From contig NZ_QRDW01000007.1 of the NCBI RefSeq assembly GCF_003385955.1, forward strand, positions 62,001-126,000: 64,000 nucleotides of DNA. Reading direction: 5' to 3'. Shown here one piece after another: positions 1 through 64,000 of the stretch (position 1 is its first letter; every line of letters begins with the position of its first letter). The translations under genes and the position numbers were made by a program. The stretch comes from Aestuariispira insulae (GTDB lineage: Bacteria > Pseudomonadota > Alphaproteobacteria > UBA8366 > Aestuariispiraceae). The notes beneath the pieces were generated by a model. That model worked only from the letters and a program-made list of their open reading frames with translations. It was not told the origin of the DNA and made no database searches.

Positions 1-22
1 TCCCAAACCATTTGAAGCGGCC

Positions 23-502
23 ATGAAAAACGATCTTTTTGACCCGGCGACGGGTGCCTGTATCGGATTGAACCTGCGCCAGGCCTCCCGCCTGATCACC
101 AGTTTCTATGACCGACATATGGAACCAAGTGGCCTGAAACTGACTCAGTTCGGCCTGTTGTTTTCCGTCGGCGACATGGAAAAACCAACCATCAATGAAT
201 TGGCCGACCGGTTGGAGCTGGATCGCACCACGCTGAGCCGCAATTTGAAGCCGCTCGAACGGGAAGGCTGGATCAAAGTCACCCCTGGTGAAGACAAACG
301 GGTTCGGACCCTGACATTGACACCGGACGGCGCGGAAGTGCTGGCACGCGCCCGGCCCTGCTGGGAACAGGCGCAGCATGAGGCCGTCGAAATCTTCGGC
401 CGCTATAACTGGCTAACCATGAAAGATCGGTTGGATAGCGCCAACCGGGAGATCAAGGAGATTCTGACGCCCTCCGGTGAGACCAGCGAAGCAGCCGAAT
501 AA
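23..502 (+). CDS. MarR-family transcriptional regulator
   Basis: A 159-residue winged-helix regulator of the MarR family, expected to act as a dimer that leaves DNA when it binds a small phenolic or lipophilic ligand. The segment TQFGLLFSVGDMEKPTINEL followed by DRLELDRTTLSRNLKPLE is the family's helix-turn-helix, and the wing carries the DKR motif (GEDKRVRTLTLTPDG). Length is normal. The reading frame stays open to the window edge, so a start further upstream cannot be excluded; the ATG has only a weak Shine-Dalgarno sequence. The gene is convergent with fabF. The fabF promoter carries palindromes of MarR-site size, but a link between the two is only inference. Confidence 0.9.
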   Translation: MKNDLFDPATGACIGLNLRQASRLITSFYDRHMEPSGLKLTQFGLLFSVGDMEKPTINELADRLELDRTTLSRNLKPLEREGWIKVTPGEDKRVRTLTLTPDGAEVLARARPCWEQAQHEAVEIFGRYNWLTMKDRLDSANREIKEILTPSGETSEAAE

Positions 503-547
503 TCCACGACCGGAACAGGTTTGCTGAGCCAGTCCCCAAGCTAACCT

Positions 548-1795
548 CTAAGCCTTCGCCAGCACCAGTGAGGCATTCACCCCGCCAAAACCGAAGGCGT
601 TGCAAATCACGGCCTCAAGATCCTGACGGCGACCCTGTTTGGCCATCAGATCCAGATCGGCAAATTCATCATCCGGCTGATCCAGGTTGGCGGTCGGCGG
701 AATGAAGTTATTCATCAAGGCCAAGGTGGAGAAAATGGTTTCCACCGCACCGGCGGCCCCCAGCAGATGCCCGGTCATGGATTTGGTGCCGGAAATGCCG
801 AGCCTTGTTGCCCAATTGCCGAACACTGTCTTGATCGCGCGCAGCTCCGCCGCATCACCAACGGAGGTGGAGGTGGAATGGGCATTCAAATGGCCCACCT
901 GCTGCGGTGACATATCCGCCTGGGCAAGCGCATTGGCCATAGCGCGCACCGCCCCTTCGCCATCGGACGGCGGAGAAGTCATATGATGGGCGTCCGCCGT
1001 CTCACCATAGCCCGCCACACGGGCGAGGATTTTGGCACCGCGGGCTTCGGCCACTTCGCGCGCCTCCAGCACCATGATCCCGGCGCCTTCCCCCATGACG
1101 AACCCCGCCCGGTCCTTGTCAAACGGCCGGGATGATTCTTCCGCTGGGCGCTCTTCACCGGTATAAATCGCCTTGGCCGCCGCAAATCCGGACAGCGATA
1201 TGGGATCGATGCAGGCCTCACTGCCACCGGCCACCATGGTGTCGGCCTCACCAGTCGCAATCAGGCGCGCCGCGCCGCCAATGGCCTGGGCCCCCGCGGC
1301 ACAGGCAGTAACGGGCGTATGAAGCGGGCCTTTCAATCCATGACGGATGGATACCTGCCCGGCCGCGAGATTGGCCAGGAAAGATGGGATCAGAAACGGT
1401 GACATACGCCAGTTGCCTTTTTTGACACGCTCGCGCTCGGCTTCCATGATCGCCGGGAACCCGCCGATGCCCGAGGCAATCGCGGTCCCGGCTTTCAAGC
1501 CGGCCATATCATTCTTCACATCCAAGCCTGCCTGGGCGACCGCCTGCTCGGCGGCCACCATGGCAAACTGGATGAAGCGGTCCATCTTGCGCAGATCCTT
1601 TGGCAGGACAATCTCTTCAGGGCGGAAATTCTCATCACGGACCAAGCCGGCCACTTTCACCAGGATCTCTTCCGCCCAATCCTCGGTGATTTTTTTCACT
1701 CCGGAAACCCCGTTGGAAAGCTTATCCCAATTGGCTTCCAAGCCAACACCCAAAGGCGTCACCAGCCCCATACCCGTCACAACAACTTCACGCAT
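548..1795 (-). CDS. fabF: 3-oxoacyl-[ACP] synthase II
   Basis: Condensing enzyme of type II fatty-acid synthesis: it decarboxylates malonyl-ACP and adds two carbons to an acyl-ACP. The 415 residues match FabF length. The Cys-His-His triad is visible as C165 (TACAAGAQ), H306 (NAHSTST) and H343 (KSMTGHLLGAAG). The motif around H306 has Ser where E. coli FabF has Gly. The start is preceded by GGAGAGTGAGAC on the minus strand. The gene stands alone, with no acpP, fabG or fabD beside it, so it could be a second, regulated or specialised KAS II rather than the housekeeping copy. The family call is firm; the specialised role is inference. Confidence 0.93.
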   Translation of the reverse strand: MREVVVTGMGLVTPLGVGLEANWDKLSNGVSGVKKITEDWAEEILVKVAGLVRDENFRPEEIVLPKDLRKMDRFIQFAMVAAEQAVAQAGLDVKNDMAGLKAGTAIASGIGGFPAIMEAERERVKKGNWRMSPFLIPSFLANLAAGQVSIRHGLKGPLHTPVTACAAGAQAIGGAARLIATGEADTMVAGGSEACIDPISLSGFAAAKAIYTGEERPAEESSRPFDKDRAGFVMGEGAGIMVLEAREVAEARGAKILARVAGYGETADAHHMTSPPSDGEGAVRAMANALAQADMSPQQVGHLNAHSTSTSVGDAAELRAIKTVFGNWATRLGISGTKSMTGHLLGAAGAVETIFSTLALMNNFIPPTANLDQPDDEFADLDLMAKQGRRQDLEAVICNAFGFGGVNASLVLAKA

Positions 1796-1816
1796 GTCTC
1801 ACTCTCCGACATTCAT

Positions 1817-1828
1817 GTGCATATGCAC
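1817..1828. promoter_or_regulatory. Perfect 12-bp palindrome upstream of fabF
   Basis: GTGCATATGCAC is a perfect dyad starting 22 bases upstream of the fabF ATG, in the expected promoter or leader region. Its size and AT centre resemble operators for MarR-type dimers. The binding protein is unknown. Confidence 0.45.
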
Positions 1829-1841
1829 TCAATAATATATG

Positions 1842-1855
1842 TGTATGTGCATACA
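1842..1855. promoter_or_regulatory. Imperfect palindrome upstream of fabF
   Basis: TGTATGTGCATACA has matching 6-base arms around a mismatched TG centre. It shares the TATGTGCAT core with the perfect palindrome at 1817-1828, its centre is 26 bases (about two and a half helical turns) from that of the first, and it looks like a second copy of the same operator. Confidence 0.4.
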
Positions 1856-1970
1856 TCTAATTTTTCAAGGGCATTTATCAGATGCGACCCATCCGGCGGA
1901 AGCTAACAGGCAAGTGTAACGGTAGCGTTACGGGGATATTTCAATTCAGCAGACAAACCGTATATTCGGT

Positions 1971-2813
1971 CTAGGGATGGGGACCCAAAAGCTGATCGAG
2001 GGAAATCACCCCGAACCATAGCATCACCGGAACCGGTGCCGTGGCCAGGATGATGGTCAACAGGAAGCCGGGCCAGGAACATCGGCGGCTAACCCCACAG
2101 GCCAGCGCAATCCCGCCACCGCCGCCCAGAACCGAATTGCCCGGCATATTCAGCAACAGCGCCACAGCCAGATAGCGGTAACGGATCAGCAACGGCGCCA
2201 GGCGGCCAAATAACTGTTTCTGCCCGGCCTCATAGGCAGCAAGCGAAGAAGGCACCGGCGTCAACCGGCCGACCATGAAGGCAAGCACCAAGCCAAAGAG
2301 GGTCGAAAAATAGACCAGCACCAGCCCCTGCCAGTCAAACAGCATAATGATGGCCAGCCCCAGTTCCAGCCCGGGTACAAAGGGAATGGCGATCAGCAAG
2401 GCATAGAGTAACGACACCAGTAAGAGACTGCCCCACCCCTTGTCCAAATTCATCATGGCCAGGATCTGTTCGGCATTCATCTTTTCCACAAAAGCCAGAT
2501 AATGCCCGACCACCACCAATATAATCCAGACCGCAGCAATCAAGGCGGAACGCGGGGTTAGGCGCGGCTTGCGGACTACCAGCATCACCAAGAACACACC
2601 CGCCAGCAACAAGCCGATTTCAATCAACAGGGCAACCCCCACCGAATAGGCATCGGACAAGTCCTGATGATGCGCCCTAAGCCGGGCATGGCCAAGCACC
2701 AGAAAAGCCGCCCAGGCCGCACAAACCCAGAACAGTCCCACCCCGTCATTCGGCCGTTGCCCATCTGAATGCAATTGATCATCTCCCCACAGATGGATCA
2801 GAGTAAACGCCAA
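1971..2813 (-). CDS. VTT-domain (TVP38/DedA-like) integral membrane protein
   Basis: A 280-residue polytopic inner-membrane protein with about six hydrophobic segments. The middle part has the VTT signature layout: a PFVPGLELGLAI re-entrant segment, then a Phe/Leu-rich helix ending in VGRL, then RYRYLAVALLLNMPGNSVLGGGGGIAL near the C-terminus. VTT/DedA proteins include phospholipid scramblases or flippases and proteins needed for membrane homeostasis and drug or pH tolerance; the substrate here is unknown. The N-terminal hydrophobic region (residues 20-110) is outside the canonical domain. It is transcribed divergently from the PAS protein. The subfamily is not certain. Confidence 0.7.
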   Translation of the reverse strand: MAFTLIHLWGDDQLHSDGQRPNDGVGLFWVCAAWAAFLVLGHARLRAHHQDLSDAYSVGVALLIEIGLLLAGVFLVMLVVRKPRLTPRSALIAAVWIILVVVGHYLAFVEKMNAEQILAMMNLDKGWGSLLLVSLLYALLIAIPFVPGLELGLAIIMLFDWQGLVLVYFSTLFGLVLAFMVGRLTPVPSSLAAYEAGQKQLFGRLAPLLIRYRYLAVALLLNMPGNSVLGGGGGIALACGVSRRCSWPGFLLTIILATAPVPVMLWFGVISLDQLLGPHP

Positions 2814-2964
2814 GGGTGCATTCGGTCATCATCCGGAAGCATGAAGCATCATCAAATTAACGCGAGCCCCCCCGGCTTTCGGAGATCCATCTTTAGATTC
2901 ACTAAATGTAAGGGTTTACATAGCATGCTTAAGCCAAACCAATTCGACAATTGGCGGCATCCGC

Positions 2965-3525
2965 ATGACCAGCACCATGACAGACATACCGGGTCTGACC
3001 GGCCGGGATCTCCGTTCGGAGACAATTGCATTTGCACATTTCTGGCTGCGGCTGCCCAAAGAAGGCCTGATGCCGGACCGACAGAGTTTCCGCCCGGAGG
3101 ATGAGACCCGTCTGCTGCCGCGGATCATGCTGATGGAGTTGCAGGCCCCTGATCTGATCTGCATGCGCCTGATCGGCACCAAACTGGTGCAGATGCATGG
3201 CTGCGACCGCACGGGCCAAAATTATCTGGATTTTGTCGAAGCCGAACGCCGTCCCGAAGCCGCAAAAGCCCTATGGCGCATGTGGGATCAGCCCTGTGGC
3301 ATGCAGGTGATGCTGGTCCAGAAAAGCAACAAGGGCGTTGAAACGCTGTCAGAAACCATCGGCTTTCCCATGACCGACCGCCAGCATGGCCGCAAACTGC
3401 TGATCTGCCACAGCACACCGATGGAGTGGCGCGACCTGCCGGCTTTCTGGGAACAAGATCCGGCACGCCTCTATAACGTCAGTGACCGGCATTATATCGA
3501 TATCGGCGCCGGGATCCCCGATTAA
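2965..3525 (+). CDS. PAS-domain protein (PAS_5/DUF1457-like)
   Basis: A 186-residue soluble protein that appears to be a single PAS fold with no output domain. Diagnostic blocks are FRPEDETRLLPRIMLME, then RLIGTKLVQMHGCDRTGQNYLDF, then an acidic LLICHSTPMEW strand; this arrangement is frequent in Rhodospirillales proteins of the PAS_5 family. Such proteins are thought to sense ligands or act as adaptors, but none of the residues seen identify a cofactor. An in-frame ATG at 2977 is an alternative start. A short inverted repeat (CCAATT-N4-AATTGG, 2939-2954) lies immediately upstream. A hairpin terminator follows. Confidence 0.75.
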   Translation: MTSTMTDIPGLTGRDLRSETIAFAHFWLRLPKEGLMPDRQSFRPEDETRLLPRIMLMELQAPDLICMRLIGTKLVQMHGCDRTGQNYLDFVEAERRPEAAKALWRMWDQPCGMQVMLVQKSNKGVETLSETIGFPMTDRQHGRKLLICHSTPMEWRDLPAFWEQDPARLYNVSDRHYIDIGAGIPD

Positions 3526-3544
3526 ACCGGCGTATGTACGGCAA

Positions 3545-3583
3545 GGGCCGCGGTAATGCCGCGGCCCCTCCGCATTCTTTTCT
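3545..3583. terminator. Bidirectional intrinsic terminator between PAS gene and clpB
   Basis: GGGCCGCGG and CCGCGGCCC form a perfect 9-bp GC stem (3545-3567) with a 5-base loop. Downstream on the plus strand is a T-rich stretch. It sits between two convergent genes. Confidence 0.75.
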
Positions 3584-3599
3584 ACATTGAATGCGCCAA

Positions 3600-6197
3600 T
3601 CAGGCCGCTTCCGCCTTGATCTGCTGGCCATTGATGGCCAGACGCCCTTCTTCAACGGAGACACGGACCGTACTGCCATCATTCACCTGACCATCCAGAA
3701 TCTGGGTCGCCAGGGGGTTTTGCAGCTGCTTCTGGATCACCCGTTTCAACGGACGGGCCCCATAGACCGGATCATAGCCGTGATCCGCGATCCAGATCAG
3801 GGCCTGTTCATCCACATCCAGGCTGATCTTCCGGTCTTCCAGCAGGCCTTTAAGATGGCCCAATTGAATATCCACGATCCCGGCCATATTATCCCGGGTC
3901 AAGCGGCGGAACAGCAGGATCTCATCCAGCCGGTTCAGGAATTCAGGGCGGAAGGCTGCCCGCACCACATCCATCACCTGCGGCCGGACCGCCTCCACAT
4001 CCTCGCCATCGGCCTGATTGGCCAGGAATTCCGCGCCAAGGTTCGATGTCATGATGATCAGCACATTGCGGAAATCAATGGTCCGGCCCTGGCCATCGGT
4101 CAGACGGCCGTCATCCAAGACTTGAAGCAGCACGTTAAAGACATCCGGATGGGCTTTTTCCACCTCATCGAACAGCACCACCTGATAAGGCCTGCGCCGG
4201 ACCGCTTCGGTCAGCGCGCCCCCCTCATCATAACCGACATAGCCGGGAGGCGCGCCGATCAGACGGGAAACGGAATGTTTCTCCATATATTCCGACATAT
4301 CAATCCGGACCATGGCCTGTTCATCATCAAACAGGAACTCGGCCAGCGCCTTGGTCAACTCGGTCTTGCCGACGCCAGTAGGGCCAAGGAACATGAAAGA
4401 GCCGATCGGGCGGTGCGGATCCTGCAATCCGGCACGCGCACGGCGCACCGCGTTGGAAACCGCCACAATCGCCTCTTCCTGGCCGATCACGCGCGCCCCC
4501 AGTCCGGCCTCCATCTGAAGCAGTTTCTCCCGTTCGCCTTCCAGCATCTTATCCACCGGAATGCCGGTCCAGCGGGAAACCACCGCGGCGACATCATCAT
4601 CGCGTACTTCTTCTCGGATCATGGCACCAGCTTCGGATTCTTCCGCTTCCGTCAGTTTTTTCTCCAGATCCGGAATGATGCCATAGGCCAACTCACCGGC
4701 ACGCTCGAACTGACCGTCACGCTGGGCACGCTCCAGCTCGATCCGTGCCGAATCCAGCTTTTCTTTCAGATCCTGGGCGGAATGCAGACTGTCCTTTTCC
4801 GACTGCCAGGCCGTGGTCAGTTTGTTGGATTTGGCTTCCAGATCGCTCAGCTCTTCCTCAAGTTTTTCAAGCCGATCCTTGGAACCGCGATCGGTCTCTT
4901 TTTTCAAGGCTTCGCGCTCGATCTTCAGCTGAATGATCCGGCGATCCAGCTGTTCGATTTCTTCCGGTTTGGAATCCACCTCCATGCGCAAACGGCTTGC
5001 TGCCTCATCCACCAGGTCAATCGCCTTATCGGGCAGGAACCGGTCAGTGATATAGCGGTTAGAGAGGGTCGCGGCAGAGACAATGGCGCTGTCGGTGATC
5101 CGGATACCGTGATGCAGCTCGTATTTTTCCTTCAGGCCGCGCAGGATCGAGATCGTATCCTCCACCGTCGGTTCGGCGACGAATACCGTCTGGAACCGCC
5201 GGGCCAGCGCCGCATCCTTTTCAATATGCTTGCGATATTCATCCAAGGTTGTCGCGCCGACGCAATGCAGCTCACCCCGCGCCAGGGCGGGTTTCAGCAT
5301 ATTGGAGGCATCCATCGAGCCTTCCGCCGCACCGGCCCCGACCAGGGTATGCAATTCATCTATGAAGCAGATGATCTGACCTTCGGCGGCGGCGATCTCT
5401 TCCAGGACCGCCTTCAGCCGTTCTTCGAATTCACCACGGAATTTCGACCCGGCGACCATGGCCCCCAGATCCAGGCTCATCAGCTTCTTATCAACCAGGT
5501 TTTCCGGTACATCACCATTGACGATGCGCAAAGCCAACCCTTCGATGATCGCGGTCTTGCCGACCCCCGGCTCCCCGATCAGGACCGGGTTATTCTTGGT
5601 CCGGCGCGAGAGCACCTGGATGGTGCGCCGTATTTCCTCATCCCGGCCGACCACCGGATCCAGCTTGCCGCTCCGGGCCGCCTCGGTCAGATCCCGGGCA
5701 TATTTGTTGAGCGCGTCATATTTATCCTCCGCCCCGGCGCTGTCTGCCGTGCGGCCCTTGCGCAACTCATTGATCGCGGCATTCAGCCCCTGCGGCGCAA
5801 CACCGGCATCCTTCAGGATCCGGCCAGACGCAATGTCTGGCAGCATGGCCAGCGCCAGCAACAGACGTTCCGCCGTGACAAAACTGTCTCCGGCCTTTTC
5901 CGCCAGCTGTTCCGCCTGGTCAAACAGCTTCGCCATGCCGGGATCCAGGTGCAACTGACCGGCTCCGGCACCCTGCACCTTGGGCAGTTTGCCCAATTCC
6001 CGCTCGGTTGCTTCCAAAACCCGTTTCGGGTCCCCGCCCGCGCGCTGGATCAGGCCGGCGGCCAGGCCTTCCTGGTCGTCCAGCAGGGTTTTCAGCAGAT
6101 GTTCAGTGGTAAAACGCTGGTGATCCGAGCGCATGGCCAGCCCCTGGGCGGACTGGATGAAGCCACGGCTGCGGTCCGTGTATTTTTCAAAATTCAT
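3600..6197 (-). CDS. clpB: ATP-dependent disaggregase ClpB
   Basis: Hsp100 disaggregase that, with DnaK, threads aggregated proteins through a hexameric pore. The order of parts is complete over 865 residues: Clp N-domain (1-145), first AAA+ module with Walker A GEPGVGKT at 208-215, the coiled-coil middle domain (about 410-530, rich in Glu/Lys/Leu and containing [10 protein letters not shown]), and the second AAA+ module with [13 protein letters not shown] around 605. It has no ClpP-binding tripeptide loop, as expected for ClpB. It is monocistronic. A possible heat-shock promoter is described at 6315-6343. The large antisense frame on the opposite strand is a codon shadow. Confidence 0.98.
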
Positions 6198-6314
6198 GTT
6201 TTAATCCTCTTTAAGCCCCCCGTTAAGCGGCGGGACAGCTAGAGACAATCCATGTTACCGCAAATTCCGGACCCTCCATAGGCATCCGGGCATTCGGCAA
6301 CCCGACATATAAAA

Positions 6315-6343
6315 GATTTGGGTATTATCCCGCATTTTACAAG
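6315..6343 (-). promoter_or_regulatory. Possible sigma-32-type promoter of clpB
   Basis: Reading the minus strand, CTTGTA (6343-6338), a 15-base spacer and CCCAAATC (6322-6315) resemble the RpoH consensus CTTGAA-N13-17-CCCCATNT. This would give a leader of a little over 100 bases. It is a visual match only. Confidence 0.35.
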
Positions 6344-6476
6344 CTTTTCGGACTGCGAAATTCTGTCGCAATTAGAGCCACTTGCCTGAAAATATCCACC
6401 CCCCCTTTAAATCCCCCGATGAATATGGTTGAAAGAGGCGCTTTGACATCTCCAGCCATGAACAAGGGTAAGTTCC

Positions 6477-7640
6477 GTGCAAACCGCATCCGACCATCTG
6501 CGCGCCCATTTCCATGCATTTGAAGAGTATATCCGCGAAGGCATGCTGCCGTTATGGCGCGGGTACGGTTGGCGAGATGGCATTGGCTGCCATGAACGGC
6601 TGGATAGTGACAGCCTGGCACCGGTTCAGGATTTTCATCGGCTGATGAACCTCTCACGCCAGCTGTTTGTCTTCAGTTGTGCCTTTAAAATGTGGCGCAA
6701 CCCGGTTGATGCACATCACGCCAAATGCCTTTACGAAACACTGACATCAAAATTCTGGGATGAAACCCACGGTGGCTGGTTTTTCAGCATCCATGCCGAT
6801 GGCAGTCCCAAGGACAGGCGCAAGGATCTATATGGCCATGCCTTCCTGTTATTTGGCCTGGCCCATTTCAACCGGGTTTTTGAAGTCGAAGAAGCCATCG
6901 AATTGGCCCGGAAGACCGACGACTTATTGCAAGAGAAATTGAAACTGGACAGCGGCTGGTTCGCCTTTGAAGCCAGTGAGGACTGGCAGATCCAGGATCG
7001 CGCGCTTCGACAAAACCCGCACATGCACTTGTTGGAGGCTTATCTGGCCCTGGAGGCATCTGACCATGATCCGCGATGGCGCTTACGCATCCTTACCATG
7101 GCCCAATTGACCGTCAGCCAACTGATGGATGCGCAAACCGGCCTCATCCGCGAATATTTTGATGAAAATGGTGCGCCCTGTCCGGAAAGAGGCGACTTGG
7201 TAGAACCCGGCCACCAGTTTGAATGGAGCTGGCTGATCGGTGAGATCGCCCGGCTTGCCGGCCCTTCAGGCGGCCTGGAGGAAAAGCGGCAGGCTGTTTT
7301 TGAATGGACAGAACGCACCGGCATGGATCCACAGACCGGGGGTATCTATAACCAGTTGAACATAACCGGGGCAGTTCAAGACAAGGCCATGCGCCTATGG
7401 CCGGTCACAGAGTATTTGAAGGCCGTTTCAACCCTGCCGTCCTTGGCCCCCGTTCAGCGACAGGAACGTCTCGCCGACGGCCTGGCTTTCCTGATGGACC
7501 ACTATCTGCAGCATGACGGCCGCTGGCACGAACATCTGGCCCAAGACCTCACCGTGACCAGCGACTTTATCCCGGCCAGCAGCATGTATCATCTGATGAT
7601 GGCCTATCTGGTCCTCCGCGAAGCCCAATCCAAGGCCTGA
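6477..7640 (+). CDS. AGE-family sugar epimerase/isomerase
   Basis: A 387-residue (alpha/alpha)6-barrel enzyme of the N-acylglucosamine 2-epimerase family, which includes mannose/glucose isomerases (YihS, mannose 2-epimerase) and cellobiose 2-epimerase. Seen: the GGWFFSIHADGSPKDRRKDLYGHAFLLFGLA block with the conserved Tyr-Gly-His, a central NPHMHLLEAYLAL block, the EPGHQFEWSWLI block and a C-terminal LWPVTEYLKA block, covering the usual catalytic His residues. The start is GTG, supported by AAGGG eight bases upstream. There are no sugar-uptake genes beside it, so the substrate (probably a free mannose- or glucose-type sugar) is inferred from family alone. Confidence 0.85.
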   Translation: MQTASDHLRAHFHAFEEYIREGMLPLWRGYGWRDGIGCHERLDSDSLAPVQDFHRLMNLSRQLFVFSCAFKMWRNPVDAHHAKCLYETLTSKFWDETHGGWFFSIHADGSPKDRRKDLYGHAFLLFGLAHFNRVFEVEEAIELARKTDDLLQEKLKLDSGWFAFEASEDWQIQDRALRQNPHMHLLEAYLALEASDHDPRWRLRILTMAQLTVSQLMDAQTGLIREYFDENGAPCPERGDLVEPGHQFEWSWLIGEIARLAGPSGGLEEKRQAVFEWTERTGMDPQTGGIYNQLNITGAVQDKAMRLWPVTEYLKAVSTLPSLAPVQRQERLADGLAFLMDHYLQHDGRWHEHLAQDLTVTSDFIPASSMYHLMMAYLVLREAQSKA

Positions 7641-7658
7641 GCCAGAGAATAAGGCCCC

Positions 7659-8417
7659 TCAGCGGTATTTGTCGTGAATGGCTTCGTAGCGGCCGTCGGC
7701 ACGCATCAAGCGAAGCGCCTGATTGAATTCCTGCCGCAACTTATCCGAACCACGGAATTTGCGGGAAAAGCAGAGATAGAAGGGGGCCGTCTTAATCGGC
7801 TGGAAACGGAATGCCTTTTCAAGCCCCAATTGCTTGATGACAAAATCCGTTGTTTCCCGACCGAGATAGAGATAGTTGAAACGCGCCATCTGCAGCATCT
7901 TGACCGCACTTTGCGTATTCGGCGCGACCATAGGTGTGGCTCCGGCGGCCTCCAACTCGGCGAAACTCTCATACCCGCCGACCGAACCGACCAATACCTG
8001 GGAAACATCTTCAAGGGAGGTCGGCCTCTCGGCCTGAAAATCGGCACGCATATAAAAACCGCTGGTAAAATGACTGATCGGGTCGGAGAAATTGATGAAT
8101 TCCTCGCGATCTTCTGTGTGCGCACAGGTCAGGATTGCCGCCACATCCCCCTTGCGGGCATAGGCCAACGCCCGCCGCCAGGGCAGGAACCGTACATCTG
8201 CGCGATATCCCATTTGGGCAAAGGCCTCTTTCAGAACCTCATAATCAAACCCTCTAAGTCCGTTGACCGGCTGGCTCATTTCATAAGGGGGATATTCTTC
8301 CGTGACGATCGGAATCACGCGCAAGGCATCGCCTTCGCCAAGGGCGGCAAAGGGGAAAAACCAAATCAGGAATAATGCAGGGAAAAGACGAAAACGCACA
8401 AAATACCTATCAAGCAA
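7659..8417 (-). CDS. Orphan periplasmic solute-binding protein (SBP_bac_3-like)
   Basis: A 252-residue exported protein of the extracellular solute-binding protein family 3 (polar amino acid type). It has a hydrophobic signal sequence (about residues 8-27, ending AALGEG), then VTEEYPPYE, a FDYEVLKEAFAQMGY helix and the FLPWRRALAYARKGDVAAIL segment. No permease or ATPase lies next to it, so it may feed a distant ABC transporter, sense a ligand, or have another periplasmic role. The start is TTG at 8417 with GGGGGG just upstream; GTG at 8399 is an alternative. Two similar orphan proteins lie at 25545-26351 and 61300-62052. Confidence 0.8.
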   Translation of the reverse strand: MLDRYFVRFRLFPALFLIWFFPFAALGEGDALRVIPIVTEEYPPYEMSQPVNGLRGFDYEVLKEAFAQMGYRADVRFLPWRRALAYARKGDVAAILTCAHTEDREEFINFSDPISHFTSGFYMRADFQAERPTSLEDVSQVLVGSVGGYESFAELEAAGATPMVAPNTQSAVKMLQMARFNYLYLGRETTDFVIKQLGLEKAFRFQPIKTAPFYLCFSRKFRGSDKLRQEFNQALRLMRADGRYEAIHDKYR

Positions 8418-8489
8418 AAAGCCCCCCTGAAATCTGAGGCCATGTTACCGGCAACAAGTTAACAAATCATCTTCTCCTTGCAAAACGGA

Positions 8490-9572
8490 TTAGAGCATAT
8501 AGCGCTGAATGGCAGACTCACTGAATGTAAAACCGCAGCCGGGCCTGTCCGGTATATGAAGATAACCATCCTTCACCGGCATCTCCTCATTAAACAGCGG
8601 CGCATACCAGGGCATATGCTCAACCGAAATACAATTGCTGGCGCTGCCCGCTATAGAAAGGCTGTGTTCGGTGAAAATATGGGTTGAGATCGGCATATTA
8701 TGGGCTTCGGCCAGGGCAGCAACCCGACGCATCTCGCTCAAACCGCCAATGCGTTGCAAATCCGGCATCAGAATATCACAGGCCTTCGTCTCAATCATCG
8801 CCTTCATGCCATGTTTTGTATATTCGGTTTCTCCGCTGGCGATATTCATATCCAGACGTGTCCGCACTTCCGCGTGGCCTTCCAGATCATATGCGGGCAC
8901 CGGCTCCTCAAACCAATAGAGATCCAGCTCTTCCAGCATCCGCCCAAGTCTTACAGCCTGCTTGGGGGCAAAGGATTGATTGGCATCCACCATCAGCTGG
9001 ACCTCAGGCCCGACCACATCGCGCACCGCTTTTACCCGGTCGAAATCCTCTCGCGCATCCGGCTTGCCAACGCGTACCTTCATGGATCGGAAGCCCTGGT
9101 CAAGGAAACTTTGCGCCTCCGCCTGCAATTCATCGATTGTTTGATGCAGCCACAGCCCACCACTGGCATAGGTCCAGATCCGGTCACGCACCGCACCGAA
9201 CAGATGATGCAACGGTTTTTCCGCCGCCTTTCCAACCAGATCCCAGCAGGCCGTATCGATGGCGGTCAGCGCTGATATGGTCACCCCCTTATGACCCGTT
9301 GGATTGATCTCCGACCAGATCGCCTGCCAGATCGCCTCCACATAATGGGGGTCCCGGCCTTCAACCTGATGGGCAAAGCCCTTGATCATCTCGTCAAAGG
9401 CCTTGAGACGTACCGCATTAATCGTGAAGATGTAGCTTTCCCCCACCAACCCTACATCGGTTTCCAAGCGCAGCAGCACACATCCCACCGACCGGATATC
9501 ATGGATGGCGGTTTTCAACGGCTTGTCCAGCGGGACATCCACAGGAATGGTCTTCAGCCTGGTGATCTTCAT
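8490..9572 (-). CDS. Mandelate racemase-subgroup enolase-superfamily enzyme
   Basis: A 360-residue TIM-barrel enzyme that would abstract the alpha-proton of a carboxylate to give an enediolate, leading to racemisation or dehydration of an acid sugar or hydroxy acid. Seen: the second-strand motif MKVRVGK (Lys-x-Arg in place of Lys-x-Lys), Mg ligands in VDANQS, FEEPVP and SGETEYT, the MPDLQRIGG Asp and the STHIFTEHS His that together form the MR-type His-Asp dyad, and SVEHMPWYAP. The dyad with K-x-R suggests an acid-sugar dehydratase, but the substrate is not readable. Its start overlaps the end of the LysR gene by 4 bases, so the two are co-transcribed. Confidence 0.85.
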   Translation of the reverse strand: MKITRLKTIPVDVPLDKPLKTAIHDIRSVGCVLLRLETDVGLVGESYIFTINAVRLKAFDEMIKGFAHQVEGRDPHYVEAIWQAIWSEINPTGHKGVTISALTAIDTACWDLVGKAAEKPLHHLFGAVRDRIWTYASGGLWLHQTIDELQAEAQSFLDQGFRSMKVRVGKPDAREDFDRVKAVRDVVGPEVQLMVDANQSFAPKQAVRLGRMLEELDLYWFEEPVPAYDLEGHAEVRTRLDMNIASGETEYTKHGMKAMIETKACDILMPDLQRIGGLSEMRRVAALAEAHNMPISTHIFTEHSLSIAGSASNCISVEHMPWYAPLFNEEMPVKDGYLHIPDRPGCGFTFSESAIQRYML

Positions 9573-10432
9573 GCGCTTTCCTCCACGATGCCGGCAATGT
9601 TTTTCAGACCTGCCAGGGCCGTTTCCTGCAGGTCCGCGTCAATAGGATCCGATTGATAAACCAGATAAGTGGGGCGCTCGAATTCCGGCGCATTGGCAAC
9701 CCGGTGCAGGCGGCCCTGGGCAATCAATGGGGCCACCGTTTCCTCCAGGAAATAACCGGACCCGCCATGTTTCAGGATATGTTCCAACCCCACCGCGCCA
9801 AGCCCCACCGATAATTTTGGTGCCGGTGTTTCCGGAAAGGCCAGACTATGCTGTGCCCGGAAGGTATCCCCCCAGTCGACAAACACATAGCCAGTCACCC
9901 GGCCGCTTTCCACCACTCGGGGCGAAGTTGAAATCAGGATCAGTTTTTCAGTGAGATAGGGCTCAATGGTCAACTCTGCCCGTTGCTGAGGGTCATAGAG
10001 GATCGCCAGATCCAGCAAGCCATCACGTAATCGGTGCATCAGGGGTTCCGAGTATTCCGACAGGATTTGGGTGGCGATATCGGGTGCATGGGCCTGCATC
10101 CAGCCCAGCCAGGGCGCAGCGATCCGATCCCAGTGATTGAGCTGCACCCCCAGATTGACAATCGCCTTCAGATCCTCCGGCAGGGCAATTTCCTGGCGGG
10201 CCCGTTCCCAGGCGCGTACGGCAGTAAGGGCGTGACGGTGGAAATGATGGCCACCCGCGGTCAGTTCCGCCCCATTGCGCTTGCGCACGAAGAGGGGGCG
10301 GTTCAACCGATCTTCCAGCGCCTTGATCCGTGCACTGATCGTGGACTGGGTCACATGCAGCTTGTCCGCTGCCAACTGGAAACTGCCGGTGGCAGTCACT
10401 TCCAGGAAGGCACGCATATGTTCGATATTCAT
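9569..10432 (-). CDS. LysR-family regulator of the catabolic cluster
   Basis: A 287-residue LysR-type regulator. The N-terminal helix-turn-helix is FLEVTATGSFQLAADKLHVTQSTISARIKALE, followed by the linker and a periplasmic-binding-protein-like effector domain. I chose the ATG at 10432 because the classic LysR N-terminus (MNIEHMRAFLEV) begins there and GGGG lies about ten bases upstream; a GTG at 10450 would add six residues. It is co-transcribed with the downstream enolase-superfamily gene and divergent from the oxygenase gene at 10560, the usual layout for a LysR protein controlling the neighbouring pathway through the shared intergenic region. Confidence 0.9.
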   Translation of the reverse strand: MNIEHMRAFLEVTATGSFQLAADKLHVTQSTISARIKALEDRLNRPLFVRKRNGAELTAGGHHFHRHALTAVRAWERARQEIALPEDLKAIVNLGVQLNHWDRIAAPWLGWMQAHAPDIATQILSEYSEPLMHRLRDGLLDLAILYDPQQRAELTIEPYLTEKLILISTSPRVVESGRVTGYVFVDWGDTFRAQHSLAFPETPAPKLSVGLGAVGLEHILKHGGSGYFLEETVAPLIAQGRLHRVANAPEFERPTYLVYQSDPIDADLQETALAGLKNIAGIVEESA

Positions 10433-10559
10433 AGCACTTAGCCCCACCACGCCTCAGTAAAATTGAAAAATTCGATATTACGGTTAAATTATATTCGTTT
10501 GCTTTGTCAAAGGAAAATCAGGAATCCTCCAGTCATTCGGTTTTCATTCGGAGGCAGAC
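10433..10559. promoter_or_regulatory. Divergent promoter region, LysR / oxygenase operon
   Basis: This 127-base spacer is markedly AT-rich between 10460 and 10510 (contains ATTGAAAAATTCGATATTACGG) and separates two divergent units. LysR T-N11-A sites are expected here, but I could not single out one convincing dyad. GGAGG at 10550-10554 is the Shine-Dalgarno sequence of the oxygenase gene. Confidence 0.45.
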
Positions 10560-11456
10560 ATGAGCGACAATCTGGCCCTTGAGCAACGCCAATCAGGCAT
10601 TCCGGGCAGCCGCCCGGCCCTTTCCCAGATCATTGATCTGGAACGCTATCCCATTCACCAGCCCGATCACCCCGAGACAAAGGCTTTGATCCGTCGCTGC
10701 CGGGAGGAATTGGACGATGTGGGCTGTGCTGTCATCTCCAATTTCGTCACGACAGCCTCACTTGCCCGCATGCAGGCCGAAGCCGAGCGGTTGATGCCGC
10801 AGACCTTCTGGAGCCAGGATGACCATACCCCCTACATGACCAAGGACGATCCATCCCTGCCTGCCGATCACCCCCGGCGCTTTTTCCAGAAACGCACCAG
10901 CGGCTTCATCAATTCCGATTTCCTGGAAGAAAGCTCGGATCTGCGCACCATTTATGACTGGCAGGGCATGACCGATTTCATCAGTGCCTGCGTTGGTGTC
11001 GCACCCCTCTATTGCTGGGCCGACCCCTTGGGCCGCAACCCTTATTCCATCATGAATGAAGGCGGCTATTTCCCCTGGCATTTTGACGGCAATGAATTCA
11101 CCGTCTCGATCCTGGTCCAGGAAGCCGAGGCTGGCGGCATTTTTGAATATTGCCCGGATATCCGCAGCCCGGAGGCCGAAAATTTTGATCATGTTAAGTC
11201 CGTTTTGAACGGCGGGCGTGACGGGGTGCGGGAACTGCCCCTGAAACCGGGCGACCTGCAGCTGTTCAAGGGGCGCTTCTCCATGCACCGGGTCACCAAA
11301 GTTCAAGGCCCACGCCAGCGGATCATCGCCCTGCCGACCTATGTGAAAGATCCCGACAGCGTCAACCGCCCGGAACGGGCCAAGCAGTTTTATGGCCGGG
11401 CCCTGCCGATCCATTTTGAGCGCGAGGCGATCCGCCCCGACCGGCTGGCAGATTAG
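10560..11456 (+). CDS. Fe(II)/2-oxoglutarate-dependent oxygenase
   Basis: A 298-residue double-stranded beta-helix oxygenase. The facial triad is visible: H174 and D176 in FPWHFDGNEF and H243 in MHRVTKVQG, with R253 (GPRQRIIAL) placed to bind 2-oxoglutarate. It would hydroxylate or otherwise oxidise a small carboxylate while converting 2-oxoglutarate to succinate. It resembles bacterial HalD/ArpA-like proteins more than TauD or phytanoyl-CoA hydroxylase, but the substrate is unknown. A good Shine-Dalgarno (GGAGG) precedes the ATG. It leads an operon with a 3-hydroxyisobutyrate-dehydrogenase-like and a class II aldolase/adducin protein, implying a catabolic oxidation. Confidence 0.8.
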   Translation: MSDNLALEQRQSGIPGSRPALSQIIDLERYPIHQPDHPETKALIRRCREELDDVGCAVISNFVTTASLARMQAEAERLMPQTFWSQDDHTPYMTKDDPSLPADHPRRFFQKRTSGFINSDFLEESSDLRTIYDWQGMTDFISACVGVAPLYCWADPLGRNPYSIMNEGGYFPWHFDGNEFTVSILVQEAEAGGIFEYCPDIRSPEAENFDHVKSVLNGGRDGVRELPLKPGDLQLFKGRFSMHRVTKVQGPRQRIIALPTYVKDPDSVNRPERAKQFYGRALPIHFEREAIRPDRLAD

Positions 11457-11470
11457 AAAGGGAAACCGCC

Positions 11471-12370
11471 ATGAAAATAACCTTCATCGGTTTGGGCAAT
11501 ATGGGCGCTCCCATGGCCGCGAACCTGGCCCGTGCCGGATATGACCTCACCGTCTGTGACCTGGATCCGGCCAAGGCAACTGAATTGCAATCATTGGGCG
11601 CCACGTTCGTGGATAGCCCCGAAAAGGCGGTGCAGCATACCGATATCGTGATGACCTCACTGCCGGGGCCGAAACAGATTGAAGCCATGGCCGGGCCGGC
11701 CATGCTGGAGGCCATGAAACCGGGATCGGTCTGGATCGAGCTTTCCACCAATAACCTGGAGGTAGAGCGGTCGGTCCGGGCAAAAGCAGAAAAACAAGGC
11801 GTTGAAATGCTCGATGCCCCGGTCAGCGGCGGCACCGAAGGCGCGGCCAAAGGCACCTTAACCATCATGGTCGGCGGTGATCTGCCGGTCTTCAAACGCT
11901 GCCAGCCTCTGCTGGAAGTGATCGGTGGCAATGTGATGCATCTGGGCGATCATGGGGCGGGCTATGTCGCCAAAATTGCCCAGGTGGTTCTGTGTTATTT
12001 GCATTCCGTCGCCCTTTCCGAAGCTCTGATGCTGGGTGTCAAGGGCGGGGTCGACGCTGCCACCATGCTCGCCATCATCCAGAATAGCACCGGCACATCC
12101 TATGTGGCCGACCGATACGGGCCCCCTTTGCTGGACGGCACCTATGATCCGGGCTTTGCCCTGGGCCTGGCGCACAAAGACATGCGCCTGACACTGGAAC
12201 TGGCGCAATCGATCAGCGCGCAACTGCCCCTATGCACCCAGGTCGAAGATCTCTATGGCCGCGCCGTCAAAGCCTTCGGCCCGGACCAAAACCATTTGAT
12301 GGCCCTGCGCCTGCTGGAAGAGGCCAATGGGCAATATCTGCGCAAACAGGACCAGCGGGAAACCGCTTAA
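11471..12370 (+). CDS. 3-hydroxyisobutyrate dehydrogenase-like beta-hydroxyacid dehydrogenase
   Basis: A 299-residue NAD(P)-dependent dehydrogenase of the 3-hydroxyisobutyrate/tartronate-semialdehyde/L-threonate family. The Rossmann motif is at residues 6-17 (IGLGNMGAPMAA), the substrate loop is DAPVSGGTEGA (115-125) and the catalytic lysine is K168 in AKIAQVV. The two asparagines that usually follow (KxxNN) are Gln171 and Val172 here, which should change substrate binding. It starts 14 bases after the oxygenase stop codon, with GAAAGGGAAA as the ribosome-binding site. Its pairing with a class II aldolase resembles threonate-type pathways, but no kinase is present. Confidence 0.85.
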   Translation: MKITFIGLGNMGAPMAANLARAGYDLTVCDLDPAKATELQSLGATFVDSPEKAVQHTDIVMTSLPGPKQIEAMAGPAMLEAMKPGSVWIELSTNNLEVERSVRAKAEKQGVEMLDAPVSGGTEGAAKGTLTIMVGGDLPVFKRCQPLLEVIGGNVMHLGDHGAGYVAKIAQVVLCYLHSVALSEALMLGVKGGVDAATMLAIIQNSTGTSYVADRYGPPLLDGTYDPGFALGLAHKDMRLTLELAQSISAQLPLCTQVEDLYGRAVKAFGPDQNHLMALRLLEEANGQYLRKQDQRETA

Positions 12371-12401
12371 CCCCGCAAAACGGATTTAGGAGAAGAAGAC
12401 A

Positions 12402-13175
12402 ATGAATCGCGAACTGAAAGCAGAAGATTTCAAGAGCGCCGTGGGCAACAGCGGTATCTCGCCGGAAGAATGGGAGGCCCGTGTCGAACTGGCCGCTCTT
12501 TACCGGCTGGCCGCCCTGTTCGGTTATGACGATCTGATCTGGAACCATATCACCATGCGGGTGCCAGGCACCGATCATCAGTTCCTGCTCAATAAATTCG
12601 GCCTGCTCTATAACGAGGTCACCGCCTCCAACCTGATCAAGGTGGATGAGCAGGGCAATGTGCTGCACGGCCCGACCGACGTGAATACCGCAGGCTTCGT
12701 CATCCACAGCGCAATCCATCTGGCGCATCCCGATATGAAGGTGGTGTTTCATGCCCATGCCCCGGAGGGCCTGGCGGTGACCGCGCTCAAAGACGGACTG
12801 GATTATCTGATCCAGGACACCTCCATGCTCTATGGCGATATTGGTTATCATGATTGGGAGGGCCTGTCGCTCACCCTGGAAGAGCGGGATCATCTGGCAA
12901 AAAACATTGATGGCAAAAGCTGCCTGATCATGCGTAACCACGGTTTCCTGACCGTGGGGGAGACGGCGGGCGAAGCCTTCATGAATATGTATTACCTGAT
13001 CCGCGCCTGCAAAGTGATGATCCAGGCCCATTCCACCGGGTTGGAACTGGACAAGGGACCGCAAGAAATCTGGGACCTGTCCCGCCGTCAATATAACGAT
13101 TTCCCGCCGGGCAAATATGAATGGCCTGCCCTGCTCCGACTGCTGGATCAGAAAGATCCGTCCTACCGGCAGTGA
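12402..13175 (+). CDS. Class II aldolase/adducin-domain protein
   Basis: A 257-residue protein of the class II aldolase/adducin family. Zinc ligands are visible as H117 and H119 (VVFHAHAPEG) and H180 (RNHGFLTVG). In true fuculose- and ribulose-phosphate aldolases a catalytic Glu lies shortly before the first His pair; the equivalent segment here reads NTAGFVIHSAIH without it, as in the adducin-like bacterial branch of unknown chemistry. It could therefore be a decarboxylase or a non-canonical aldolase. A strong ribosome-binding site (AGGAG) precedes it. It is the last gene before an intrinsic terminator at 13183-13218. Confidence 0.82.
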   Translation: MNRELKAEDFKSAVGNSGISPEEWEARVELAALYRLAALFGYDDLIWNHITMRVPGTDHQFLLNKFGLLYNEVTASNLIKVDEQGNVLHGPTDVNTAGFVIHSAIHLAHPDMKVVFHAHAPEGLAVTALKDGLDYLIQDTSMLYGDIGYHDWEGLSLTLEERDHLAKNIDGKSCLIMRNHGFLTVGETAGEAFMNMYYLIRACKVMIQAHSTGLELDKGPQEIWDLSRRQYNDFPPGKYEWPALLRLLDQKDPSYRQ

Positions 13176-13182
13176 TTGAGAC

Positions 13183-13218
13183 TGGCGCCTCTCCCCATAG
13201 GGAGGCGCCACCTTTTTT
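13183..13218 (+). terminator. Intrinsic terminator inside the catabolic cluster
   Basis: TGGCGCCTC (13183-13191) and GAGGCGCCA (13202-13210) form a perfect 9-bp stem with a 10-base loop. It is followed by six T residues (13213-13218). It lies eight bases after the aldolase stop codon and 13 before the SDR start, separating or attenuating the second half of the cluster. Confidence 0.8.
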
Positions 13219-13230
13219 GTTGGGAGGGAG

Positions 13231-14010
13231 ATGATGCGGATATCGCTTGAAGGAAAACGCGCCTTTGTCAGCGCTGGCGGGGCCGGAATGGGCCGCGCCA
13301 CCTGCCTGGCCTTTCGCGATTTGGGGGCCGAGGTCTTCACTTGTGACATAGACGGGACGGCACTGGAAAGCCTGCCGGATGACATCCACGCATTCACCTG
13401 CGATGTGGCAGAACCGGACGCCGTTGCCAATCTGATGGCCGAAGTCACAGCAGGCGGACTGGATATCCTGGTCAATAACGCAGGCATCGCGGGGCCCACC
13501 GCACCGGTTGAACAGATCTTAATTGAGGATTGGCAGCGCACCCAGGATATCTGCCTCAATGCCCAATTTTATTTCGCCCGCGCCGCCATACCGGCTTTCA
13601 AACGCGCGAAGGGCGGGGTGATCATCAATCTGGTCTCTGCAGCCGGGATCATGGGTTTCCCAAACCGTGCGCCCTATGTGGCCGCCAAATGGGCGGTGAC
13701 CGGCTTTACCAAGACATTGGCCATGGAACTGGGGCCTGCCAACATCCGGGTCAACGGCATCGTGCCCGGCAATGTCAATGGCGAACGAATGGAGCGTGTC
13801 ATCCGTGATCATGCCGCAGCCGATGGTATCGCAGAGGAAAAAGTACGCGCCCTCTATGCCATAGGCACCTCCATGCAATGTTATGTCGATCCAGAGGAAA
13901 TCGCCGGTCTCATTGCCTTCCTGGCTTCTGACCATGGCCGGCATATCTCCGGTCAGATCATCGGCGTCGACGGCCACACTGAAACTCTTTTTCCCCGCAT
14001 CCCGGCGTAG
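13231..14010 (+). CDS. Short-chain dehydrogenase/reductase
   Basis: A 259-residue classical SDR. Seen: the cofactor-binding glycine motif as SAGGAGMGRAT (residues 15-25, with Ser where Thr is usual), an acidic residue (CDID) ending the second strand that favours NAD, NNAGIAGP, the catalytic Ser in NLVSAAGI, and YVAAK carrying the catalytic Tyr and Lys. The C-terminus GVDGHTETLF is typical. It would interconvert a secondary alcohol and a ketone in the cluster's pathway. GGGAGG is the ribosome-binding site; the start may be either codon of ATGATG. It is the first gene after the internal terminator. Confidence 0.88.
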   Translation: MMRISLEGKRAFVSAGGAGMGRATCLAFRDLGAEVFTCDIDGTALESLPDDIHAFTCDVAEPDAVANLMAEVTAGGLDILVNNAGIAGPTAPVEQILIEDWQRTQDICLNAQFYFARAAIPAFKRAKGGVIINLVSAAGIMGFPNRAPYVAAKWAVTGFTKTLAMELGPANIRVNGIVPGNVNGERMERVIRDHAAADGIAEEKVRALYAIGTSMQCYVDPEEIAGLIAFLASDHGRHISGQIIGVDGHTETLFPRIPA

Positions 14011-14031
14011 ATACCGGACAGAGAGGCTGAT

Positions 14032-15150
14032 ATGTCAGACAACCACACCATCACCCGGATCGCCGCTTATGAAGCCAGATTGCCCGTGGTCGGCGGCGAA
14101 TATCGCATGTCCCATGGAAAAGTGATCAAGGAAGCGGTCAGCATCGTGGTCCGGATCGAGACCGATGGCGGGCTGGCCGGTCATGGCGAGGCCTGCCCGC
14201 TGGGCTCGAATTATCTGCCGGCCTATGCCGGTGGCGTGGTTCCGGGATTGGCCGAGCTGGCACCGAACCTGTTGGGCCGGAGCGCCATCGAGATCGATCC
14301 GCTGAACCGGCGGATGGACGCTCTTTTTAAAGGGCATGCCTATGTCAAATCGCCCATTGATGTGGCCTGCTGGGACATTCTGGGACAGGCAACGGGGCAA
14401 CCGGTCTGGCGTCTGCTGGGCGGCCGGGCGCAAACTGGCGTGCCGCTTTATCACTCGCTTACCAGCGATACACCGGAAGCCATGGTGACCAACGCCGCCC
14501 ATTATCGGGAAAAGGGCTACAGGCATTTCCAGATCAAATGCGACGGCCATGTGGAAATGGATATCGCCCGGATACGCGCCGTCTGTGGTGCCAGACAGCC
14601 GGGAGAAACCTTCATCGCCGATTCCAACCAGGGCTGGACCCAGCATGAGGCAATGACCGTGATCCAGGCCGTGCGCAATATCCAGGTCTATATTGAACAG
14701 CCCTGCGCGACCCTGGCCGAATGCCTGGCGGTCAGGGAAAAATCACCCCATGCCTTCAAGCTGGATGAAACCATCGACAGCGTGCATGCCCTGTTGGATG
14801 GCTGGCAGAAAAACGCCATGGATGTGGTCTGCCTCAAGGTGTCCAAGGTGGGCGGCCTGAGCAAGGCGCGGCAGATCAGGGATCTGTGCGCCTCCATGGG
14901 CCTCGCCATGACGGTCGAGGATGTCTGGGGCAGTGATATCGTGACCGCGGCACTGGGCCATCTGGCCATTTCGACGGCGCCGCCGGTGATGCTGAACGCC
15001 ACCGACCTCAACCGGTATAATATTGGATCTATTGCCGAGGGCGCGCCCAAGGTGGCCGAGGGGCGCATGATGGTATCCGACCGACCGGGCCTTGGCATAA
15101 ACCCACGCTGGGATGTGCTGGGCGAACCCGTCTTTGATCTTTCCATTTAG
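14032..15150 (+). CDS. Enolase-superfamily enzyme, MLE-type
   Basis: A 372-residue member of the mandelate racemase/muconate lactonizing family. Mg ligands are D197 (ADSNQ), E222 (IEQPC) and D245 (KLDET). General acid/base lysines are K169 in FQIKCD and K269 in CLKVSK, so it belongs to the MLE-like group, unlike the MR-type enzyme at 8490-9572. The first lysine of the usual KxK motif is Gln167. Family members include dipeptide epimerases, cis-3-hydroxyproline dehydratase and betaine or N-acyl amino acid racemases; nothing here decides between these. It lies 21 bases after the SDR. Confidence 0.83.
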   Translation: MSDNHTITRIAAYEARLPVVGGEYRMSHGKVIKEAVSIVVRIETDGGLAGHGEACPLGSNYLPAYAGGVVPGLAELAPNLLGRSAIEIDPLNRRMDALFKGHAYVKSPIDVACWDILGQATGQPVWRLLGGRAQTGVPLYHSLTSDTPEAMVTNAAHYREKGYRHFQIKCDGHVEMDIARIRAVCGARQPGETFIADSNQGWTQHEAMTVIQAVRNIQVYIEQPCATLAECLAVREKSPHAFKLDETIDSVHALLDGWQKNAMDVVCLKVSKVGGLSKARQIRDLCASMGLAMTVEDVWGSDIVTAALGHLAISTAPPVMLNATDLNRYNIGSIAEGAPKVAEGRMMVSDRPGLGINPRWDVLGEPVFDLSI

Positions 15151-15165
15151 CACGAGGCCCATCAG

Positions 15166-15483
15166 ATGAGCGGTTGGACATTCCTGTTGTTGGGCATCGT
15201 GACGGAGGTGGCGGGCACTTTTTGCATGAAGCTTTCCCATGGCTTCACCCATATGGTCCCCTCAGTCCTGTTCGTCATTTTCTTTGCCATTGCCCTGGCA
15301 CTGATCAACCTGTCGATGAAAACCATTGATATGAGCGTTGCCTACGCGATCTGGTCCGGGGTCGGTATCGCCTGCCTCGCGGTACTCGGAATCCTTTTCC
15401 TGGGCGAACCCGTGACCGCGCCAAAGCTCATTTTCATCGCCTTCATCGGCATCGGTGTAGTCGGCCTGCACGCCTATGGATAG
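15166..15483 (+). CDS. SMR-family transporter, EmrE/Qac subtype
   Basis: A 105-residue four-helix small multidrug resistance protein working as a dual-topology dimer. The essential membrane glutamate is E14 in VTEVAGTFCMKLSHGFT, and helix 3 has VAYAIWSGVGIACLAVLG; both match the quaternary-ammonium (EmrE) group rather than the guanidinium exporters. Proton-driven efflux of a quaternary or polyaromatic cation is the family function. Its place between an enolase-superfamily enzyme and a hydroxyacid reductase in a catabolic operon suggests the pathway handles a cationic amine, or that the transporter exports a by-product; both are inference. Confidence 0.85.
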   Translation: MSGWTFLLLGIVTEVAGTFCMKLSHGFTHMVPSVLFVIFFAIALALINLSMKTIDMSVAYAIWSGVGIACLAVLGILFLGEPVTAPKLIFIAFIGIGVVGLHAYG

Positions 15484-15498
15484 TGAGGGGCCATCCGA

Positions 15499-16425
15499 AT
15501 GACGATCCTGCTCAATAATAACGGCTATGGGAATGCGTGCTGGGCGCGCGAAATCACCCAACTGCTGCCCGATATGTCGGTTCATGTCTATCCCGACATT
15601 CCCGACCCCATGGCGATTCGCTATGCCCTGGTCTGGGATCATCCGGATGGCGACCTGCAGCGCTATCCAAACCTCCGGGCGATCCTATCCCTCGGTGCAG
15701 GTGTCGAACATCTGACCAGGGACCCCGACCTGCCGAATGTGCCTGTGATACGTCTGGCTGATCCGGCCGTGGCCCGCGACATGGCCCATCACAGCCTCTA
15801 TTGGGTACTCAATTTCCACCGCCATTATCACCGATATGCCACCCAACAGCCCCAAAAACACTGGCAGCGCCACCAGGCCTCCGCCCCCGCTGACTTTCAG
15901 GTCGGCGTGCTCGGGCTGGGGCAGATCGGCCAGACCGTTGCCCGCACCATCGCCGGAAACGGCTACGCGGTTTCCGGCTGGGATTTAAGTGAAAAGCATC
16001 TTCCCCAAATTGCCTGTCACCATGGCGGGGACGCGCTTGCGGGCTTTCTCACCGGCCTGGACCTGGTGATCAACTGTCTACCGCTTACCCCGGCCACCGC
16101 CGGCATGATCGATGATGATTTCCTGGCCCGGCTGCCAGAAGGGGCATTCCTGGTCAATATCAGCCGCGGCGGTGTGATTGATCATGACGCCCTGCTGGGT
16201 GTCCTGGATCGTGGATACCTGGCCGCCGCGGCACTGGATGCCTTTGAAACCGAACCGCTGCCTGAAACTTCTCCGCTCTGGCAGCATGACGGGATCCATA
16301 TCACCCCGCATATGAGCGGCGCCACCTATGCACGTTCCGCCGCCCGCATCGTTGCCGAAAATATTCACCGCCTGGAGCGGGGAGAAACCCCGTATCCTCT
16401 CTATGACCGGAGACGGGGTTTTTGA
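15499..16425 (+). CDS. GhrA-type glyoxylate/hydroxypyruvate reductase
   Basis: A 308-residue D-isomer 2-hydroxyacid dehydrogenase. The NAD(P) motif is GVLGLGQIGQTV (about 135-146). The catalytic set follows in order: Arg in NISRGGVID, Glu in FETEPLPETSPLW and His in HITPHMSGAT. The overall plan, including the N-terminal VWDHPDGDL/LGAGVEHL region, matches E. coli GhrA. It reduces glyoxylate or hydroxypyruvate to glycolate or glycerate, so the pathway of this cluster may end in a C2 or C3 keto acid. It is the last gene of the second transcription unit, 15 bases after the SMR gene. Confidence 0.88.
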   Translation: MTILLNNNGYGNACWAREITQLLPDMSVHVYPDIPDPMAIRYALVWDHPDGDLQRYPNLRAILSLGAGVEHLTRDPDLPNVPVIRLADPAVARDMAHHSLYWVLNFHRHYHRYATQQPQKHWQRHQASAPADFQVGVLGLGQIGQTVARTIAGNGYAVSGWDLSEKHLPQIACHHGGDALAGFLTGLDLVINCLPLTPATAGMIDDDFLARLPEGAFLVNISRGGVIDHDALLGVLDRGYLAAAALDAFETEPLPETSPLWQHDGIHITPHMSGATYARSAARIVAENIHRLERGETPYPLYDRRRGF

Positions 16426-16692
16426 GATTACGAAACGTCATCAACATGCCATCCAGGCAACAGCCGGTCTTAAAACCGGAAACGAACATGGTTTCAGGAG
16501 CAGCTCTAAAGTCTTGAAGAAACTATATTTAGCGCCAAAGCTTCTTCCTTCCTGCAAACCCCATTGCCATAAGTGACAATTGTCTAAAATGCCATCTAAT
16601 GACAGTTCTTGGATACCTCGAGCAAATATTTCCTTCTCCCCAGAAGCGGGGAAAGGTCTGAAGGCTAAAAGATATTTTCCAGGAGCTGATCC
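16426..16692. other. Non-coding spacer between catabolic cluster and fimbrial locus
   Basis: No convincing gene. It holds a small hairpin (CCGGT-CTTAAA-ACCGG near 16462-16477, no T-run), an AT-rich stretch around 16515-16640 that probably includes the fimbrial promoter, and a TCCCC/GGGGA hairpin close to 16637-16652. The ribosome-binding site AGGAG of the DUF4402 gene ends it. Confidence 0.5.
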
Positions 16693-17277
16693 ATGTTCAA
16701 GAAAAACCGTTTCTCCATAACCGGACTGTGCCTTTCGGCACTGCTGGCCGCATCCCCAACTGCCTGGGCTGATGAGGTCTCTGCAACAACTGGGGGAAAG
16801 GCACTCATCCAGATCACCATTTCCAGCACCACTGCCCTGAATTTCGGAACGATGGTTTCCTCCACCTCCAGCAGCAATACCGCCACGGCATTCACCATTC
16901 CAGCCAAGGCGCCTAGCAGCTATACCGCAGGCAGTGATTACACCGTCGCCGGCGGCGACGGTTACCGCCTCACCTCGTCCACCTCCACTCCGGGTGAAAT
17001 CTCTCTCATCGCCAATGATGCAGAGCCCGTCACACTCACCCTGACTAACGGTGGTTGCAGTGATACGGGGCTAGCCTTTACGACATTGACTGGCACCCAT
17101 CCTCAAGCCGCCGGAGACGTAACCCTCTCCGCCGCGGCAGACGGCACCTCTGCCACCACAGACATCACTTACGAAACCGGCAAAACCGCAATCTATATCG
17201 GGGGCACAGTTACTGTCGACGCCAACACCAATGGTGAAAGCGGCTGCAGCTATACCGTCGGCGCGGCTTACAAATGA
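16693..17277 (+). CDS. DUF4402 exported protein, probable fimbrial subunit
   Basis: A 194-residue secreted protein with a clear signal peptide (about residues 1-26, cleavage after AWA). The mature part is Ser/Thr/Gly-rich and beta-rich, low in Lys, with two cysteines (GGCSD and SGCSYT) that could form one disulfide. ALNFGTMVSS near the N-terminus and the terminal GCSYTVGAAYK strand are typical of DUF4402 proteins, which sit next to chaperone-usher genes and behave like pilin subunits. A PapD-like chaperone follows directly. It is the only subunit gene in the locus, so any fibre would be a homopolymer. Good AGGAG ribosome-binding site. Confidence 0.78.
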   Translation: MFKKNRFSITGLCLSALLAASPTAWADEVSATTGGKALIQITISSTTALNFGTMVSSTSSSNTATAFTIPAKAPSSYTAGSDYTVAGGDGYRLTSSTSTPGEISLIANDAEPVTLTLTNGGCSDTGLAFTTLTGTHPQAAGDVTLSAAADGTSATTDITYETGKTAIYIGGTVTVDANTNGESGCSYTVGAAYK

Positions 17278-17298
17278 TCATTTAGATCTGCACCCATC

Positions 17299-18180
17299 AT
17301 GCATTTCATCATGAAAAAACTGCAAAGGGGCAGTTTCGGTCCAGTGCTGGGCATGATCTTCATGCTCAGCCTGGCCACCGCAAGCCAGGCGCAGGAAATG
17401 ATGCTTTGGCCCAAACGCCAGATCATACAGGATGGCAACCAGACCAGCTCTTTTCTCGTAATCAATAACAGTTTGGAACCGGCATTGGTCCGCATCACCT
17501 TTCAAAAGCGGATGATGTCGCTAGTCGGCGCGTTGGAGCAGGTATCCGATGACACCGCGCATGAATGTTTCGCGGATCCCGCGGATTTCCAAATTTCGCC
17601 CCGGCAATTCACTCTTCAAGGGAACACCCAGCAGGAAATCAAGATTATCCAGCGAGCCCCGCTTGCCGCAGGCAAACCAGAAGAACGGGTGCATCTAGCC
17701 TTTAATTTCTATCCCAGCCCGGACTCTCTGCCCGTCCTGAAGGCTTCGTCTGGCCAGCAACAGGAAAACAACGTGACTCTGATCGGGCTGACAGCCCAGA
17801 TCGTGCCCCTGTTTAAACTACGCCAGCCCGCTGCCGAAACCGACCCAATGGAAATAGAAAAGATCCGCCTGATGCCCACGACCAATGGCGGCAACCAATT
17901 GGCCATCAAGATCCGAAAGTCCGTTGCACGTTCCATCCGTGGAAATCTGCAGGCGCATTACATCGCCCCGACCCAAGGCGCAGCCCCTGTTTTGCTTGGA
18001 CATGTAAAAGGGGTGGCTGCCTATTGCGAGCTGGATGAAATGCTGGTCCGGCTGCCGGTGGACAGCACCGCACTGACAGAAGCCCGCGCACAATATCCAG
18101 GCGGCAAGTTGAGCATCTCATTCAATGAAACCAGCAAAGTGCCATACCCCGTTGTCATTGAACGTGATTTCCCGCTTTAA
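17299..18180 (+). CDS. Periplasmic fimbrial chaperone (PapD-like)
   Basis: A 293-residue periplasmic chaperone of the chaperone-usher pathway; it is expected to cap subunits by donor-strand complementation. It has a signal peptide (residues about 1-32, ending ASQAQ), then the first Ig-like domain with MMLWPKRQIIQDGNQTSSFLVINN, the strand FQISPRQFTLQGNTQQEIKII that corresponds to the G1 region with a basic residue, and a second domain. It is longer than PapD (about 215 mature residues). Start ATG 17299 or 17311; neither has a clear Shine-Dalgarno. It lies 21 bases after the subunit gene. Confidence 0.8.
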   Translation: MHFIMKKLQRGSFGPVLGMIFMLSLATASQAQEMMLWPKRQIIQDGNQTSSFLVINNSLEPALVRITFQKRMMSLVGALEQVSDDTAHECFADPADFQISPRQFTLQGNTQQEIKIIQRAPLAAGKPEERVHLAFNFYPSPDSLPVLKASSGQQQENNVTLIGLTAQIVPLFKLRQPAAETDPMEIEKIRLMPTTNGGNQLAIKIRKSVARSIRGNLQAHYIAPTQGAAPVLLGHVKGVAAYCELDEMLVRLPVDSTALTEARAQYPGGKLSISFNETSKVPYPVVIERDFPL

Positions 18181-18238
18181 GGCGTCACAGTTTCCACAAC
18201 AGTCTCATCCGGCCAGGCCTAAACCCACGACCTTTAGA

Positions 18239-21103
18239 ATGGGCCTGAATGGCACGCTGGTTTGGCTGTTCCTTTTCACAGTCACCTGCCCGGTCGTGCC
18301 GGTTTCCGCCTTCGGTGCGGATTCCGGCACGGCTCTTTTCGAACAGCTTTTCGGATTCAGCCCCGATGAAGCCAGCAGCATGTTCTTTCATGTCGAAACG
18401 AAACGCGGCATTGTCCTGCACGATGCCCTGCCTGCGATCCGGGATCGCGAGATCATCTATCTGGATATCATGGCGCTCGCCCAGACCGCCAATTTTGCCA
18501 TCCGCCGTGATGGCGAAAGGATTTCCGGCTGGATCCGGCAACCGGAACGGCTGTTCGATCTCAATATCCCGGCCCACACGGTCAGGATCCGGGAGGAATA
18601 TTCATCTATCGCGGAAAACGACTTCCTGATCCGTGAAAACCGGATATTCGTGAACTGGAAACGCCTGAATGATTGGTTTCAGTTGAAAGCCGATATCGAC
18701 AGTCAAAGCCAGCGCATGCTGCTGTCTGGTTCACCTGTGCCGGCAGAAAGCCGGATCATCCGGGAACAGGATCGCGCCAGATTGCAGAATTCAAGGAACC
18801 AACAGAATACTGAAGCGCCCAAGGACTGGGTCGATGGTGAACACCAGTTGATCAGCATGCCTTCGCTGTCCACCTCTATCAGCGGCACCTATCGGGATAA
18901 CAAGGATTCCGATGCCCAATTCACCAGCAGAACACAGAATATCGTCCAAGCGGATTTCCTCGGCAGCCACGCAAAGCTGGTCTCCGTCGCCAATAGTGAA
19001 ACCGGCCTCAGCGATCTTAGGGTCAGTTTCAGCCGGGCGGAATTTGATGATAGCTTTCCCTATACCAGGCTGTCTCTGGGCGATGTAACCGGTTACAGCA
19101 CCATCAATGGATCACCTGCCGCCCAGGGTCTGGGTTTTGGCATCTCGAACCGCCCTTTGCAGACACCTGACGTTTTCGGCGAAGAAACGTTTGAAGGCGA
19201 CGGTCCGCCCGGTTGGGAGGTCGAGCTCTACCGGAACGGACAATTCATCGATTTCCAATATGTCAGCGACAACGGCCGCTACCGCTTCGAAGACGTGAAT
19301 TTGAATGGCGGCGTCAACGATATGCGAATCGTTTTCTACGGCCCGGAAGGCCAGGTCCAAACGCAGGAGAAAACCTTGATCGCCAATGCGGGCCGCCCTT
19401 CAAAAGGCAATCTCTGGTACGCCTTTTCCGCTGTCGACGATAACCGGACCCTGCTTGGCTATAATGAAAGCCTCCTGGAAGACAACACAGATGATGAAAC
19501 CGGTGACAGTCACCCAGTCTACGCGGCTAACATTATCTACGGCATCAGCAATAATCTCTCGGCACATCTGTCACTCTCCCACACCACCAATGATGACGGA
19601 AGATACGGGTTTACAGGTGTCGGCATCCGGCACAGTATTGCGTCCGTTCCCTATGCCCTTGACCTGACCCAGGGGCATGAGTTTGCAAATGGCCAGGCTC
19701 TCAAATTCTCCAGCCGTTTGCCTTTCTTTAACAGGTCTGTCAGCGTTAATCATAATGAGTATTTCAGTTTCGCGGGTCTGACGAATGAAGAAGGCGACGC
19801 TTATTTGGAACGGGAAACTGATATCTTCTTTTCCCTCCCCCATGCCACCCTCAATGATTGGCAATCCCGCTCCTGGCGGCTCCAGAACACATTTAACATC
19901 GACCGGCAGGAAACAACTGACCAGAAAACCGAGATTGCCCTCGCGCCCAACCTGTCTTTGTCGACACCTTATGGCACCTTATCGAACACCTTCCGTCTGA
20001 CATGGCAGCAGAGTGACAACGGATCGGCTTCAAGGAATGGTGAAGGCAGCCTGAGCTACCAAAACCGATGGGAGGATCTGACCCTCCGGTCCCGCCTGAG
20101 CTATGACGTTACCCCCGAACAATCCTTCAACAATGCTGATTTTCGGCTCAGCAAATCAATTAATGAAAACTGGAACCTGACCGCCAGCGTCACCCAGGGC
20201 CTAAAGGCCGAACGCACCACAGGATTTTCCATGGGTGTGCTTACAAAAAACAGCCACAGCGACCTGGGCAGTTCTTTGACCATGAACAGCAGCGGGGATC
20301 TTTCTCTCTCTTTTTCCCTTTCATTCGGCCTACAAGATGACGCCAGCGAGGGAGGTGTCACCATGCGCCGCCCTGAAGGCCTCAGTTCGGGCGCGGTACT
20401 CGCCCGGGTTTTTTCCGATCTAAACCGCAACGGCGTTTATGATCCGGGCGAACCGGGGCTGCCCAATGTGGTTGTTCAGACTTTGAGCCGTCAGGCAACC
20501 ACCAATAATGACGGCCTGGCACATCTCACATCCCTGGGGGTTAACCACCCGATCAAAATTTTCCTGGACCAGAATACCCTGGAAAGCCCCTTTTACCTCA
20601 ATGCGGACAATCAATGGAAAGTGCGCCTAAAAACAGGAATATTGCTGCCTCTGGACATACCATTGGTACCGACCGGCGAAATCACGGGCCAAATCATGCT
20701 GAAGGGAAGATATGCGGATAACAGTCCGATGCAACGGCCTCTCCAAGGCATTCAGCTGGAACTGTTGAATGAAGCTTCTGACGATGTCCGGGAGGCGGTT
20801 TCAATATTTGACGGCAGCTTCTTATTTGCCTCCGTACCGCTCGGCAAATACCGGCTCAGGGTGAAAACGCCGGAGACGCAGGTCTATGGACAGCTTGTGA
20901 CCTGCGCCGACCCGGAAAAGGCCTTGGTAATCGAGAAACAGGGGCAGTTGCTTACCATTCCGGAATTCACCTGCAGCTTTGTCGACAGCACGTTCCGCCC
21001 CCTCAACCCAGCCAATGGGAAAGGCCCTCGATCGGGACCTGGAAAATCCCAGCCTCTTGACGACCGACAGCTTATTCCCGAGGAAATCCGGGATTGGTGG
21101 TAA
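18239..21103 (+). CDS. Outer-membrane usher with SdrD B-like C-terminal domain
   Basis: A 954-residue outer-membrane usher, the pore that receives chaperone-subunit complexes and polymerises the fibre. The start at 18239 is chosen because a signal peptide (LVWLFLFTVTCPVVPVSAFGA) follows at once; the longer frame from 18125 would overlap the chaperone gene by 56 bases. A soluble N-terminal part (about 30-230) precedes a long beta-barrel rich in NLSAHLSLSHTT-type strands with a plug-like insertion (GDGPPGWEVELYRNG). Around residues 718-775, FSDLNRNGVYDPGEPGLPNVVV is a calcium-binding SdrD B-like module, unusual compared with FimD/PapC but known in alternative ushers. Confidence 0.85.
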   Translation: MGLNGTLVWLFLFTVTCPVVPVSAFGADSGTALFEQLFGFSPDEASSMFFHVETKRGIVLHDALPAIRDREIIYLDIMALAQTANFAIRRDGERISGWIRQPERLFDLNIPAHTVRIREEYSSIAENDFLIRENRIFVNWKRLNDWFQLKADIDSQSQRMLLSGSPVPAESRIIREQDRARLQNSRNQQNTEAPKDWVDGEHQLISMPSLSTSISGTYRDNKDSDAQFTSRTQNIVQADFLGSHAKLVSVANSETGLSDLRVSFSRAEFDDSFPYTRLSLGDVTGYSTINGSPAAQGLGFGISNRPLQTPDVFGEETFEGDGPPGWEVELYRNGQFIDFQYVSDNGRYRFEDVNLNGGVNDMRIVFYGPEGQVQTQEKTLIANAGRPSKGNLWYAFSAVDDNRTLLGYNESLLEDNTDDETGDSHPVYAANIIYGISNNLSAHLSLSHTTNDDGRYGFTGVGIRHSIASVPYALDLTQGHEFANGQALKFSSRLPFFNRSVSVNHNEYFSFAGLTNEEGDAYLERETDIFFSLPHATLNDWQSRSWRLQNTFNIDRQETTDQKTEIALAPNLSLSTPYGTLSNTFRLTWQQSDNGSASRNGEGSLSYQNRWEDLTLRSRLSYDVTPEQSFNNADFRLSKSINENWNLTASVTQGLKAERTTGFSMGVLTKNSHSDLGSSLTMNSSGDLSLSFSLSFGLQDDASEGGVTMRRPEGLSSGAVLARVFSDLNRNGVYDPGEPGLPNVVVQTLSRQATTNNDGLAHLTSLGVNHPIKIFLDQNTLESPFYLNADNQWKVRLKTGILLPLDIPLVPTGEITGQIMLKGRYADNSPMQRPLQGIQLELLNEASDDVREAVSIFDGSFLFASVPLGKYRLRVKTPETQVYGQLVTCADPEKALVIEKQGQLLTIPEFTCSFVDSTFRPLNPANGKGPRSGPGKSQPLDDRQLIPEEIRDWW

Positions 21104-21164
21104 ATCCGTCACCGGCTATCGCCCTGGCCCACTTTCGTGACATCCAAAATACTCTTTTGTTACA

Positions 21165-21184
21165 GCATGAGGGTATCCTCATGC
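21165..21184. repeat. 8-bp inverted repeat upstream of tmpA-like gene
   Basis: GCATGAGG (21165-21172) and CCTCATGC (21177-21184) are perfect arms around GTAT. It lies 97 bases before the chosen start of the oxygenase gene. It could be an operator or a weak terminator for the usher operon; no T-run follows. Confidence 0.45.
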
Positions 21185-21280
21185 ATCCATGAAGCCGATG
21201 AGAATTCCTCCTTTCCCATGGCGTTCTGATCTATGGTAATCGCTTTGGAAACGGATTTGGGTTCAGGAGAGATTTCGACC

Positions 21281-22387
21281 ATGGTTTCCTTAAACGAGGT
21301 CATGCATGATCAACAGGGTGTGACCGCAGTTTTTTCCGACGGCACCGTCAGCCGCTTTCACGGGGCCTGGCTGCGTGACAATGACCGGGGGCAAAGCGCC
21401 CGGCACGCAGATAATGACCAGCGCCTATTTGATATCACCGAACTGCCGGACGACCTTTCCATCGAGGGGGCGGTCGTGACCGATGACCATCTGGATGTGG
21501 CCTTTGCCGCCGATGGGCATGTGGCACGTTTCCCGGTTTCCTGGCTTTTCGACAACCGATATGACCGGGAGCACGAAACAGTTTTGCCCGATCTTTGGGG
21601 CGCGCATTTGAAGACATCCCTGCCGGTTTTCGACTTTTCCCGTGTTCTGGAGGATGACCGGACCCGGATGGCCTGGCTTCAGGCGGTTCGCGACCAAGGT
21701 TTCGGCATTCTGGAAAATGTCCCTTGCGAGGAAGGGATGGTATGCCGGGCCGCCGAAATTTTCGGTTATGTGCGTGAAACCAACTATGGCCGCCTGTTTG
21801 AGGTGCGCAGCGAGGAAAACCCGGTCAATCTCGCCTATACGGGCTTAGGCTTGAATGTGCATACGGACAATCCCTATCGCGATCCGGTGCCGGGCCTGCA
21901 ATTGTTGCACTGTCTGATTTCCAATCCCGACGGCGGGGACACTCTGCTGGTGGACGGCTTTCATGTGGCGGAAACCCTGCGCCGGGAAAACCCGGCTGCC
22001 TTTGGCCTTTTGTGCGAAAACTGGGTACCATTCCGCTATCGAGGCGATTCCTCTGACCTGCAGGCCCGGGGGCCGATCATTCAGTTGAACGACCGGGGCC
22101 GGATCATCGCGGTTCGTTACAATAACCGCTCGGCAGCGCCCTTTGACCTGCCGGCCGAAAAGATGGAGGCCTATTATGACGCCTACCGTCTGTTTGCCAA
22201 AATGCTGCACCGGCCGGAATTTGAACTGACCTTCAAACTGACCGACGGCCAGCTGATGGCTTTTGACAACCAACGTGTCCTGCATGGCCGAAAAGGATTT
22301 GGCGGGGGCAAACGCCATCTCCAGGGCTGTTATGCAGACAAAGATTCACTCTTGAGCGCGCTGCGCGTGCTGGAGGCACAGTCATGA
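21281..22387 (+). CDS. tmpA: TmpA-like 2-oxoglutarate oxygenase (gamma-butyrobetaine hydroxylase family)
   Basis: A 368-residue Fe(II)/2-oxoglutarate hydroxylase of the gamma-butyrobetaine hydroxylase family. The metal triad is H194, D196 (NVHTDNPYR) and H335 (RVLHGRKGF). The N-terminal DUF971-like domain (FHGAWLRDN) is present but lacks the zinc cysteines of animal enzymes. The start at 21281 has CAGGAGA eight bases upstream; an ATG at 21233 has no such site. It overlaps the HD-domain gene by 4 bases. Known TmpA/TmpB pairs hydroxylate 2-trimethylaminoethylphosphonate and then cleave its C-P bond, giving glycine betaine; the pairing, not the sequence of this protein alone, supports that assignment. 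Confidence 0.75.
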   Translation: MVSLNEVMHDQQGVTAVFSDGTVSRFHGAWLRDNDRGQSARHADNDQRLFDITELPDDLSIEGAVVTDDHLDVAFAADGHVARFPVSWLFDNRYDREHETVLPDLWGAHLKTSLPVFDFSRVLEDDRTRMAWLQAVRDQGFGILENVPCEEGMVCRAAEIFGYVRETNYGRLFEVRSEENPVNLAYTGLGLNVHTDNPYRDPVPGLQLLHCLISNPDGGDTLLVDGFHVAETLRRENPAAFGLLCENWVPFRYRGDSSDLQARGPIIQLNDRGRIIAVRYNNRSAAPFDLPAEKMEAYYDAYRLFAKMLHRPEFELTFKLTDGQLMAFDNQRVLHGRKGFGGGKRHLQGCYADKDSLLSALRVLEAQS

Positions 22388-22962
22388 TCGCCAAACAGGA
22401 TGTCACCCACGACAATGTGGTCGATTTCATCATCGATCTCTTCAACGACATGGGCAATCATTCCTATCTTGGCGAGGATATCAGCCAGGAGGAACATGGC
22501 CTGCAATGCGCCGTGGTGGCCGACCAGTTCGACAGCCCGGACAGTTTGATTGCCGCCGCCCTGTTGCATGATATCGGACATTTCCTGCATGAACTGGACG
22601 AGGACTGCCTGGAACAGGGGATCGATAATAATCATGAGGATGTCGGCGCGGATTTCCTACGCCCCTTTTTCCCGCCGGAGGTCACGGAACCGGTGCGTAT
22701 GCATGTGGGCGCAAAACGTTATCTCTGCGCTGTGGAACCGGATTATTTTAGCATGCTCTCCCCCGCTTCGGTACAGAGCCTGGAGGTTCAGGGCGGCCCA
22801 ATGAATGGCGAAGAAGTGAAGGTCTTTGCCGCCAATCCGCATCTGGAAGACGCTTTGAAACTGCGCCGTTTTGAAGAAGCCGGAAAAAATGTCGGGGTCA
22901 AAACCCCGCCGGTTGAACATTACCGACCGCTATTGCAGTCATTGATCACAGTCAATAACTAA
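22384..22962 (+). CDS. tmpB: TmpB/PhnZ-like diiron HD-domain oxygenase
   Basis: A 192-residue HD-domain protein of the mixed-valent diiron oxygenase group (PhnZ, TmpB) that cleaves C-P bonds of 1-hydroxyphosphonates. Seen: the group-specific Y28-L-G-E31 gate motif, H38 (EEHGLQC), the H62-D63 pair (LLHDIGH), H84 (NNHEDVG), H107 (VRMHVGAKRYL) and K111, which corresponds to the phosphonate-binding lysine. A hydrolytic HD protein would not need the Tyr-x-x-Glu motif. It is translationally coupled (ATGA overlap) to the TmpA-like hydroxylase, which would supply the hydroxylated substrate. The exact phosphonate is inferred. Confidence 0.8.
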   Translation: MIAKQDVTHDNVVDFIIDLFNDMGNHSYLGEDISQEEHGLQCAVVADQFDSPDSLIAAALLHDIGHFLHELDEDCLEQGIDNNHEDVGADFLRPFFPPEVTEPVRMHVGAKRYLCAVEPDYFSMLSPASVQSLEVQGGPMNGEEVKVFAANPHLEDALKLRRFEEAGKNVGVKTPPVEHYRPLLQSLITVNN

Positions 22963-23021
22963 CATCTGGTCTATCGTCGCGGCAGCTCTTGGCCACTGGG
23001 CCCTCTATCATGGAGGCAGCC

Positions 23022-23768
23022 TCACCCCGGAGAGAGGAACGGGTCGTGCCTTGCAATGAAATCAATATTCTTGGCGCGTTCCAATACCTCTTTTGCTTCA
23101 CTCCGAGGCAGCAAACCGCCCACCAGGACAGGATAGAAACCGTTACTCTTTAGTCCCACGAAAGCGCCTAAACCTTTGTCGACGGAATCGATACGTTGAA
23201 TGAAGGCCTTTGCATCCCCCCTGTTTTCGAAAGAACCCACAACGATCCAATATTGGCGCTCCCCAACACGCAGCACAGATTTCAACCCGCCAACGGCCAA
23301 GTCCAGAATGCCCGGCTGTTCGTACTGTTTGACACGATTATCATCTTCAACCGCCTGGGCATGCGCGTTTGAGATAAAGATGCCGGCGGCCACATCTGTC
23401 TGCTGAGTTTGCAAGGAAGCGATGACCTGAGAAGATGAGTCGCCGCCAAAATATGTAGTGATCATCGAAGGGGCCGCCACCGCGATTGCCAGCAACCTGA
23501 TCCTGCTTTTTTCCCCCGTGGAAGCCCAGGTACATATCGCTCCCACGATTGCTAGGGCCAGGCACAAAACCGCGGTGCCAATCAGAATACTGACCACCAT
23601 ATTCATGTTAATGATTTCATCGGAAGGAAATGCCCGGGCATGATCCTGCCCGAGATATTTGACGATCCCGGCGGCCAAGCCCCCTGAAACTCCAATAAGA
23701 ATTCTTTGGACCCCCGTCAACTCCGGCGTATCTGCCGAGCCGGAATCACCGTCAGTAACAGCTGTCAT
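23022..23768 (-). CDS. Membrane-anchored SPOR-domain protein
   Basis: A 248-residue protein with two hydrophobic segments (about residues 23-40 and 58-82), a third weak one, then a C-terminal SPOR-type domain (about 168-240) beginning QYWIVVGSFENRGDAKAF and containing a SNGFYPVLVGGL strand. SPOR domains bind septal or denuded peptidoglycan; the alternative is a sugar-binding or general periplasmic role. The basal architecture differs from FtsN. GAGGGGAAG precedes the ATG. It is convergent with the tmpB-like gene and alone. The function is unknown beyond the domain. Confidence 0.6.
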   Translation of the reverse strand: MTAVTDGDSGSADTPELTGVQRILIGVSGGLAAGIVKYLGQDHARAFPSDEIINMNMVVSILIGTAVLCLALAIVGAICTWASTGEKSRIRLLAIAVAAPSMITTYFGGDSSSQVIASLQTQQTDVAAGIFISNAHAQAVEDDNRVKQYEQPGILDLAVGGLKSVLRVGERQYWIVVGSFENRGDAKAFIQRIDSVDKGLGAFVGLKSNGFYPVLVGGLLPRSEAKEVLERAKNIDFIARHDPFLSPG

Positions 23769-23968
23769 GATCTTCCCCTCGCCACCAAAAACTACCTTTG
23801 AGTGCTAGATTAAATGATACACTACATTAGGTGGATGTCCACTGATGACGATAACTGGTTCTGCCGGGGCAAGGACCGCCAGTTCCAAAGCCAGGGCTGG
23901 ATTTTCCCGCTATTCACCTTTATCTCTGCGCCCAGGTATCATGTTCCATATCAAGGAGGCCTTTGGCC

Positions 23969-24991
23969 GTGACCGAGCGCCTGACAGATTTCAACCGCCG
24001 GCTTTCCATCGCCCCGATGATGGATTGGACCGACCGCTATGACCGGTATTTCCTGCGGCTGTTCTCCAAACATATGCTGCTCTATACGGAGATGGTCACC
24101 ACCGGTGCGGTCATTCACGGCGAGCGCCAGCGCCTGATCGGCTTTGATCCGTTTGAGCATCCTGTCGCCTGCCAGCTGGGCGGGTCCAACCCGGCGGATC
24201 TGGCCGAAGCAGCCAGGATTGTCGCCGATTTCGGTTATGACGAGATTAATCTCAATGTCGGCTGCCCGTCGGACCGGGTCCAGAATGGTAATTTCGGGGC
24301 CTGCCTGATGGCGGACCCGGCGCTGGTCGCCCGATGTGTCGAGGCCATGAACAAGGCCGTTGATATCCCGGTTACGGTCAAGCACCGGATCGGCATTGAC
24401 GGGCGTGAGACCTATGAAGAGATGGAGGAATTTGTCCGCACTGTCATGGATGCCGGATGCCATCATTTCATCGTGCATGCCCGGATCGCCATCCTGGCGG
24501 GGCTGAGCCCGAAGGAAAACCGCGATGTGCCGCCGCTGAAATATCATTATGTGCACCGGCTGAAAAATACCCTGCCCGATCTGAATATCTCAATCAATGG
24601 CGGGATCAAGTCACTCGGTGAGGCGGAAGAACAGCTCGAAAGACTGGATGGGGTGATGATCGGGCGGGCGGCCTATCAGGATCCTTATTGCCTGGTGGCA
24701 GCAGACCATCGGATTTTTGGCGAACCGGAAACAACGCCCAAGACACGCCATGACATCATCCGGGAATTCCTGCCCTATGTGGAGCGGATGTTGTCACAAG
24801 ATATCCATCTCAATCATATCAGCCGTCATATCATGGGCCTGTTCAACGGCTGTCCCGGTGCCCGGCAGTTCCGCCGCTATTTAAGCGAAAACGCCTATCA
24901 GAGCGGCGCGGATGCCGGTGTGATCGAACGCGCCGCCGCCCAGGTCAATGAAAGCCGCCTGGGCGAATGGGAAGCCTGCACACCTGCCTAA
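23969..24991 (+). CDS. dusA: tRNA-dihydrouridine synthase DusA
   Basis: FMN enzyme that reduces uridine to dihydrouridine at positions 20/20a of tRNA. The 340 residues match DusA: APMMDWTDRYDRYFLR at the N-terminus, the catalytic cysteine C112 in VGCPSDRVQNGNFGACLM, the KHRIGID and HARIAILAGLSPKENRD segments, NGGI and IGRAAYQ for FMN binding, and the C-terminal helical domain (HIMGLFNGCPGARQFRRYL). I place the start at GTG 23969, nine bases after AAGGAGG; a TTG two codons earlier would leave only three bases. Single gene. Confidence 0.96.
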   Translation: MTERLTDFNRRLSIAPMMDWTDRYDRYFLRLFSKHMLLYTEMVTTGAVIHGERQRLIGFDPFEHPVACQLGGSNPADLAEAARIVADFGYDEINLNVGCPSDRVQNGNFGACLMADPALVARCVEAMNKAVDIPVTVKHRIGIDGRETYEEMEEFVRTVMDAGCHHFIVHARIAILAGLSPKENRDVPPLKYHYVHRLKNTLPDLNISINGGIKSLGEAEEQLERLDGVMIGRAAYQDPYCLVAADHRIFGEPETTPKTRHDIIREFLPYVERMLSQDIHLNHISRHIMGLFNGCPGARQFRRYLSENAYQSGADAGVIERAAAQVNESRLGEWEACTPA

Positions 24992-25015
24992 GCCCGGCTG
25001 TCGATCAAGATCTCT

Positions 25016-25378
25016 TCACGCCAGTTTGGATAGACCATTTTCCGGCGGTGGCAATTCTTCAAACCGGACATGGTCCCTCTGGCTGCCCAGCAGGAAACTG
25101 GAGCCCGGCGGCAGGGCCATATAGACCGCCAGATCCGGGCGCTTTTCCACAATATGATGGAAATGCACCTGAACCAAACTGTCAGGCCGACCGTCATGTT
25201 TTGGCGTGGTCAGCACCCAGCCGCTCAGCGGAAAATCCAGCGCGCCCCTGGATCCTTCAACCGGTTGGGTCGGATCATAAAAACCGGCTGAAATCCAGAC
25301 CAGATGATCCGGTTTCGGCGGCTTGAATGCCATATCATAATAGCGGCAGCAATCGCGCTGAAGGTCACTCACTTTCAT
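25016..25378 (-). CDS. Small conserved-looking protein, possibly Imm33/DUF2185-like
   Basis: A 120-residue soluble protein. Motifs such as PLSGWVLTTPKHDG and HHIVEKRPDLAVYMALPPG recall the Imm33/DUF2185 group, but I am not sure of this and name no function. The ATG at 25378 follows GGGAGA by six bases; a longer frame to 25444 has no ribosome-binding site. No toxin gene adjoins it, which argues against an active immunity role. In another frame the segment near 25016-25060 also gives a natural-looking tail, so a late frameshift is possible but not needed. Confidence 0.55.
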   Translation of the reverse strand: MKVSDLQRDCCRYYDMAFKPPKPDHLVWISAGFYDPTQPVEGSRGALDFPLSGWVLTTPKHDGRPDSLVQVHFHHIVEKRPDLAVYMALPPGSSFLLGSQRDHVRFEELPPPENGLSKLA

Positions 25379-25488
25379 GAGCTGTCTCCCATCCAGAGCC
25401 AACAACTGCCATGTATCAGGAAATGTTCCGGGGCGCGGTATCACCCTCTGTCGATTGGTGAAATTGTATCACAAACCTGCCGGAGATC

Positions 25489-25523
25489 AAAAACCCTCCA
25501 TTCCAGTGGTTGGGAATGGAGGG
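25489..25523 (-). terminator. Intrinsic terminator of the solute-binding protein gene
   Basis: CCCTCCATTCC (25494-25504) and GGAATGGAGGG (25513-25523) form a perfect 11-bp stem with an 8-base loop. On the minus strand the stem is followed by five T residues. It starts 22 bases after the stop codon. Confidence 0.88.
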
Positions 25524-25544
25524 CTTGAACGCAAAGGGGAAGGA

Positions 25545-26351
25545 TCAGCCGCCGGTCTGCTCTGCGATAATCGCGTCGATGCGACCGGACGCGTGCATCT
25601 CCTTAATGATCGCGTTGAACTTGGCCAGGAAATCCCCCATGAAAGGGAAATTGGCCGCCCCTGGCCCGGAAAAGCCCAGATAGCCCTTCTCCACCGTCAG
25701 GGTTGCGGCTTCAGCCAGTTTTTCCGAATCCGCTTTCACTTCTCCGGCCGCCTCCAGCTTCTTCATCTCACTCAGAATATTCAGCCGGTCATTAATGAAA
25801 CAATCGCCGCGCCCCAACAGCATCTTTTTCAAATTCAACTGGGTCGATTTGGCTTCCTGCATCTTAATCTCGCCTGCCTCAACCAGGGCCATGAACGCGT
25901 CCCCGCCGGAGGCATAGCCCGTATTATTCACAAAAACCAAACCTTTGTAATCATCAGGAAAACTCTTCGGCGCCCGTTCCGCTATCACCGCTTCACGGCA
26001 ATAAACAACAGTGGTCTCATCCAGAATCGGCTCGGAATAAGGCGTGATCCAAGGCCGGAGACTGGGCCGGTGATAAGGCGGATAAAGTGCAAAACCATCA
26101 CCTTTTTCAATGCTGGAAAGCGCCCGCTTCCAGGGCACCATTTCGATGGTGACCTCATAATCCCCCATCTTGGCAAAGGCTTCCTTGAGAATCGCCGTAT
26201 AGATCCCGCGTTCTTCCCCGCCTTCCTTATAGGAATAAGGCGGATAGGCATTATCGCCGTATATTGTCACCTGCTGTGCCGCCTGGGTCAGGCTCACCGA
26301 TGACATCAGGGCCACCAATGCGGCAAGCGGGACCAGTTTCTTTCCAAGCAT
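25545..26351 (-). CDS. Orphan periplasmic solute-binding protein (SBP_bac_3-like)
   Basis: A 268-residue exported protein with a signal peptide (about 1-24, SLTQA/AQQ). After cleavage: VTIYGDNAYPPYSYKEGGEERGIYTAILKEAF, then VPWKRALSSIEKGDGFALYPPY, matching solute-binding protein family 3 in fold but not obviously a standard amino acid binder. The sequence WKRAL aligns with WRRAL and WKRCL in the two other orphan proteins here. No transporter genes are adjacent. AAGGGAG precedes the ATG. Its terminator at 25489-25523 shows it is a monocistronic unit. Confidence 0.82.
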   Translation of the reverse strand: MLGKKLVPLAALVALMSSVSLTQAAQQVTIYGDNAYPPYSYKEGGEERGIYTAILKEAFAKMGDYEVTIEMVPWKRALSSIEKGDGFALYPPYHRPSLRPWITPYSEPILDETTVVYCREAVIAERAPKSFPDDYKGLVFVNNTGYASGGDAFMALVEAGEIKMQEAKSTQLNLKKMLLGRGDCFINDRLNILSEMKKLEAAGEVKADSEKLAEAATLTVEKGYLGFSGPGAANFPFMGDFLAKFNAIIKEMHASGRIDAIIAEQTGG

Positions 26352-26465
26352 CTTTCAACTCCCTTGATTGACAGGAAAGACACTCATGCAACCCGTTCGA
26401 TAAGAAAGCTAACAAAGACCGGTTTATTTTTGATTAATCATGAAAAAACCCTTTAAGCCCTGGCC

Positions 26466-28307
26466 TTACTTCCCGCCGCCATGGGCCTCTGCCTCCGCCT
26501 GCAGCAGGGCTTTCACATAGGCCGACAGCAAGGTATTCTTGTCCGTCATGCCAGCCACCGTCATGCTGTCCTCATCCTCCACCACCGGCAAGCGGTCCAG
26601 ATCCCAGCGCTCCATCAGGGTGATCGCCTGGGCCAGGGACTGGTCTACGGTCAGCACCACCGGATACAGCCTGGAAAACATCTGTGCTTCGATCGCATCC
26701 TGGTTGGCCAGAGGATCAAAGGCCACATCTTTGACATCCTCCAGCCCGATGGTGCCGATAAACCGGTGACCGTTTTCCACCACAACCACCTCCGCGTCTT
26801 CCGGCTGGGTATGTAGAAAATCAATCAACTCCATCAGTTTGGTGGTGGATTCCACCGACTGGAACTCCCTTTTGACCACATCGCCCACTACCTGCTGGCG
26901 CAGGATCTGCATGGCCCGCGCCCCGTCCAACTCAACGTCCGCCCGCTTCAATTGCCAGATATAATAGGATTTTCCAAGCAGGCTGTGGACCAGAACGGAC
27001 GAGACCGCCGCGCCCGACATAACCCCGATGGTGATCTTGAAATCGCCCAACAGTTCAAAAATGATCAGGATCGTCGAAATCGGCGCACCCAGAACCGCTG
27101 CAGAGGTCGCCGCCATGCCAACAATAGCATAAAGCCCTGTATGAATATTGAGGTCGGGGACAAACCCGGCTGCGATGATGCCAAAGGCGGACCCGACAAT
27201 CGCCCCGATAAAAAGGGAGGGGGAAAATACGCCGCCGCCAAAGCCGCCACCGATAGAGACCGCGGTCGCCGCGGTTTTCATCACCACCAGCAACAGCAAC
27301 AGCTCGACCCCGATATTCAACCCTTCATTCAGCGCCAGGGTCGTCGTGTCATACCCAACGCCCAGCACCTGGGGAAAAACCAACGCCATCCCACCAATCA
27401 TCAGCCCCGCGATCCCCGGTTTCAGCCAGAGCGGAATCTTGACCTTCTTGACCTTATCCTCAGCGAAAAAGATCGACCACATGAAGATGATCGCAGCAAA
27501 ACCGCTGACGATGCCCAACAGAATGAAGGCCGGGAATTCCCAATAGGTGGTGATCTCATAATGCGGCAATACATAGGCCGGGAAATCGCCGTAATGCACT
27601 CTTGTGATCATGGTGCCGATCACGGAAGAAAGCACCACCGGCGCAAAGGCGGAAAGCGCATAATGGCGCAACACCACCTCCAGCGCAAAAAACACCCCCG
27701 CGATCGGCGCATTGAAAGATGCCGCCACGCCCGCCGCCACCGCACAGCCCAGCAAGGTATGGCGATGATGGGGTTCAAGCCTCATCTTCAGCGCCACCCA
27801 GGTTGAAACCGTCGAGGTCAGATGCAAAATCGGCCCCTCGCGCCCGACCGACGCGCCGGCCCCGATGGAAAGCGCGCTGGCCATGGCCCCCAACAAACCG
27901 CGTTTGACCGGCATTTCCGCACCATGAAGGGCGTTACGCTCAATGATATTGGCGATGCCCTGACCGCGACCACCTTCCAACAGCCGATGATTGATCCAGC
28001 CGACCAGAAGCCCCCCCAATGTCGGTGCCAGCAGGACGTGCCACCATTGCAGACGGATGATGCGGGAGGTCAATTGCTCCGCCTCTTCCCGATGGCTTGC
28101 CGAACCTTCGATGAAGAGCGCCAGAAACTCCTGCGCCATATCAATGTCAGAACTGTATAAAAGCCAATGTAGAACCGTGATCACTTCCCGGAAAGCTAGG
28201 GCCACATAGGCCCCGATCACCCCAATCACCACGGCCAGGAACAGCAGCACGAGATTTTCATGCAGCAGAAGCGCCTTGATCTTGGCAGCGATATCCCGAT
28301 ACGGCAT
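26466..28307 (-). CDS. ClC-family chloride channel/transporter with CBS pair
   Basis: A 613-residue integral membrane protein. The ClC core has the selectivity motifs GAGASVGREGPILHL (with the gating glutamate in GREGP), a GGRGQGI first motif and GGGFGGGVFSPSLFIGA. The C-terminus (about 470-600) holds two CBS domains (VVENGHRFIGTIGLEDV and DLDRLPVVEDEDSMTVAGM), which usually bind adenine nucleotides and tune gating. Gating Glu suggests a Cl-/H+ exchanger, but the external-glutamate partner was not checked. It follows rnhA on the same strand after a 94-base gap containing a cruciform-like hairpin. Confidence 0.93.
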   Translation of the reverse strand: MPYRDIAAKIKALLLHENLVLLFLAVVIGVIGAYVALAFREVITVLHWLLYSSDIDMAQEFLALFIEGSASHREEAEQLTSRIIRLQWWHVLLAPTLGGLLVGWINHRLLEGGRGQGIANIIERNALHGAEMPVKRGLLGAMASALSIGAGASVGREGPILHLTSTVSTWVALKMRLEPHHRHTLLGCAVAAGVAASFNAPIAGVFFALEVVLRHYALSAFAPVVLSSVIGTMITRVHYGDFPAYVLPHYEITTYWEFPAFILLGIVSGFAAIIFMWSIFFAEDKVKKVKIPLWLKPGIAGLMIGGMALVFPQVLGVGYDTTTLALNEGLNIGVELLLLLVVMKTAATAVSIGGGFGGGVFSPSLFIGAIVGSAFGIIAAGFVPDLNIHTGLYAIVGMAATSAAVLGAPISTILIIFELLGDFKITIGVMSGAAVSSVLVHSLLGKSYYIWQLKRADVELDGARAMQILRQQVVGDVVKREFQSVESTTKLMELIDFLHTQPEDAEVVVVENGHRFIGTIGLEDVKDVAFDPLANQDAIEAQMFSRLYPVVLTVDQSLAQAITLMERWDLDRLPVVEDEDSMTVAGMTDKNTLLSAYVKALLQAEAEAHGGGK

Positions 28308-28320
28308 GCGCGCGCGATCT

Positions 28321-28362
28321 CCAGAAAAGATAAGCCATCTTAACGGCTTAATCGATTTCTGG
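28321..28362. repeat. Nested inverted repeat between rnhA and the ClC gene
   Basis: Outer arms CCAGAAA (28321-28327) and TTTCTGG (28356-28362) enclose inner arms TAAGCC (28331-28336) and GGCTTA (28345-28350). No T-run follows on the minus strand. It could fold as a leader structure or act as an operator of the ClC gene. Confidence 0.4.
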
Positions 28363-28401
28363 GAAGCCTTGCGCGTTCACAGCCACGTCATTTGGATAAT
28401 C

Positions 28402-28863
28402 TCATCCCTTGGGAACAGCCAATCGGGCCAACTCGTCCACCCGTTCATTTTCCAGATGCCCTGCATGGCCCTTGACCCATTTCCAGACCACATCATGAGG
28501 GGCCATGGCCGCCTCCAACCGCTGCCAGAGATCGGCGTTTTTGACCGGTTTTTTGGCTGCTGTTTTCCAGCCGTTTTTCTTCCAGCCATGGATCCATTTT
28601 GTGATCCCGTCGCGCACATAGATGCTGTCTGTGGTCAAAACCACTTTCTTCGGCCGTTTCAGGGCTTCCAGTGCGGCAATCGCCGCCATCAACTCCATCC
28701 GGTTATTGGTGGTGTCTTGCTCACCGCCGGACAGCTCTTTTTCCGTGCCCTTCCAGCGCAGCAGCGCGCCCCAGCCGCCCGGCCCCGGGTTCCCGGAACA
28801 GGCACCATCGGTGAAAATCTCAACCGGCAGCTCCGCCGATTTATCCGTCAATTCCCGCGTCAT
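28402..28863 (-). CDS. rnhA: Ribonuclease HI
   Basis: Cleaves the RNA strand of RNA-DNA hybrids. The 153 residues contain the catalytic set in order: Asp in [18 protein letters not shown], Glu in [10 protein letters not shown], Asp in [12 protein letters not shown] and a final Asp in [11 protein letters not shown] start at the ATG at 28863, four bases after the thrB stop codon; the longer frame (28890) would overlap thrB. Gene order ispH-thrB-rnhA is common in alphaproteobacteria. RNase HII is encoded separately at 58673-59278. Confidence 0.96.
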
Positions 28864-28867
28864 GGCC

Positions 28868-29833
28868 CTATTCCCCGATCCCATAGGCACTTGGCCCGGT
28901 TACTGACTGATGGAACGTCAGATAACGCAGATATTCCATCGGGTCCTTCGGTTTGACGAAGGCCCCTTCCGGATGATTGATCCAGTCATACAGCCTCGTC
29001 AGCAGGAACCGCATGGCAGCGCCGCGTGCCAGAACCGGCAAGGCATCGATCTCGGCCTTGGAAAGCGCACGCTCCTTGCGATAATGGCCCAGCAACAGCT
29101 TTGCCTTGGTCATGTTGAAACTGCCGTCGCGCTCGAAACACCAGGCATTCAGGCAGATGGCCAGGTCATAAACCAGGAAATCCGTGCAGGCGAAATAGAA
29201 ATCAATGATGCCGGACAGGCTTTCCCCGCGATAAAAGACATTATCGGGGAACATATCCGCATGGATCACCCCACGCGGCAGGTCTTTGGGCCAGTTTGCT
29301 TCCAGAAAATCCAATTCGCGCGCAAGAAAATCAGTCAGCCCGGGTTTGACCTCATCCCCGCGCCCGCCACAGCTTTCCAGCAGCGGCCGCCAATTGCCAA
29401 CCGTCAGATTGTTTGCGCGTGTCCTGCCGTAATCCAGCCCCGCCACATGGAATTGCGCCATTGCCTTGCCCAGCTCCGCGCAATGAAAGGGATGGATCTT
29501 GCGTGGCCACATCCCTTCCAGAAAGGTGAACAGGGCCGCCGGGCGGCCTGACAGGCGGCGCAATGACTGGCCGTCACGGCCATTCACCGGCAAAGGGCAG
29601 CGGATCCCGCGATCGGCGAGATGTTCCATCAATTCCAGGAAAAACGGCAGATCATCTGCATTTACCCGTTTTTCATATAAGGTCAGGATGAAAGAATCCT
29701 GTTGGGTTTGCAGGAAAAAATTGGAGTTTTCCACCCCTTCCGCGATGCCCTTACAAGCCAGCACCTCACCGACATTATAGTCGGCGACAAAGGATTCGAG
29801 ATCGTCGTCGGTGACTTCCGTATAGACCGCCAT
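28868..29833 (-). CDS. thrB: Homoserine kinase (APH-fold type)
   Basis: Phosphorylates homoserine in threonine synthesis. This is the aminoglycoside-phosphotransferase-like form found in alphaproteobacteria, not the GHMP kinase of E. coli. The 321 residues show [22 protein letters not shown], a nucleotide-binding [10 protein letters not shown] segment, the catalytic loop [14 protein letters not shown] and the DFYFACTDF metal site. It lies between ispH and rnhA on the same strand, with 31 bases to ispH and 4 to rnhA, so the three are probably one transcript. Confidence 0.95.
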
Positions 29834-29864
29834 CAGTTAAGCCCTGTTCGATAACGTTTATGCC

Positions 29865-30809
29865 TCACGCCGTCAGCTGGCGCGGGAGTTTGAATTCGAC
29901 ATCTTCAACGGCCGTAACCACTTCTTCGACCTCTACCGCGTCAAAGTGCGACCGGCATGCGTCAATCACCTCGGCCACTAACTCTTCCGGCGCAGAAGCC
30001 CCGGCCGTGATTCCCAGCACCGAGATCCCCTCAAATACCGACCAATCGATATCGCGCGCGCGCTGGATCAGCATTGCATTGGCACAGCCGCTTTCCACCG
30101 CCACATCCACCAGACGCCTGGAATTGGAGGAATTCGGTGCCCCGATCACAAAAACCATGTCGCTGCGCCCCGCCACCTCACGAATCGCCACCTGGCGGTT
30201 GGTGGTGGCATAACAGATATCTTCCTTATTCGGCCCTTTGATTTCCGGGAAACGTTTGCGCAATGCCCCCAGGATATCTGCCGTCTCCCCCACGGACAGG
30301 GTTGTCTGCGTGGCATAGGCCAGAGGCTCACCTTCCGGCACCACCAATTTGTCCACATCGGCAACGGTTTCCACCAAGCTCATCGCACCCTCGGGCAACT
30401 GGCCCATGGTGCCGATCACCTCCGGATGGCCAGCATGCCCGATCAGGACAATATGACAGCCATTGCGATGATGGCGTTCGGATTCACGATGCACCTTGGA
30501 GACCAGCGGACAGGTGGCGTCCACATACAACATCTCCCGGCGGCTGGCTTCCGCCGGTACGGATTTCGGCACGCCATGGGCGGAAAAGATCACCGGCCGG
30601 TCATCCGGGCATTCATCCAGCTCGTCGACGAAGACAGCGCCCTTGGCCTCCAGGGTTTCCACCACAAAGCGGTTATGGACAATCTCATGGCGGACATAGA
30701 CCGGTGCGCCATATTTTTCCAAGGCGCGCTCCACGATCAGGATCGCACGGTCCACACCCGCACAAAAACCGCGCGGCCCTGCCAGCAATATCTTCAACGC
30801 GCCTGTCAT
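29865..30809 (-). CDS. ispH: 4-hydroxy-3-methylbut-2-enyl diphosphate reductase
   Basis: Last enzyme of the MEP pathway, making isopentenyl and dimethylallyl diphosphate. The 314 residues carry the three [4Fe-4S] cysteines in [12 protein letters not shown] (C16), [11 protein letters not shown] and ICYATTNRQ, together with HGVPKSV and the proton-relay Glu in the [11 protein letters not shown] region. Length is normal. It leads the ispH-thrB-rnhA run; its promoter must lie in the 114 bases shared with the divergent CDGSH gene. Confidence 0.97.
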
Positions 30810-30923
30810 TTCATCCTCATCTGGTCATCTGGTATCACTTGCCGCCACCGGCAACTGGCTCTAGATTGGTAATTCACTTTGGCGCATGTTTATACCAGCA
30901 GGCCCGATGAAGGAAGAGCAGAG

Positions 30924-31163
30924 ATGTCTGATCCAGTCATAGCCTCAAAAACGCCCTATTCCATTGAGGTCGAAGCCGGCAAATCCTATTTCTGGTGCAG
31001 CTGCGGAAAATCGGCGAAACAGCCATTTTGCGATGGCTCCCACAAGGGATCCGACTTCGTGCCAATGAAATATAGCGCGGAAAAAGACCGAACCGTGTTT
31101 TTCTGCGGTTGCAAACATTCGCATAAACAACCACTGTGCGACGGCAGCCACAACAAGATTTAA
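30924..31163 (+). CDS. Tandem CDGSH iron-sulfur protein
   Basis: A 79-residue protein with two CDGSH motifs, CSCGKSAKQPFCDGSH and CGCKHSHKQPLCDGSH, each giving three Cys and one His for a [2Fe-2S] cluster. Tandem small CDGSH proteins of bacteria are soluble relatives of mitoNEET and are linked with redox or iron homeostasis. The ATG at 30924 follows GGAAGAG; the longer frame from 30879 lacks such a site. It is divergent from ispH, an Fe-S enzyme, and its 3' end is 50 bases before a lipoprotein gene. Confidence 0.92.
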   Translation: MSDPVIASKTPYSIEVEAGKSYFWCSCGKSAKQPFCDGSHKGSDFVPMKYSAEKDRTVFFCGCKHSHKQPLCDGSHNKI

Positions 31164-31213
31164 CTTTCTCACCAAAACCATCCGTCCAACCTGAGCCGAG
31201 GCCGACCAATCCC

Positions 31214-31747
31214 ATGTACAAGGCGCTGTCCGTAACCTTTTTGATTCTGACCGCTTCCCTGCTTTCCGCCTGCAGCAGCGATTTTTTCGCCGCCCCCGTG
31301 GAAGCCTCCTGCCCCGAAGCCCGCGTCCTGGACGGAGGCGCCAACTTGGTCCGGTATCAGCCCGGCGGCGGCCGCGACATCACCGATGTGCTGTTGGAAA
31401 CGGAATTCATTCGGGTGGCCGGTGAATGCAATGTCGATGACGAAATGGTCGAAGTCGGACTTCTGGTGGTTTTGGATGCCACCAAAGGCCCAGCGCTCGA
31501 ATCCGACCAGACAACCACGAGCATCATCATGGCGGTTACCGATTTGGACCGGAATATCATCAACCGCCGGACCATGGATATCAGTCTCGATTTCACCGGC
31601 AACCGTGGCAAAATCAGCTATCTGGAGCGTTTTCTGATCGATATCCCGCTCAAGGAAGGCCAGAAAGCCGATGATTTCGTGATTTTCCTGTCATTTGAAC
31701 TGAGCCGTGAAGAATATAAGTTCAATAAAAACTCTACTCTTTTCTGA
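31214..31747 (+). CDS. Lipoprotein of unknown function
   Basis: A 177-residue protein with a lipoprotein signal (LILTASLLSACSS; lipobox LSAC). The start at 31214 is chosen because the signal peptide begins there. The mature part has CPEARVLDGGANLVRYQPGGGRDITDVLLETEFIRVAGEC, an all-beta-looking region with two Cys and the repeated pattern typical of an envelope protein often found in Rhodospirillales. No known catalytic motif. It sits just upstream of the glycine riboswitch and is not coupled to gcvT. Confidence 0.7.
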   Translation: MYKALSVTFLILTASLLSACSSDFFAAPVEASCPEARVLDGGANLVRYQPGGGRDITDVLLETEFIRVAGECNVDDEMVEVGLLVVLDATKGPALESDQTTTSIIMAVTDLDRNIINRRTMDISLDFTGNRGKISYLERFLIDIPLKEGQKADDFVIFLSFELSREEYKFNKNSTLF

Positions 31748-31799
31748 TCTACCTAATTTAGCGTATTGACTTCTGTGCGACGCTCTATAGCTTAGGTGC

Positions 31800-32095
31800 G
31801 TCAGCCTACTGACGTGCGTGGGAGAGCTCACGATGCCCGGAGTTATTCGGGATGTCTTGACGCCGAAGGAGCAACCACCCCGGAATCTCTCAGGCAAAGG
31901 GACCGCGCACGGAAGGCATTCTGGAAAGTGATTGGCCGGGACTTAGGGATAGGAAAGGGCCATTCCACCGAAGGGGTAAGCCGGAACATCTTGGGATATT
32001 TTCCCGGAAGGATGTAAATGGTCACACTCTCAGGTTCGATGACAGAAGGGGTCCATCCGATCCGGTATAAGGATCGGCGTGGTAACTCAACCTGT
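31800..32095 (+). ncRNA. Tandem glycine riboswitch
   Basis: Two glycine aptamers lie in the 363-base non-coding leader of gcvT. The first has GGGAGAGC (31820-31827), GCCGAAGGAGCAA (31862-31874) and CTCTCAGGCAAAGGGAC (31887-31903). The second has TGGAAAGTG (31922-31930), ACCGAAGGGGTAA (31967-31979) and CTCTCAGGT...GACAGAAGGGG (32028-32051). These are the conserved core blocks of the family. An expression-platform hairpin follows at 32057-32077. Glycine binding normally turns on the cleavage operon. The outer limits are approximate. Confidence 0.95.
32057..32077 (+). promoter_or_regulatory. Expression-platform hairpin of the glycine riboswitch
   Basis: CCGATCC and GGATCGG form a 7-bp stem with a 7-base loop between the second aptamer and the gcvT ribosome-binding site (TAGGAGAA, 32096-32103). 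No U-run follows, so control is more likely at translation than termination. Confidence 0.5.
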
Positions 32096-32110
32096 TAGGA
32101 GAATGTGAGA

Positions 32111-33244
32111 ATGGCCGAGACGCCAGCCGCAAGCTGTAAGCGCACACCGCTCTTCGATCTCCATGTGGAATTGGGCGCCAAGATGGTCCCCTTTGCCGGT
32201 TACGAAATGCCGGTGCAATATCCGCTTGGAGTGTTGAAAGAACATAATCACACCCGCGAAAATGCCGGCCTTTTTGATGTTTCGCACATGGGACAGGCCT
32301 GGCTGGTCGGCGAAGATGCCGCCGCCGCGCTAGAAACCCTGGTGCCCGCCGAATTGCAGGCGTTGGAAGCCGGGCAGCAGCGCTATACCCAACTGTTGAA
32401 CGAAGACGGCACCATCCTGGATGACCTGATGGTCACCCGCCCGGTGGAAACCGAGAAACAGGACCGCCTCTATCTGGTGGTCAATGCTGCCTGCAAGGAT
32501 CAGGATTTCGCCCTGATCACCGAAAAGCTGGCTGGCCGCGCTAAATTGGAAATCATCGATGATCACGCCCTGATCGCGATCCAGGGTCCGAAGGCCGTTG
32601 ATGCGACCGCCGCGATTTTTGGTGATGTTGTGCGCACCCAATCCTTCATGAGCCAGCAGGTCCTGCCGTTTGAAGGCAAACCCTGCCTGATCAGCCGCTC
32701 TGGCTATACCGGTGAAGACGGCTATGAGATCTCTGTTCCTGCCGATCTGGCGGAAGCGCTCAGCCGTGCCTTCATCAATCAGGACATCGTTGAACCAATC
32801 GGCCTTGGCGCACGTGACTCTCTGCGCCTGGAAGCGGGCTTGTGCCTCTATGGCAACGATATCGACACCACCACGACCCCGATCGAAGCGGGCCTGATCT
32901 GGTCCATCGGCAAACGCCGTCGCGAAGAAGGCGGTTTCCCGGGGGCATCCGTGATCCAAAAACAGATCGCCGACGGTGTGGAACGCAAACGTGTCGGCAT
33001 CCAGCCGGAAGGCCGCGCACCTGCCCGTGAAGGCACCCCGGTCACCGATGGCAACGGCAATGAGATCGGCAAAATCACCAGCGGCGGCTTCGGCCCGACC
33101 GTGGGTGGGCCTGTCGCCATGGGCTATGTGGCCGCCTCCCACAAGGAGCCGGGCACAGCCATCCACCTTCTGGTCCGTGGCAAGGAAGTCCCGGCCAAGG
33201 TGGTCAAACTGCCTTTTGTGAAACCCGGCTTTTACCGCGGGTAA
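32111..33244 (+). CDS. gcvT: Glycine cleavage system aminomethyltransferase (T protein)
   Basis: Takes the aminomethyl group from lipoyl-GcvH to tetrahydrofolate, releasing ammonia and giving 5,10-methylene-THF. The 377 residues include FAGYEMPVQYPLGVLKEH, FDVSHMGQ, the folate-binding region SGYTGEDGYEI, and GLGARDSLRLEAGLCLYGNDID. I chose ATG 32111, seven bases after TAGGAGAA; the GTG at 32105 is too close. First gene of gcvT-gcvH-gcvP under a tandem glycine riboswitch. Confidence 0.98.
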   Translation: MAETPAASCKRTPLFDLHVELGAKMVPFAGYEMPVQYPLGVLKEHNHTRENAGLFDVSHMGQAWLVGEDAAAALETLVPAELQALEAGQQRYTQLLNEDGTILDDLMVTRPVETEKQDRLYLVVNAACKDQDFALITEKLAGRAKLEIIDDHALIAIQGPKAVDATAAIFGDVVRTQSFMSQQVLPFEGKPCLISRSGYTGEDGYEISVPADLAEALSRAFINQDIVEPIGLGARDSLRLEAGLCLYGNDIDTTTTPIEAGLIWSIGKRRREEGGFPGASVIQKQIADGVERKRVGIQPEGRAPAREGTPVTDGNGNEIGKITSGGFGPTVGGPVAMGYVAASHKEPGTAIHLLVRGKEVPAKVVKLPFVKPGFYRG

Positions 33245-33328
33245 TCAAACAATGCCGCCAAGGGCCGATAGCGGCCTGCGGCAAAGAACAATAAACGAAA
33301 CGAAAAACTAACTTTGGGAACGGTAGCA

Positions 33329-33697
33329 ATGACAATGAAATTCTCTGAAGAGCATGAATGGGTCCTGGTCAACGGTGACGTAGCCACCGTCGGCATCACC
33401 GACTTCGCCCAGCAGCAGCTTGGCGACGTGGTTTTCGTGGAATTGCCCGAAGTGGGCGATGAGATTGAAAAAGGCGGCGATGCGGGTGTTGTTGAATCCG
33501 TGAAAGCGGCCAGCGAAATCTATGCCCCGGTCACCGGCGAGATCGTTGAAGTGAACGAAGCCCTTGAGGCAGAGCCGAGCCTGGCCAATGAAGATCCGGA
33601 GGAAAAAGGCTGGTTCTTCAAGATCAAACTGTCCAACACCGCTGAACTGGACGACCTGATGGACGCGGACGCCTATAAGGCCTTCACCGAAGAGTAA
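33329..33697 (+). CDS. gcvH: Glycine cleavage system H protein
   Basis: Small lipoyl carrier of the glycine cleavage complex. The 122 residues contain the lipoylation site, the Lys in [19 protein letters not shown]. The N-terminus SEEHEWV and the acidic C-terminus are typical. The start is ATG 33329; another ATG two codons later and a TTG five codons earlier are possible. It follows gcvT by 84 bases and precedes gcvP by 85. Confidence 0.98.
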
Positions 33698-33782
33698 GCC
33701 TGGAACAGGCACTCTCTTTCGACAGAAGTTTTTCCGCGTTCAGCCGAACGCCACAGGATATTATTATCTGAGGAACCAAAAC

Positions 33783-36701
33783 ATGACTGCAACACGCCCA
33801 AGCCTGGACGATCTGGAAAAGCGGGACGATTTCGTCCGCCGCCACATCGGCCCCGGCGATCCGCAGACCCAGGCCATGCTCGATACGCTTGGCCTGGAAA
33901 GTATGGACGCGCTCATCGACCAAACCATCCCGAAAAACATCCGCATGGATCGCGGCCTGGACCTGCCGCCGGTCCGGTCCGAACGCATGACGCTTTCCGA
34001 TCTGCGCCGCATGGCCGGCCGCAACAAGGTTTTCGTCAACATGATCGGCATGGGCTATTACGGCACCATCCTGCCCAACGTGATCCTGCGCAACGTGCTG
34101 GAAGATCCGGGCTGGTACACGGCCTATACCCCTTACCAGCCGGAAGTGAGCCAGGGCCGCCTGGAAGCGCTTCTGAATTATCAGCAGATGATCACCGACC
34201 TGACCGGGTTGGAGATTGCCAACGCCTCCCTGCTTGATGAAGCCACCGCGGCGGCTGAGGCCATGGCCATGTCGCATCGTGTTTCCAAGAAAAAAGGGAC
34301 AAACGCCTTCTTCGTCGACCGGGATGTGCATCCTCAGACCCTGTCCGTCGTTGAAACCCGCGCCCGTTCCATGGGCTTTGACGTGATTGTCGGCGATCCC
34401 CTCGATAACCTGGACACCAGCAACCTGTTTGGCCTGCTGATCCAGTATCCGGGCTCAGGCGGTGAGATCCGCGATATCCAGCCGGTGATTGAAAAAGCCC
34501 AGGCCGACAAGGTCCTGGTCACGGTCGCAGCCGACATCCTGAGCCTCGCGCTTTTGACCCCACCGGGTGAAATGGGCGCTGACATTGCCGTTGGCTCCAC
34601 CCAGCGCTTTGGCGTGCCGATGGGCTTTGGCGGCCCGCACGCGGCCTATTTCGCGACCAAGGACGCCCACAAGCGCCAAATGCCGGGCCGGATCATCGGC
34701 GTATCGGTCGATTCCGCCGGGAACCAGGCGCTGCGCATGGCGTTGCAGACCCGTGAACAGCATATCCGCCGTGAAAAAGCCACTTCCAACGTCTGCACCT
34801 CACAGGTGCTGTTGGCGGTGATCGCTGGTTTTTATGGCGTCTATCACGGTCCCGACGGCATCCACCGGATCGCCAGCCGGGTGCATCGCATGGCATCCAT
34901 CCTGGCCGAAGGCCTGAAACGGTCCGGCGCGGAATTGGTGACCGAGCATTTCTTCGACACCATCACGGTCCGTTCCCGCGGTCAGGCTGAACGTCTGGCG
35001 GCCAAGGCCCGCGAGGCCGGAATCAATATCCGCGTGATTGACAGCGACCATGTGGGTATTTCAGTCGACGAATCCACCAAGCGCGCCAATATCGTGGCGC
35101 TCTGGGAAGTGTTCAAAACCGGTGCCAGCAAGGATCTTTCCATCGAGGCGCTGGATGCGGAAGTCTCCGACTTCCTGCCGGAAAACCTGAAACGCGCCAG
35201 TGGCTATATGGCCCATCCGGTCTTCAACCTGTATCACGGCGAAACCGAGATGCTGCGTTATATCCGCTGGCTGCGGGACAAGGATGTGACCTTGAACCGG
35301 GCAATGATCCCGCTGGGTTCCTGCACCATGAAGCTGAATGCGACCACCCAGATGATCCCGGTCACCTGGCGTGATTTCAGCCATCTGCATCCTTTCGCAC
35401 CGGAAGACCAGACCCAGGGCTATCAGCAGCTGTTCGAAGAGCTGGAAACCCAGCTTTGCGAGATCACCGGCTATGACGCCATGTCCCTGCAGCCCAATGC
35501 CGGGTCCCAGGGTGAATATGCCGGCCTGCTGGCGATCAAGAAATATCACGAAGCCAATGGCGACATGGACCGTGACATCTGCCTGATCCCGGCATCCGCC
35601 CATGGCACCAACCCGGCTTCTGCCGCCATGGCGGGCATGAAGGTTGTGGTGGTTGCCTGTGATGAGTCCGGCAACGTGGATGTGGAGGATCTTAAGGTCC
35701 AGGCCGAAAAACATTCGGCCAATCTGGCGGCATTGATGGTCACCTATCCGTCCACCCATGGTGTGTTTGAGGAAGCGATCCGCGATATCTGTGATCTGAT
35801 CCACGAACATGGCGGCCAGGTCTATATGGACGGCGCGAACCTGAACGCCATGGTCGGCCTGGTCCGTCCGGGCGACATCGGGTCCGACGTTTCCCATCTG
35901 AATCTGCACAAGACCTTCTGCATCCCGCATGGCGGCGGCGGTCCCGGCATGGGCCCGATCGGGGTGAAATCCCATCTGGCACCGTTCCTGTCCGGCCATC
36001 CGATGATCCCCGGCCTGAACCCGGCGGAAGGCGATGCCGGCACTATCGGTCCGGTTTCGGCCGCCCCCTGGGGCTCTGCCAGCATCCTGCCGATCACCTG
36101 GTGTTATGTGGCGGCCATGGGGGCCGAGGGCCTGACCCAGGCGACCAAGCAGGCCATTTTGAGCGCCAACTATATCGCCCATCGCCTGGCCGATTATTAT
36201 CCGATCCTCTATGTCGGCAAACAGGGCCGGGTTGCCCATGAATGCATCATCGACCTGCGCCCGCTGACCGATGCGTCCGGGATCACCGTGGATGATGTGG
36301 CCAAGCGCCTGGTGGATTACGGCTTCCATGCCCCCACCATGTCCTTCCCCGTGCCCGGCACCCTGATGATCGAGCCCACCGAATCCGAAGCCAAGCGTGA
36401 GCTGGACCGGTTCTGTGACGCGATGATTCAGATCCATGCCGAGATCAAGGATGTGGAAGAAGGCCGCGCGGACAAGGAAAACAACCTGCTGAGCAACGCG
36501 CCGCACACGCACAAACTGTTGCTGGACGGCGCTTGGGAGCATCCCTACAGCAAGGAAGAAGCCTTCTTCCCGCTTTCCAGCCTGCGTGAGGATAAATTCT
36601 GGCCGCCGGTCGGCCGGGTGGACAATGTCCATGGTGACCGGAACCTGGTTTGCTCCTGCCCGCCGATGTCCGCCTATATGGAGGCCGAAGCGGCAGAATA
36701 A
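33783..36701 (+). CDS. gcvP: Glycine dehydrogenase (decarboxylating), P protein
   Basis: PLP enzyme that decarboxylates glycine and loads the aminomethyl group onto GcvH. The 972-residue single-chain form joins both halves (N-terminal 1-460, C-terminal 470-972), unlike the split GcvPA/GcvPB of some bacteria. The PLP lysine is in [18 protein letters not shown]; other landmarks are [25 protein letters not shown] and [14 protein letters not shown]. It ends the operon; a strong terminator lies at 36778-36814. A long antisense frame overlapping it is a codon shadow. Confidence 0.98.
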
Positions 36702-36777
36702 CCTCAAACATCGGAATTCCTCCTGTTTCCCCACAAACGGGAGGAAGGCCTTAGTCCGATTGCCGGGCTTGGGCCGG

Positions 36778-36814
36778 AAAGGGCGACGACCTCCCTGTCG
36801 CCCTTTCTTTTTTT
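36778..36814 (+). terminator. Intrinsic terminator of the gcv operon
   Basis: AAAGGGCGAC (36778-36787) and GTCGCCCTTT (36797-36806) give a perfect 10-bp stem with a 9-base loop, followed by CTTTTTTT. A second hairpin at 36718-36747 (TTCCTCCTGTTT against AAACGGGAGGAA, one wobble) precedes it. Confidence 0.92.
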
Positions 36815-36840
36815 CTGGATCTGGAGAACGATACCCTGGC

Positions 36841-38061
36841 TCAGGATTTTTGGCCGCGTTCCGTCCAGGCCATCATCAGGATCGCGGCAATGCCCAGAAT
36901 AGCGAAACCGCCAACCAGCGGCAGGGCGGTGCCGTCAAAGGCCTGGCCGACGAAATAGCCAAACAGGATCGAGACAAAGGATTGCACCGATCCGATCACG
37001 GCAGAGGCAACCCCGGCAATATGGCCCAGCGGCTCGATGGCCAGCGCATTGAAATTGCCAAACAGGATGCCGATGCAGAAAAAACCCATCAGCATATAGG
37101 CCATAAACAGGCTGAGCGGCAATCCGCCCTCGATCTGCCAGCCGATCACAAAGAACAGGCAGGAAAGGAGGGTGAGCGCGATCAGGGAAATCCAGGAGAG
37201 CCTGCGCATGCCAAGGCGCATCACCAGCCGCGCATTGACCAGGGACGCGCCACCAATGGCCAGCGCGAGCGCCCCGAAATAATACGGGAATTGATCCCCC
37301 AGCCCATAACGTCCCTGGAAGATCTGCGGCGCGGTCGAGAGATAACCGACAAAGGCCCCGAAGATCAGCCCAGAGGCCACCGTATAACCGGCGGACATCC
37401 GATTGCTCAGTACCTCCCAAACCGCCCCGCCCAGGCGGGTGAGGGAAAAGGCCACACGTTTGTGCTTGGGCAGGGTTTCCGGCTGGCGCCAACCAAACCA
37501 GACCAGCCCGACCAGCGCCAGGCCCAGGAGAACCGTGAAAATCGAGCGCCAGCCCGCAAAATATAAAATCCCCTGCCCAACCAACGGCGCCAAGGCCGGC
37601 ACAATGATGAAAACCGCCATCACCAGGGACATGATCCGCGCCATGGCCCGGCCTTCATACTGATCCCGGACCAGCGCCATGGTGACAATGCGTGGCCCCG
37701 CCGCGCCAAAGCCCTGCAAAACACGCCCCGCCAGCAAAATTTCGAAGGTGGGGGCGATGATCGACACAACCGATCCCAGGATGAAGATAATAAGCCCCAG
37801 ATAGATCGAGGGTTTGCGCCCGATGGAATCGGAAAGCGGCCCATAAAACAATGTGCCGACCCCCAGCCCCAAGAACAGCGAAGTCACCACCATCTGGGTG
37901 TCATTGGCCTGGGCCACGCCGAGATCCTCGCCGATCATGGCAAGGGCGGGCAGCATGGCGTCAATGGAAAGCGCGATCAGCGAGATCAGCACCGCCATCA
38001 GGGTGACAAATTCCCCGAGCGCGAGATCGCCCGGTTGGCTGGGTCTTGTTTCTGCGGACAT
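36841..38061 (-). CDS. Bcr/CflA-type MFS drug transporter
   Basis: A 406-residue major facilitator with 12 predicted membrane segments. The loop 2-3 motif FYGPLSDSIGRKPSIYLGL and the fifth-helix block with LQGFGAAGPRIVTMALVRDQYEG are typical of the Bcr/CflA drug:H+ antiporter 1 group. I place the start at ATG 38061 with GGAA six bases upstream; frames from 38079 or 38073 are possible. The substrate is unknown. It is a single gene, convergent with gcvP. Confidence 0.85.
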   Translation of the reverse strand: MSAETRPSQPGDLALGEFVTLMAVLISLIALSIDAMLPALAMIGEDLGVAQANDTQMVVTSLFLGLGVGTLFYGPLSDSIGRKPSIYLGLIIFILGSVVSIIAPTFEILLAGRVLQGFGAAGPRIVTMALVRDQYEGRAMARIMSLVMAVFIIVPALAPLVGQGILYFAGWRSIFTVLLGLALVGLVWFGWRQPETLPKHKRVAFSLTRLGGAVWEVLSNRMSAGYTVASGLIFGAFVGYLSTAPQIFQGRYGLGDQFPYYFGALALAIGGASLVNARLVMRLGMRRLSWISLIALTLLSCLFFVIGWQIEGGLPLSLFMAYMLMGFFCIGILFGNFNALAIEPLGHIAGVASAVIGSVQSFVSILFGYFVGQAFDGTALPLVGGFAILGIAAILMMAWTERGQKS

Positions 38062-38135
38062 TTTCCGTTCCATCTGCAACTATTTACCGCCGGATATATC
38101 AACTGGCCGCCCGTCTGGCGAGCTTTGTGACCGGA

Positions 38136-39347
38136 TCAGCATTTATGATAGCCCTTTTCAAATGTCACCGCCGACGCGCCGACAAAGCGCCGCTGGCGGT
38201 CCAACTCTGCCATCAGGCCGCGTTCGCGCTGCCGACCGAAACCGACACCCGGCTCCAGCCACAAGCCGGTTACATGCAAACTGTCACGGTCTTTTTGATG
38301 TTTGACGTCAATCCGGCCAATGAAGCGGTCCCCTTCCAAAATCGGGAAAACGTAATAGCCGTATTTGCGTTTGGCCGCAGGCACAAACACCTCAATCCGG
38401 TAATCAAAGCCGAACAGCCGTTCCAGGCGCTTCCGGTCCCGGATGACCGGATCAAAGGGGGACAGCAGCCTGAGCCGTTTCAAAGGCGGTGCGGCCTCGG
38501 CCAGCTGCTGTTCAATATCCGGAAAGGCAAATGCCTTGCGCGGCGCCGCCTTCCGGTCCGCGCCCTCGACCGTGACTTCCACCAGGCGACCTCCCTCCAG
38601 CTCTGCCTTGCACCAATTTGCCGCCTCCGCCGGTTTGATCAGGTCCCAAAAGGCGGCCATCTCTCCCGACGTCGCAATCCCCAACCGTGCCAGAGCACTT
38701 TGGCAGGCCCAGTCGATGAACCCGGCCTCATCGCACTCCGCTGACAGGGTATCTGGTGTCAACACCCGTTCCGTCAGGTCATAGACCTTCTGGAAGTTTT
38801 CCCGGCCCGAAATAGCAAAATTGCCGGTTCTCCAGTGGTATTCCAGCGCGGTTTTTTCCGGATGCCAGTTCCACCAGCCGCCAGACGGCTTTTTCTGATC
38901 CTGGCCCAACTCCCGGGCCATGGTGGGCCCCCGGTCGCACACGGTTTCATACACCTGGTCGATCACCTCAACGAACCCGTCGCGCCGCCATTTCTGCCAA
39001 CGCTCCTTGAGGCGGGTGCGTTCCCGCTCAAATTTGTGCCGCCAATAGGGATAAAAAGCCGCCGGGATCACCGCCGCATCATGGGTCCAATGTTCAAACA
39101 AATCCCGAGATTGCTCCAAGAGACCGGTCAGCGCTTCCGGCCGGTAGGTCTGGTTCCTGGCAAACAGGATCATATGATGGGCACGCGCCACCGTCTGGAT
39201 ACTATCCACCTGGACAAAGCCCAGCTGCCGGATCAAATCAAGCAGATCCTCGGGGGATTGCTTGGCCCGGACCGGGGCCGACAGCCCCTGCAACTGCATG
39301 AACAGATGTCGCGCCTGCCGATTGCGGACCAGAATAGGATCAGACAT
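38136..39347 (-). CDS. AlkX/YcaQ-type DNA glycosylase (HTH_42 family)
   Basis: A 403-residue winged-helix protein of the family that includes E. coli YcaQ (AlkX) and Streptomyces AlkZ, monofunctional glycosylases that unhook alkylated bases including interstrand crosslinks. The catalytic Q-x-D motif is Q46-V-D48 in FVQVDSIQTVARAHH; AlkZ has Q-x-Q, so this is the AlkX side. The domain continues through WTHDAAVIP and ends with LWLEPGVGFGRQRERGLM. Its start overlaps the 3' end of thiD by 8 bases (ATGTCTGA), so translation is probably coupled to a thiamine gene, an odd partner. Confidence 0.85.
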   Translation of the reverse strand: MSDPILVRNRQARHLFMQLQGLSAPVRAKQSPEDLLDLIRQLGFVQVDSIQTVARAHHMILFARNQTYRPEALTGLLEQSRDLFEHWTHDAAVIPAAFYPYWRHKFERERTRLKERWQKWRRDGFVEVIDQVYETVCDRGPTMARELGQDQKKPSGGWWNWHPEKTALEYHWRTGNFAISGRENFQKVYDLTERVLTPDTLSAECDEAGFIDWACQSALARLGIATSGEMAAFWDLIKPAEAANWCKAELEGGRLVEVTVEGADRKAAPRKAFAFPDIEQQLAEAAPPLKRLRLLSPFDPVIRDRKRLERLFGFDYRIEVFVPAAKRKYGYYVFPILEGDRFIGRIDVKHQKDRDSLHVTGLWLEPGVGFGRQRERGLMAELDRQRRFVGASAVTFEKGYHKC

Positions 39348-40158
39348 CGGCGCCCTCGATTGCTATGGAATAGAAATGATCGACCGGCCCGGCGCCAGCG
39401 CCATAGGACTGGCCCGCCCCGGCGGCGATAGCGCGCTGCAGATAAGCATGGGACCGGGCCACCGCATCCGGCAAAGCCATACCGCGCGCCAGGCAGGTGG
39501 CAATGGCCGCGGATAATGTGCAGCCGGTGCCATGGAGATTGCAGCTCTCCTGACGAGGCGCGTCAAAACGAACCATCGCTTGCTCGGTCAGCAGAAAATC
39601 CGTCAGGACCGCGCCCGCGCCATGCCCGCCCTTGATCAACAATGCCTGCGCGCCCAGGGCCAATAAATCAGACCCCAGGGTCAGAATCTCGTCTGGAGAA
39701 CGCGGCTCAGGAACCTCCAGCAAGGCCGCAAGCTCCGGCAGGTTCGGTGTCATAAGCGTTGCTTTCGGCATCAGTTCCCGCCGGAACAGCTGCAACGCCT
39801 CAGCCGCCAGCAGGGCGCGCCCGCTGGAAGAGACCAGAACAGGATCCAAAACCACCGGAATAGCCGGCACCCGCGCAAGGCAAGCCGCCACCATCGCCAC
39901 AATCCCTGCCTCGGCCAGCATGCCAATCTTGATCGCGCGCACCGGCATATCATCCAGGACCGCCTCGATTTGATCCTGAACACTCTCCGGACTGGACGGA
40001 TAAACCGCCCGCACTTCAGCGGTATTTTGCGCGGTTAATGCGGTAATCGCCGTTGCACCATAGCCGCCATTGGCCGCGATCGCCTTCAGATCGGCCTGGA
40101 TGCCCGCCCCACCGCTGCTGTCGGAACCGGCAATTGTCAAAATCACTGGCGGCGTCAT
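39340..40158 (-). CDS. thiD: Hydroxymethylpyrimidine/phosphomethylpyrimidine kinase
   Basis: Ribokinase-fold kinase that phosphorylates HMP twice in thiamine synthesis and salvage. The 272 residues show ILTIAGSDSSGGAGIQADLKA at the N-terminus, the Met-rich lid VRAIKIGMLAE, PNLPELAALL, and the anion-hole motif HGTGCTLSAAIA near the C-terminus. The ATG at 40158 has GAGGGGAA seven bases upstream; a frame to 40239 does not. A perfect hairpin lies in the leader at 40196-40217. No other thiamine gene is nearby. Confidence 0.93.
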   Translation of the reverse strand: MTPPVILTIAGSDSSGGAGIQADLKAIAANGGYGATAITALTAQNTAEVRAVYPSSPESVQDQIEAVLDDMPVRAIKIGMLAEAGIVAMVAACLARVPAIPVVLDPVLVSSSGRALLAAEALQLFRRELMPKATLMTPNLPELAALLEVPEPRSPDEILTLGSDLLALGAQALLIKGGHGAGAVLTDFLLTEQAMVRFDAPRQESCNLHGTGCTLSAAIATCLARGMALPDAVARSHAYLQRAIAAGAGQSYGAGAGPVDHFYSIAIEGADV

Positions 40159-40195
40159 GAATTCCCCTCTCCCGCAAATTTCCTGGAAATGACCA

Positions 40196-40217
40196 GAACC
40201 GGCCTCAAAGCCGGTTC
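40196..40217. repeat. Hairpin in the thiD leader
   Basis: GAACCGGC (40196-40203) and GCCGGTTC (40210-40217) form a perfect 8-bp stem with loop CTCAAA, 38 bases upstream of the thiD ATG. It does not have the conserved elements of a TPP riboswitch. It could end the upstream LysR transcript or control thiD. Confidence 0.5.
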
Positions 40218-40260
40218 GGCATAGTGTCGCCGGAACCACACCACCGCAACGGTTCTCTTG

Positions 40261-41154
40261 TCATGCCCCGGCGGGGAAATCCAGCTCCTCGCGCAGCAAA
40301 GCAATCATGCGCCTTAGTTTCGCGGGCGGATGACGCTCATAATGATGCAGCGCATAGATCCCCTGGCGGACAACCGGCCCCTCCACCAGCAGCGGTCGCA
40401 AACGCCCGGTCGCCAGATCATCCCGCACGGCAAAATCCGGCAACCGACCAACACCAAAGCCGCGTCGCACAAAATCCAGCACATCCTGCAAATGGTCACA
40501 TCGGATCCGCACCTGGGCGGGGAAGCGACTGCCATCCGGGGCCAGGACCGCAGGATTATTTCCCTGCCACCGGCTGGCCACATGATCCCACTGCGCCAGT
40601 TCCCGATAGGATCCGGGCGAGCCGCCTTTGCGGTTCACATAGGTTTCGCTGGCACAATATTGATCATGCATATCACCCAATTTCACAATCCGGGCCGATT
40701 GCTCGGTTGGCTCACCGACCCGAATAGCCAGATCCACCTGTTCCGCAATCAGGTCAAGCCGTTCGTCCGATATCCTCAGATCCAGCCTGACATCGGGATT
40801 TTCCTGGAGATACCGATCCAGCACCGGCGCCAGCAGCCCGGAGCCAAGGGCCGTGGGCGCGGTCAGCACGAGTTGCCCCCTTGCCTTGCCATCGCCGGCG
40901 GCCGCTTCTGTCACCGCCTGTTCATAAAGGCGCGCAATCGCCCGGCAATGATCATGAAACCGTGCCCCGGTATCGGTCAGGGTCAAGCGCCGCGTCGTCC
41001 TGTGGAGCAGGCGGGTTTGAAGCATCTCCTCCATCCGGCTGATGCCCTGGCTGACTGCGGATTTTGTACAGCCAAGATGCGCTGCGGCTGCGGTGAAGCT
41101 TCCCTGCTCCATCACCGCAACGAACAACAGCATATCGGCAATATTCGGTTTCAT
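40261..41154 (-). CDS. LysR-family regulator
   Basis: A 297-residue LysR-type regulator: N-terminal helix-turn-helix with QGSFTAAAAHLGCTKSAVSQGISRMEEML, a linker helix, and an effector domain that begins at TALGSGLLAPVL. The CrgA/AaeR-like subtype, with ELAQWDHV and the DDLATGRLRPLL turn, is suggested by eye. It is divergent from the SnoaL-like gene at 41260, its likely target; the 105-base spacer is AT-rich and includes TTGTTCTTGAATAGACTG. Confidence 0.9.
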   Translation of the reverse strand: MKPNIADMLLFVAVMEQGSFTAAAAHLGCTKSAVSQGISRMEEMLQTRLLHRTTRRLTLTDTGARFHDHCRAIARLYEQAVTEAAAGDGKARGQLVLTAPTALGSGLLAPVLDRYLQENPDVRLDLRISDERLDLIAEQVDLAIRVGEPTEQSARIVKLGDMHDQYCASETYVNRKGGSPGSYRELAQWDHVASRWQGNNPAVLAPDGSRFPAQVRIRCDHLQDVLDFVRRGFGVGRLPDFAVRDDLATGRLRPLLVEGPVVRQGIYALHHYERHPPAKLRRMIALLREELDFPAGA

Positions 41155-41259
41155 TGTTAATCTTAGCTAAACAGTTTGTTCTTGAATAGACTGATTATAG
41201 AAAGAAGATCATTCAATTAAAGTCTCTCCAACGACCAAATTCAAGTCAGGAGAAAGCAG

Positions 41260-41637
41260 ATGAGCGATCAACATCATGCCACTTTGATCAAAGCCGTTAA
41301 CAAAGCCAGCCAGGATTGGATGAATGCGTTCAACCGGGGGGATGCCGCAGGCTGCGCAGGCGCCTATGAAGAAAATGCGGTGATGGAGGCCAGCCCCTTC
41401 GGCCGGTTCGAAGGCGCAGTCCAGATTGAAGCTTTCTGGCGGGATCTCATCTCACAGGGGTTTACCGACGTAACCTACATCGCGCCCAAACTGGAGATCT
41501 TGGACAGCCGCCGCATCAATTTGACGGCCCATTGGCGCATGAACAAGGCCCACGGGATAATCACCAGGGAAATCTGGGTCTTACAGCCGGATGGACGGGC
41601 CCGGCTCCAGGAAGATGCTTTTGAAGTTCTGGGATGA
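41260..41637 (+). CDS. SnoaL/ketosteroid-isomerase-like (NTF2-fold) protein
   Basis: A 125-residue NTF2-fold protein: NKASQDWMNAFNRGDAAGCAGAYEENAVMEASPFGRFEG is the usual first helix-strand pattern, followed by IEAFWRDLISQG and the TAHWRMNKAHGIITREIWV sheet. Such proteins act as small cyclases, isomerases or binding proteins, and no catalytic acid can be assigned with confidence. The ribosome-binding site is CAGGAGAA. It is divergent from a LysR regulator and alone. Confidence 0.72.
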   Translation: MSDQHHATLIKAVNKASQDWMNAFNRGDAAGCAGAYEENAVMEASPFGRFEGAVQIEAFWRDLISQGFTDVTYIAPKLEILDSRRINLTAHWRMNKAHGIITREIWVLQPDGRARLQEDAFEVLG

Positions 41638-41720
41638 GACCGAGATGCCAATCATTCATCGTTTTTTAATGCGAATCGCTGTTTAATTAATCATTATCAA
41701 CTCTTAGCGCGCAGGCCCCG

Positions 41721-42716
41721 TTGCTCAAACTGTTTAAAAAGAAAGGGGACGACGATCCCGCCGGGGATGCCCCCTATATCCCGTTCAAAAAGCGGTTCGT
41801 CGCCTGGTGGGAAGGCCGCGATCCGGAGATGGCGCTGCTGGCGGATGAGGATCTCGATCAGGCGGACGCCAGCACGGCCTCAGGTCCAAAAGCCGCCTTA
41901 AAGACCGAAGAAACCCTCGCCGATCAGAGCTGGCCGGAAACCAGGCTCGCCGTTTGTCGTTTGTTATGGGGCGGGGAAAATCAGGAAGAAGTGGTTCAGC
42001 CCGGCGGCACCGAATACACCCTGACCCTGGCCAAGCCCATGGCATTAAACGAAAAAAAGACCGTGCTGGATCTGGCCTCCGGCCTGGGCGGCGGCACCAG
42101 GCGACTGTCGAAGGAATTTAATCTCTGGATCACCGGTCTGGAAATGGATCCGGGCCTCGCAGAACACGCTTCCAAACTCTCGGAACAGCACGGCCTGTCC
42201 AAACGCGCACCCATTGGCATATACGATCCGGACAAACTGGAATTGCCGGATAAAAAATATCACGCGATCCTCGCCCGGGAAGTATTCTACGCCATGAAAA
42301 ACAAACGCGCGATACTCGATACGGTTTTCAATGCCCTGAAACCCGCAGGCGACCTTGTATTCACTGATTTTGTCCTGAAAACATCCGATTCAGAGGATAA
42401 CAAGGCCGTTGAAACCTGGATCAAATCGGTTCCCGGCAGCGCGCGCCCCTGGACCATGGCCGATTACAAGAAACGGATCATGGAATTGTCCATGGATCTG
42501 CATATCTTCGAGGATAAAACCGAAGAGTACCGTCATATGGTTCTGGAAGGGTGGGGGATTTTTGTCGCCAGCTTGAAAAAAGACGACATGAAAAGTGAAT
42601 TTGTCGACCACCTGCTCGCCGAAGGCCAGCGCTGGCTCTGGCTGATGCGGGCGCTGGAAAGCGGCGAATTGCGGTATTTGCGCACCCATGCCACCCGGGG
42701 GCGCGAAACCATCTGA
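41721..42716 (+). CDS. Class I SAM-dependent methyltransferase
   Basis: A 331-residue protein. The SAM motif is VLDLASGLGGGTRRL (about residues 115-129), followed by TGLEMDPGLAEHASKLSEQHGL (motif II) and HAILAREVFYAMKNKRAIL. It resembles phosphoethanolamine-type N-methyltransferases in the core but has a long N-terminal lead with KKK and acidic blocks and a C-terminal extension. The start is a TTG with a poor Shine-Dalgarno; a later start is possible. The neighbouring genes do not indicate the acceptor. Confidence 0.75.
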   Translation: MLKLFKKKGDDDPAGDAPYIPFKKRFVAWWEGRDPEMALLADEDLDQADASTASGPKAALKTEETLADQSWPETRLAVCRLLWGGENQEEVVQPGGTEYTLTLAKPMALNEKKTVLDLASGLGGGTRRLSKEFNLWITGLEMDPGLAEHASKLSEQHGLSKRAPIGIYDPDKLELPDKKYHAILAREVFYAMKNKRAILDTVFNALKPAGDLVFTDFVLKTSDSEDNKAVETWIKSVPGSARPWTMADYKKRIMELSMDLHIFEDKTEEYRHMVLEGWGIFVASLKKDDMKSEFVDHLLAEGQRWLWLMRALESGELRYLRTHATRGRETI

Positions 42717-42719
42717 TCC

Positions 42720-43883
42720 CTATTCCGGGTCCGCCTTGAACAGGGTTGGCAGGGTCACAATAAACTCAGCCCCTTCACCCAACGCCGATTCCACCCTGAT
42801 ATCACCGTCAAACAAACCGACAACCCGGACACAGGTCGCCAGACCCAGTCCATATCCCCGCTGTTCGCCCACTTGGCTGCCACGGGTCAGGGGACGGAAT
42901 ATTCTGTCCCGTTCCTCCGGCGCGATCCCGCGCCCGTTATCGCGCACCCGGATTTCGGATTTATCCCCAACTTCCCGGAAACGGACCGATACATGCGCGA
43001 TTTCGTCCGGCTTGCGGTATTTCACGCTGTTTTGAAACAGATTTTGGAACAACAGGGTGAGCGCCTCGAAATTGCCCTCCACCCAGGGAAAGGGGCCGTG
43101 CAACTCTATCTCAACCCCTTCGGCGACGGCCTGGGATTGCAGGACCACATCACGGGCATAAAGCAGGACTTCCTCCAGCGAGACAGCCTTGATGGCAAAT
43201 TCCCGGCTGCCATTGCGGGCATATTGCACCAGTTCATTGACCAAACCGACCGCATAGCGCGCGCCTTCCAGAGCGCGGGTGACATTGGTCCGGTCTTCGC
43301 CTTCAAGCCTGTCAGATTCAAGTGCCAAATTCAAAAAGCCAAGCGTGGCCGAAAGCGGGTCGCGCAAATCATGCGCCAGAAGAGCCGCGAAATTCTCGAT
43401 CACGTGACGTTGGGCATCCACCTCCCTTTTCAATTTCAAATCGGCCAGTGCCTGTCGCACCGCCGCCATGATCTTGTCTGGGGTCATACGGTCCTTGGGC
43501 AGATAATCTATGGCGCCAAGCCGCATGGCCGTGGTCGCCACCTCCTCATCGCCCTGGCCGGTAATAAGGATCACGCCCAGATAACGGTTTTTGAAATCCG
43601 CTTGCAGTGTTTCCAAAAATGAAAGGCTGGAACCATCGGGCATCAGATAATCGAGAAAAATACAGTCCGGCGATCGCTGCTCAAGAATTTCCTCAGCAGT
43701 CTCCAGACGATCCGCCTCGAGAATCTCTACCCGGCGCCCCGAGTCGATCAGGGCTTTCTTAATTACCAACCGGTCCAGGTGATCGTCATCAATGATCAAT
43801 ACACAGATTCGGCGATGCTGCGCCTCATTTCCTTCCGGCTCCCCAACGGCCCCCTCTCCCGAGGTCTGTGCACTATTCAACAT
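42720..43883 (-). CDS. REC domain-histidine kinase protein
   Basis: A 387-residue signalling protein with the receiver domain first (about 25-145) and the kinase second. The phospho-acceptor Asp is D78 in FLDYLMPDG. Next is HisKA with H171 in FAALLAHDLRDPLSATLGFLN, and HATPase with NLFQNSVKYRKPDE (N box), RVRDNGRGIAPEER and GYGLGLATCVRV. This order, a receiver feeding a kinase, is common where a response regulator is the first relay. The start is ATG 43883, ten bases after GAAGG; a longer frame adds 16 residues. Its neighbours upstream are a CheY-like regulator and a PAS kinase. Confidence 0.85.
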   Translation of the reverse strand: MLNSAQTSGEGAVGEPEGNEAQHRRICVLIIDDDHLDRLVIKKALIDSGRRVEILEADRLETAEEILEQRSPDCIFLDYLMPDGSSLSFLETLQADFKNRYLGVILITGQGDEEVATTAMRLGAIDYLPKDRMTPDKIMAAVRQALADLKLKREVDAQRHVIENFAALLAHDLRDPLSATLGFLNLALESDRLEGEDRTNVTRALEGARYAVGLVNELVQYARNGSREFAIKAVSLEEVLLYARDVVLQSQAVAEGVEIELHGPFPWVEGNFEALTLLFQNLFQNSVKYRKPDEIAHVSVRFREVGDKSEIRVRDNGRGIAPEERDRIFRPLTRGSQVGEQRGYGLGLATCVRVVGLFDGDIRVESALGEGAEFIVTLPTLFKADPE

Positions 43884-44100
43884 ATGCGTGTCACCTTCTT
43901 CCAACCATCGGCCCTCGCACATAGCAGCCATCGGCAGATTTGTTGAACCAAACTTGAATCCCGCATCTTAGAATTACAACCTTATGGTTATTATTGTTGG
44001 GATTTACTTCCGGTATATATGATGTTTCATTCAACCCCATAATGGCACCCCTCAAAGATTAGCAACCATTAGTTTATTTAAAATTAACGAATATACAGCC
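43884..44100. promoter_or_regulatory. Spacer upstream of the REC-kinase gene
   Basis: A 217-base AT-rich stretch (43975-44095), probably containing the promoter of the REC-kinase gene. No hairpin or dyad stands out. Confidence 0.35.
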
Positions 44101-44514
44101 TCATGTTGCCCCAACCCCCATTGCCGACTGGATCGCCTGCATCAAATAATCCTCGTCCTGTCCTTTCAGGAAATACCCTTCCACAGCGCATTCATTCGCT
44201 GCCTGAATATCCTGTGCCGCATCAGATGTGGTCAGAATGAACACCGGCAGATCCCTCAGGGCCGGATCCTCCCGGATTGCCTCCAACAATTCCAGGCCAT
44301 TCATGCGCGGCATATTAATATCCACCAACAGCATGCAGGGATGTTTCAGACAGGGATACCCGCCCTCACCCCGTATCACAGCCAAAGCTTCAACACCGTC
44401 CTTGGCAACATGCAGATTGACCGGCATCTGGCGTTTGCGAAACAGCCGACGCACGCTTTCGGTATCGATCTCGTCATCATCCACAACCAGAATATTCATG
44501 CGCTCCGGCGACAT
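44101..44514 (-). CDS. CheY-like response regulator, Rcp1-type
   Basis: A stand-alone 137-residue receiver. D65 in LLVDINMPRMNGLELL is the phospho-acceptor; the acidic pair is in VVDDDEID, and the Thr and Lys are in FILTTSDAAQD and GYFLKGQDE. The extended PVNLHVAKDGVEALAVIRGEGGYPCLKHPC insertion matches Rcp1-type partners of phytochrome-like kinases. It overlaps the 3' end of the PAS kinase gene by 19 bases, so the kinase is its likely donor. Confidence 0.93.
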   Translation of the reverse strand: MSPERMNILVVDDDEIDTESVRRLFRKRQMPVNLHVAKDGVEALAVIRGEGGYPCLKHPCMLLVDINMPRMNGLELLEAIREDPALRDLPVFILTTSDAAQDIQAANECAVEGYFLKGQDEDYLMQAIQSAMGVGAT

Positions 44515-45782
44515 TCCACCTCCCTTGGCCAGGTAAAGCGAAAACAGGTGCCCCTGGCCTGCGCCGGGTCCGATTCAATACGGATAACACCGCCCTGCTG
44601 TTCCACCAGCTTCTTCACCAAAGACAGCCCCATACCGCTGCCCTCAACCTCGTCACGCGGTCGCAAGGTCTGGAACATGCCAAAGATCCGTTCGTGAAAT
44701 TCGGGGCGTATCCCCGGCCCGTCATCATAGACGCTGAATTCGCAAAACGCCCCGTTATCCAATGCCGACACGGCAATCTCCCCCGTGTCTCTGTCATGAT
44801 GTTTGATGGCATTGCCGATCAGGTTATGGAATACCTGACTCAGGGCACTTTGTTGAGTAATCAACACCGGCAAAGAGCGGTCAATCCTGACGGTCCAACC
44901 ATTCATCGGCGCCAAGCTTTCAGATATGGATTGCACCAATTGATTGGCATCCACCTCTTCCAGGCGATCCTCCCGGCGGCCCGCCCTGGAATATTCCAAT
45001 AATGAGTTCAGCATAACCTGCATGCGATCCACACGGCTGCCCAGCAATTCAAGATAACGCTTTAGCTCTTCATCCTCATCACCCTGCAGCTTTTCCGTGA
45101 TCCATTCGACAAGCTGCGCAACCCCGCGCAGCGGCGATTTGAGGTCATGGGAGGCGACATAGGCAAACTGCTCCAATTCGCGATTGGACCGTTTGATTTC
45201 CTCCTCTGCCTCGACCCGGTCGCTGATATCGATCACCGCCGCGAGCGTGCACAAACCTTCCGGCATCATGATCGGGGTCAAACCAACAGAAACCGGGAAT
45301 TCTTCGCCACTTGCATGGCGCCCCCCCAAATCCCAGCCCTCGCCCATGTTGCGTTTTTCCGGATCTTCGAAAAACTTCTCCACATGGCGTTTGTGATGAT
45401 CGCGGCGGTCCTGGGGTACCAAAATTTCTATTGGCTCTCCCACCAGGGCTTCCCGGGAAAAGCCAAACAATTCCTCGGTTTCCCGGTTCACCATCTGAAT
45501 GCGCCCGCGCGAGTCGCACAAAATCAGGGCGTTGGGATTTGATTCGAATATCTCCCGGATCCGGCTTTCCGAGCGTTCATGGGCCGTGCGGCGCACATCC
45601 AGTTGAAAATAGACCCAGATCATGAAGGCGACCGAAACCGCGAATGAGCCTGCGCTGATCAAAATCATCATCTGATTGATGGTATTTTCCTGTCCGCGCA
45701 GATGGGTCAGGAACAGGGCCGCCAGACAGCCGCCCTGGAATAGCGCAAACATGAAAAACGATAATCTCAGCCTCAAAGGCAC
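44496..45782 (-). CDS. Membrane PAS-histidine kinase
   Basis: A 428-residue sensor kinase. Two hydrophobic segments (about 8-26 and 38-60) flank a short periplasmic loop, then a PAS domain (70-195, EIFESNPNALILCDSRGRIQMVNRETEELF), HisKA with H212 in VASHDLKSPLRG and HATPase with NLIGNAIKHHDRDTG. The start is GTG with GGGGGAAG upstream. The Cys-lacking PAS has no chromophore motif, so the ligand is unknown. It is co-transcribed with the CheY-like regulator, and probably forms a phosphorelay with the REC-kinase. Confidence 0.88.
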   Translation of the reverse strand: MPLRLRLSFFMFALFQGGCLAALFLTHLRGQENTINQMMILISAGSFAVSVAFMIWVYFQLDVRRTAHERSESRIREIFESNPNALILCDSRGRIQMVNRETEELFGFSREALVGEPIEILVPQDRRDHHKRHVEKFFEDPEKRNMGEGWDLGGRHASGEEFPVSVGLTPIMMPEGLCTLAAVIDISDRVEAEEEIKRSNRELEQFAYVASHDLKSPLRGVAQLVEWITEKLQGDEDEELKRYLELLGSRVDRMQVMLNSLLEYSRAGRREDRLEEVDANQLVQSISESLAPMNGWTVRIDRSLPVLITQQSALSQVFHNLIGNAIKHHDRDTGEIAVSALDNGAFCEFSVYDDGPGIRPEFHERIFGMFQTLRPRDEVEGSGMGLSLVKKLVEQQGGVIRIESDPAQARGTCFRFTWPREVECRRSA

Positions 45783-46009
45783 CTTCCCCCAAAGGTTGCT
45801 CAGGGGAAATTGTAGCTTTTTTGGGTTAACAGACCCTTACCTCAGCACCCGCCAAGATCATTTGCAACTTCCGGTCCCCAGCCATCCCTGCCAAACCATG
45901 GAAGCATTACCATAGGCTGGCATTTACATCCTTACCTTTTTGAAAAAATGAAATAAATTACCCTCATCACAGCCCCACCTTCAGATGGGTTTCATAGCGG
46001 AGAGATAGA

Positions 46010-46867
46010 GTGAGATACTTATTTGCAGTTGTCGTTGGCGCACTTCTTGTAGGCCAAGCTGCGGGTGCAGGCTACGCAGACACCAAACCTGCAATTCCCG
46101 AATTCGGAGGTAAAATCCAGCCGTTAAAGAAGACAACACTGCTCGAGAAAACAATCCATCCGCCCTGGAAATTTTCTATTTCAATCGAAAACTATAATGA
46201 AAGCGGGAAGAGCATTGGTCGCGTCGCTCAAGGAACTGGAAAGGTCTTTGTGACTGACCATGTCTTTGAAGGTGAGCTCCCTCTGTTTTTATCCATGAGG
46301 GAACCAAGCAATCGACCGAATAAATTCCTAAAACAACAAATTCGTTTCGAAAGCCTGACGATAGATTCACAAGGCAGCTACAAAGATCAAGGATACTTTT
46401 TAGTCACAGATGCAACTGGCTTTCCTTGGCAAAACGGCAGTCATATAACCTTTGATATGCCGAACCGCGACAGACGGTTATTGGGACGCTGGTTTACCGA
46501 TATCAGCCAGGTGGTTTTCCCTGTTCTTTCTGCGAAGGGGTATCATGATGGGAAAGATCATGAATTCTTAGCCCAGGCGGGCAATGACATTCTGAAATTC
46601 TTTCAAAGACCAATTGGCCTGTCTCAGCTTGAAGGAAGATCAGTTTTGGTCTTGCAGACAAATTGCCACTATGGCGCCTTGCTCAACATGCCAACGATGC
46701 CTCGCCCATCTCACCTGATACAATGCAGTGGATACATTTTGCTCGACGAGCAAACAGGCGAAATTTTGGAAAACAATTTATTGTTTGAGTATCGTTCGGA
46801 AACCGGACCCCTTGAAGCCTATAGCCTTTTGAGGGTCTCATTGACAGCAGATCAGGGAAATCCATAA
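46010..46867 (+). CDS. Secreted protein of unknown function, AT-rich
   Basis: A 285-residue protein with a signal peptide (about 1-23, AGAGYA/DT), starting at GTG with GGAGAG upstream. I do not recognise a family. The gene is visibly richer in A+T than its neighbours, with many AAA, TTT and ATT codons, which suggests recent acquisition or relaxed selection. The mature protein has KFSISIENYNESGKSIGRVAQGTGKVFVTDHVFEGELPL and two Cys (QTNCHYGALL and LIQCSGYIL). It is followed by a strong hairpin shared with the convergent ETF-QO gene. Confidence 0.65.
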   Translation: MRYLFAVVVGALLVGQAAGAGYADTKPAIPEFGGKIQPLKKTTLLEKTIHPPWKFSISIENYNESGKSIGRVAQGTGKVFVTDHVFEGELPLFLSMREPSNRPNKFLKQQIRFESLTIDSQGSYKDQGYFLVTDATGFPWQNGSHITFDMPNRDRRLLGRWFTDISQVVFPVLSAKGYHDGKDHEFLAQAGNDILKFFQRPIGLSQLEGRSVLVLQTNCHYGALLNMPTMPRPSHLIQCSGYILLDEQTGEILENNLLFEYRSETGPLEAYSLLRVSLTADQGNP

Positions 46868-46905
46868 ATTAGGGCCGCCCGACACTCTCAGGCGACCCTA
46901 ATTTT
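46865..46905. terminator. Bidirectional terminator between the secreted protein and ETF-QO
   Basis: AAATTAGGG (46865-46873) and CCCTAATTT (46895-46903) pair, continued inside by CGCC/GGCG around a C-A mismatch. T-runs lie on both sides, so it can end both convergent transcripts. Confidence 0.82.
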
Positions 46906-46923
46906 TCGTAAAACCTGCGGGCC

Positions 46924-48570
46924 TTACATATTCGGATAGTTCGGTCCTTCGGCCCCCTGCGGAGTAACCCAGTTGATGTTCTGGGTCGGGTCTTTAATGT
47001 CACAGGTTTTGCAATGGACGCAGTTCTGCGCGTTGATCTGCAGGCGCGGGTTGGAGCCATCATCATCGGCGACGATCTCGTAAACACCTGCCGGGCAGAA
47101 ACGCTGTTCCGGCGCATCATATTCCTTCAGATTAACTTCGATCGGCACAGCCTCATCCTTCAGGGTCAGATGGCTGGGCTGGTCCTCTTCATGGGCGGTG
47201 GCCGAGAAAGACACGTTGGTCAGGCGGTCAAAGCTGATCACACCATCCGGCTTCGGATAATCGATCTTCGGCGCTTCCGATGCTTTTTTCAGGCAGGTAT
47301 GATCCGGCCCGTGATGCTTCAGGGTCCAGGGTGCCTTGCCCCGGAACAGGAAGGTATCGATCGCGGAATAGAGCATGCCTGCATAAAAGCCCCATTTGAA
47401 GGATGGGCGCAGGTTGCGGGACCGGTAAAGCTCATCCCAGACCCAGCTTTTCTTCATGGCATCCGAATAGGCCACAATCTCGCGCGGCGCTTCCGCCTCA
47501 CCGGTCAGGGCCTCGAAAATCGCCTCGGCGGCGGTCATGCCGGACTTCATCGCGGTGTGCGTGCCCTTGATTTTCGGCACGTTCAGGAAACCTGCCTCAC
47601 AGCCGACCATCACACCACCCGGGAAGGTCAGTTTCGGGATCGACTGGAAACCGCCTTCGTTAATGGCGCGCGCGCCATAGGAAATGCGTCGGCCACCTTC
47701 CAGATATTTCTTGATATCAGGATGATGTTTGAAACGCTGGAATTCCATATAAGGCGACAGATGCGGGTTGGAATAATCAAGCCCGACAACAAAACCGACC
47801 GCGACCTGGTTGCCTTCCAGATGATACAGGAAGGAACCGCCATAGGTATCGGCCTTCATCGGCCAGCCGGTGGTATGCACGATCTTGCCCGGTTCGGATT
47901 TCGCGGGATCAATCTCCCACAATTCCTTGATGCCGATCCCATAGGTCTGGAAGCTCGAATCTTTGCGCAGGTCGAACCGGTCCATCAGGACCTTGCCCAA
48001 ATGCCCGCGGCAACCTTCGCCAAAGACGGTCTGCTTGGCATGCAGCTCCATGCCGACCTGATACATCGGCCCGTGGCTGCCGTCTTTCAAAACGCCCATA
48101 TCGCCGGTGGCGACCCCTTTGACCGAACCGTCCTCATGATAAAGGATCTCTGCTGCGGCAAAGCCCGGATAAATCTCAACGCCCATGGCTTCGGCCTGTT
48201 CGCCCAGCCAACGGCAGAAGTTGCCGAGGGAAATAATGTAATTTCCTTCGTTATGCATCTGCGGTGGTGTCGGCAGGCGGATGCTGCCCTTTTCACTCAG
48301 CAGCAGGAAATGGTCTTCCTTGGCCGGCGTGTCGAGCGGCGCGCCCTTTTCCTTCCAGTCTGGAATCAGTTCATTGAGCGTGCGCGGCTCCAGAACGGCA
48401 CCTGACAGGATATGGGCGCCCACTTCCGAGCCCTTCTCCAGAACACAGACGGAAATCTCTTTTCCGGTTTCCTGTTCCAACTGTTTCAGACGGATCGCGG
48501 TCGACAGGCCCGCCGGGCCCGCGCCTACAATCACGACGTCATATTCCATTGACTCCCGTTCAACGGTCAT
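46924..48570 (-). CDS. Electron transfer flavoprotein-ubiquinone oxidoreductase
   Basis: ETF-QO passes electrons from acyl-CoA and other dehydrogenases, through ETF, to ubiquinone. The 548 residues begin with the FAD motif [20 protein letters not shown]. The C-terminal [4Fe-4S] domain has CPAGVYEIV and [20 protein letters not shown] hydrophobic amphipathic stretch and the [17 protein letters not shown]-proximal loop are present. The start is ATG 48570, six bases after GGGAGAAG; a frame to 48720 overlaps the UDG gene and is unlikely. etfAB are not in the window. Confidence 0.96.
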
Positions 48571-48672
48571 CGTCTTCTCCCACAAAAAAATCCTGATCCC
48601 GCGCTTTCTTACCCAAAGATGGCTTGGGTTCCAATGCTTATGTGTTAAAATAGCCGGATTGCAGGGGCATAA

Positions 48673-49545
48673 ATGATCCAGTACGACAGTAAAATGACCG
48701 ATAGCGACGATTTGGTGCAAGCTTTGGCCTGGCAGCTAGCCATGGGGGCCGACGAATCCGTTTCCGATATGCCGATCGACCGCTACCAATGGGTGGCCGA
48801 GCAACTGGCTGCGCGCACTTCCGGGCGGGCGAGCCCGCGTGCAACCATGCCACCGGCAGGCCAGCAGATGCAAGAAGCCCCGGCAAGCTATCGCCCCGGC
48901 CTTTCCGAAAGCGCACCTCTGGGGACGGCCGATGCTGCGGCGGAAAGCCGCAAGCTGGCAATGGCCTGCAACAATCTTGAAGAATTGCGCAAGGCTGTTG
49001 AACGTTTTGAGGGCTGCGCCTTGAAACAGACCGCTTCCAACACGGTCTTCGGGGATGGTGTGGAAAATGCCGATATTATGTTTATCGGCGAGGCGCCGGG
49101 CCGGGACGAGGATCGGGAAGGCAAACCCTTTGTCGGTGTCAGCGGCCAAATGCTGGACCGAATGCTGTCTTTTATCGGGCTGGACCGGCAGACAAATTTC
49201 TATATCACCAACACACTCTATTGGTGGCCGCCGGGCAATAGAACGCCCACCGACGGCGAGGTGGCAAGCTGCCTGCCCTTCCTGGAACGTCAGATTGAAC
49301 TGGTCGATCCCAAAATACTGGTGCTGGTCGGCAACCGTTCGGCCAAGACCTTTCTGGCAACCACCGCGGGGATCACCCGGCTGCGCGGGAAATGGTCGGA
49401 ATACCAGACCCAGAACATGGCGGCCGCCATACCGGCGCTGCCGATCTTCCATCCCGCCTATCTGTTGCGCAATGCAGAACAGAAACAGCTTGTCTGGCGG
49501 GATCTGCTTTCCCTGAAACGCAAAATGGAAGAAACCGGCATTTAG
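48673..49545 (+). CDS. Family-4-like uracil-DNA glycosylase lacking two Fe-S cysteines
   Basis: A 290-residue DNA-repair protein. The catalytic motif [17 protein letters not shown] (139-155) and motif [13 protein letters not shown] identify the family-4 UDG fold. Family-4 enzymes hold a [4Fe-4S] cluster with four cysteines. Here the first position is F112 (CxxC becomes FxxC115) and the third is W184 (NVVKCRPP becomes NTLYWWPP); only C115 and C200 remain. The cluster is therefore probably absent, as in some alphaproteobacterial homologues. An N-terminal extension (1-95) is low in complexity. The start ATG 48673 follows AGGGG. It is divergent from ETF-QO. Confidence 0.85.
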
Positions 49546-49619
49546 GAAGCTGCTGGAATCATGGACGGAAACGCCGCCCCCAGTTTTGGACCACCCGAAA
49601 AACGGCAGAAATGCTGCTA

Positions 49620-49643
49620 TATCTTGTCTAAATCCGCAAGATA
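49620..49643. repeat. Inverted repeat upstream of the lytic transglycosylase gene
   Basis: TATCTTG (49620-49626) and CAAGATA (49637-49643) flank a 10-base spacer, in the 179-base gap before the transglycosylase gene. A second small hairpin is CGGGA-TGGCAG-TCCCG (49698-49713). Function unknown. Confidence 0.35.
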
Positions 49644-49724
49644 AGCTATGTGTATCCTTTGGTAACTTAATGACCCAAAGGGTCGGTACAGTAACGGGAT
49701 GGCAGTCCCGGGCGTGGAAAATAT

Positions 49725-51569
49725 ATGGCAAGGGCTTGGTTTAAAACAGTGAACAGCTGTATGGCTGCCACGATCGTGGCGGCCTGTTTTGCGTTTGCGG
49801 CACCCAACGTTGCCGCCCAGGAAACAGCGGCATTGCCGCCTGCCGGCAGCGTCGCCGAGCAACAGCCCGAATTCAACCTGCCACGCCTGCTCACCGAAAA
49901 GGATGTTAGCCTGTATCGGCAGATTTTCGAGATCCAGGAAAGCGGCAACTGGCGCAAGGCCGACCGACTGATCCGGGAGTTGGGTGACGACATCCTGATG
50001 GGTCATGTCCTGTTCCAGCGTTATATGCACCCTACCCACTACCGGTCGAAATATTTGGAACTAAAAGACTGGATGGAGGCCTATGCCGACCATCCGGGTG
50101 CGCCACGCATCTATGATCTGGCAATCAAACGCCGGCCGAAAAACTACAAATATCCGGTCCGCCCGAAAGATGTGGATCTTTCCGATCTGGCAGATGATGT
50201 TTCGCCCGACGAACCGGTTTCGCGCCCGAAAAAGGCAAAGCCGCAGCGCCCTTACCGGTCCAAGGCGGACCGCAAGAAAATCCGCAGCTACCAAAGCCGG
50301 GTCCGGCGTCTGGTCCAACGCGGCAGCGTCACCATCGCCTATGAAAAGCTTCAGCAAAAGCCGGTGGTCAAGCTGTTCGACAAAGTTTCCTACGCGGAAA
50401 GCCTTGGTATCGTTGTGCGCGGCTATTACCGTTACAATTTGGATGACAAGGCGCTGGACGTTGCCGATCGCGCCTATCGCCTGGCACCGGAAACGGCGGA
50501 AAACGCGCTATGGTGGGGTGGTTTGGCCGCTTTCCGCTCGGAACAGTATGATCTGGCTGCGCGCTATTTCACCAAGCTGGGCGAGAGCAAATATGTTGAC
50601 ACCCAGACCCGGACCGCCGCCCACTATTGGGCTTCCCGCGCCTATCTTGTCGGCGGCCAGCCACATCTGGTGAACCCGTCATTGGCCCAGGCCGCCAAAG
50701 AACCGCGTACATTTTATGGCCTACTGGCCAATCGGGCGCTGGGCCAGGATCCGGGCTTTGACTGGATGCCGCCAGTATTGTCTCCGCTGGAAAGCCAGTT
50801 GGTCTTGCGTGTGCCGGCCGTGCGCCGCTCTCTGGCCCTAATCCAGATCGGTCAGGCACGCCGGGCAGAGACCGAGTTGCGCCGATTTGTCGGCAACCTG
50901 CCGGAATCCCTGTCACGTTCCATGCTGGCCTTTGCCGATGCGGCAGGCCTGGCTGATGTTGCCTACCGGATCGGTGCCCATCTGGAACGCAGGGATCAGG
51001 TCCAACTTGATTCAGCGATCTATCCGCTTCCCGGTTGGGAACCGCAAGATGGGTTCAGCCTGGACAAAGCGCTGATCTATGCCTTTGTGCGCCAGGAATC
51101 CCGTTTCCGTCCGCGCGCCAAAAGCCATGTCGGTGCCCGTGGCCTGATGCAGCTGATGCCGGCCACTGCGGGATTTGTCGCGGGCAAGCGGTTTTCCGGG
51201 AAAACCCGGGAGGAACTGTATGATCCGGCCTATAATCTGAGTCTGGGCCAGAAATACATCTCGCACCTGTTGGAATCCTACACCGACGGCGGCAATCTCT
51301 TCATGCTGACCGCAGCCTATAACGGCGGGCCGGGCAACCTGCAGAAATGGATGAGCAAAGTGGATTACAAGGATGATCCGCTGCTCTTTATCGAGAGCCT
51401 GCCGTCCAGGGAGACCCGCTTGTTTGTCGAGCATGTGCTGTCCAACCTGTGGATCTACCGCAACCGGATGGGACAGCAATCACCGTCCCTGGATGCGATT
51501 GTGTCGGGCCAGTGGCCGGTTTATGTGGCCCAGGATGGCAAACAGCGCCTGGCCAGGGTCTCTAATTAA
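49725..51569 (+). CDS. Soluble lytic murein transglycosylase (Slt70-like)
   Basis: Periplasmic enzyme that cleaves the glycan strand of peptidoglycan with 1,6-anhydro formation. The 614 residues have a signal peptide (about 1-31, NVAAQE), a long superhelical alpha region (80-420), and the C-terminal catalytic domain (about 440-590). The catalytic glutamate is E458 in YAFVRQESRFRPRA; AKSHVGARGLMQLMPATA and LTAAYNGGPGNLQKW follow. The U-shaped alpha part contains a Lys/Arg-rich patch RPKKAKPQRPYRSKADRKK that is unusual. It precedes moaB by 92 bases. Confidence 0.92.
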   Translation: MARAWFKTVNSCMAATIVAACFAFAAPNVAAQETAALPPAGSVAEQQPEFNLPRLLTEKDVSLYRQIFEIQESGNWRKADRLIRELGDDILMGHVLFQRYMHPTHYRSKYLELKDWMEAYADHPGAPRIYDLAIKRRPKNYKYPVRPKDVDLSDLADDVSPDEPVSRPKKAKPQRPYRSKADRKKIRSYQSRVRRLVQRGSVTIAYEKLQQKPVVKLFDKVSYAESLGIVVRGYYRYNLDDKALDVADRAYRLAPETAENALWWGGLAAFRSEQYDLAARYFTKLGESKYVDTQTRTAAHYWASRAYLVGGQPHLVNPSLAQAAKEPRTFYGLLANRALGQDPGFDWMPPVLSPLESQLVLRVPAVRRSLALIQIGQARRAETELRRFVGNLPESLSRSMLAFADAAGLADVAYRIGAHLERRDQVQLDSAIYPLPGWEPQDGFSLDKALIYAFVRQESRFRPRAKSHVGARGLMQLMPATAGFVAGKRFSGKTREELYDPAYNLSLGQKYISHLLESYTDGGNLFMLTAAYNGGPGNLQKWMSKVDYKDDPLLFIESLPSRETRLFVEHVLSNLWIYRNRMGQQSPSLDAIVSGQWPVYVAQDGKQRLARVSN

Positions 51570-51582
51570 ACCCGACGACGCA

Positions 51583-51606
51583 AAGGCCGCCCTTGGCGGC
51601 GGCCTT
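51583..51606 (+). terminator. Hairpin after the transglycosylase gene
   Basis: AAGGCCGCC (51583-51591) and GGCGGCCTT (51598-51606) form a perfect 9-bp stem with a 6-base loop. No T-run follows, so a terminator role is uncertain. Confidence 0.4.
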
Positions 51607-51661
51607 GCAACCCCGTATATAGCAAGAGCCCTTTTCCTTAGTTTTCCAGGAGCATCACTCT

Positions 51662-52189
51662 ATGGCCCTTGATATGAACCGCCCCTTCAAACCGGTGCGC
51701 ATCGCGATCCTGACCGTATCCGACACCAGGACGATGGCAGATGACAAATCCGGGCAAACCCTGGTGGACCGTCTGGAAAAGGCAGGCCATGTGCTGGCCG
51801 ACCGCGCGATCATCAAGGATGACGCCAACGAAATCGTCGGCTGTTTGAGCGACTGGATCGAGGATGACCAGGTCGATGTTGTGATCACCACCGGCGGCAC
51901 CGGTGTCACCGGGCGCGATGTCACACCGGAAGCGTTTGAGGCAGTCTGCGAAAAAGAGATCCCCGGCTTTGGCGAGCTTTTCCGCATGCTCTCTTACGAG
52001 AAAATCGGCACCAGCACGATCCAGAGCCGCGCCACGGCGGGTGTTGCCCATGGCACCTATCTCTTCGCCCTGCCCGGCAGCACCGGCGCCTGCAAGGATG
52101 CCTGGGACGGCATCCTGGAAAGCCAGCTGGATTTCCGCCACCGTCCGTGCAACTTCGTCGAGCTGATGCCGAGACTGCTGGAGAAATAG
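51662..52189 (+). CDS. moaB: Molybdenum cofactor biosynthesis protein B
   Basis: A 175-residue MogA/MoaB-type protein that adenylates molybdopterin before metal insertion. The motif [16 protein letters not shown] is the MPT-binding loop, and [23 protein letters not shown] is the start of the fold. The C-terminal [13 protein letters not shown] matches MoaB. It has a good ribosome-binding site (CCAGGAGC). It is not co-transcribed with a visible molybdenum operon. Confidence 0.93.
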
Positions 52190-52309
52190 AGGCGCCTTTC
52201 AGGGTTTCTTGGGACAGCTTCAAAAAATCCGGGATAGTGATTTCCCCTCCAACTCTTCCCAAACCCCAGTAAAACTGCTATATGCAGCGCCATCCGCAAT
52301 GGTGCGGAG

Positions 52310-52346
52310 ACCGGTCGCAGCCTACCCGGTTAGCTAAAACAAGGAC
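52310..52346 (+). ncRNA. preQ1-I riboswitch (Tte type)
   Basis: The 37 bases just upstream of queC match the Thermoanaerobacter-type preQ1-I aptamer: P1 ACCGG (52310-52314) pairs with CCGGT (52326-52330); the loop contains TCGCAG; the A-rich tail AAAACAAGGA (52336-52345) supplies P2, CCT with AGG. In this class the same AAGGA is the ribosome-binding site. The queC TTG start is eight bases past it, so ligand binding would block translation of queC. Confidence 0.9.
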
Positions 52347-52353
52347 TAATAGC

Positions 52354-53064
52354 TTGAAAACAATTGTCATCTGCTCCGGCGGACTGGACTCCGTCACGCT
52401 TGCCCATAAGGTGGCGAAAGAGCATGAATTGCTGGCCCTTGTCACGTTTGACTATGGCCAGCGCCATAAAAAAGAAATGGATTTCGCCAAGGCCTGTGCC
52501 GAACGGCTGGAAGTTCCCTTCATTCCGGTGGACATGGCCAATATCGGCGCTTTGTTGAGCGGATCCGCCCTGACCGACGATATCGATGTGCCCGACGGCC
52601 ATTATGCGGAAGAGACCATGAAGATCACCGTGGTCCCGAACCGCAATGCCATCATGCTGGCCATCGCTTTTGGCATCGCCTCCGCCCGCGGGGCCGATGC
52701 GGTGGCGGCCGCTGTTCATGGCGGCGATCATTTCATTTATCCCGATTGCCGCCCTGCCTTTGTCGAGGCGTTCGAGACCATGCAAAAGCATGCGTTGGAA
52801 GGGATGAATGAGATCCAGCTCTATACCCCCTTTGTCCATGTGCCAAAATCCGAGATCGCCGCGGAGGGCGCTCGCCTCGGCGTGCCTTTTGCCGAAACCT
52901 GGTCCTGTTACAAAGGTGGGGAGGATCAATGCGGCCGGTGCGGCACCTGTGTCGAGCGGATCGAGGCCTTTGTCGAGGCCGGGGTTGAAGACCCGACCCA
53001 CTATGCCGACACCGAGTTTTGGCGCGAGGCCGTGGCCAAGGCCCATGAAAAGGCAGGTGCATGA
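52354..53064 (+). CDS. queC: 7-cyano-7-deazaguanine synthase
   Basis: Converts 7-carboxy-7-deazaguanine to preQ0 with ATP and ammonia in queuosine synthesis. The 236 residues start at TTG 52354, eight bases after AAGGA: MKTIVICSGGLDSVTLA, with the PP-loop SGGLDS at 8-13. The C-terminal CYKGGEDQCGRCGTCVERIEAF holds the four zinc cysteines. A longer frame from 52282 has no signal for translation and would run through the riboswitch. The queC-queD-queE-queF order is under the preQ1 riboswitch. Confidence 0.97.
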   Translation: MKTIVICSGGLDSVTLAHKVAKEHELLALVTFDYGQRHKKEMDFAKACAERLEVPFIPVDMANIGALLSGSALTDDIDVPDGHYAEETMKITVVPNRNAIMLAIAFGIASARGADAVAAAVHGGDHFIYPDCRPAFVEAFETMQKHALEGMNEIQLYTPFVHVPKSEIAAEGARLGVPFAETWSCYKGGEDQCGRCGTCVERIEAFVEAGVEDPTHYADTEFWREAVAKAHEKAGA

Positions 53065-53420
53065 TGTATCGGATCGCCAAGGAATTTCATTTTTCCGCCT
53101 CGCATCAATTGCTGCATCTGGCCGAGGACCATCCCTGTGCCCGGCTGCACGGCCATAATTACGTGGTTGAGGTGGAACTGGCTTCGAAAGAGTTAAACAG
53201 CGACGGTTTTGTCCGCGACTATCGCGAATTGGGCGCGTTGAAGGATTATATTGACGGCGAATTGGATCACCGCCATCTGAACGATGTTCTGGGCGATGAT
53301 TTCGTGACTGCGGAACTGATAGCCAAGCATTTCTATGACTGGTGCAAGGCCCGATGGCCGGAAACGGTTGCGGTGCGCGTGAGCGAGACGCCGAAAACCT
53401 GGTCCGAATACAGGCCTTAA
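53061..53420 (+). CDS. queD: 6-carboxy-5,6,7,8-tetrahydropterin synthase
   Basis: Converts dihydroneopterin triphosphate to 6-carboxytetrahydropterin, the second queuosine step. The 119 residues include zinc histidines in [11 protein letters not shown] and [14 protein letters not shown], with the catalytic Cys in CARLHGH. The start overlaps queC by 4 bases (ATGA). Confidence 0.96.
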
Positions 53421-53425
53421 AGACC

Positions 53426-54154
53426 ATGGCAACCGATACCATCCGGATCAGCGAGATCTTCGGCCCGACCATCCAGGGCGAAGGTGCGTTGATCGGCGAG
53501 CCCACGGTCTTTGTCCGCACCGGCGGCTGCGATTATCGTTGCAGCTGGTGCGACACCCTGCATGCAGTCGAGAGCGACTATCGCCATGACTGGACGCCGA
53601 TGACCGCGGAGGCGATCTTTGCCGAGGTTGAGCGGCTGTCCGGCGGCAAACCGCTGACGCTCTCCCTGTCCGGCGGTAACCCGGCGATCCAGCCCCTGGG
53701 AGACCTGATTGCCCTTGGCAAGGCAAAAGCCTACCGCTTTGCCCTGGAAACCCAGGGCAGCGTTGCCGCCCCCTGGTTTTCGGGCCTGGATGTGCTGACG
53801 CTCAGCCCCAAAGGCCCCAGCAGCGGTATGGATACAGATTGGTCGAAATTTGACGAATGCCTGGAAATAGCAGGGCACAGCCCCGACATTGCGCTGAAGA
53901 TAGTGGTGTTTGACGAGGCCGACTATGCCTATGCCCAGGATGCTGCCGCACGTTACCCGAAGCTGCCGCTTTATCTGCAGCCGGGCAACCACACGCCGCC
54001 CCCTGCCGATGATGATGATGCCGAGATCGATATTGACGGCATTCTGGCCCGCATGCGCTGGCTCGTCGACAAAGTGGCGGAAGATCAATGGTATGACGCC
54101 AAAATCCTGCCCCAATTGCATGTCCTGTTATGGGGCAATCTGCGCGGCGTCTGA
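53426..54154 (+). CDS. queE: 7-carboxy-7-deazaguanine synthase
   Basis: Radical SAM enzyme that forms 7-carboxy-7-deazaguanine from 6-carboxytetrahydropterin. The 242 residues carry C35-x3-C39-x2-C42 ([10 protein letters not shown]) as the [4Fe-4S] site, the [16 protein letters not shown]-terminus and [13 protein letters not shown]. It is five bases after queD. The longer frame from 53342 lies within queD and has no translation signal. Confidence 0.96.
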
Positions 54155-54179
54155 CAATGAAGAAACGAAGGAAAACCCC

Positions 54180-54647
54180 ATGAGCAATGAAACGATTTAT
54201 GATGGCCTGACCCAGTTGGGCGGCGACAGCAAACTGCCCGACCGGCCGGAAGACGCGGTGCTGGAAAAAGTGCCGAACCCGCAGGAAGGCACAGGATATC
54301 TGGTGCGTTTTACCGCGCCGGAATTCACATCGCTTTGCCCGATCACCGGCCAGCCGGATTTTGCCCATCTGATGATCGATTATGTGCCGGAAAAATGGCT
54401 GGTGGAAAGCAAGAGCCTGAAACTGTTCTTAGGTTCCTTCCGCAACCATGGCGCCTTCCACGAGGATTGCACGGTTTCCATCGGCAAGCGCCTGGTGGAG
54501 TTGCTGGAGCCGCGCTGGCTGCGGATCGGCGGCTATTGGTATCCGCGCGGCGGCATTCCGATCGATGTCTTCTACCAAACCGGCGAGCAGCCACGTGACG
54601 TCTGGATCCCGGACCAGGGCGTGCCGCCCTATCGCGGCCGGGGCTAA
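54180..54647 (+). CDS. queF: NADPH-dependent 7-cyano-7-deazaguanine reductase (short form)
   Basis: Reduces the nitrile of preQ0 to the amine preQ1. The 155 residues match the type I (GTP cyclohydrolase-like) form: catalytic C53 in [12 protein letters not shown] with D60, the NADPH-binding [19 protein letters not shown] (E76, H94, E95). The start is ATG 54180 with GAAGGAAA upstream. It is the last que gene. preQ1, its product, is the ligand of the upstream riboswitch, closing a feedback loop. Confidence 0.97.
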
Positions 54648-54664
54648 GCCATCGGAACAGGGAA

Positions 54665-54692
54665 AGGGCGGCGAAATCCGCCCTCTCTTTTT
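54665..54692 (+). terminator. Intrinsic terminator of the que operon
   Basis: AGGGCGG (54665-54671) and CCGCCCT (54678-54684) form a 7-bp stem with a 6-base loop, followed by CTCTTTTT. Confidence 0.85.
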
Positions 54693-54701
54693 CATTATTT
54701 T

Positions 54702-54716
54702 GTTCTTTATTTGTTC
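54702..54716 (+). promoter_or_regulatory. LexA (SOS) box upstream of the radical SAM gene
   Basis: GTTC (54702-54705), seven bases, GTTC (54713-54716): the direct-repeat LexA operator of alphaproteobacteria. It lies where the -35 element should be, upstream of TATAAT at 54729-54734, the right place for repression. Confidence 0.85.
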
Positions 54717-54728
54717 TGTTTTTGGGCA

Positions 54729-54734
54729 TATAAT
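54729..54734 (+). promoter_or_regulatory. Consensus -10 element placed for a leaderless transcript
   Basis: TATAAT is followed by six C residues and then the ATG at 54741. Transcription would start at or next to the A of the start codon, giving a leaderless mRNA. There is no Shine-Dalgarno sequence. Confidence 0.65.
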
Positions 54735-54740
54735 CCCCCC

Positions 54741-55853
54741 ATGGAACAGACAGAACATACCCACCCCGTTTTGCCCGACCGGCCCCGCAAAGGCCGGGGA
54801 TCGGTCAGCAACCGCACCGGCCGGTTCGAGCGTGAAACCCGCCAGGCGGTCGATGACGGCTGGGACTTGGACGAAGATGAGGCTTTGCCGCCGCTGCGCA
54901 CCCATTTGAGCGTGGATGCCAGCCGGACCATCATCACCAAGAATGAATCCCCCGACATCCCGTTTGACCGGTCGATCAACCCTTACAAGGGCTGCGAGCA
55001 TGGCTGCGTCTATTGCTTTGCCCGGCCGACCCATGCCTATCTGGGCCTGTCACCGGGGCTGGATTTTGAATCCAAGCTTTTCTTCAAGCCCAATGCGCCC
55101 GATCTGCTGCGCAAGGAACTCTCCAAGAAGGGGTATAAGGTCCGACCCATTGCCTTTGGCACCAATACCGACCCTTATCAGCCGGTGGAACGGGATAAAA
55201 AGATCACGAGGCAATTGCTGGAGATCCTGCGGGATTTCAACCACCCGTTCACCATTGTCACCAAATCGGCGCTGATCCTGCGCGATCTGGATATCCTGAG
55301 CGAGATGGCAGACAAAAACATGGTGTCGGTCCATCTGTCGGTCACGACCCTGGACCATAAGCTTGCCAACAAGCTGGAACCGCGCGCCAGCACGCCGCAA
55401 AAGCGGCTGGAGGCGATCCATCGTCTCGCAGAGGCTGGCGTGCCGGTGGGCTGTATGGCCGCCCCCATGGTTCCGGCGCTCAATGACATGGAAATGGAGA
55501 GGATTTTCACCGCTGCCAGAGACGCCGGGGCAACCCGCGCCAACTATATCCTGCTGCGCCTGCCGCTGGAAATCACAGAGCTGTTCGAGGAATGGCTGGC
55601 CACCCATGTGCCGGACCGGGCCGACCATGTGATGAGCCTGATCCGGCAATGCCGGGACGGCCAGACCTACCGGTCCGGCTGGGGCACCAGATTCCGCGGC
55701 ACCGGCCCCTATGCCACCCTGATGAGCCAGCGGTTCAAACTGGCCATGCGCAAGCTAGGCCTCACCCCGGAACGGCAGGAAAATTTGGATTGCAACCGTT
55801 TCCGGGTGCCGCCACAGGCTGGCGATCAGATACCACTATTTGACACAGAATAA
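54741..55853 (+). CDS. PA0069/SplB-like radical SAM protein
   Basis: A 370-residue radical SAM enzyme of the PA0069/Rv2578c family, distantly related to spore photoproduct lyase. The [4Fe-4S] cysteines are C85, C89 and C92 in YKGCEHGCVYCFARPTHAY. The N-terminal region (1-70) is basic and acidic in blocks (RKGRGSVSNRTGRFER). The C-terminus, DCNRFRVPPQAGDQI, is family-typical. The function is unknown, but the LexA box upstream suggests a role in the DNA-damage response. The frame from 54711 lies upstream of the probable transcription start and is rejected. Confidence 0.85.
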   Translation: MEQTEHTHPVLPDRPRKGRGSVSNRTGRFERETRQAVDDGWDLDEDEALPPLRTHLSVDASRTIITKNESPDIPFDRSINPYKGCEHGCVYCFARPTHAYLGLSPGLDFESKLFFKPNAPDLLRKELSKKGYKVRPIAFGTNTDPYQPVERDKKITRQLLEILRDFNHPFTIVTKSALILRDLDILSEMADKNMVSVHLSVTTLDHKLANKLEPRASTPQKRLEAIHRLAEAGVPVGCMAAPMVPALNDMEMERIFTAARDAGATRANYILLRLPLEITELFEEWLATHVPDRADHVMSLIRQCRDGQTYRSGWGTRFRGTGPYATLMSQRFKLAMRKLGLTPERQENLDCNRFRVPPQAGDQIPLFDTE

Positions 55854-56497
55854 TCAAGCCCCGGTTGGTAAGAATAAAATGCCCGCAAAGTGCCGTCACT
55901 GGGATACTCCTGAATGATCCTCTTGCCGATGCCATTTTCATAGGTAGCATTCAACTCAGCCAGATCGGCTTCATACCCCTTTTGGCCTGGCTTCCTGCGC
56001 TTATAGTAATTAAACGCATTCCATAAACGGTTTTTGAACAGCCAGGAGGTGATTTCCTTCATCTGATTATATTCATTTTCATCCGTCAACAGGGCAAAAA
56101 ACTCCACGGATTTGATAACACCATCCCGATAAATAATATAAACATCCAAGAATCCCGTAAGATCGGGGGCCGCAAGTTTCTTGACGTAAAACTCATCGCC
56201 TTCCGTCAAGATCTCCTTCAACTCACTTTCTGGACTTTCCTCCTCCCAAAGGAAATGTTCCGACGCTGGCGATTTTTCAAAACCCAGCGACAGTATCTCA
56301 CTGACCTCCATCGGCTCCCGGATCTCTATTCCCAGCTCAAACTGCAACGCAGGAAGATTGCCCGGCACTAAACTCCCTGTGTCAAAGGCTTCAACGCCCT
56401 GATTTCTCCCAGTCTGATTTGCTGACTGGCAACCGCCCAGCCCCATCACCAAAGTCAGAATCACAGACAACTTTGCCAGCCTGCCAGTCCACCCCAT
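55826..56497 (-). CDS. Lipoprotein of unknown function
   Basis: A 223-residue lipoprotein; the signal peptide ends in the lipobox LGGC (GLGGCQSANQTG). The mature region is acidic (EEESPESELKEILTEGDEFYVKKL), with a later helical EYNQMKEITSWLFKNRLWNAFNYYKRRK. No family is recognised. Its 3' end overlaps that of the radical SAM gene by 28 bases on the opposite strand. It is noticeably more AT-rich than the flanking core genes. Confidence 0.65.
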   Translation of the reverse strand: MGWTGRLAKLSVILTLVMGLGGCQSANQTGRNQGVEAFDTGSLVPGNLPALQFELGIEIREPMEVSEILSLGFEKSPASEHFLWEEESPESELKEILTEGDEFYVKKLAAPDLTGFLDVYIIYRDGVIKSVEFFALLTDENEYNQMKEITSWLFKNRLWNAFNYYKRRKPGQKGYEADLAELNATYENGIGKRIIQEYPSDGTLRAFYSYQPGLDYSVSNSGI

Positions 56498-56682
56498 CCG
56501 ATATCCCCAATTCCTGATTGTTCCTTAAGGCCAGCTCCAAAACCAAAATCCAGATAGCGACCTTAGGAGTTAAAGTGAGCTTACTTACGAACCAAACTTA
56601 TTCAACCTGGTCAATAATGAAAGCACCTGGTTTACTTGCACTACGCCCCTGTGCCAGGCTCTAAAAATCATCCCTACCGACC

Positions 56683-57168
56683 TTACCCCTCCGGGTAAGG
56701 CGTGCCATCCTTATGCAGGAAACGATAGTTACCATCCACCATTTCCAATTTCATATCCACATCCGGATAGGTGACCTTGTCATTCAGCGTACGGGTGCCG
56801 ACCTCCAGATAGACCACATCCATAACGCCCTTATTGACCAGATTATGGCCGTCGGGCACACCAGCGGGGAAGCCCGCAAACATGCCGGCGGTCAGTTCCT
56901 GTTCGCCTTCATCGGTGATCAGGGTCGCCGTGCCCTGGACGATATAGATGAACTCATCTTCGGTTTCATGCCAATGGCGCTGGGATGAACCGCCGCCAGG
57001 CTTCAGGGTCACAAGATTAACCCCGAACTGGCTCAACCCCAGCGCATTGCCCAGTTTCTGCTTGATCCGCCCTTCGGTAATGCCCTTCAACCCATCCGGA
57101 TAAACGGTGCCGACACGCTTTTCCACATCTTCCGGTCCCATGGCTGGCGGGAAATTCCGGTTGCCCAT
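56683..57168 (-). CDS. Cupin-domain protein
   Basis: A 161-residue single-domain cupin. Motif 1 is SSQRHWHETEDEFIYIVQGTATLITDEGEQEL, with H-x-H and Glu as metal ligands, and motif 2 is GMFAGFPAGVPDGHNLVNKG with the final His. No substrate can be told. It is divergent from the CPA2 antiporter gene. Confidence 0.85.
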   Translation of the reverse strand: MGNRNFPPAMGPEDVEKRVGTVYPDGLKGITEGRIKQKLGNALGLSQFGVNLVTLKPGGGSSQRHWHETEDEFIYIVQGTATLITDEGEQELTAGMFAGFPAGVPDGHNLVNKGVMDVVYLEVGTRTLNDKVTYPDVDMKLEMVDGNYRFLHKDGTPYPEG

Positions 57169-57248
57169 ATGCCCTGTTCCTTCCTATTGTTTAAACAAGA
57201 GGTTACCGACCCTAACTGAACGTCTTTTTTACGGATTGCTGCCTTCCC

Positions 57249-58655
57249 ATGCATGGTGCCACAGACCTTACCGGAATCGCAATCATTGCCGTCGCCGCCA
57301 CCCTGTGCGGCATGGCCATGGTGAAATACCGCCAGCCCGCCATCATCGGCTATATCCTGGCCGGTATCTTTCTGGGGCCGAGCGGCCTCGGTTTTGTCAC
57401 CGACCGGGAAAATATCAATGTCCTGGCGGAACTGGGGGTAATCCTGCTGCTGTATTTCATCGGCATGGAGCTGTCGCTCAGATCCTTCCGCTATATCTGG
57501 AAACTGGCGCTCTTTGCCACCGCCGTGCAGATCGGCGGCTCCGTTCTGGCGGTGCTGGGACTGACACGGCTTTTTGGCTGGCCGGTGGAATATGCGGTCC
57601 TGTTCGGTTTCTGCCTGGCGCTGTCCTCCACCGCGGTCGCGGTGAAGGTTTTGGAGGGCATGGGCGAGTTACGTACGCGTACGGGCCGCATCACTATCGG
57701 CATTCTGATTGCCCAGGATTTGGCGGTGGCGCCTATGCTGGTGGTGGTGTCCAATCTGGCGGGCGGCTCCATGGGGCTCGGCGTGTTGTTGGAAGTGGCG
57801 CTGTCGGTGGGCCTGCTGGTTTCCTTGATCGTTTACCTGACCAAGAACCGGAAAAAGGTCAATCTGCCAGGTCATCACCTGATCGAGGGCAAGCCGGATC
57901 TGGCCCCCCTGGGCGCGCTGGCCTGGTGCTTCCTGCTGGCTTCCATCGCCGGGCTTTTCCATATGTCGCCTGCTTTCGGGGCGTTTCTGGCGGGCCTGAT
58001 CGCAGGCAACAGCGCGCAACGCAAACTGGTCCATGAACATGCCGGCCCTGTGCAGGCGGTGCTGCTGATGGTGTTTTTCCTCTCCATCGGCCTGCTGATC
58101 GATCTTGGCTTCCTGTTTGACAATTTCGGCATGGTCCTGGCCATGTGGCTGTTTGTGACCATCTTCAAGACCGCGCTGAATGCCTGCATCCTGAAATTCC
58201 AGGGTGAAAAGTGGAAAAGCGCCATTTCGGTTTCCCTGGTTTTGGGACAGCTGGGTGAATTTTCCTTCGTGCTGGGCGCGGCCGCCCTCTCCGCCGCCGT
58301 GATTGATAGTGAAATCCACCGCCTGCTGGTGATTGTGACCGTGCTCTCGCTGATTTCCAGTCCGATCTATACCGATGCCGCCCGCCGCCTGACCCATTTG
58401 GCCAGCCAGCCGGAAGGCTTCCGCGCGACAATGAAGGTCCTCTATGTCAATGAATGGGCGCTGACCCGGCAGTTTTCCAAACGCCTGCTGGTGCTCTGGC
58501 AGCGATTGGCCATCCACATCGGAAGACTACTAAACATGATCGAAAAACGAACCGGCTGGCAGTTATCCGCCGTCCGGCGGCCCGGGAAAAACAAGCCCGG
58601 CCATGACAAAGAGTCGCCAAATCAGCCCGAACCGAATAAGGAAGACCCTTCCTAA
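57249..58655 (+). CDS. CPA2-family cation/proton antiporter
   Basis: A 468-residue Kef-type monovalent cation:proton antiporter with about 12 hydrophobic segments. Landmarks are YRQPAIIGYILAGIFLGPSGLG, the family's LSSTAVAVKVLEGMGE and GRITIGILIAQDLAVAPML (Asp of helix 5), and PAFGAFLAGLIAGNSAQ. It has no TrkA-N (RCK) domain; the C-terminal cytosolic tail is short, basic and ends HDKESPNQPEPNKEDPS. It starts 17 bases before rnhB's upstream region, so the two are probably co-transcribed. Confidence 0.88.
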   Translation: MHGATDLTGIAIIAVAATLCGMAMVKYRQPAIIGYILAGIFLGPSGLGFVTDRENINVLAELGVILLLYFIGMELSLRSFRYIWKLALFATAVQIGGSVLAVLGLTRLFGWPVEYAVLFGFCLALSSTAVAVKVLEGMGELRTRTGRITIGILIAQDLAVAPMLVVVSNLAGGSMGLGVLLEVALSVGLLVSLIVYLTKNRKKVNLPGHHLIEGKPDLAPLGALAWCFLLASIAGLFHMSPAFGAFLAGLIAGNSAQRKLVHEHAGPVQAVLLMVFFLSIGLLIDLGFLFDNFGMVLAMWLFVTIFKTALNACILKFQGEKWKSAISVSLVLGQLGEFSFVLGAAALSAAVIDSEIHRLLVIVTVLSLISSPIYTDAARRLTHLASQPEGFRATMKVLYVNEWALTRQFSKRLLVLWQRLAIHIGRLLNMIEKRTGWQLSAVRRPGKNKPGHDKESPNQPEPNKEDPS

Positions 58656-58672
58656 ACAACCGACATAGATCC

Positions 58673-59278
58673 ATGCCAGACTTCTCCCTGGAATCACAAT
58701 TTGACGGTCCCGTTGCCGGGATTGATGAGGTGGGACGCGGCCCTTGGGCCGGGCCGGTAGTGACCTGTGCCGCCATCCTGGATCCCGAGACCTTCCCCAT
58801 TGAGTTGGCCGCCCAATTGGATGATTCCAAGAAACTGACCGACAAAAAGCGCGAGGCGCTGTTCGAGCCGCTCTGCCAGCATAGCATCTATTGCCTGGGC
58901 GAGGCTTCGGTTACGGAGATTGATCAGGTCAATATTCTGGCCGCCACCATGCTTGCCATGCGCCGCGCGGTTGACGGGCTGCCCCAAAAACCGGCTGTGG
59001 CCCTGGTGGATGGCAACCGGGACCCGAAACTTGGCATCCCGACCCAGACCGTGGTCAAGGGGGATGGACGCTCCCTTTCCATCGCCGCAGCGTCTGTGAT
59101 CGCCAAAGTGGCCCGCGACAGGATGATGCGCACCCTGGCGGCGGAATTTCCGGGCTATGGCTGGGAACGGAATGCGGGATATGGCACCAAGGCCCATCAG
59201 GAAGGGCTGGCCCAATTGGGGGTCACCCCGCATCACCGGCGATCATTTGCCCCGATCGCGCACCTTTTGATGGATTAA
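58673..59278 (+). CDS. rnhB: Ribonuclease HII
   Basis: Removes ribonucleotides from RNA-DNA hybrids and duplexes. The 201 residues have the DEDD set: D18-E19 in GIDEVGRGPWAGPVV, Asp in ALVDGNRDPK, and the C-terminal KGDGRSLSIAAASVIAKVARDRMM. The 3' end overlaps the convergent AraC gene by 4 bases. It follows the antiporter gene by 17 bases. Confidence 0.96.
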   Translation: MPDFSLESQFDGPVAGIDEVGRGPWAGPVVTCAAILDPETFPIELAAQLDDSKKLTDKKREALFEPLCQHSIYCLGEASVTEIDQVNILAATMLAMRRAVDGLPQKPAVALVDGNRDPKLGIPTQTVVKGDGRSLSIAAASVIAKVARDRMMRTLAAEFPGYGWERNAGYGTKAHQEGLAQLGVTPHHRRSFAPIAHLLMD

Positions 59279-60156
59279 AGAGTTCGGAAGGCCCGGGGCG
59301 TTAGGCCCTTGGCAGCCTTGAAACTGTTGGAGAAATGGCTCTGCGAGGAAAAACCGCATTCCAATGCGATCTCCGCCAGGCCCATGCCTGAATGGCGCAA
59401 CAGATCCTCCGCCCGTTCCAGCCGCTGGGCCATGACGAATTTGTGCGGCGGGATGCCAAAGGAAAGTTTGAACATGCGCGCCAGGTGATAGGGGCTCAAC
59501 CCGATTTGGTCCGCCAGGTCATCCAAGGTCAGAGGCTGGTCCAAATGGGCCTCGATAAAGTCTTTCAGCAGGCGCTGGTCCCGGGGCGACAAGCCACCGC
59601 GCACGGTCAGGTTCCGCGCCCGGTCGGAATGGTTCTTCAACAGATCGAAAATCAGCAGTTGCGCCGCATTGCCCAGCGCCATCCGATCGGTTTCGCCCTG
59701 CCAGTCCATGGACAGGAAGACCGAATTCACCACCGATTCCGTGAAAGGTGAATCCTTGAAGGTCTCATCCTTCAATTCCAGCTGGCGCGGGTCAAGATCC
59801 AGGGTCGATTGCGCCAGATAATTCAGATAATCCGGCGTGATATAGAGATGGAACATGCGCAAACTGTCGCCAACGAACCAGCGGGATTGGTGGTTGGCTG
59901 GCAGGAGGCAGAGCTTGCCCGGCGCGCTTTCGCCCGCTTTCGTGTCATCCAGCCGCCGGACCTTATATCCACCTTCCAAATAGAGGCTCAAGGTGTGATG
60001 GCCGGGCCGGTCATAAACCGGCACCTGATCCGGGGCCATGCCCGGATTGCGCCAGACCGCCGCTTCGAGACCTTTGCCGAAAGACACATGCTGCTGCAGC
60101 TCAACCCCGCGGGATTGCAGCTCTCGGCTGACCTCATTTTGTGGCGCTTGCAGCAT
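59275..60156 (-). CDS. AraC-family regulator
   Basis: A 293-residue regulator. The C-terminal two-helix-turn-helix region (about 190-293) has TLDDLADQIGLSPYHLARMFKLSFGIPPHKFVMAQRLERAEDLL and MGLAEIALECGFSSQSHFSNSFKAAKGLTPRAF. The N-terminal part is a variable sensing domain. I chose ATG 60156, four bases after GGAAC; a frame to 60255 is possible. It is divergent from the EamA exporter gene, its likely target. Confidence 0.9.
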   Translation of the reverse strand: MLQAPQNEVSRELQSRGVELQQHVSFGKGLEAAVWRNPGMAPDQVPVYDRPGHHTLSLYLEGGYKVRRLDDTKAGESAPGKLCLLPANHQSRWFVGDSLRMFHLYITPDYLNYLAQSTLDLDPRQLELKDETFKDSPFTESVVNSVFLSMDWQGETDRMALGNAAQLLIFDLLKNHSDRARNLTVRGGLSPRDQRLLKDFIEAHLDQPLTLDDLADQIGLSPYHLARMFKLSFGIPPHKFVMAQRLERAEDLLRHSGMGLAEIALECGFSSQSHFSNSFKAAKGLTPRAFRTL

Positions 60157-60345
60157 AATGTTCCGGTTCTTTGACAAATCAACGTCTCTCTCAAATAGAG
60201 GCCTATCATAGGCCCGACAAGCTTTTGCGGCCAGCGACGCGCGAAAATTGCGCAAGAATTTGCAAAAAACCGCCAGGATCTGAAATCTTTTTCCGGCTCT
60301 AACCGGTCATCATGGCAGCATCCATTTGTACCGGAGTATCCGCCC

Positions 60346-61245
60346 ATGACCGCCTTTCTTTATATTTTGACCGTCTTTTTGTGGGGCACCACCTGGATTG
60401 CCATCAAGTTTCAGGTCGGCACCGTGCCACTGGAGGCATCTGTCCTCTATCGATTTGCCATTGCGGGCGCGGTCCTGTTTGTGATTTTGCTGGCGACCGG
60501 GCGGCTGCAACGGATCGGCTGGCGGCACCAGCCCTATTTGTTGGCGCTGGGGCTGTGCCTGTTTTGCTTTAACTTCCTTGGTTTTTACAATGCGGCTGAA
60601 TATGTGGTCAGCGGCCTCATGGCGGTGATTTTCTCCTCTGCCACCATTTTCAATGTGGCCAATGCCTATCTATTTCACCGCCGGGTGCCCACGGCCCGCA
60701 CCGTTGCCGGGGCCGCCATCGGGCTTTGCGGGCTTTGCCTGCTCTTCTGGCATGACCTTATCGGCCAGAATGCCAGCCCGGAAATGATCGCTGGCATCGC
60801 AATTGCCATGGGGGCGACCTATCTTTTCTCGCTCGGCAACATGATCTCTGCCCGAAATCAGAAAGCCGGCCTGGATGTGGCCAGCGCCAATGCCTATGCC
60901 ATGGTTTACGGGGTGGCCGCACTTAGCCTGGTCGGCTTGGTTAGCGGGGTGGATTACAGTTTCGATCCCAGCCCGCTTTATGTCGGCTCGCTTCTCTATC
61001 TGGCCGTTCCAGGGTCGGTCATCGCCTTCACCACTTACTTGACGGTTGTCGGTCGGATCGGGCCGGAAAAAGCCGGCTATATGACGATCTTGTTCCCTCT
61101 GGTGGCGCTGAGCATCTCCACCTTCCTGGAAGGCTATCAATGGACACCGGAGGCCATCGTCGGCCTGGTCGCAATCCTGTGCGGCAATTTCCTGGTTCTG
61201 ACCAAGGGGCGCGGCACCCCGGCAGTGGTTGCGCAAAAGACTTAA
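60346..61245 (+). CDS. EamA-family DMT transporter
   Basis: A 299-residue drug/metabolite transporter with ten predicted membrane segments in two EamA repeats. The first repeat has FLWGTTWIAIKFQVGTVPLEASVLYRFAIAG and the YVVSGLMAVIFSSATIFNVANAYLF segment; the second begins NAYAMVYGVAALSLVGLVSG and ends with FTTYLTVVGRIGPEKAGY. Substrate unknown. Divergent from AraC. Confidence 0.88.
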   Translation: MTAFLYILTVFLWGTTWIAIKFQVGTVPLEASVLYRFAIAGAVLFVILLATGRLQRIGWRHQPYLLALGLCLFCFNFLGFYNAAEYVVSGLMAVIFSSATIFNVANAYLFHRRVPTARTVAGAAIGLCGLCLLFWHDLIGQNASPEMIAGIAIAMGATYLFSLGNMISARNQKAGLDVASANAYAMVYGVAALSLVGLVSGVDYSFDPSPLYVGSLLYLAVPGSVIAFTTYLTVVGRIGPEKAGYMTILFPLVALSISTFLEGYQWTPEAIVGLVAILCGNFLVLTKGRGTPAVVAQKT

Positions 61246-61270
61246 GACTTCTGAAACCCCTATCCACTAG

Positions 61271-61307
61271 AATCGCAAATCCACAGGGAGACCCAGGATT
61301 TGCGGTT
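61271..61307 (+). promoter_or_regulatory. Hairpin enclosing the start codon of the solute-binding protein gene
   Basis: CGCAAATCC (61274-61282) and GGATTTGCG (61296-61304) form a perfect 9-bp stem, extended by one T-G wobble and AA/TT. The loop holds AGGGAG, the probable Shine-Dalgarno, and the TTG start (61300-61302) lies in the 3' arm. This could control translation. Confidence 0.6.
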
Positions 61308-62052
61308 CTTTTGCTTCATTCCTCTCACCATCCTGTCGTTGCTCACGACGGCAAGGGCGGAAACCGTCCGTTTTTGTGTCGGGGACTGGCCGCCCTATAC
61401 CACCGTAGCCGACGACATGGTCAGCGGAATCACGGTCGACATTTATCGCGAAGCCCTGAAGTCGATCGGTCATGAAGCGGCCTTCATGCATGTTCGCTGG
61501 AAACGCTGCCTGCTGCATGTGCAAAAGGGTGACTTCCATGCCGCCGCCGATTCCGGTCCGCGTGAAGGTTTCCTCCAGGGGCCCACCTTCACAGCAATCT
61601 TCGCCCAGAATATCTGGGTCCATAACGATCATCCGGCCCAATCCTATCCGGGGCCGTCGCTGATGAAGAATCGGCGTCTGGGCTTGGTCAGCGCCTATGT
61701 CTATCCGGACGAGATTGAAAAAGACCCCGCCATCATTCTCGATTATGCGGAAACCGATGAAACCAATTTGCGCAAACTGGCGCTCAAGCGAATCGACATG
61801 GCGCTCAGCGATCTGGTGAATTCCCGCATCTTTGTCCGGAAGCACAATCTGCCCATTCGCCCCCTGGCACCCGTGGTCAGCATCAACAGGCTCTACCCTT
61901 CTTTCGGCCCGGATCACCACGACCTTCAGGAGAATATGGATAAAGCATTGCGTCAAATGGTTGACAATGGCCGTCTCGACCTCATCTATCAGGCCTATCT
62001 CGGTATCAGTTTCACCCAACTGCAGAAATTGGCCAGTTCTAATTCTCCTTGA
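61300..62052 (+). CDS. Orphan periplasmic solute-binding protein (SBP_bac_3-like)
   Basis: A 250-residue exported protein with signal peptide FFCFIPLTILSLLTTARAE, then VRFCVGDWPPYTTVADDMVSGITVDIYREAL and HVRWKRCLLHVQKGDFHAAADSG. It has the same plan as the orphan proteins at 7659-8417 and 25545-26351. The start is TTG in a hairpin; no downstream start keeps the signal peptide. No transporter genes adjoin it. It ends five bases before a LexA box. Confidence 0.8.
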   Translation: MRFFCFIPLTILSLLTTARAETVRFCVGDWPPYTTVADDMVSGITVDIYREALKSIGHEAAFMHVRWKRCLLHVQKGDFHAAADSGPREGFLQGPTFTAIFAQNIWVHNDHPAQSYPGPSLMKNRRLGLVSAYVYPDEIEKDPAIILDYAETDETNLRKLALKRIDMALSDLVNSRIFVRKHNLPIRPLAPVVSINRLYPSFGPDHHDLQENMDKALRQMVDNGRLDLIYQAYLGISFTQLQKLASSNSP

Positions 62053-62056
62053 TTTT

Positions 62057-62071
62057 GTTCTTATTTTGTTC
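62057..62071 (+). promoter_or_regulatory. LexA (SOS) box upstream of the VOC-NUDIX operon
   Basis: GTTC (62057-62060), seven bases, GTTC (62068-62071), 46 bases before the VOC start codon. The pattern is the same as at 54702-54716, including TTTTGTTCT context. No equally clear -10 element is seen. Confidence 0.8.
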
Positions 62072-62116
62072 TAATTATTTTCCGAAGACTTGATCCAGAA
62101 TATGGGGGTAACCAGT

Positions 62117-62548
62117 ATGGAACAGCGATTGAGCCTGGTCTCATTGGGCGTGAATGATTTGGGTCGGAGCCGGGCCTTTTATGAAAAAATGGGCTGGCAG
62201 GCTTCGCCGAAGAACAGCAACGACAATATCGTCTTTTTCCAACTGGGCGGCATTGTGCTGGGCCTCTACAGCCGGGCGGCGCTTGCCGAAGAGGCCCGCT
62301 TGACCGATGACGGCGGCTTCGGCGGCATCACGCTGGCCCATAACGGCCGCAGCAAGGAAGAGGTTGACCAGGTTCTGGAGGAGGCCGTTGCCGCCGGGGC
62401 CACCCTGCTGAAACCGGCTGAAGAAGTGTTTTGGGGCGGTTATTCCGGCTATTTCGCCGATCCCGATGGCCATCCCTGGGAAGTGGCCTATAACCCGTTC
62501 CTGCCCATTGCCGAGGATGGTTCCGTCACCCTGCCGGAGGATGAATGA
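62117..62548 (+). CDS. VOC-family (glyoxalase-fold) protein
   Basis: A 143-residue vicinal-oxygen-chelate protein with two beta-alpha-beta-beta-beta modules: SLVSLGVNDLGRSRAFYEKMGW and the C-terminal GYSGYFADPDGHPWEVAYNPFL carrying the family's Asp-Pro-Asp-Gly-His and Glu. Such proteins can be glyoxalases, dioxygenases or resistance binders. The start follows GGGGG by eight bases. It overlaps the NUDIX gene by 4 bases, under a predicted LexA box. Confidence 0.88.
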   Translation: MEQRLSLVSLGVNDLGRSRAFYEKMGWQASPKNSNDNIVFFQLGGIVLGLYSRAALAEEARLTDDGGFGGITLAHNGRSKEEVDQVLEEAVAAGATLLKPAEEVFWGGYSGYFADPDGHPWEVAYNPFLPIAEDGSVTLPEDE

Positions 62549-63006
62549 TCATGGCGGATGGTGAGCGTTTCAAACTGCCCGCTTCGGTTTTCGTGATGGC
62601 GCGCGAAGCGGGCCGGGTCCTATTGCTGCGCCGGAACAATACCGGCTGGATGGACGGCCATTTCAGCCTGCCGGCGGGGCGCATAAAAGGGGGTGAGACG
62701 CTGGTCAGCGCCGCCCGGCGGGAATTGGAAGAGGAAACCAGCCTGGTTGCCAAGGAATCGGCCTTGTTCCTGGCCCATGTGCTGCACAGCCGGAATGAAG
62801 ACGGACAGGAATGGACCGGCTATTTCTTCGAATGCTCACGCTTTGACGGCAGCCCCTATCTTAATGAACCGAATAAACATGACCGGCTGGGCTGGTATGA
62901 GGCGGACCAATATCCATCCCCCCTGGTGCCATATGTGGCTCAGGCCCTGTCCGCAATTCGATGCAGCCAGCCCTTTTCCGCCTATGGCTGGGCCGCAACC
63001 GGTTAA
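62545..63006 (+). CDS. NUDIX hydrolase
   Basis: A 153-residue pyrophosphohydrolase. The Nudix box is GRIKGGETLVSAARRELEEE followed by TS-L, matching GX5EX7REUXEEXGU, with the final Gly replaced by Thr. It may hydrolyse damaged or non-canonical nucleotides; the likely SOS control fits that, but the substrate is not known. The start overlaps the VOC stop codon (ATGA); ATG 62551 is an alternative. An 18-bp palindrome spans its stop codon. Confidence 0.9.
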   Translation: MIMADGERFKLPASVFVMAREAGRVLLLRRNNTGWMDGHFSLPAGRIKGGETLVSAARRELEEETSLVAKESALFLAHVLHSRNEDGQEWTGYFFECSRFDGSPYLNEPNKHDRLGWYEADQYPSPLVPYVAQALSAIRCSQPFSAYGWAATG

Positions 63007-63013
63007 CCGGTTG
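62996..63013. repeat. 18-bp perfect palindrome across the NUDIX stop codon
   Basis: CAACCGGTTAACCGGTTG is self-complementary with no central spacer and includes the TAA stop. It may be a dimer binding site or an accidental repeat; no T-run follows, so not a terminator. Confidence 0.5.
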
Positions 63014-63111
63014 GCATCGCATCACCATGGTTCAGTTTGATTTCCAGCCGCTGGCTCCCTACCTATTGTAGATGCGTGAAGACTTTTTGAATTCTGCCGG
63101 AAATCATAACC

Positions 63112-64000
63112 TTGCCTGAAAACACCTCCCTCCCCTGGCTGCTGGCCGGGCCGATCTTGCGAAAGATTGAACCAAGCCGGATCAGCTTTTGGCTGGCATC
63201 AAGCGCAGGCGGCCCGCTGCGCCTGACCCTGCAGCCGGAGGACGCACAGCAACAGGTCCTTGAGATCAACTCAGATGACAGCGGGCACAGCCGACTGTTG
63301 CAGGCTGGCGAGAAACTCTTTTTCCATCTGATCTCCCTGGACCTGTCCAGCCCGCTGCCTGTTGACCGTCGGGTCGACTATGTCTTGGAGCGGCAGCAGG
63401 ACGGCAAGGGCTGGATCGATATCACGAGCGAAGCCCCTTATCTGCTCTATCCCAACCAGAACCGAATGACCTTCAGGGTGCCAGGCGAAATCAAATCGAT
63501 CCTGCACGGATCCTGTCGCAAGCCGCATCATAATTCCGGTGATGGCCTGGTGGCGGCAGACAATCTGATGGCAGACCTTATGAAGCCAGGCCCGAGGGAA
63601 GATCCCCTTCCCCCCCACCGGCCCTCCCTGTTGCTGATGACCGGCGACCAGATCTATGCCGATGACGTTGCCGGACCGATGCTGATCGCAATCCATGATG
63701 TGATCGCCAGACTGGGCCTGTTCACGGAACGGTTCGACCTGGCAGAGCATGAGGATTACCGCACTTCAGATAAAATCCACCATCATGATTACAGCTACTA
63801 CCGGCGCAGTGAGATGCTGCCCAAGCTCCAAGGGGAAGATGATCTCGCGAAGGTTTTTTTCGGCGGCATTCGCAAACCGGTTTTCACCTCGGACACCAGT
63901 GACAATCACCTGATCACCCTGGCAGAACATCTGGTGATGTATCTGATGGTCTGGTCACCGGTGCCCTGGGAATTCGCGGACACATCCCCGCCGGATGGCT
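63112..64000 (+). CDS. PhoD-like metallophosphatase domain protein (partial)
   Basis: The frame begins at TTG 63112, eight bases after GGAAA, and runs off the window end (about 296 residues visible). Read from the sequence: PWLLAGPILRKIEPSRISFWL, then LHGSCRKPHHNSGDGL, then LLLMTGDQIYADDVAGPML, the metal site of PhoD-like phosphatases (GDQIYAD), and a later HHHDYSYYRR segment. There is no signal peptide, so it may be cytosolic. It could hydrolyse phosphodiesters or a polymer. The rest of the gene lies outside. Confidence 0.75.
   Translation, partial: MPENTSLPWLLAGPILRKIEPSRISFWLASSAGGPLRLTLQPEDAQQQVLEINSDDSGHSRLLQAGEKLFFHLISLDLSSPLPVDRRVDYVLERQQDGKGWIDITSEAPYLLYPNQNRMTFRVPGEIKSILHGSCRKPHHNSGDGLVAADNLMADLMKPGPREDPLPPHRPSLLLMTGDQIYADDVAGPMLIAIHDVIARLGLFTERFDLAEHEDYRTSDKIHHHDYSYYRRSEMLPKLQGEDDLAKVFFGGIRKPVFTSDTSDNHLITLAEHLVMYLMVWSPVPWEFADTSPPDG

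Follow-up and report, generated by a model that had tools for sequence, protein, structure and literature searches.

A predicted LexA-controlled, leaderless promoter of a PA0069-family radical SAM gene in Aestuariispira insulae and its conservation in Alphaproteobacteria

The window analysed here, i.e., the whole stretch of 64,000 nucleotides of Aestuariispira insulae DNA, carries a gene for a radical SAM protein downstream of ORFs whose translations read as queC, queD, queE and queF, which end at 54647. The features of the intervening region, the gene itself and a second gene discussed below are as follows (window coordinates).

54665-54692, + strand: hairpin resembling an intrinsic terminator, with a T tract, 3' of the que genes (7-bp stem, fold z -3.9)
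54702-54716, + strand: putative LexA operator GTTCTTTATTTGTTC, read directly and kept in orthologues; its N7 spacer spans the -35 position
54706-54711, + strand: probable -35 hexamer TTTATT, weak, 17 bp ahead of the -10 element
54729-54734, + strand: -10 element TATAAT, read directly, six bases ahead of the start codon
54741-54743, + strand: ATG start codon and, judging from the distances, the probable transcription start of a leaderless mRNA
54741-55853, + strand: gene for a PA0069-family radical SAM protein of 370 aa (family profile match) with the cluster C85-x3-C89-x2-C92
62117-62545: VOC/glyoxalase gene, followed by a NUDIX gene at 62551-63003

The hairpin occupies 54665-54684 and is followed by the tail (fold z -3.9); terminator-like hairpins also arise in shuffled sequence (mean 0.6). 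The initial annotation, made from the sequence alone, had described a GTTC-N7-GTTC box overlapping the -35 region and a TATAAT six bases from the ATG with no ribosome-binding site, and both descriptions hold on direct reading. The box GTTCTTTATTTGTTC lies with its spacer over the probable -35 hexamer, which at a 17-bp spacer reads TTTATT and is weak, and a strict sigma-70 scan returned no promoter in 54500-54900. The six bases that separate TATAAT from the ATG are CCCCCC (54735-54740), and no Shine-Dalgarno motif (AGGA, GGAG or GAGG) is present within 20 bases 5' of the ATG at 54741. The sole in-frame ATG, GTG or TTG upstream of this start is a TTG at 54711, within the LexA box itself. Further downstream, a gene for RNase HII (rnhB, read from its translation) is located at 58673-59278, 2.8 kb from the radical SAM gene and with other genes between them; rnhB follows the radical SAM gene on the same strand in 91 of 160 loci of the class Alphaproteobacteria, and in 22 of these it is at most 100 nt from the aligned ends.

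Taken alone, the box was rejected as evidence, as its count is at chance level both in the window (2 matches against 1.45 expected; 43 of 100 shuffles gave at least 2) and in the genome, where 41 + 55 (96) matches stand against 54 + 46 (100) for the backward control, i.e., there is no enrichment. The case is decided by the orthologues. The composite of box, TATAAT and ATG occurs once in the window and in none of 100 shuffles, a comparison made with a pattern that was defined post hoc, after the site had been seen. The second GTTC-N7-GTTC match of the window, GTTCTTATTTTGTTC at 62057-62071, lies 45 nt before the VOC/glyoxalase gene and has a G-rich leader; among the eight best-matching family relatives of this gene, an exact box close to the start is missing in seven and present in the opposite orientation in the eighth.

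A strict form of the composite, GTTCTTG-N4-GTTC-N(11-13)-TANNNT-N(5-7)-ATG, was found 47 times in 240 genomes of the class, compared to a single occurrence of its backward control; the Aestuariispira insulae site itself does not match this strict form. Of these 47 composites, 43 are at the PA0069-family gene. Thirty were assigned by reading the loci and 28 of them belong to the family: 27 precede a GCEHGC radical SAM protein and one (L370) the N-terminus of this protein at a contig end, while L390 reads as RuvC and the product of L374 was not recognised. The other 17 were placed by coordinates, 15 just upstream of a family match and 2 not. The ruvC-like gene of another class genome (L390) thus bears the same composite leaderless LexA promoter.

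A draw of 289 class genomes gave 143 with the gene above the family cut-off; the 110 best-scoring of these loci, the one in the window included, were read. This comparison of upstream regions, which the initial annotation had proposed as a check, speaks for its reading: the box is frequent, its distance to the ATG and that of TANNNT to the ATG are kept, and Shine-Dalgarno sites are depleted. GTTC-N7-GTTC was found in either orientation between -300 and +60 in 96 of the 110 orthologues (2/110 for the reversed-letter control), and 94 of the 96 boxed loci have it on the coding strand. An in-frame ATG follows the forward box (96 boxes) after 23, 24 or 25 nt in 10, 28 and 21 cases (59 together), and an out-of-frame ATG at these distances only once. 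For 92 loci a start was chosen with the -10 ignored, namely the one nearest to 24 nt from the box if any was present at 20-28 nt, else the first. TANNNT ends 6 nt before this start in 39 and 7 nt before it in 11 of the 92 loci (50/92 together). It is found 5-9 nt ahead of the start in 58/92, as opposed to 4, 9 and 7/92 in three windows shifted further upstream.

Where 24 nt separate box and ATG, the -35 position, at 17 bp from the -10 element, coincides with the first six bases of the operator spacer. TTG stands at this position in 25 of the 27 loci with 24-nt spacing, in 19 of them together with TANNNT; the Aestuariispira insulae site has TTT where most orthologues have TTG, which makes for a weaker -35. 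The exact box is missing from 14 of the 110 orthologues. One of these, L130, lacks upstream sequence altogether, and L370, a fragment from a different contig of that genome with the same starting residues, carries the composite promoter. In seven of the other 13 box-less loci a box with one mismatch precedes an ATG by 20-28 nt, which counts as weak support because the reversed control reaches 26/110 at this tolerance. In a set of named genomes, which may overlap the class sample, a forward box was found in 72 of 80; 55 have an in-frame ATG at most 60 nt from the box, and in 27 of the 55 TANNNT ends 6-7 nt before this ATG. Loci of Bradyrhizobium and Azospirillum are among those with the leaderless layout.

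Two other SOS genes of the same cells look different. We read recA (29 genes) and lexA (27 genes) as paired SOS controls from 30 of the class genomes, and found a box at 16/29 recA and 25/27 lexA genes, mostly as GAAC-N7-GAAC and 58-173 nt (recA) or 29-193 nt (lexA) before the start. A Shine-Dalgarno-like 4-mer precedes 24/29 recA and 17/27 lexA genes compared to 8/92 orthologues of the PA0069-family gene, and TANNNT 6-7 nt before the start was found at none of the recA and lexA genes; these two genes thus do not share the leaderless appearance. Furthermore, the operator spacer of the PA0069-family gene begins with TTG in 63 of 94 forward boxes (one per locus), versus 0/17 boxes of recA and 0/28 of lexA. 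The Aestuariispira insulae genome encodes both recA and lexA, each with a box upstream. The earlier proposal that the mRNA starts at the start codon is supported by this depletion of Shine-Dalgarno sites relative to recA and lexA and by the conserved distances.

Among relatives at the level of the order, 17 of the 18 loci above the cut-off were read, with the most downstream in-frame ATG nearby taken as the start. All 17 have the exact box 11-20 nt before the ATG (14 nt in 10/17), a TTG directly upstream of the box and no Shine-Dalgarno 4-mer, and in 15/17 TANNNT is located 4-7 nt before the ATG. In these relatives the operator appears to be placed just downstream of a TTG-type -35. As the operator shifts and the TANNNT spacing stays constant, the distance of the -10 element to the ATG is kept while the operator moves. 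The shift from ~24 to ~14 nt may be interpreted as one helical turn. The layout with the box between -35 and -10 is clear in these 17 relatives but not in the class sample, where only 1/7 loci with a box 10-16 nt from the start have TANNNT at 5-9 nt.

These data bear on an alternative that we regard as improbable, namely that the gene is LexA-controlled but leadered, being read from another promoter or from a start some bases upstream, with the TATAAT-ATG distance incidental in this genome. The negative strict promoter scan and the weak -35 are in line with it. Moreover, the box is 35-60 nt from the ATG in several loci of Rhizobium, Neorhizobium, Aurantimonas, Aureimonas and acetic-acid bacteria in the named-genome set, some of them with SD-like leaders, and some lineages of the class indeed appear to be leadered, judging from these layouts. 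What speaks for the leaderless start is the terminator-like hairpin upstream together with the lack of a Shine-Dalgarno site, the conserved spacing of 23-25 nt (box to ATG) and 6-7 nt (TANNNT to ATG), and the fact that the -10 spacing is kept in 15/17 order-level relatives despite a box located elsewhere.

In the same family as Aestuariispira insulae, 12 of the 13 loci above the cut-off were read (L405, L408, L412, L414, L415, L418-L422, L425, L426). Only 2/12 have an exact forward box at most 60 nt from the start; with both orientations allowed and a range of -150 to +45, the exact box is present in 4/12. The TANNNT spacing occurs in 7/12. The mostly degenerate or displaced box hints at decay or at an altered LexA motif in this family. 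Outside the class, 39 orthologues, presumably of beta- and gammaproteobacteria, were obtained from a draw of 299 phylum genomes, 111 of which are above the cut-off, and all 39 were read. An exact CTGT-N8-ACAG, the other LexA motif of proteobacteria, was found between -200 and +60 in 28 of the 39 (control, 0), with the next start codon 1-33 nt after it and with some SD-like leaders. PA0069-like proteins are therefore widespread, and LexA control, as the initial annotation had it, is predicted from the boxes within the class and beyond it. That orthologues of Alphaproteobacteria and of other classes carry different LexA motifs makes a role in the response to DNA damage likely. PA0069 and Rv2578c are reportedly members of published LexA regulons.

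The protein had been described as a PA0069/SplB relative, and this assignment is confirmed. It matches NCBIfam NF033668 (PA0069 family radical SAM protein, status 'hypoth_equivalog') with 526.7 bits at a cut-off of 360 over model positions 1-348 of 348, and the genome contains no second match. The named records closest to it are alphaproteobacterial. The AlphaFold model (21 sequences, pLDDT 75.9, pTM 0.78) had spore photoproduct lyase at Foldseek ranks 1-6, and VIA-align gave Z 16.3-16.8 for this enzyme, with the next family reaching 13.4; other radical SAM folds considered as the nearest one, among them lipoyl synthase and NifB, scored lower. The protein thus is, according to the model, a radical SAM enzyme closest to the fold of spore photoproduct lyase. 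One orthologue that looks alphaproteobacterial (L298, 60% identity to the window protein) stems from a record titled Mycobacterium sp. KBS0706, possibly a misnaming.

Is the protein then a true spore photoproduct lyase that repairs 5-thyminyl-5,6-dihydrothymine? Among solved structures, the lyase (PDB 4fhc and mutants) has the nearest fold (Z 16.7, rmsd 3.6, 267 residues aligned) and shares the CX3CX2C cluster, and an SOS-regulated homologue was named splB and predicted to be a photolyase (PMC3323433). Nevertheless, we consider this identity quite improbable. The sequence identity to 4fhc is 14%, the lyase model TIGR04070 gives 19.7 bits against a cut-off of 400 and therefore stays below the family threshold, and spore photoproduct lyase was absent from the results of PDB sequence searches, whether started from the protein or from alignment A1. 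In an alignment of 144 members from 149 loci (the rest having no usable start or running off the contig), the cysteines of the [4Fe-4S] cluster, C85, C89 and C92, are present in 144/144, and outside the cluster no cysteine reaches 97% conservation. This argues against a family-wide counterpart of Cys140 of the lyase, the H donor, the exact aligned column being uncertain: MAFFT put Cys140 of 4fhc at column 134 (C in 69/144, V in the window protein) with implausible gap placement in an unreliable region, and hhalign aligned just 13 columns. The position of Tyr98 of the lyase is F in 95 and Y in 49 members. Furthermore, spore photoproduct forms mainly in spores.

A box that arose by chance or has decayed, with the gene constitutive in Aestuariispira insulae, is very improbable. 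In its favour are the lack of enrichment in window and genome and the low count of exact forward boxes among same-family relatives (2/12 at most 60 nt from the start). Against it, the box is exact, AT-rich, located at the commonest position of the class and shared by 96/110 class orthologues and by all 17 order-level relatives read.

From the sequence elements and their conservation, the family membership and the predicted fold, we infer LexA binding, induction, the exact 5' end and a DNA substrate of the enzyme. SOS control and the leaderless start are both well supported by comparative sequence evidence, and the whole reading, an SOS promoter and a leaderless mRNA for a radical SAM enzyme acting on damaged DNA, appears probable to us. 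In the undamaged cell, LexA would bind to GTTC-N7-GTTC over the -35 region and block RNA polymerase. Upon DNA damage, RecA-stimulated cleavage of LexA would free the promoter, transcription would begin at the A of the ATG at 54741, and the leaderless mRNA would be translated by ribosomes. The enzyme most likely acts on a product of DNA damage, which it reverses or processes; spore photoproduct itself is probably not the substrate. The initial annotation had deduced DNA repair from SOS control; the SOS part is upheld by the orthologues, and the repair part we still infer.

A more far-reaching combination of these elements is possible but doubtful as a whole. According to it, much of the Alphaproteobacteria would possess a dedicated leaderless SOS gene whose -10 element keeps a distance of about six bases to the ATG, whose LexA operator varies between slots, whose leaderless translation is selected, and whose product repairs a lesion other than spore photoproduct independently of light. 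These slots, one covering the -35 and the other situated between it and the -10, may be interpreted as lying roughly one helical turn apart. As the -10 distance is kept while the slot varies, leaderless translation itself would be under selection in this combination, perhaps so that the enzyme can be made when normal initiation is impaired.

SOS control of splB was proposed for alpha- and betaproteobacteria in 2012 (BMC Genomics, PMC3323433), and the splB of this study is very probably the same gene as the PA0069-family gene. As in our data, a LexA site precedes an SplB-like gene, and its motif differs between alpha- and betaproteobacteria; unlike here, the product is called a photolyase, and the splB section of that study mentions neither promoter geometry nor a leaderless start. 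SplB (COG1533) is also part of the LexA network of Bacteroidetes (2021, PMC8565304), a radical SAM protein belongs to LexA regulons of Gram-positive bacteria and Balneolaeota (PMC7739468), and LexA ChIP and mitomycin C data are tabulated for the radical SAM protein vnz_31145 of Streptomyces venezuelae (PMC9380542). These systems share a radical SAM protein under LexA with the one described here but come from other phyla with other LexA motifs, and they are likened by description, not by NF033668 score. In addition, SplB-like proteins were linked to ImuB-C operons (PMC3765255), and an SplB gene of Pseudomonas was raised by a polyphenol (PMC5435343). Neither 'radical SAM' nor 'spore photoproduct' is present in a study of Caulobacter repair genes (PMC1839093), the main text of one on the Caulobacter SOS response (PMC12700426) contains neither 'radical SAM' nor 'leader', and PMC9578287 and PMC6473078 hold nothing for or against the SOS and leaderless reading.

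Leaderless mRNAs are common in Caulobacter, where 375 were reported (PMC4117421), and 171 are known from Sinorhizobium (PMC3616915); they start at the AUG, as proposed here, and the word LexA is absent from the main text of both surveys. In M. tuberculosis the SOS-repressor gene lexA is read from a leaderless mRNA (PMC2897130); gene and phylum both differ from those described here. In the literature searched, subscription journals and supplements apart, we found splB nowhere described with a leaderless LexA promoter. As SOS control of SplB-like genes is already in print, this part is not new; what appears to be new is that the leaderless promoter is conserved and its operator movable. This promoter offers a clean comparison for asking why the Shine-Dalgarno route taken by recA and lexA in the same cells is avoided.
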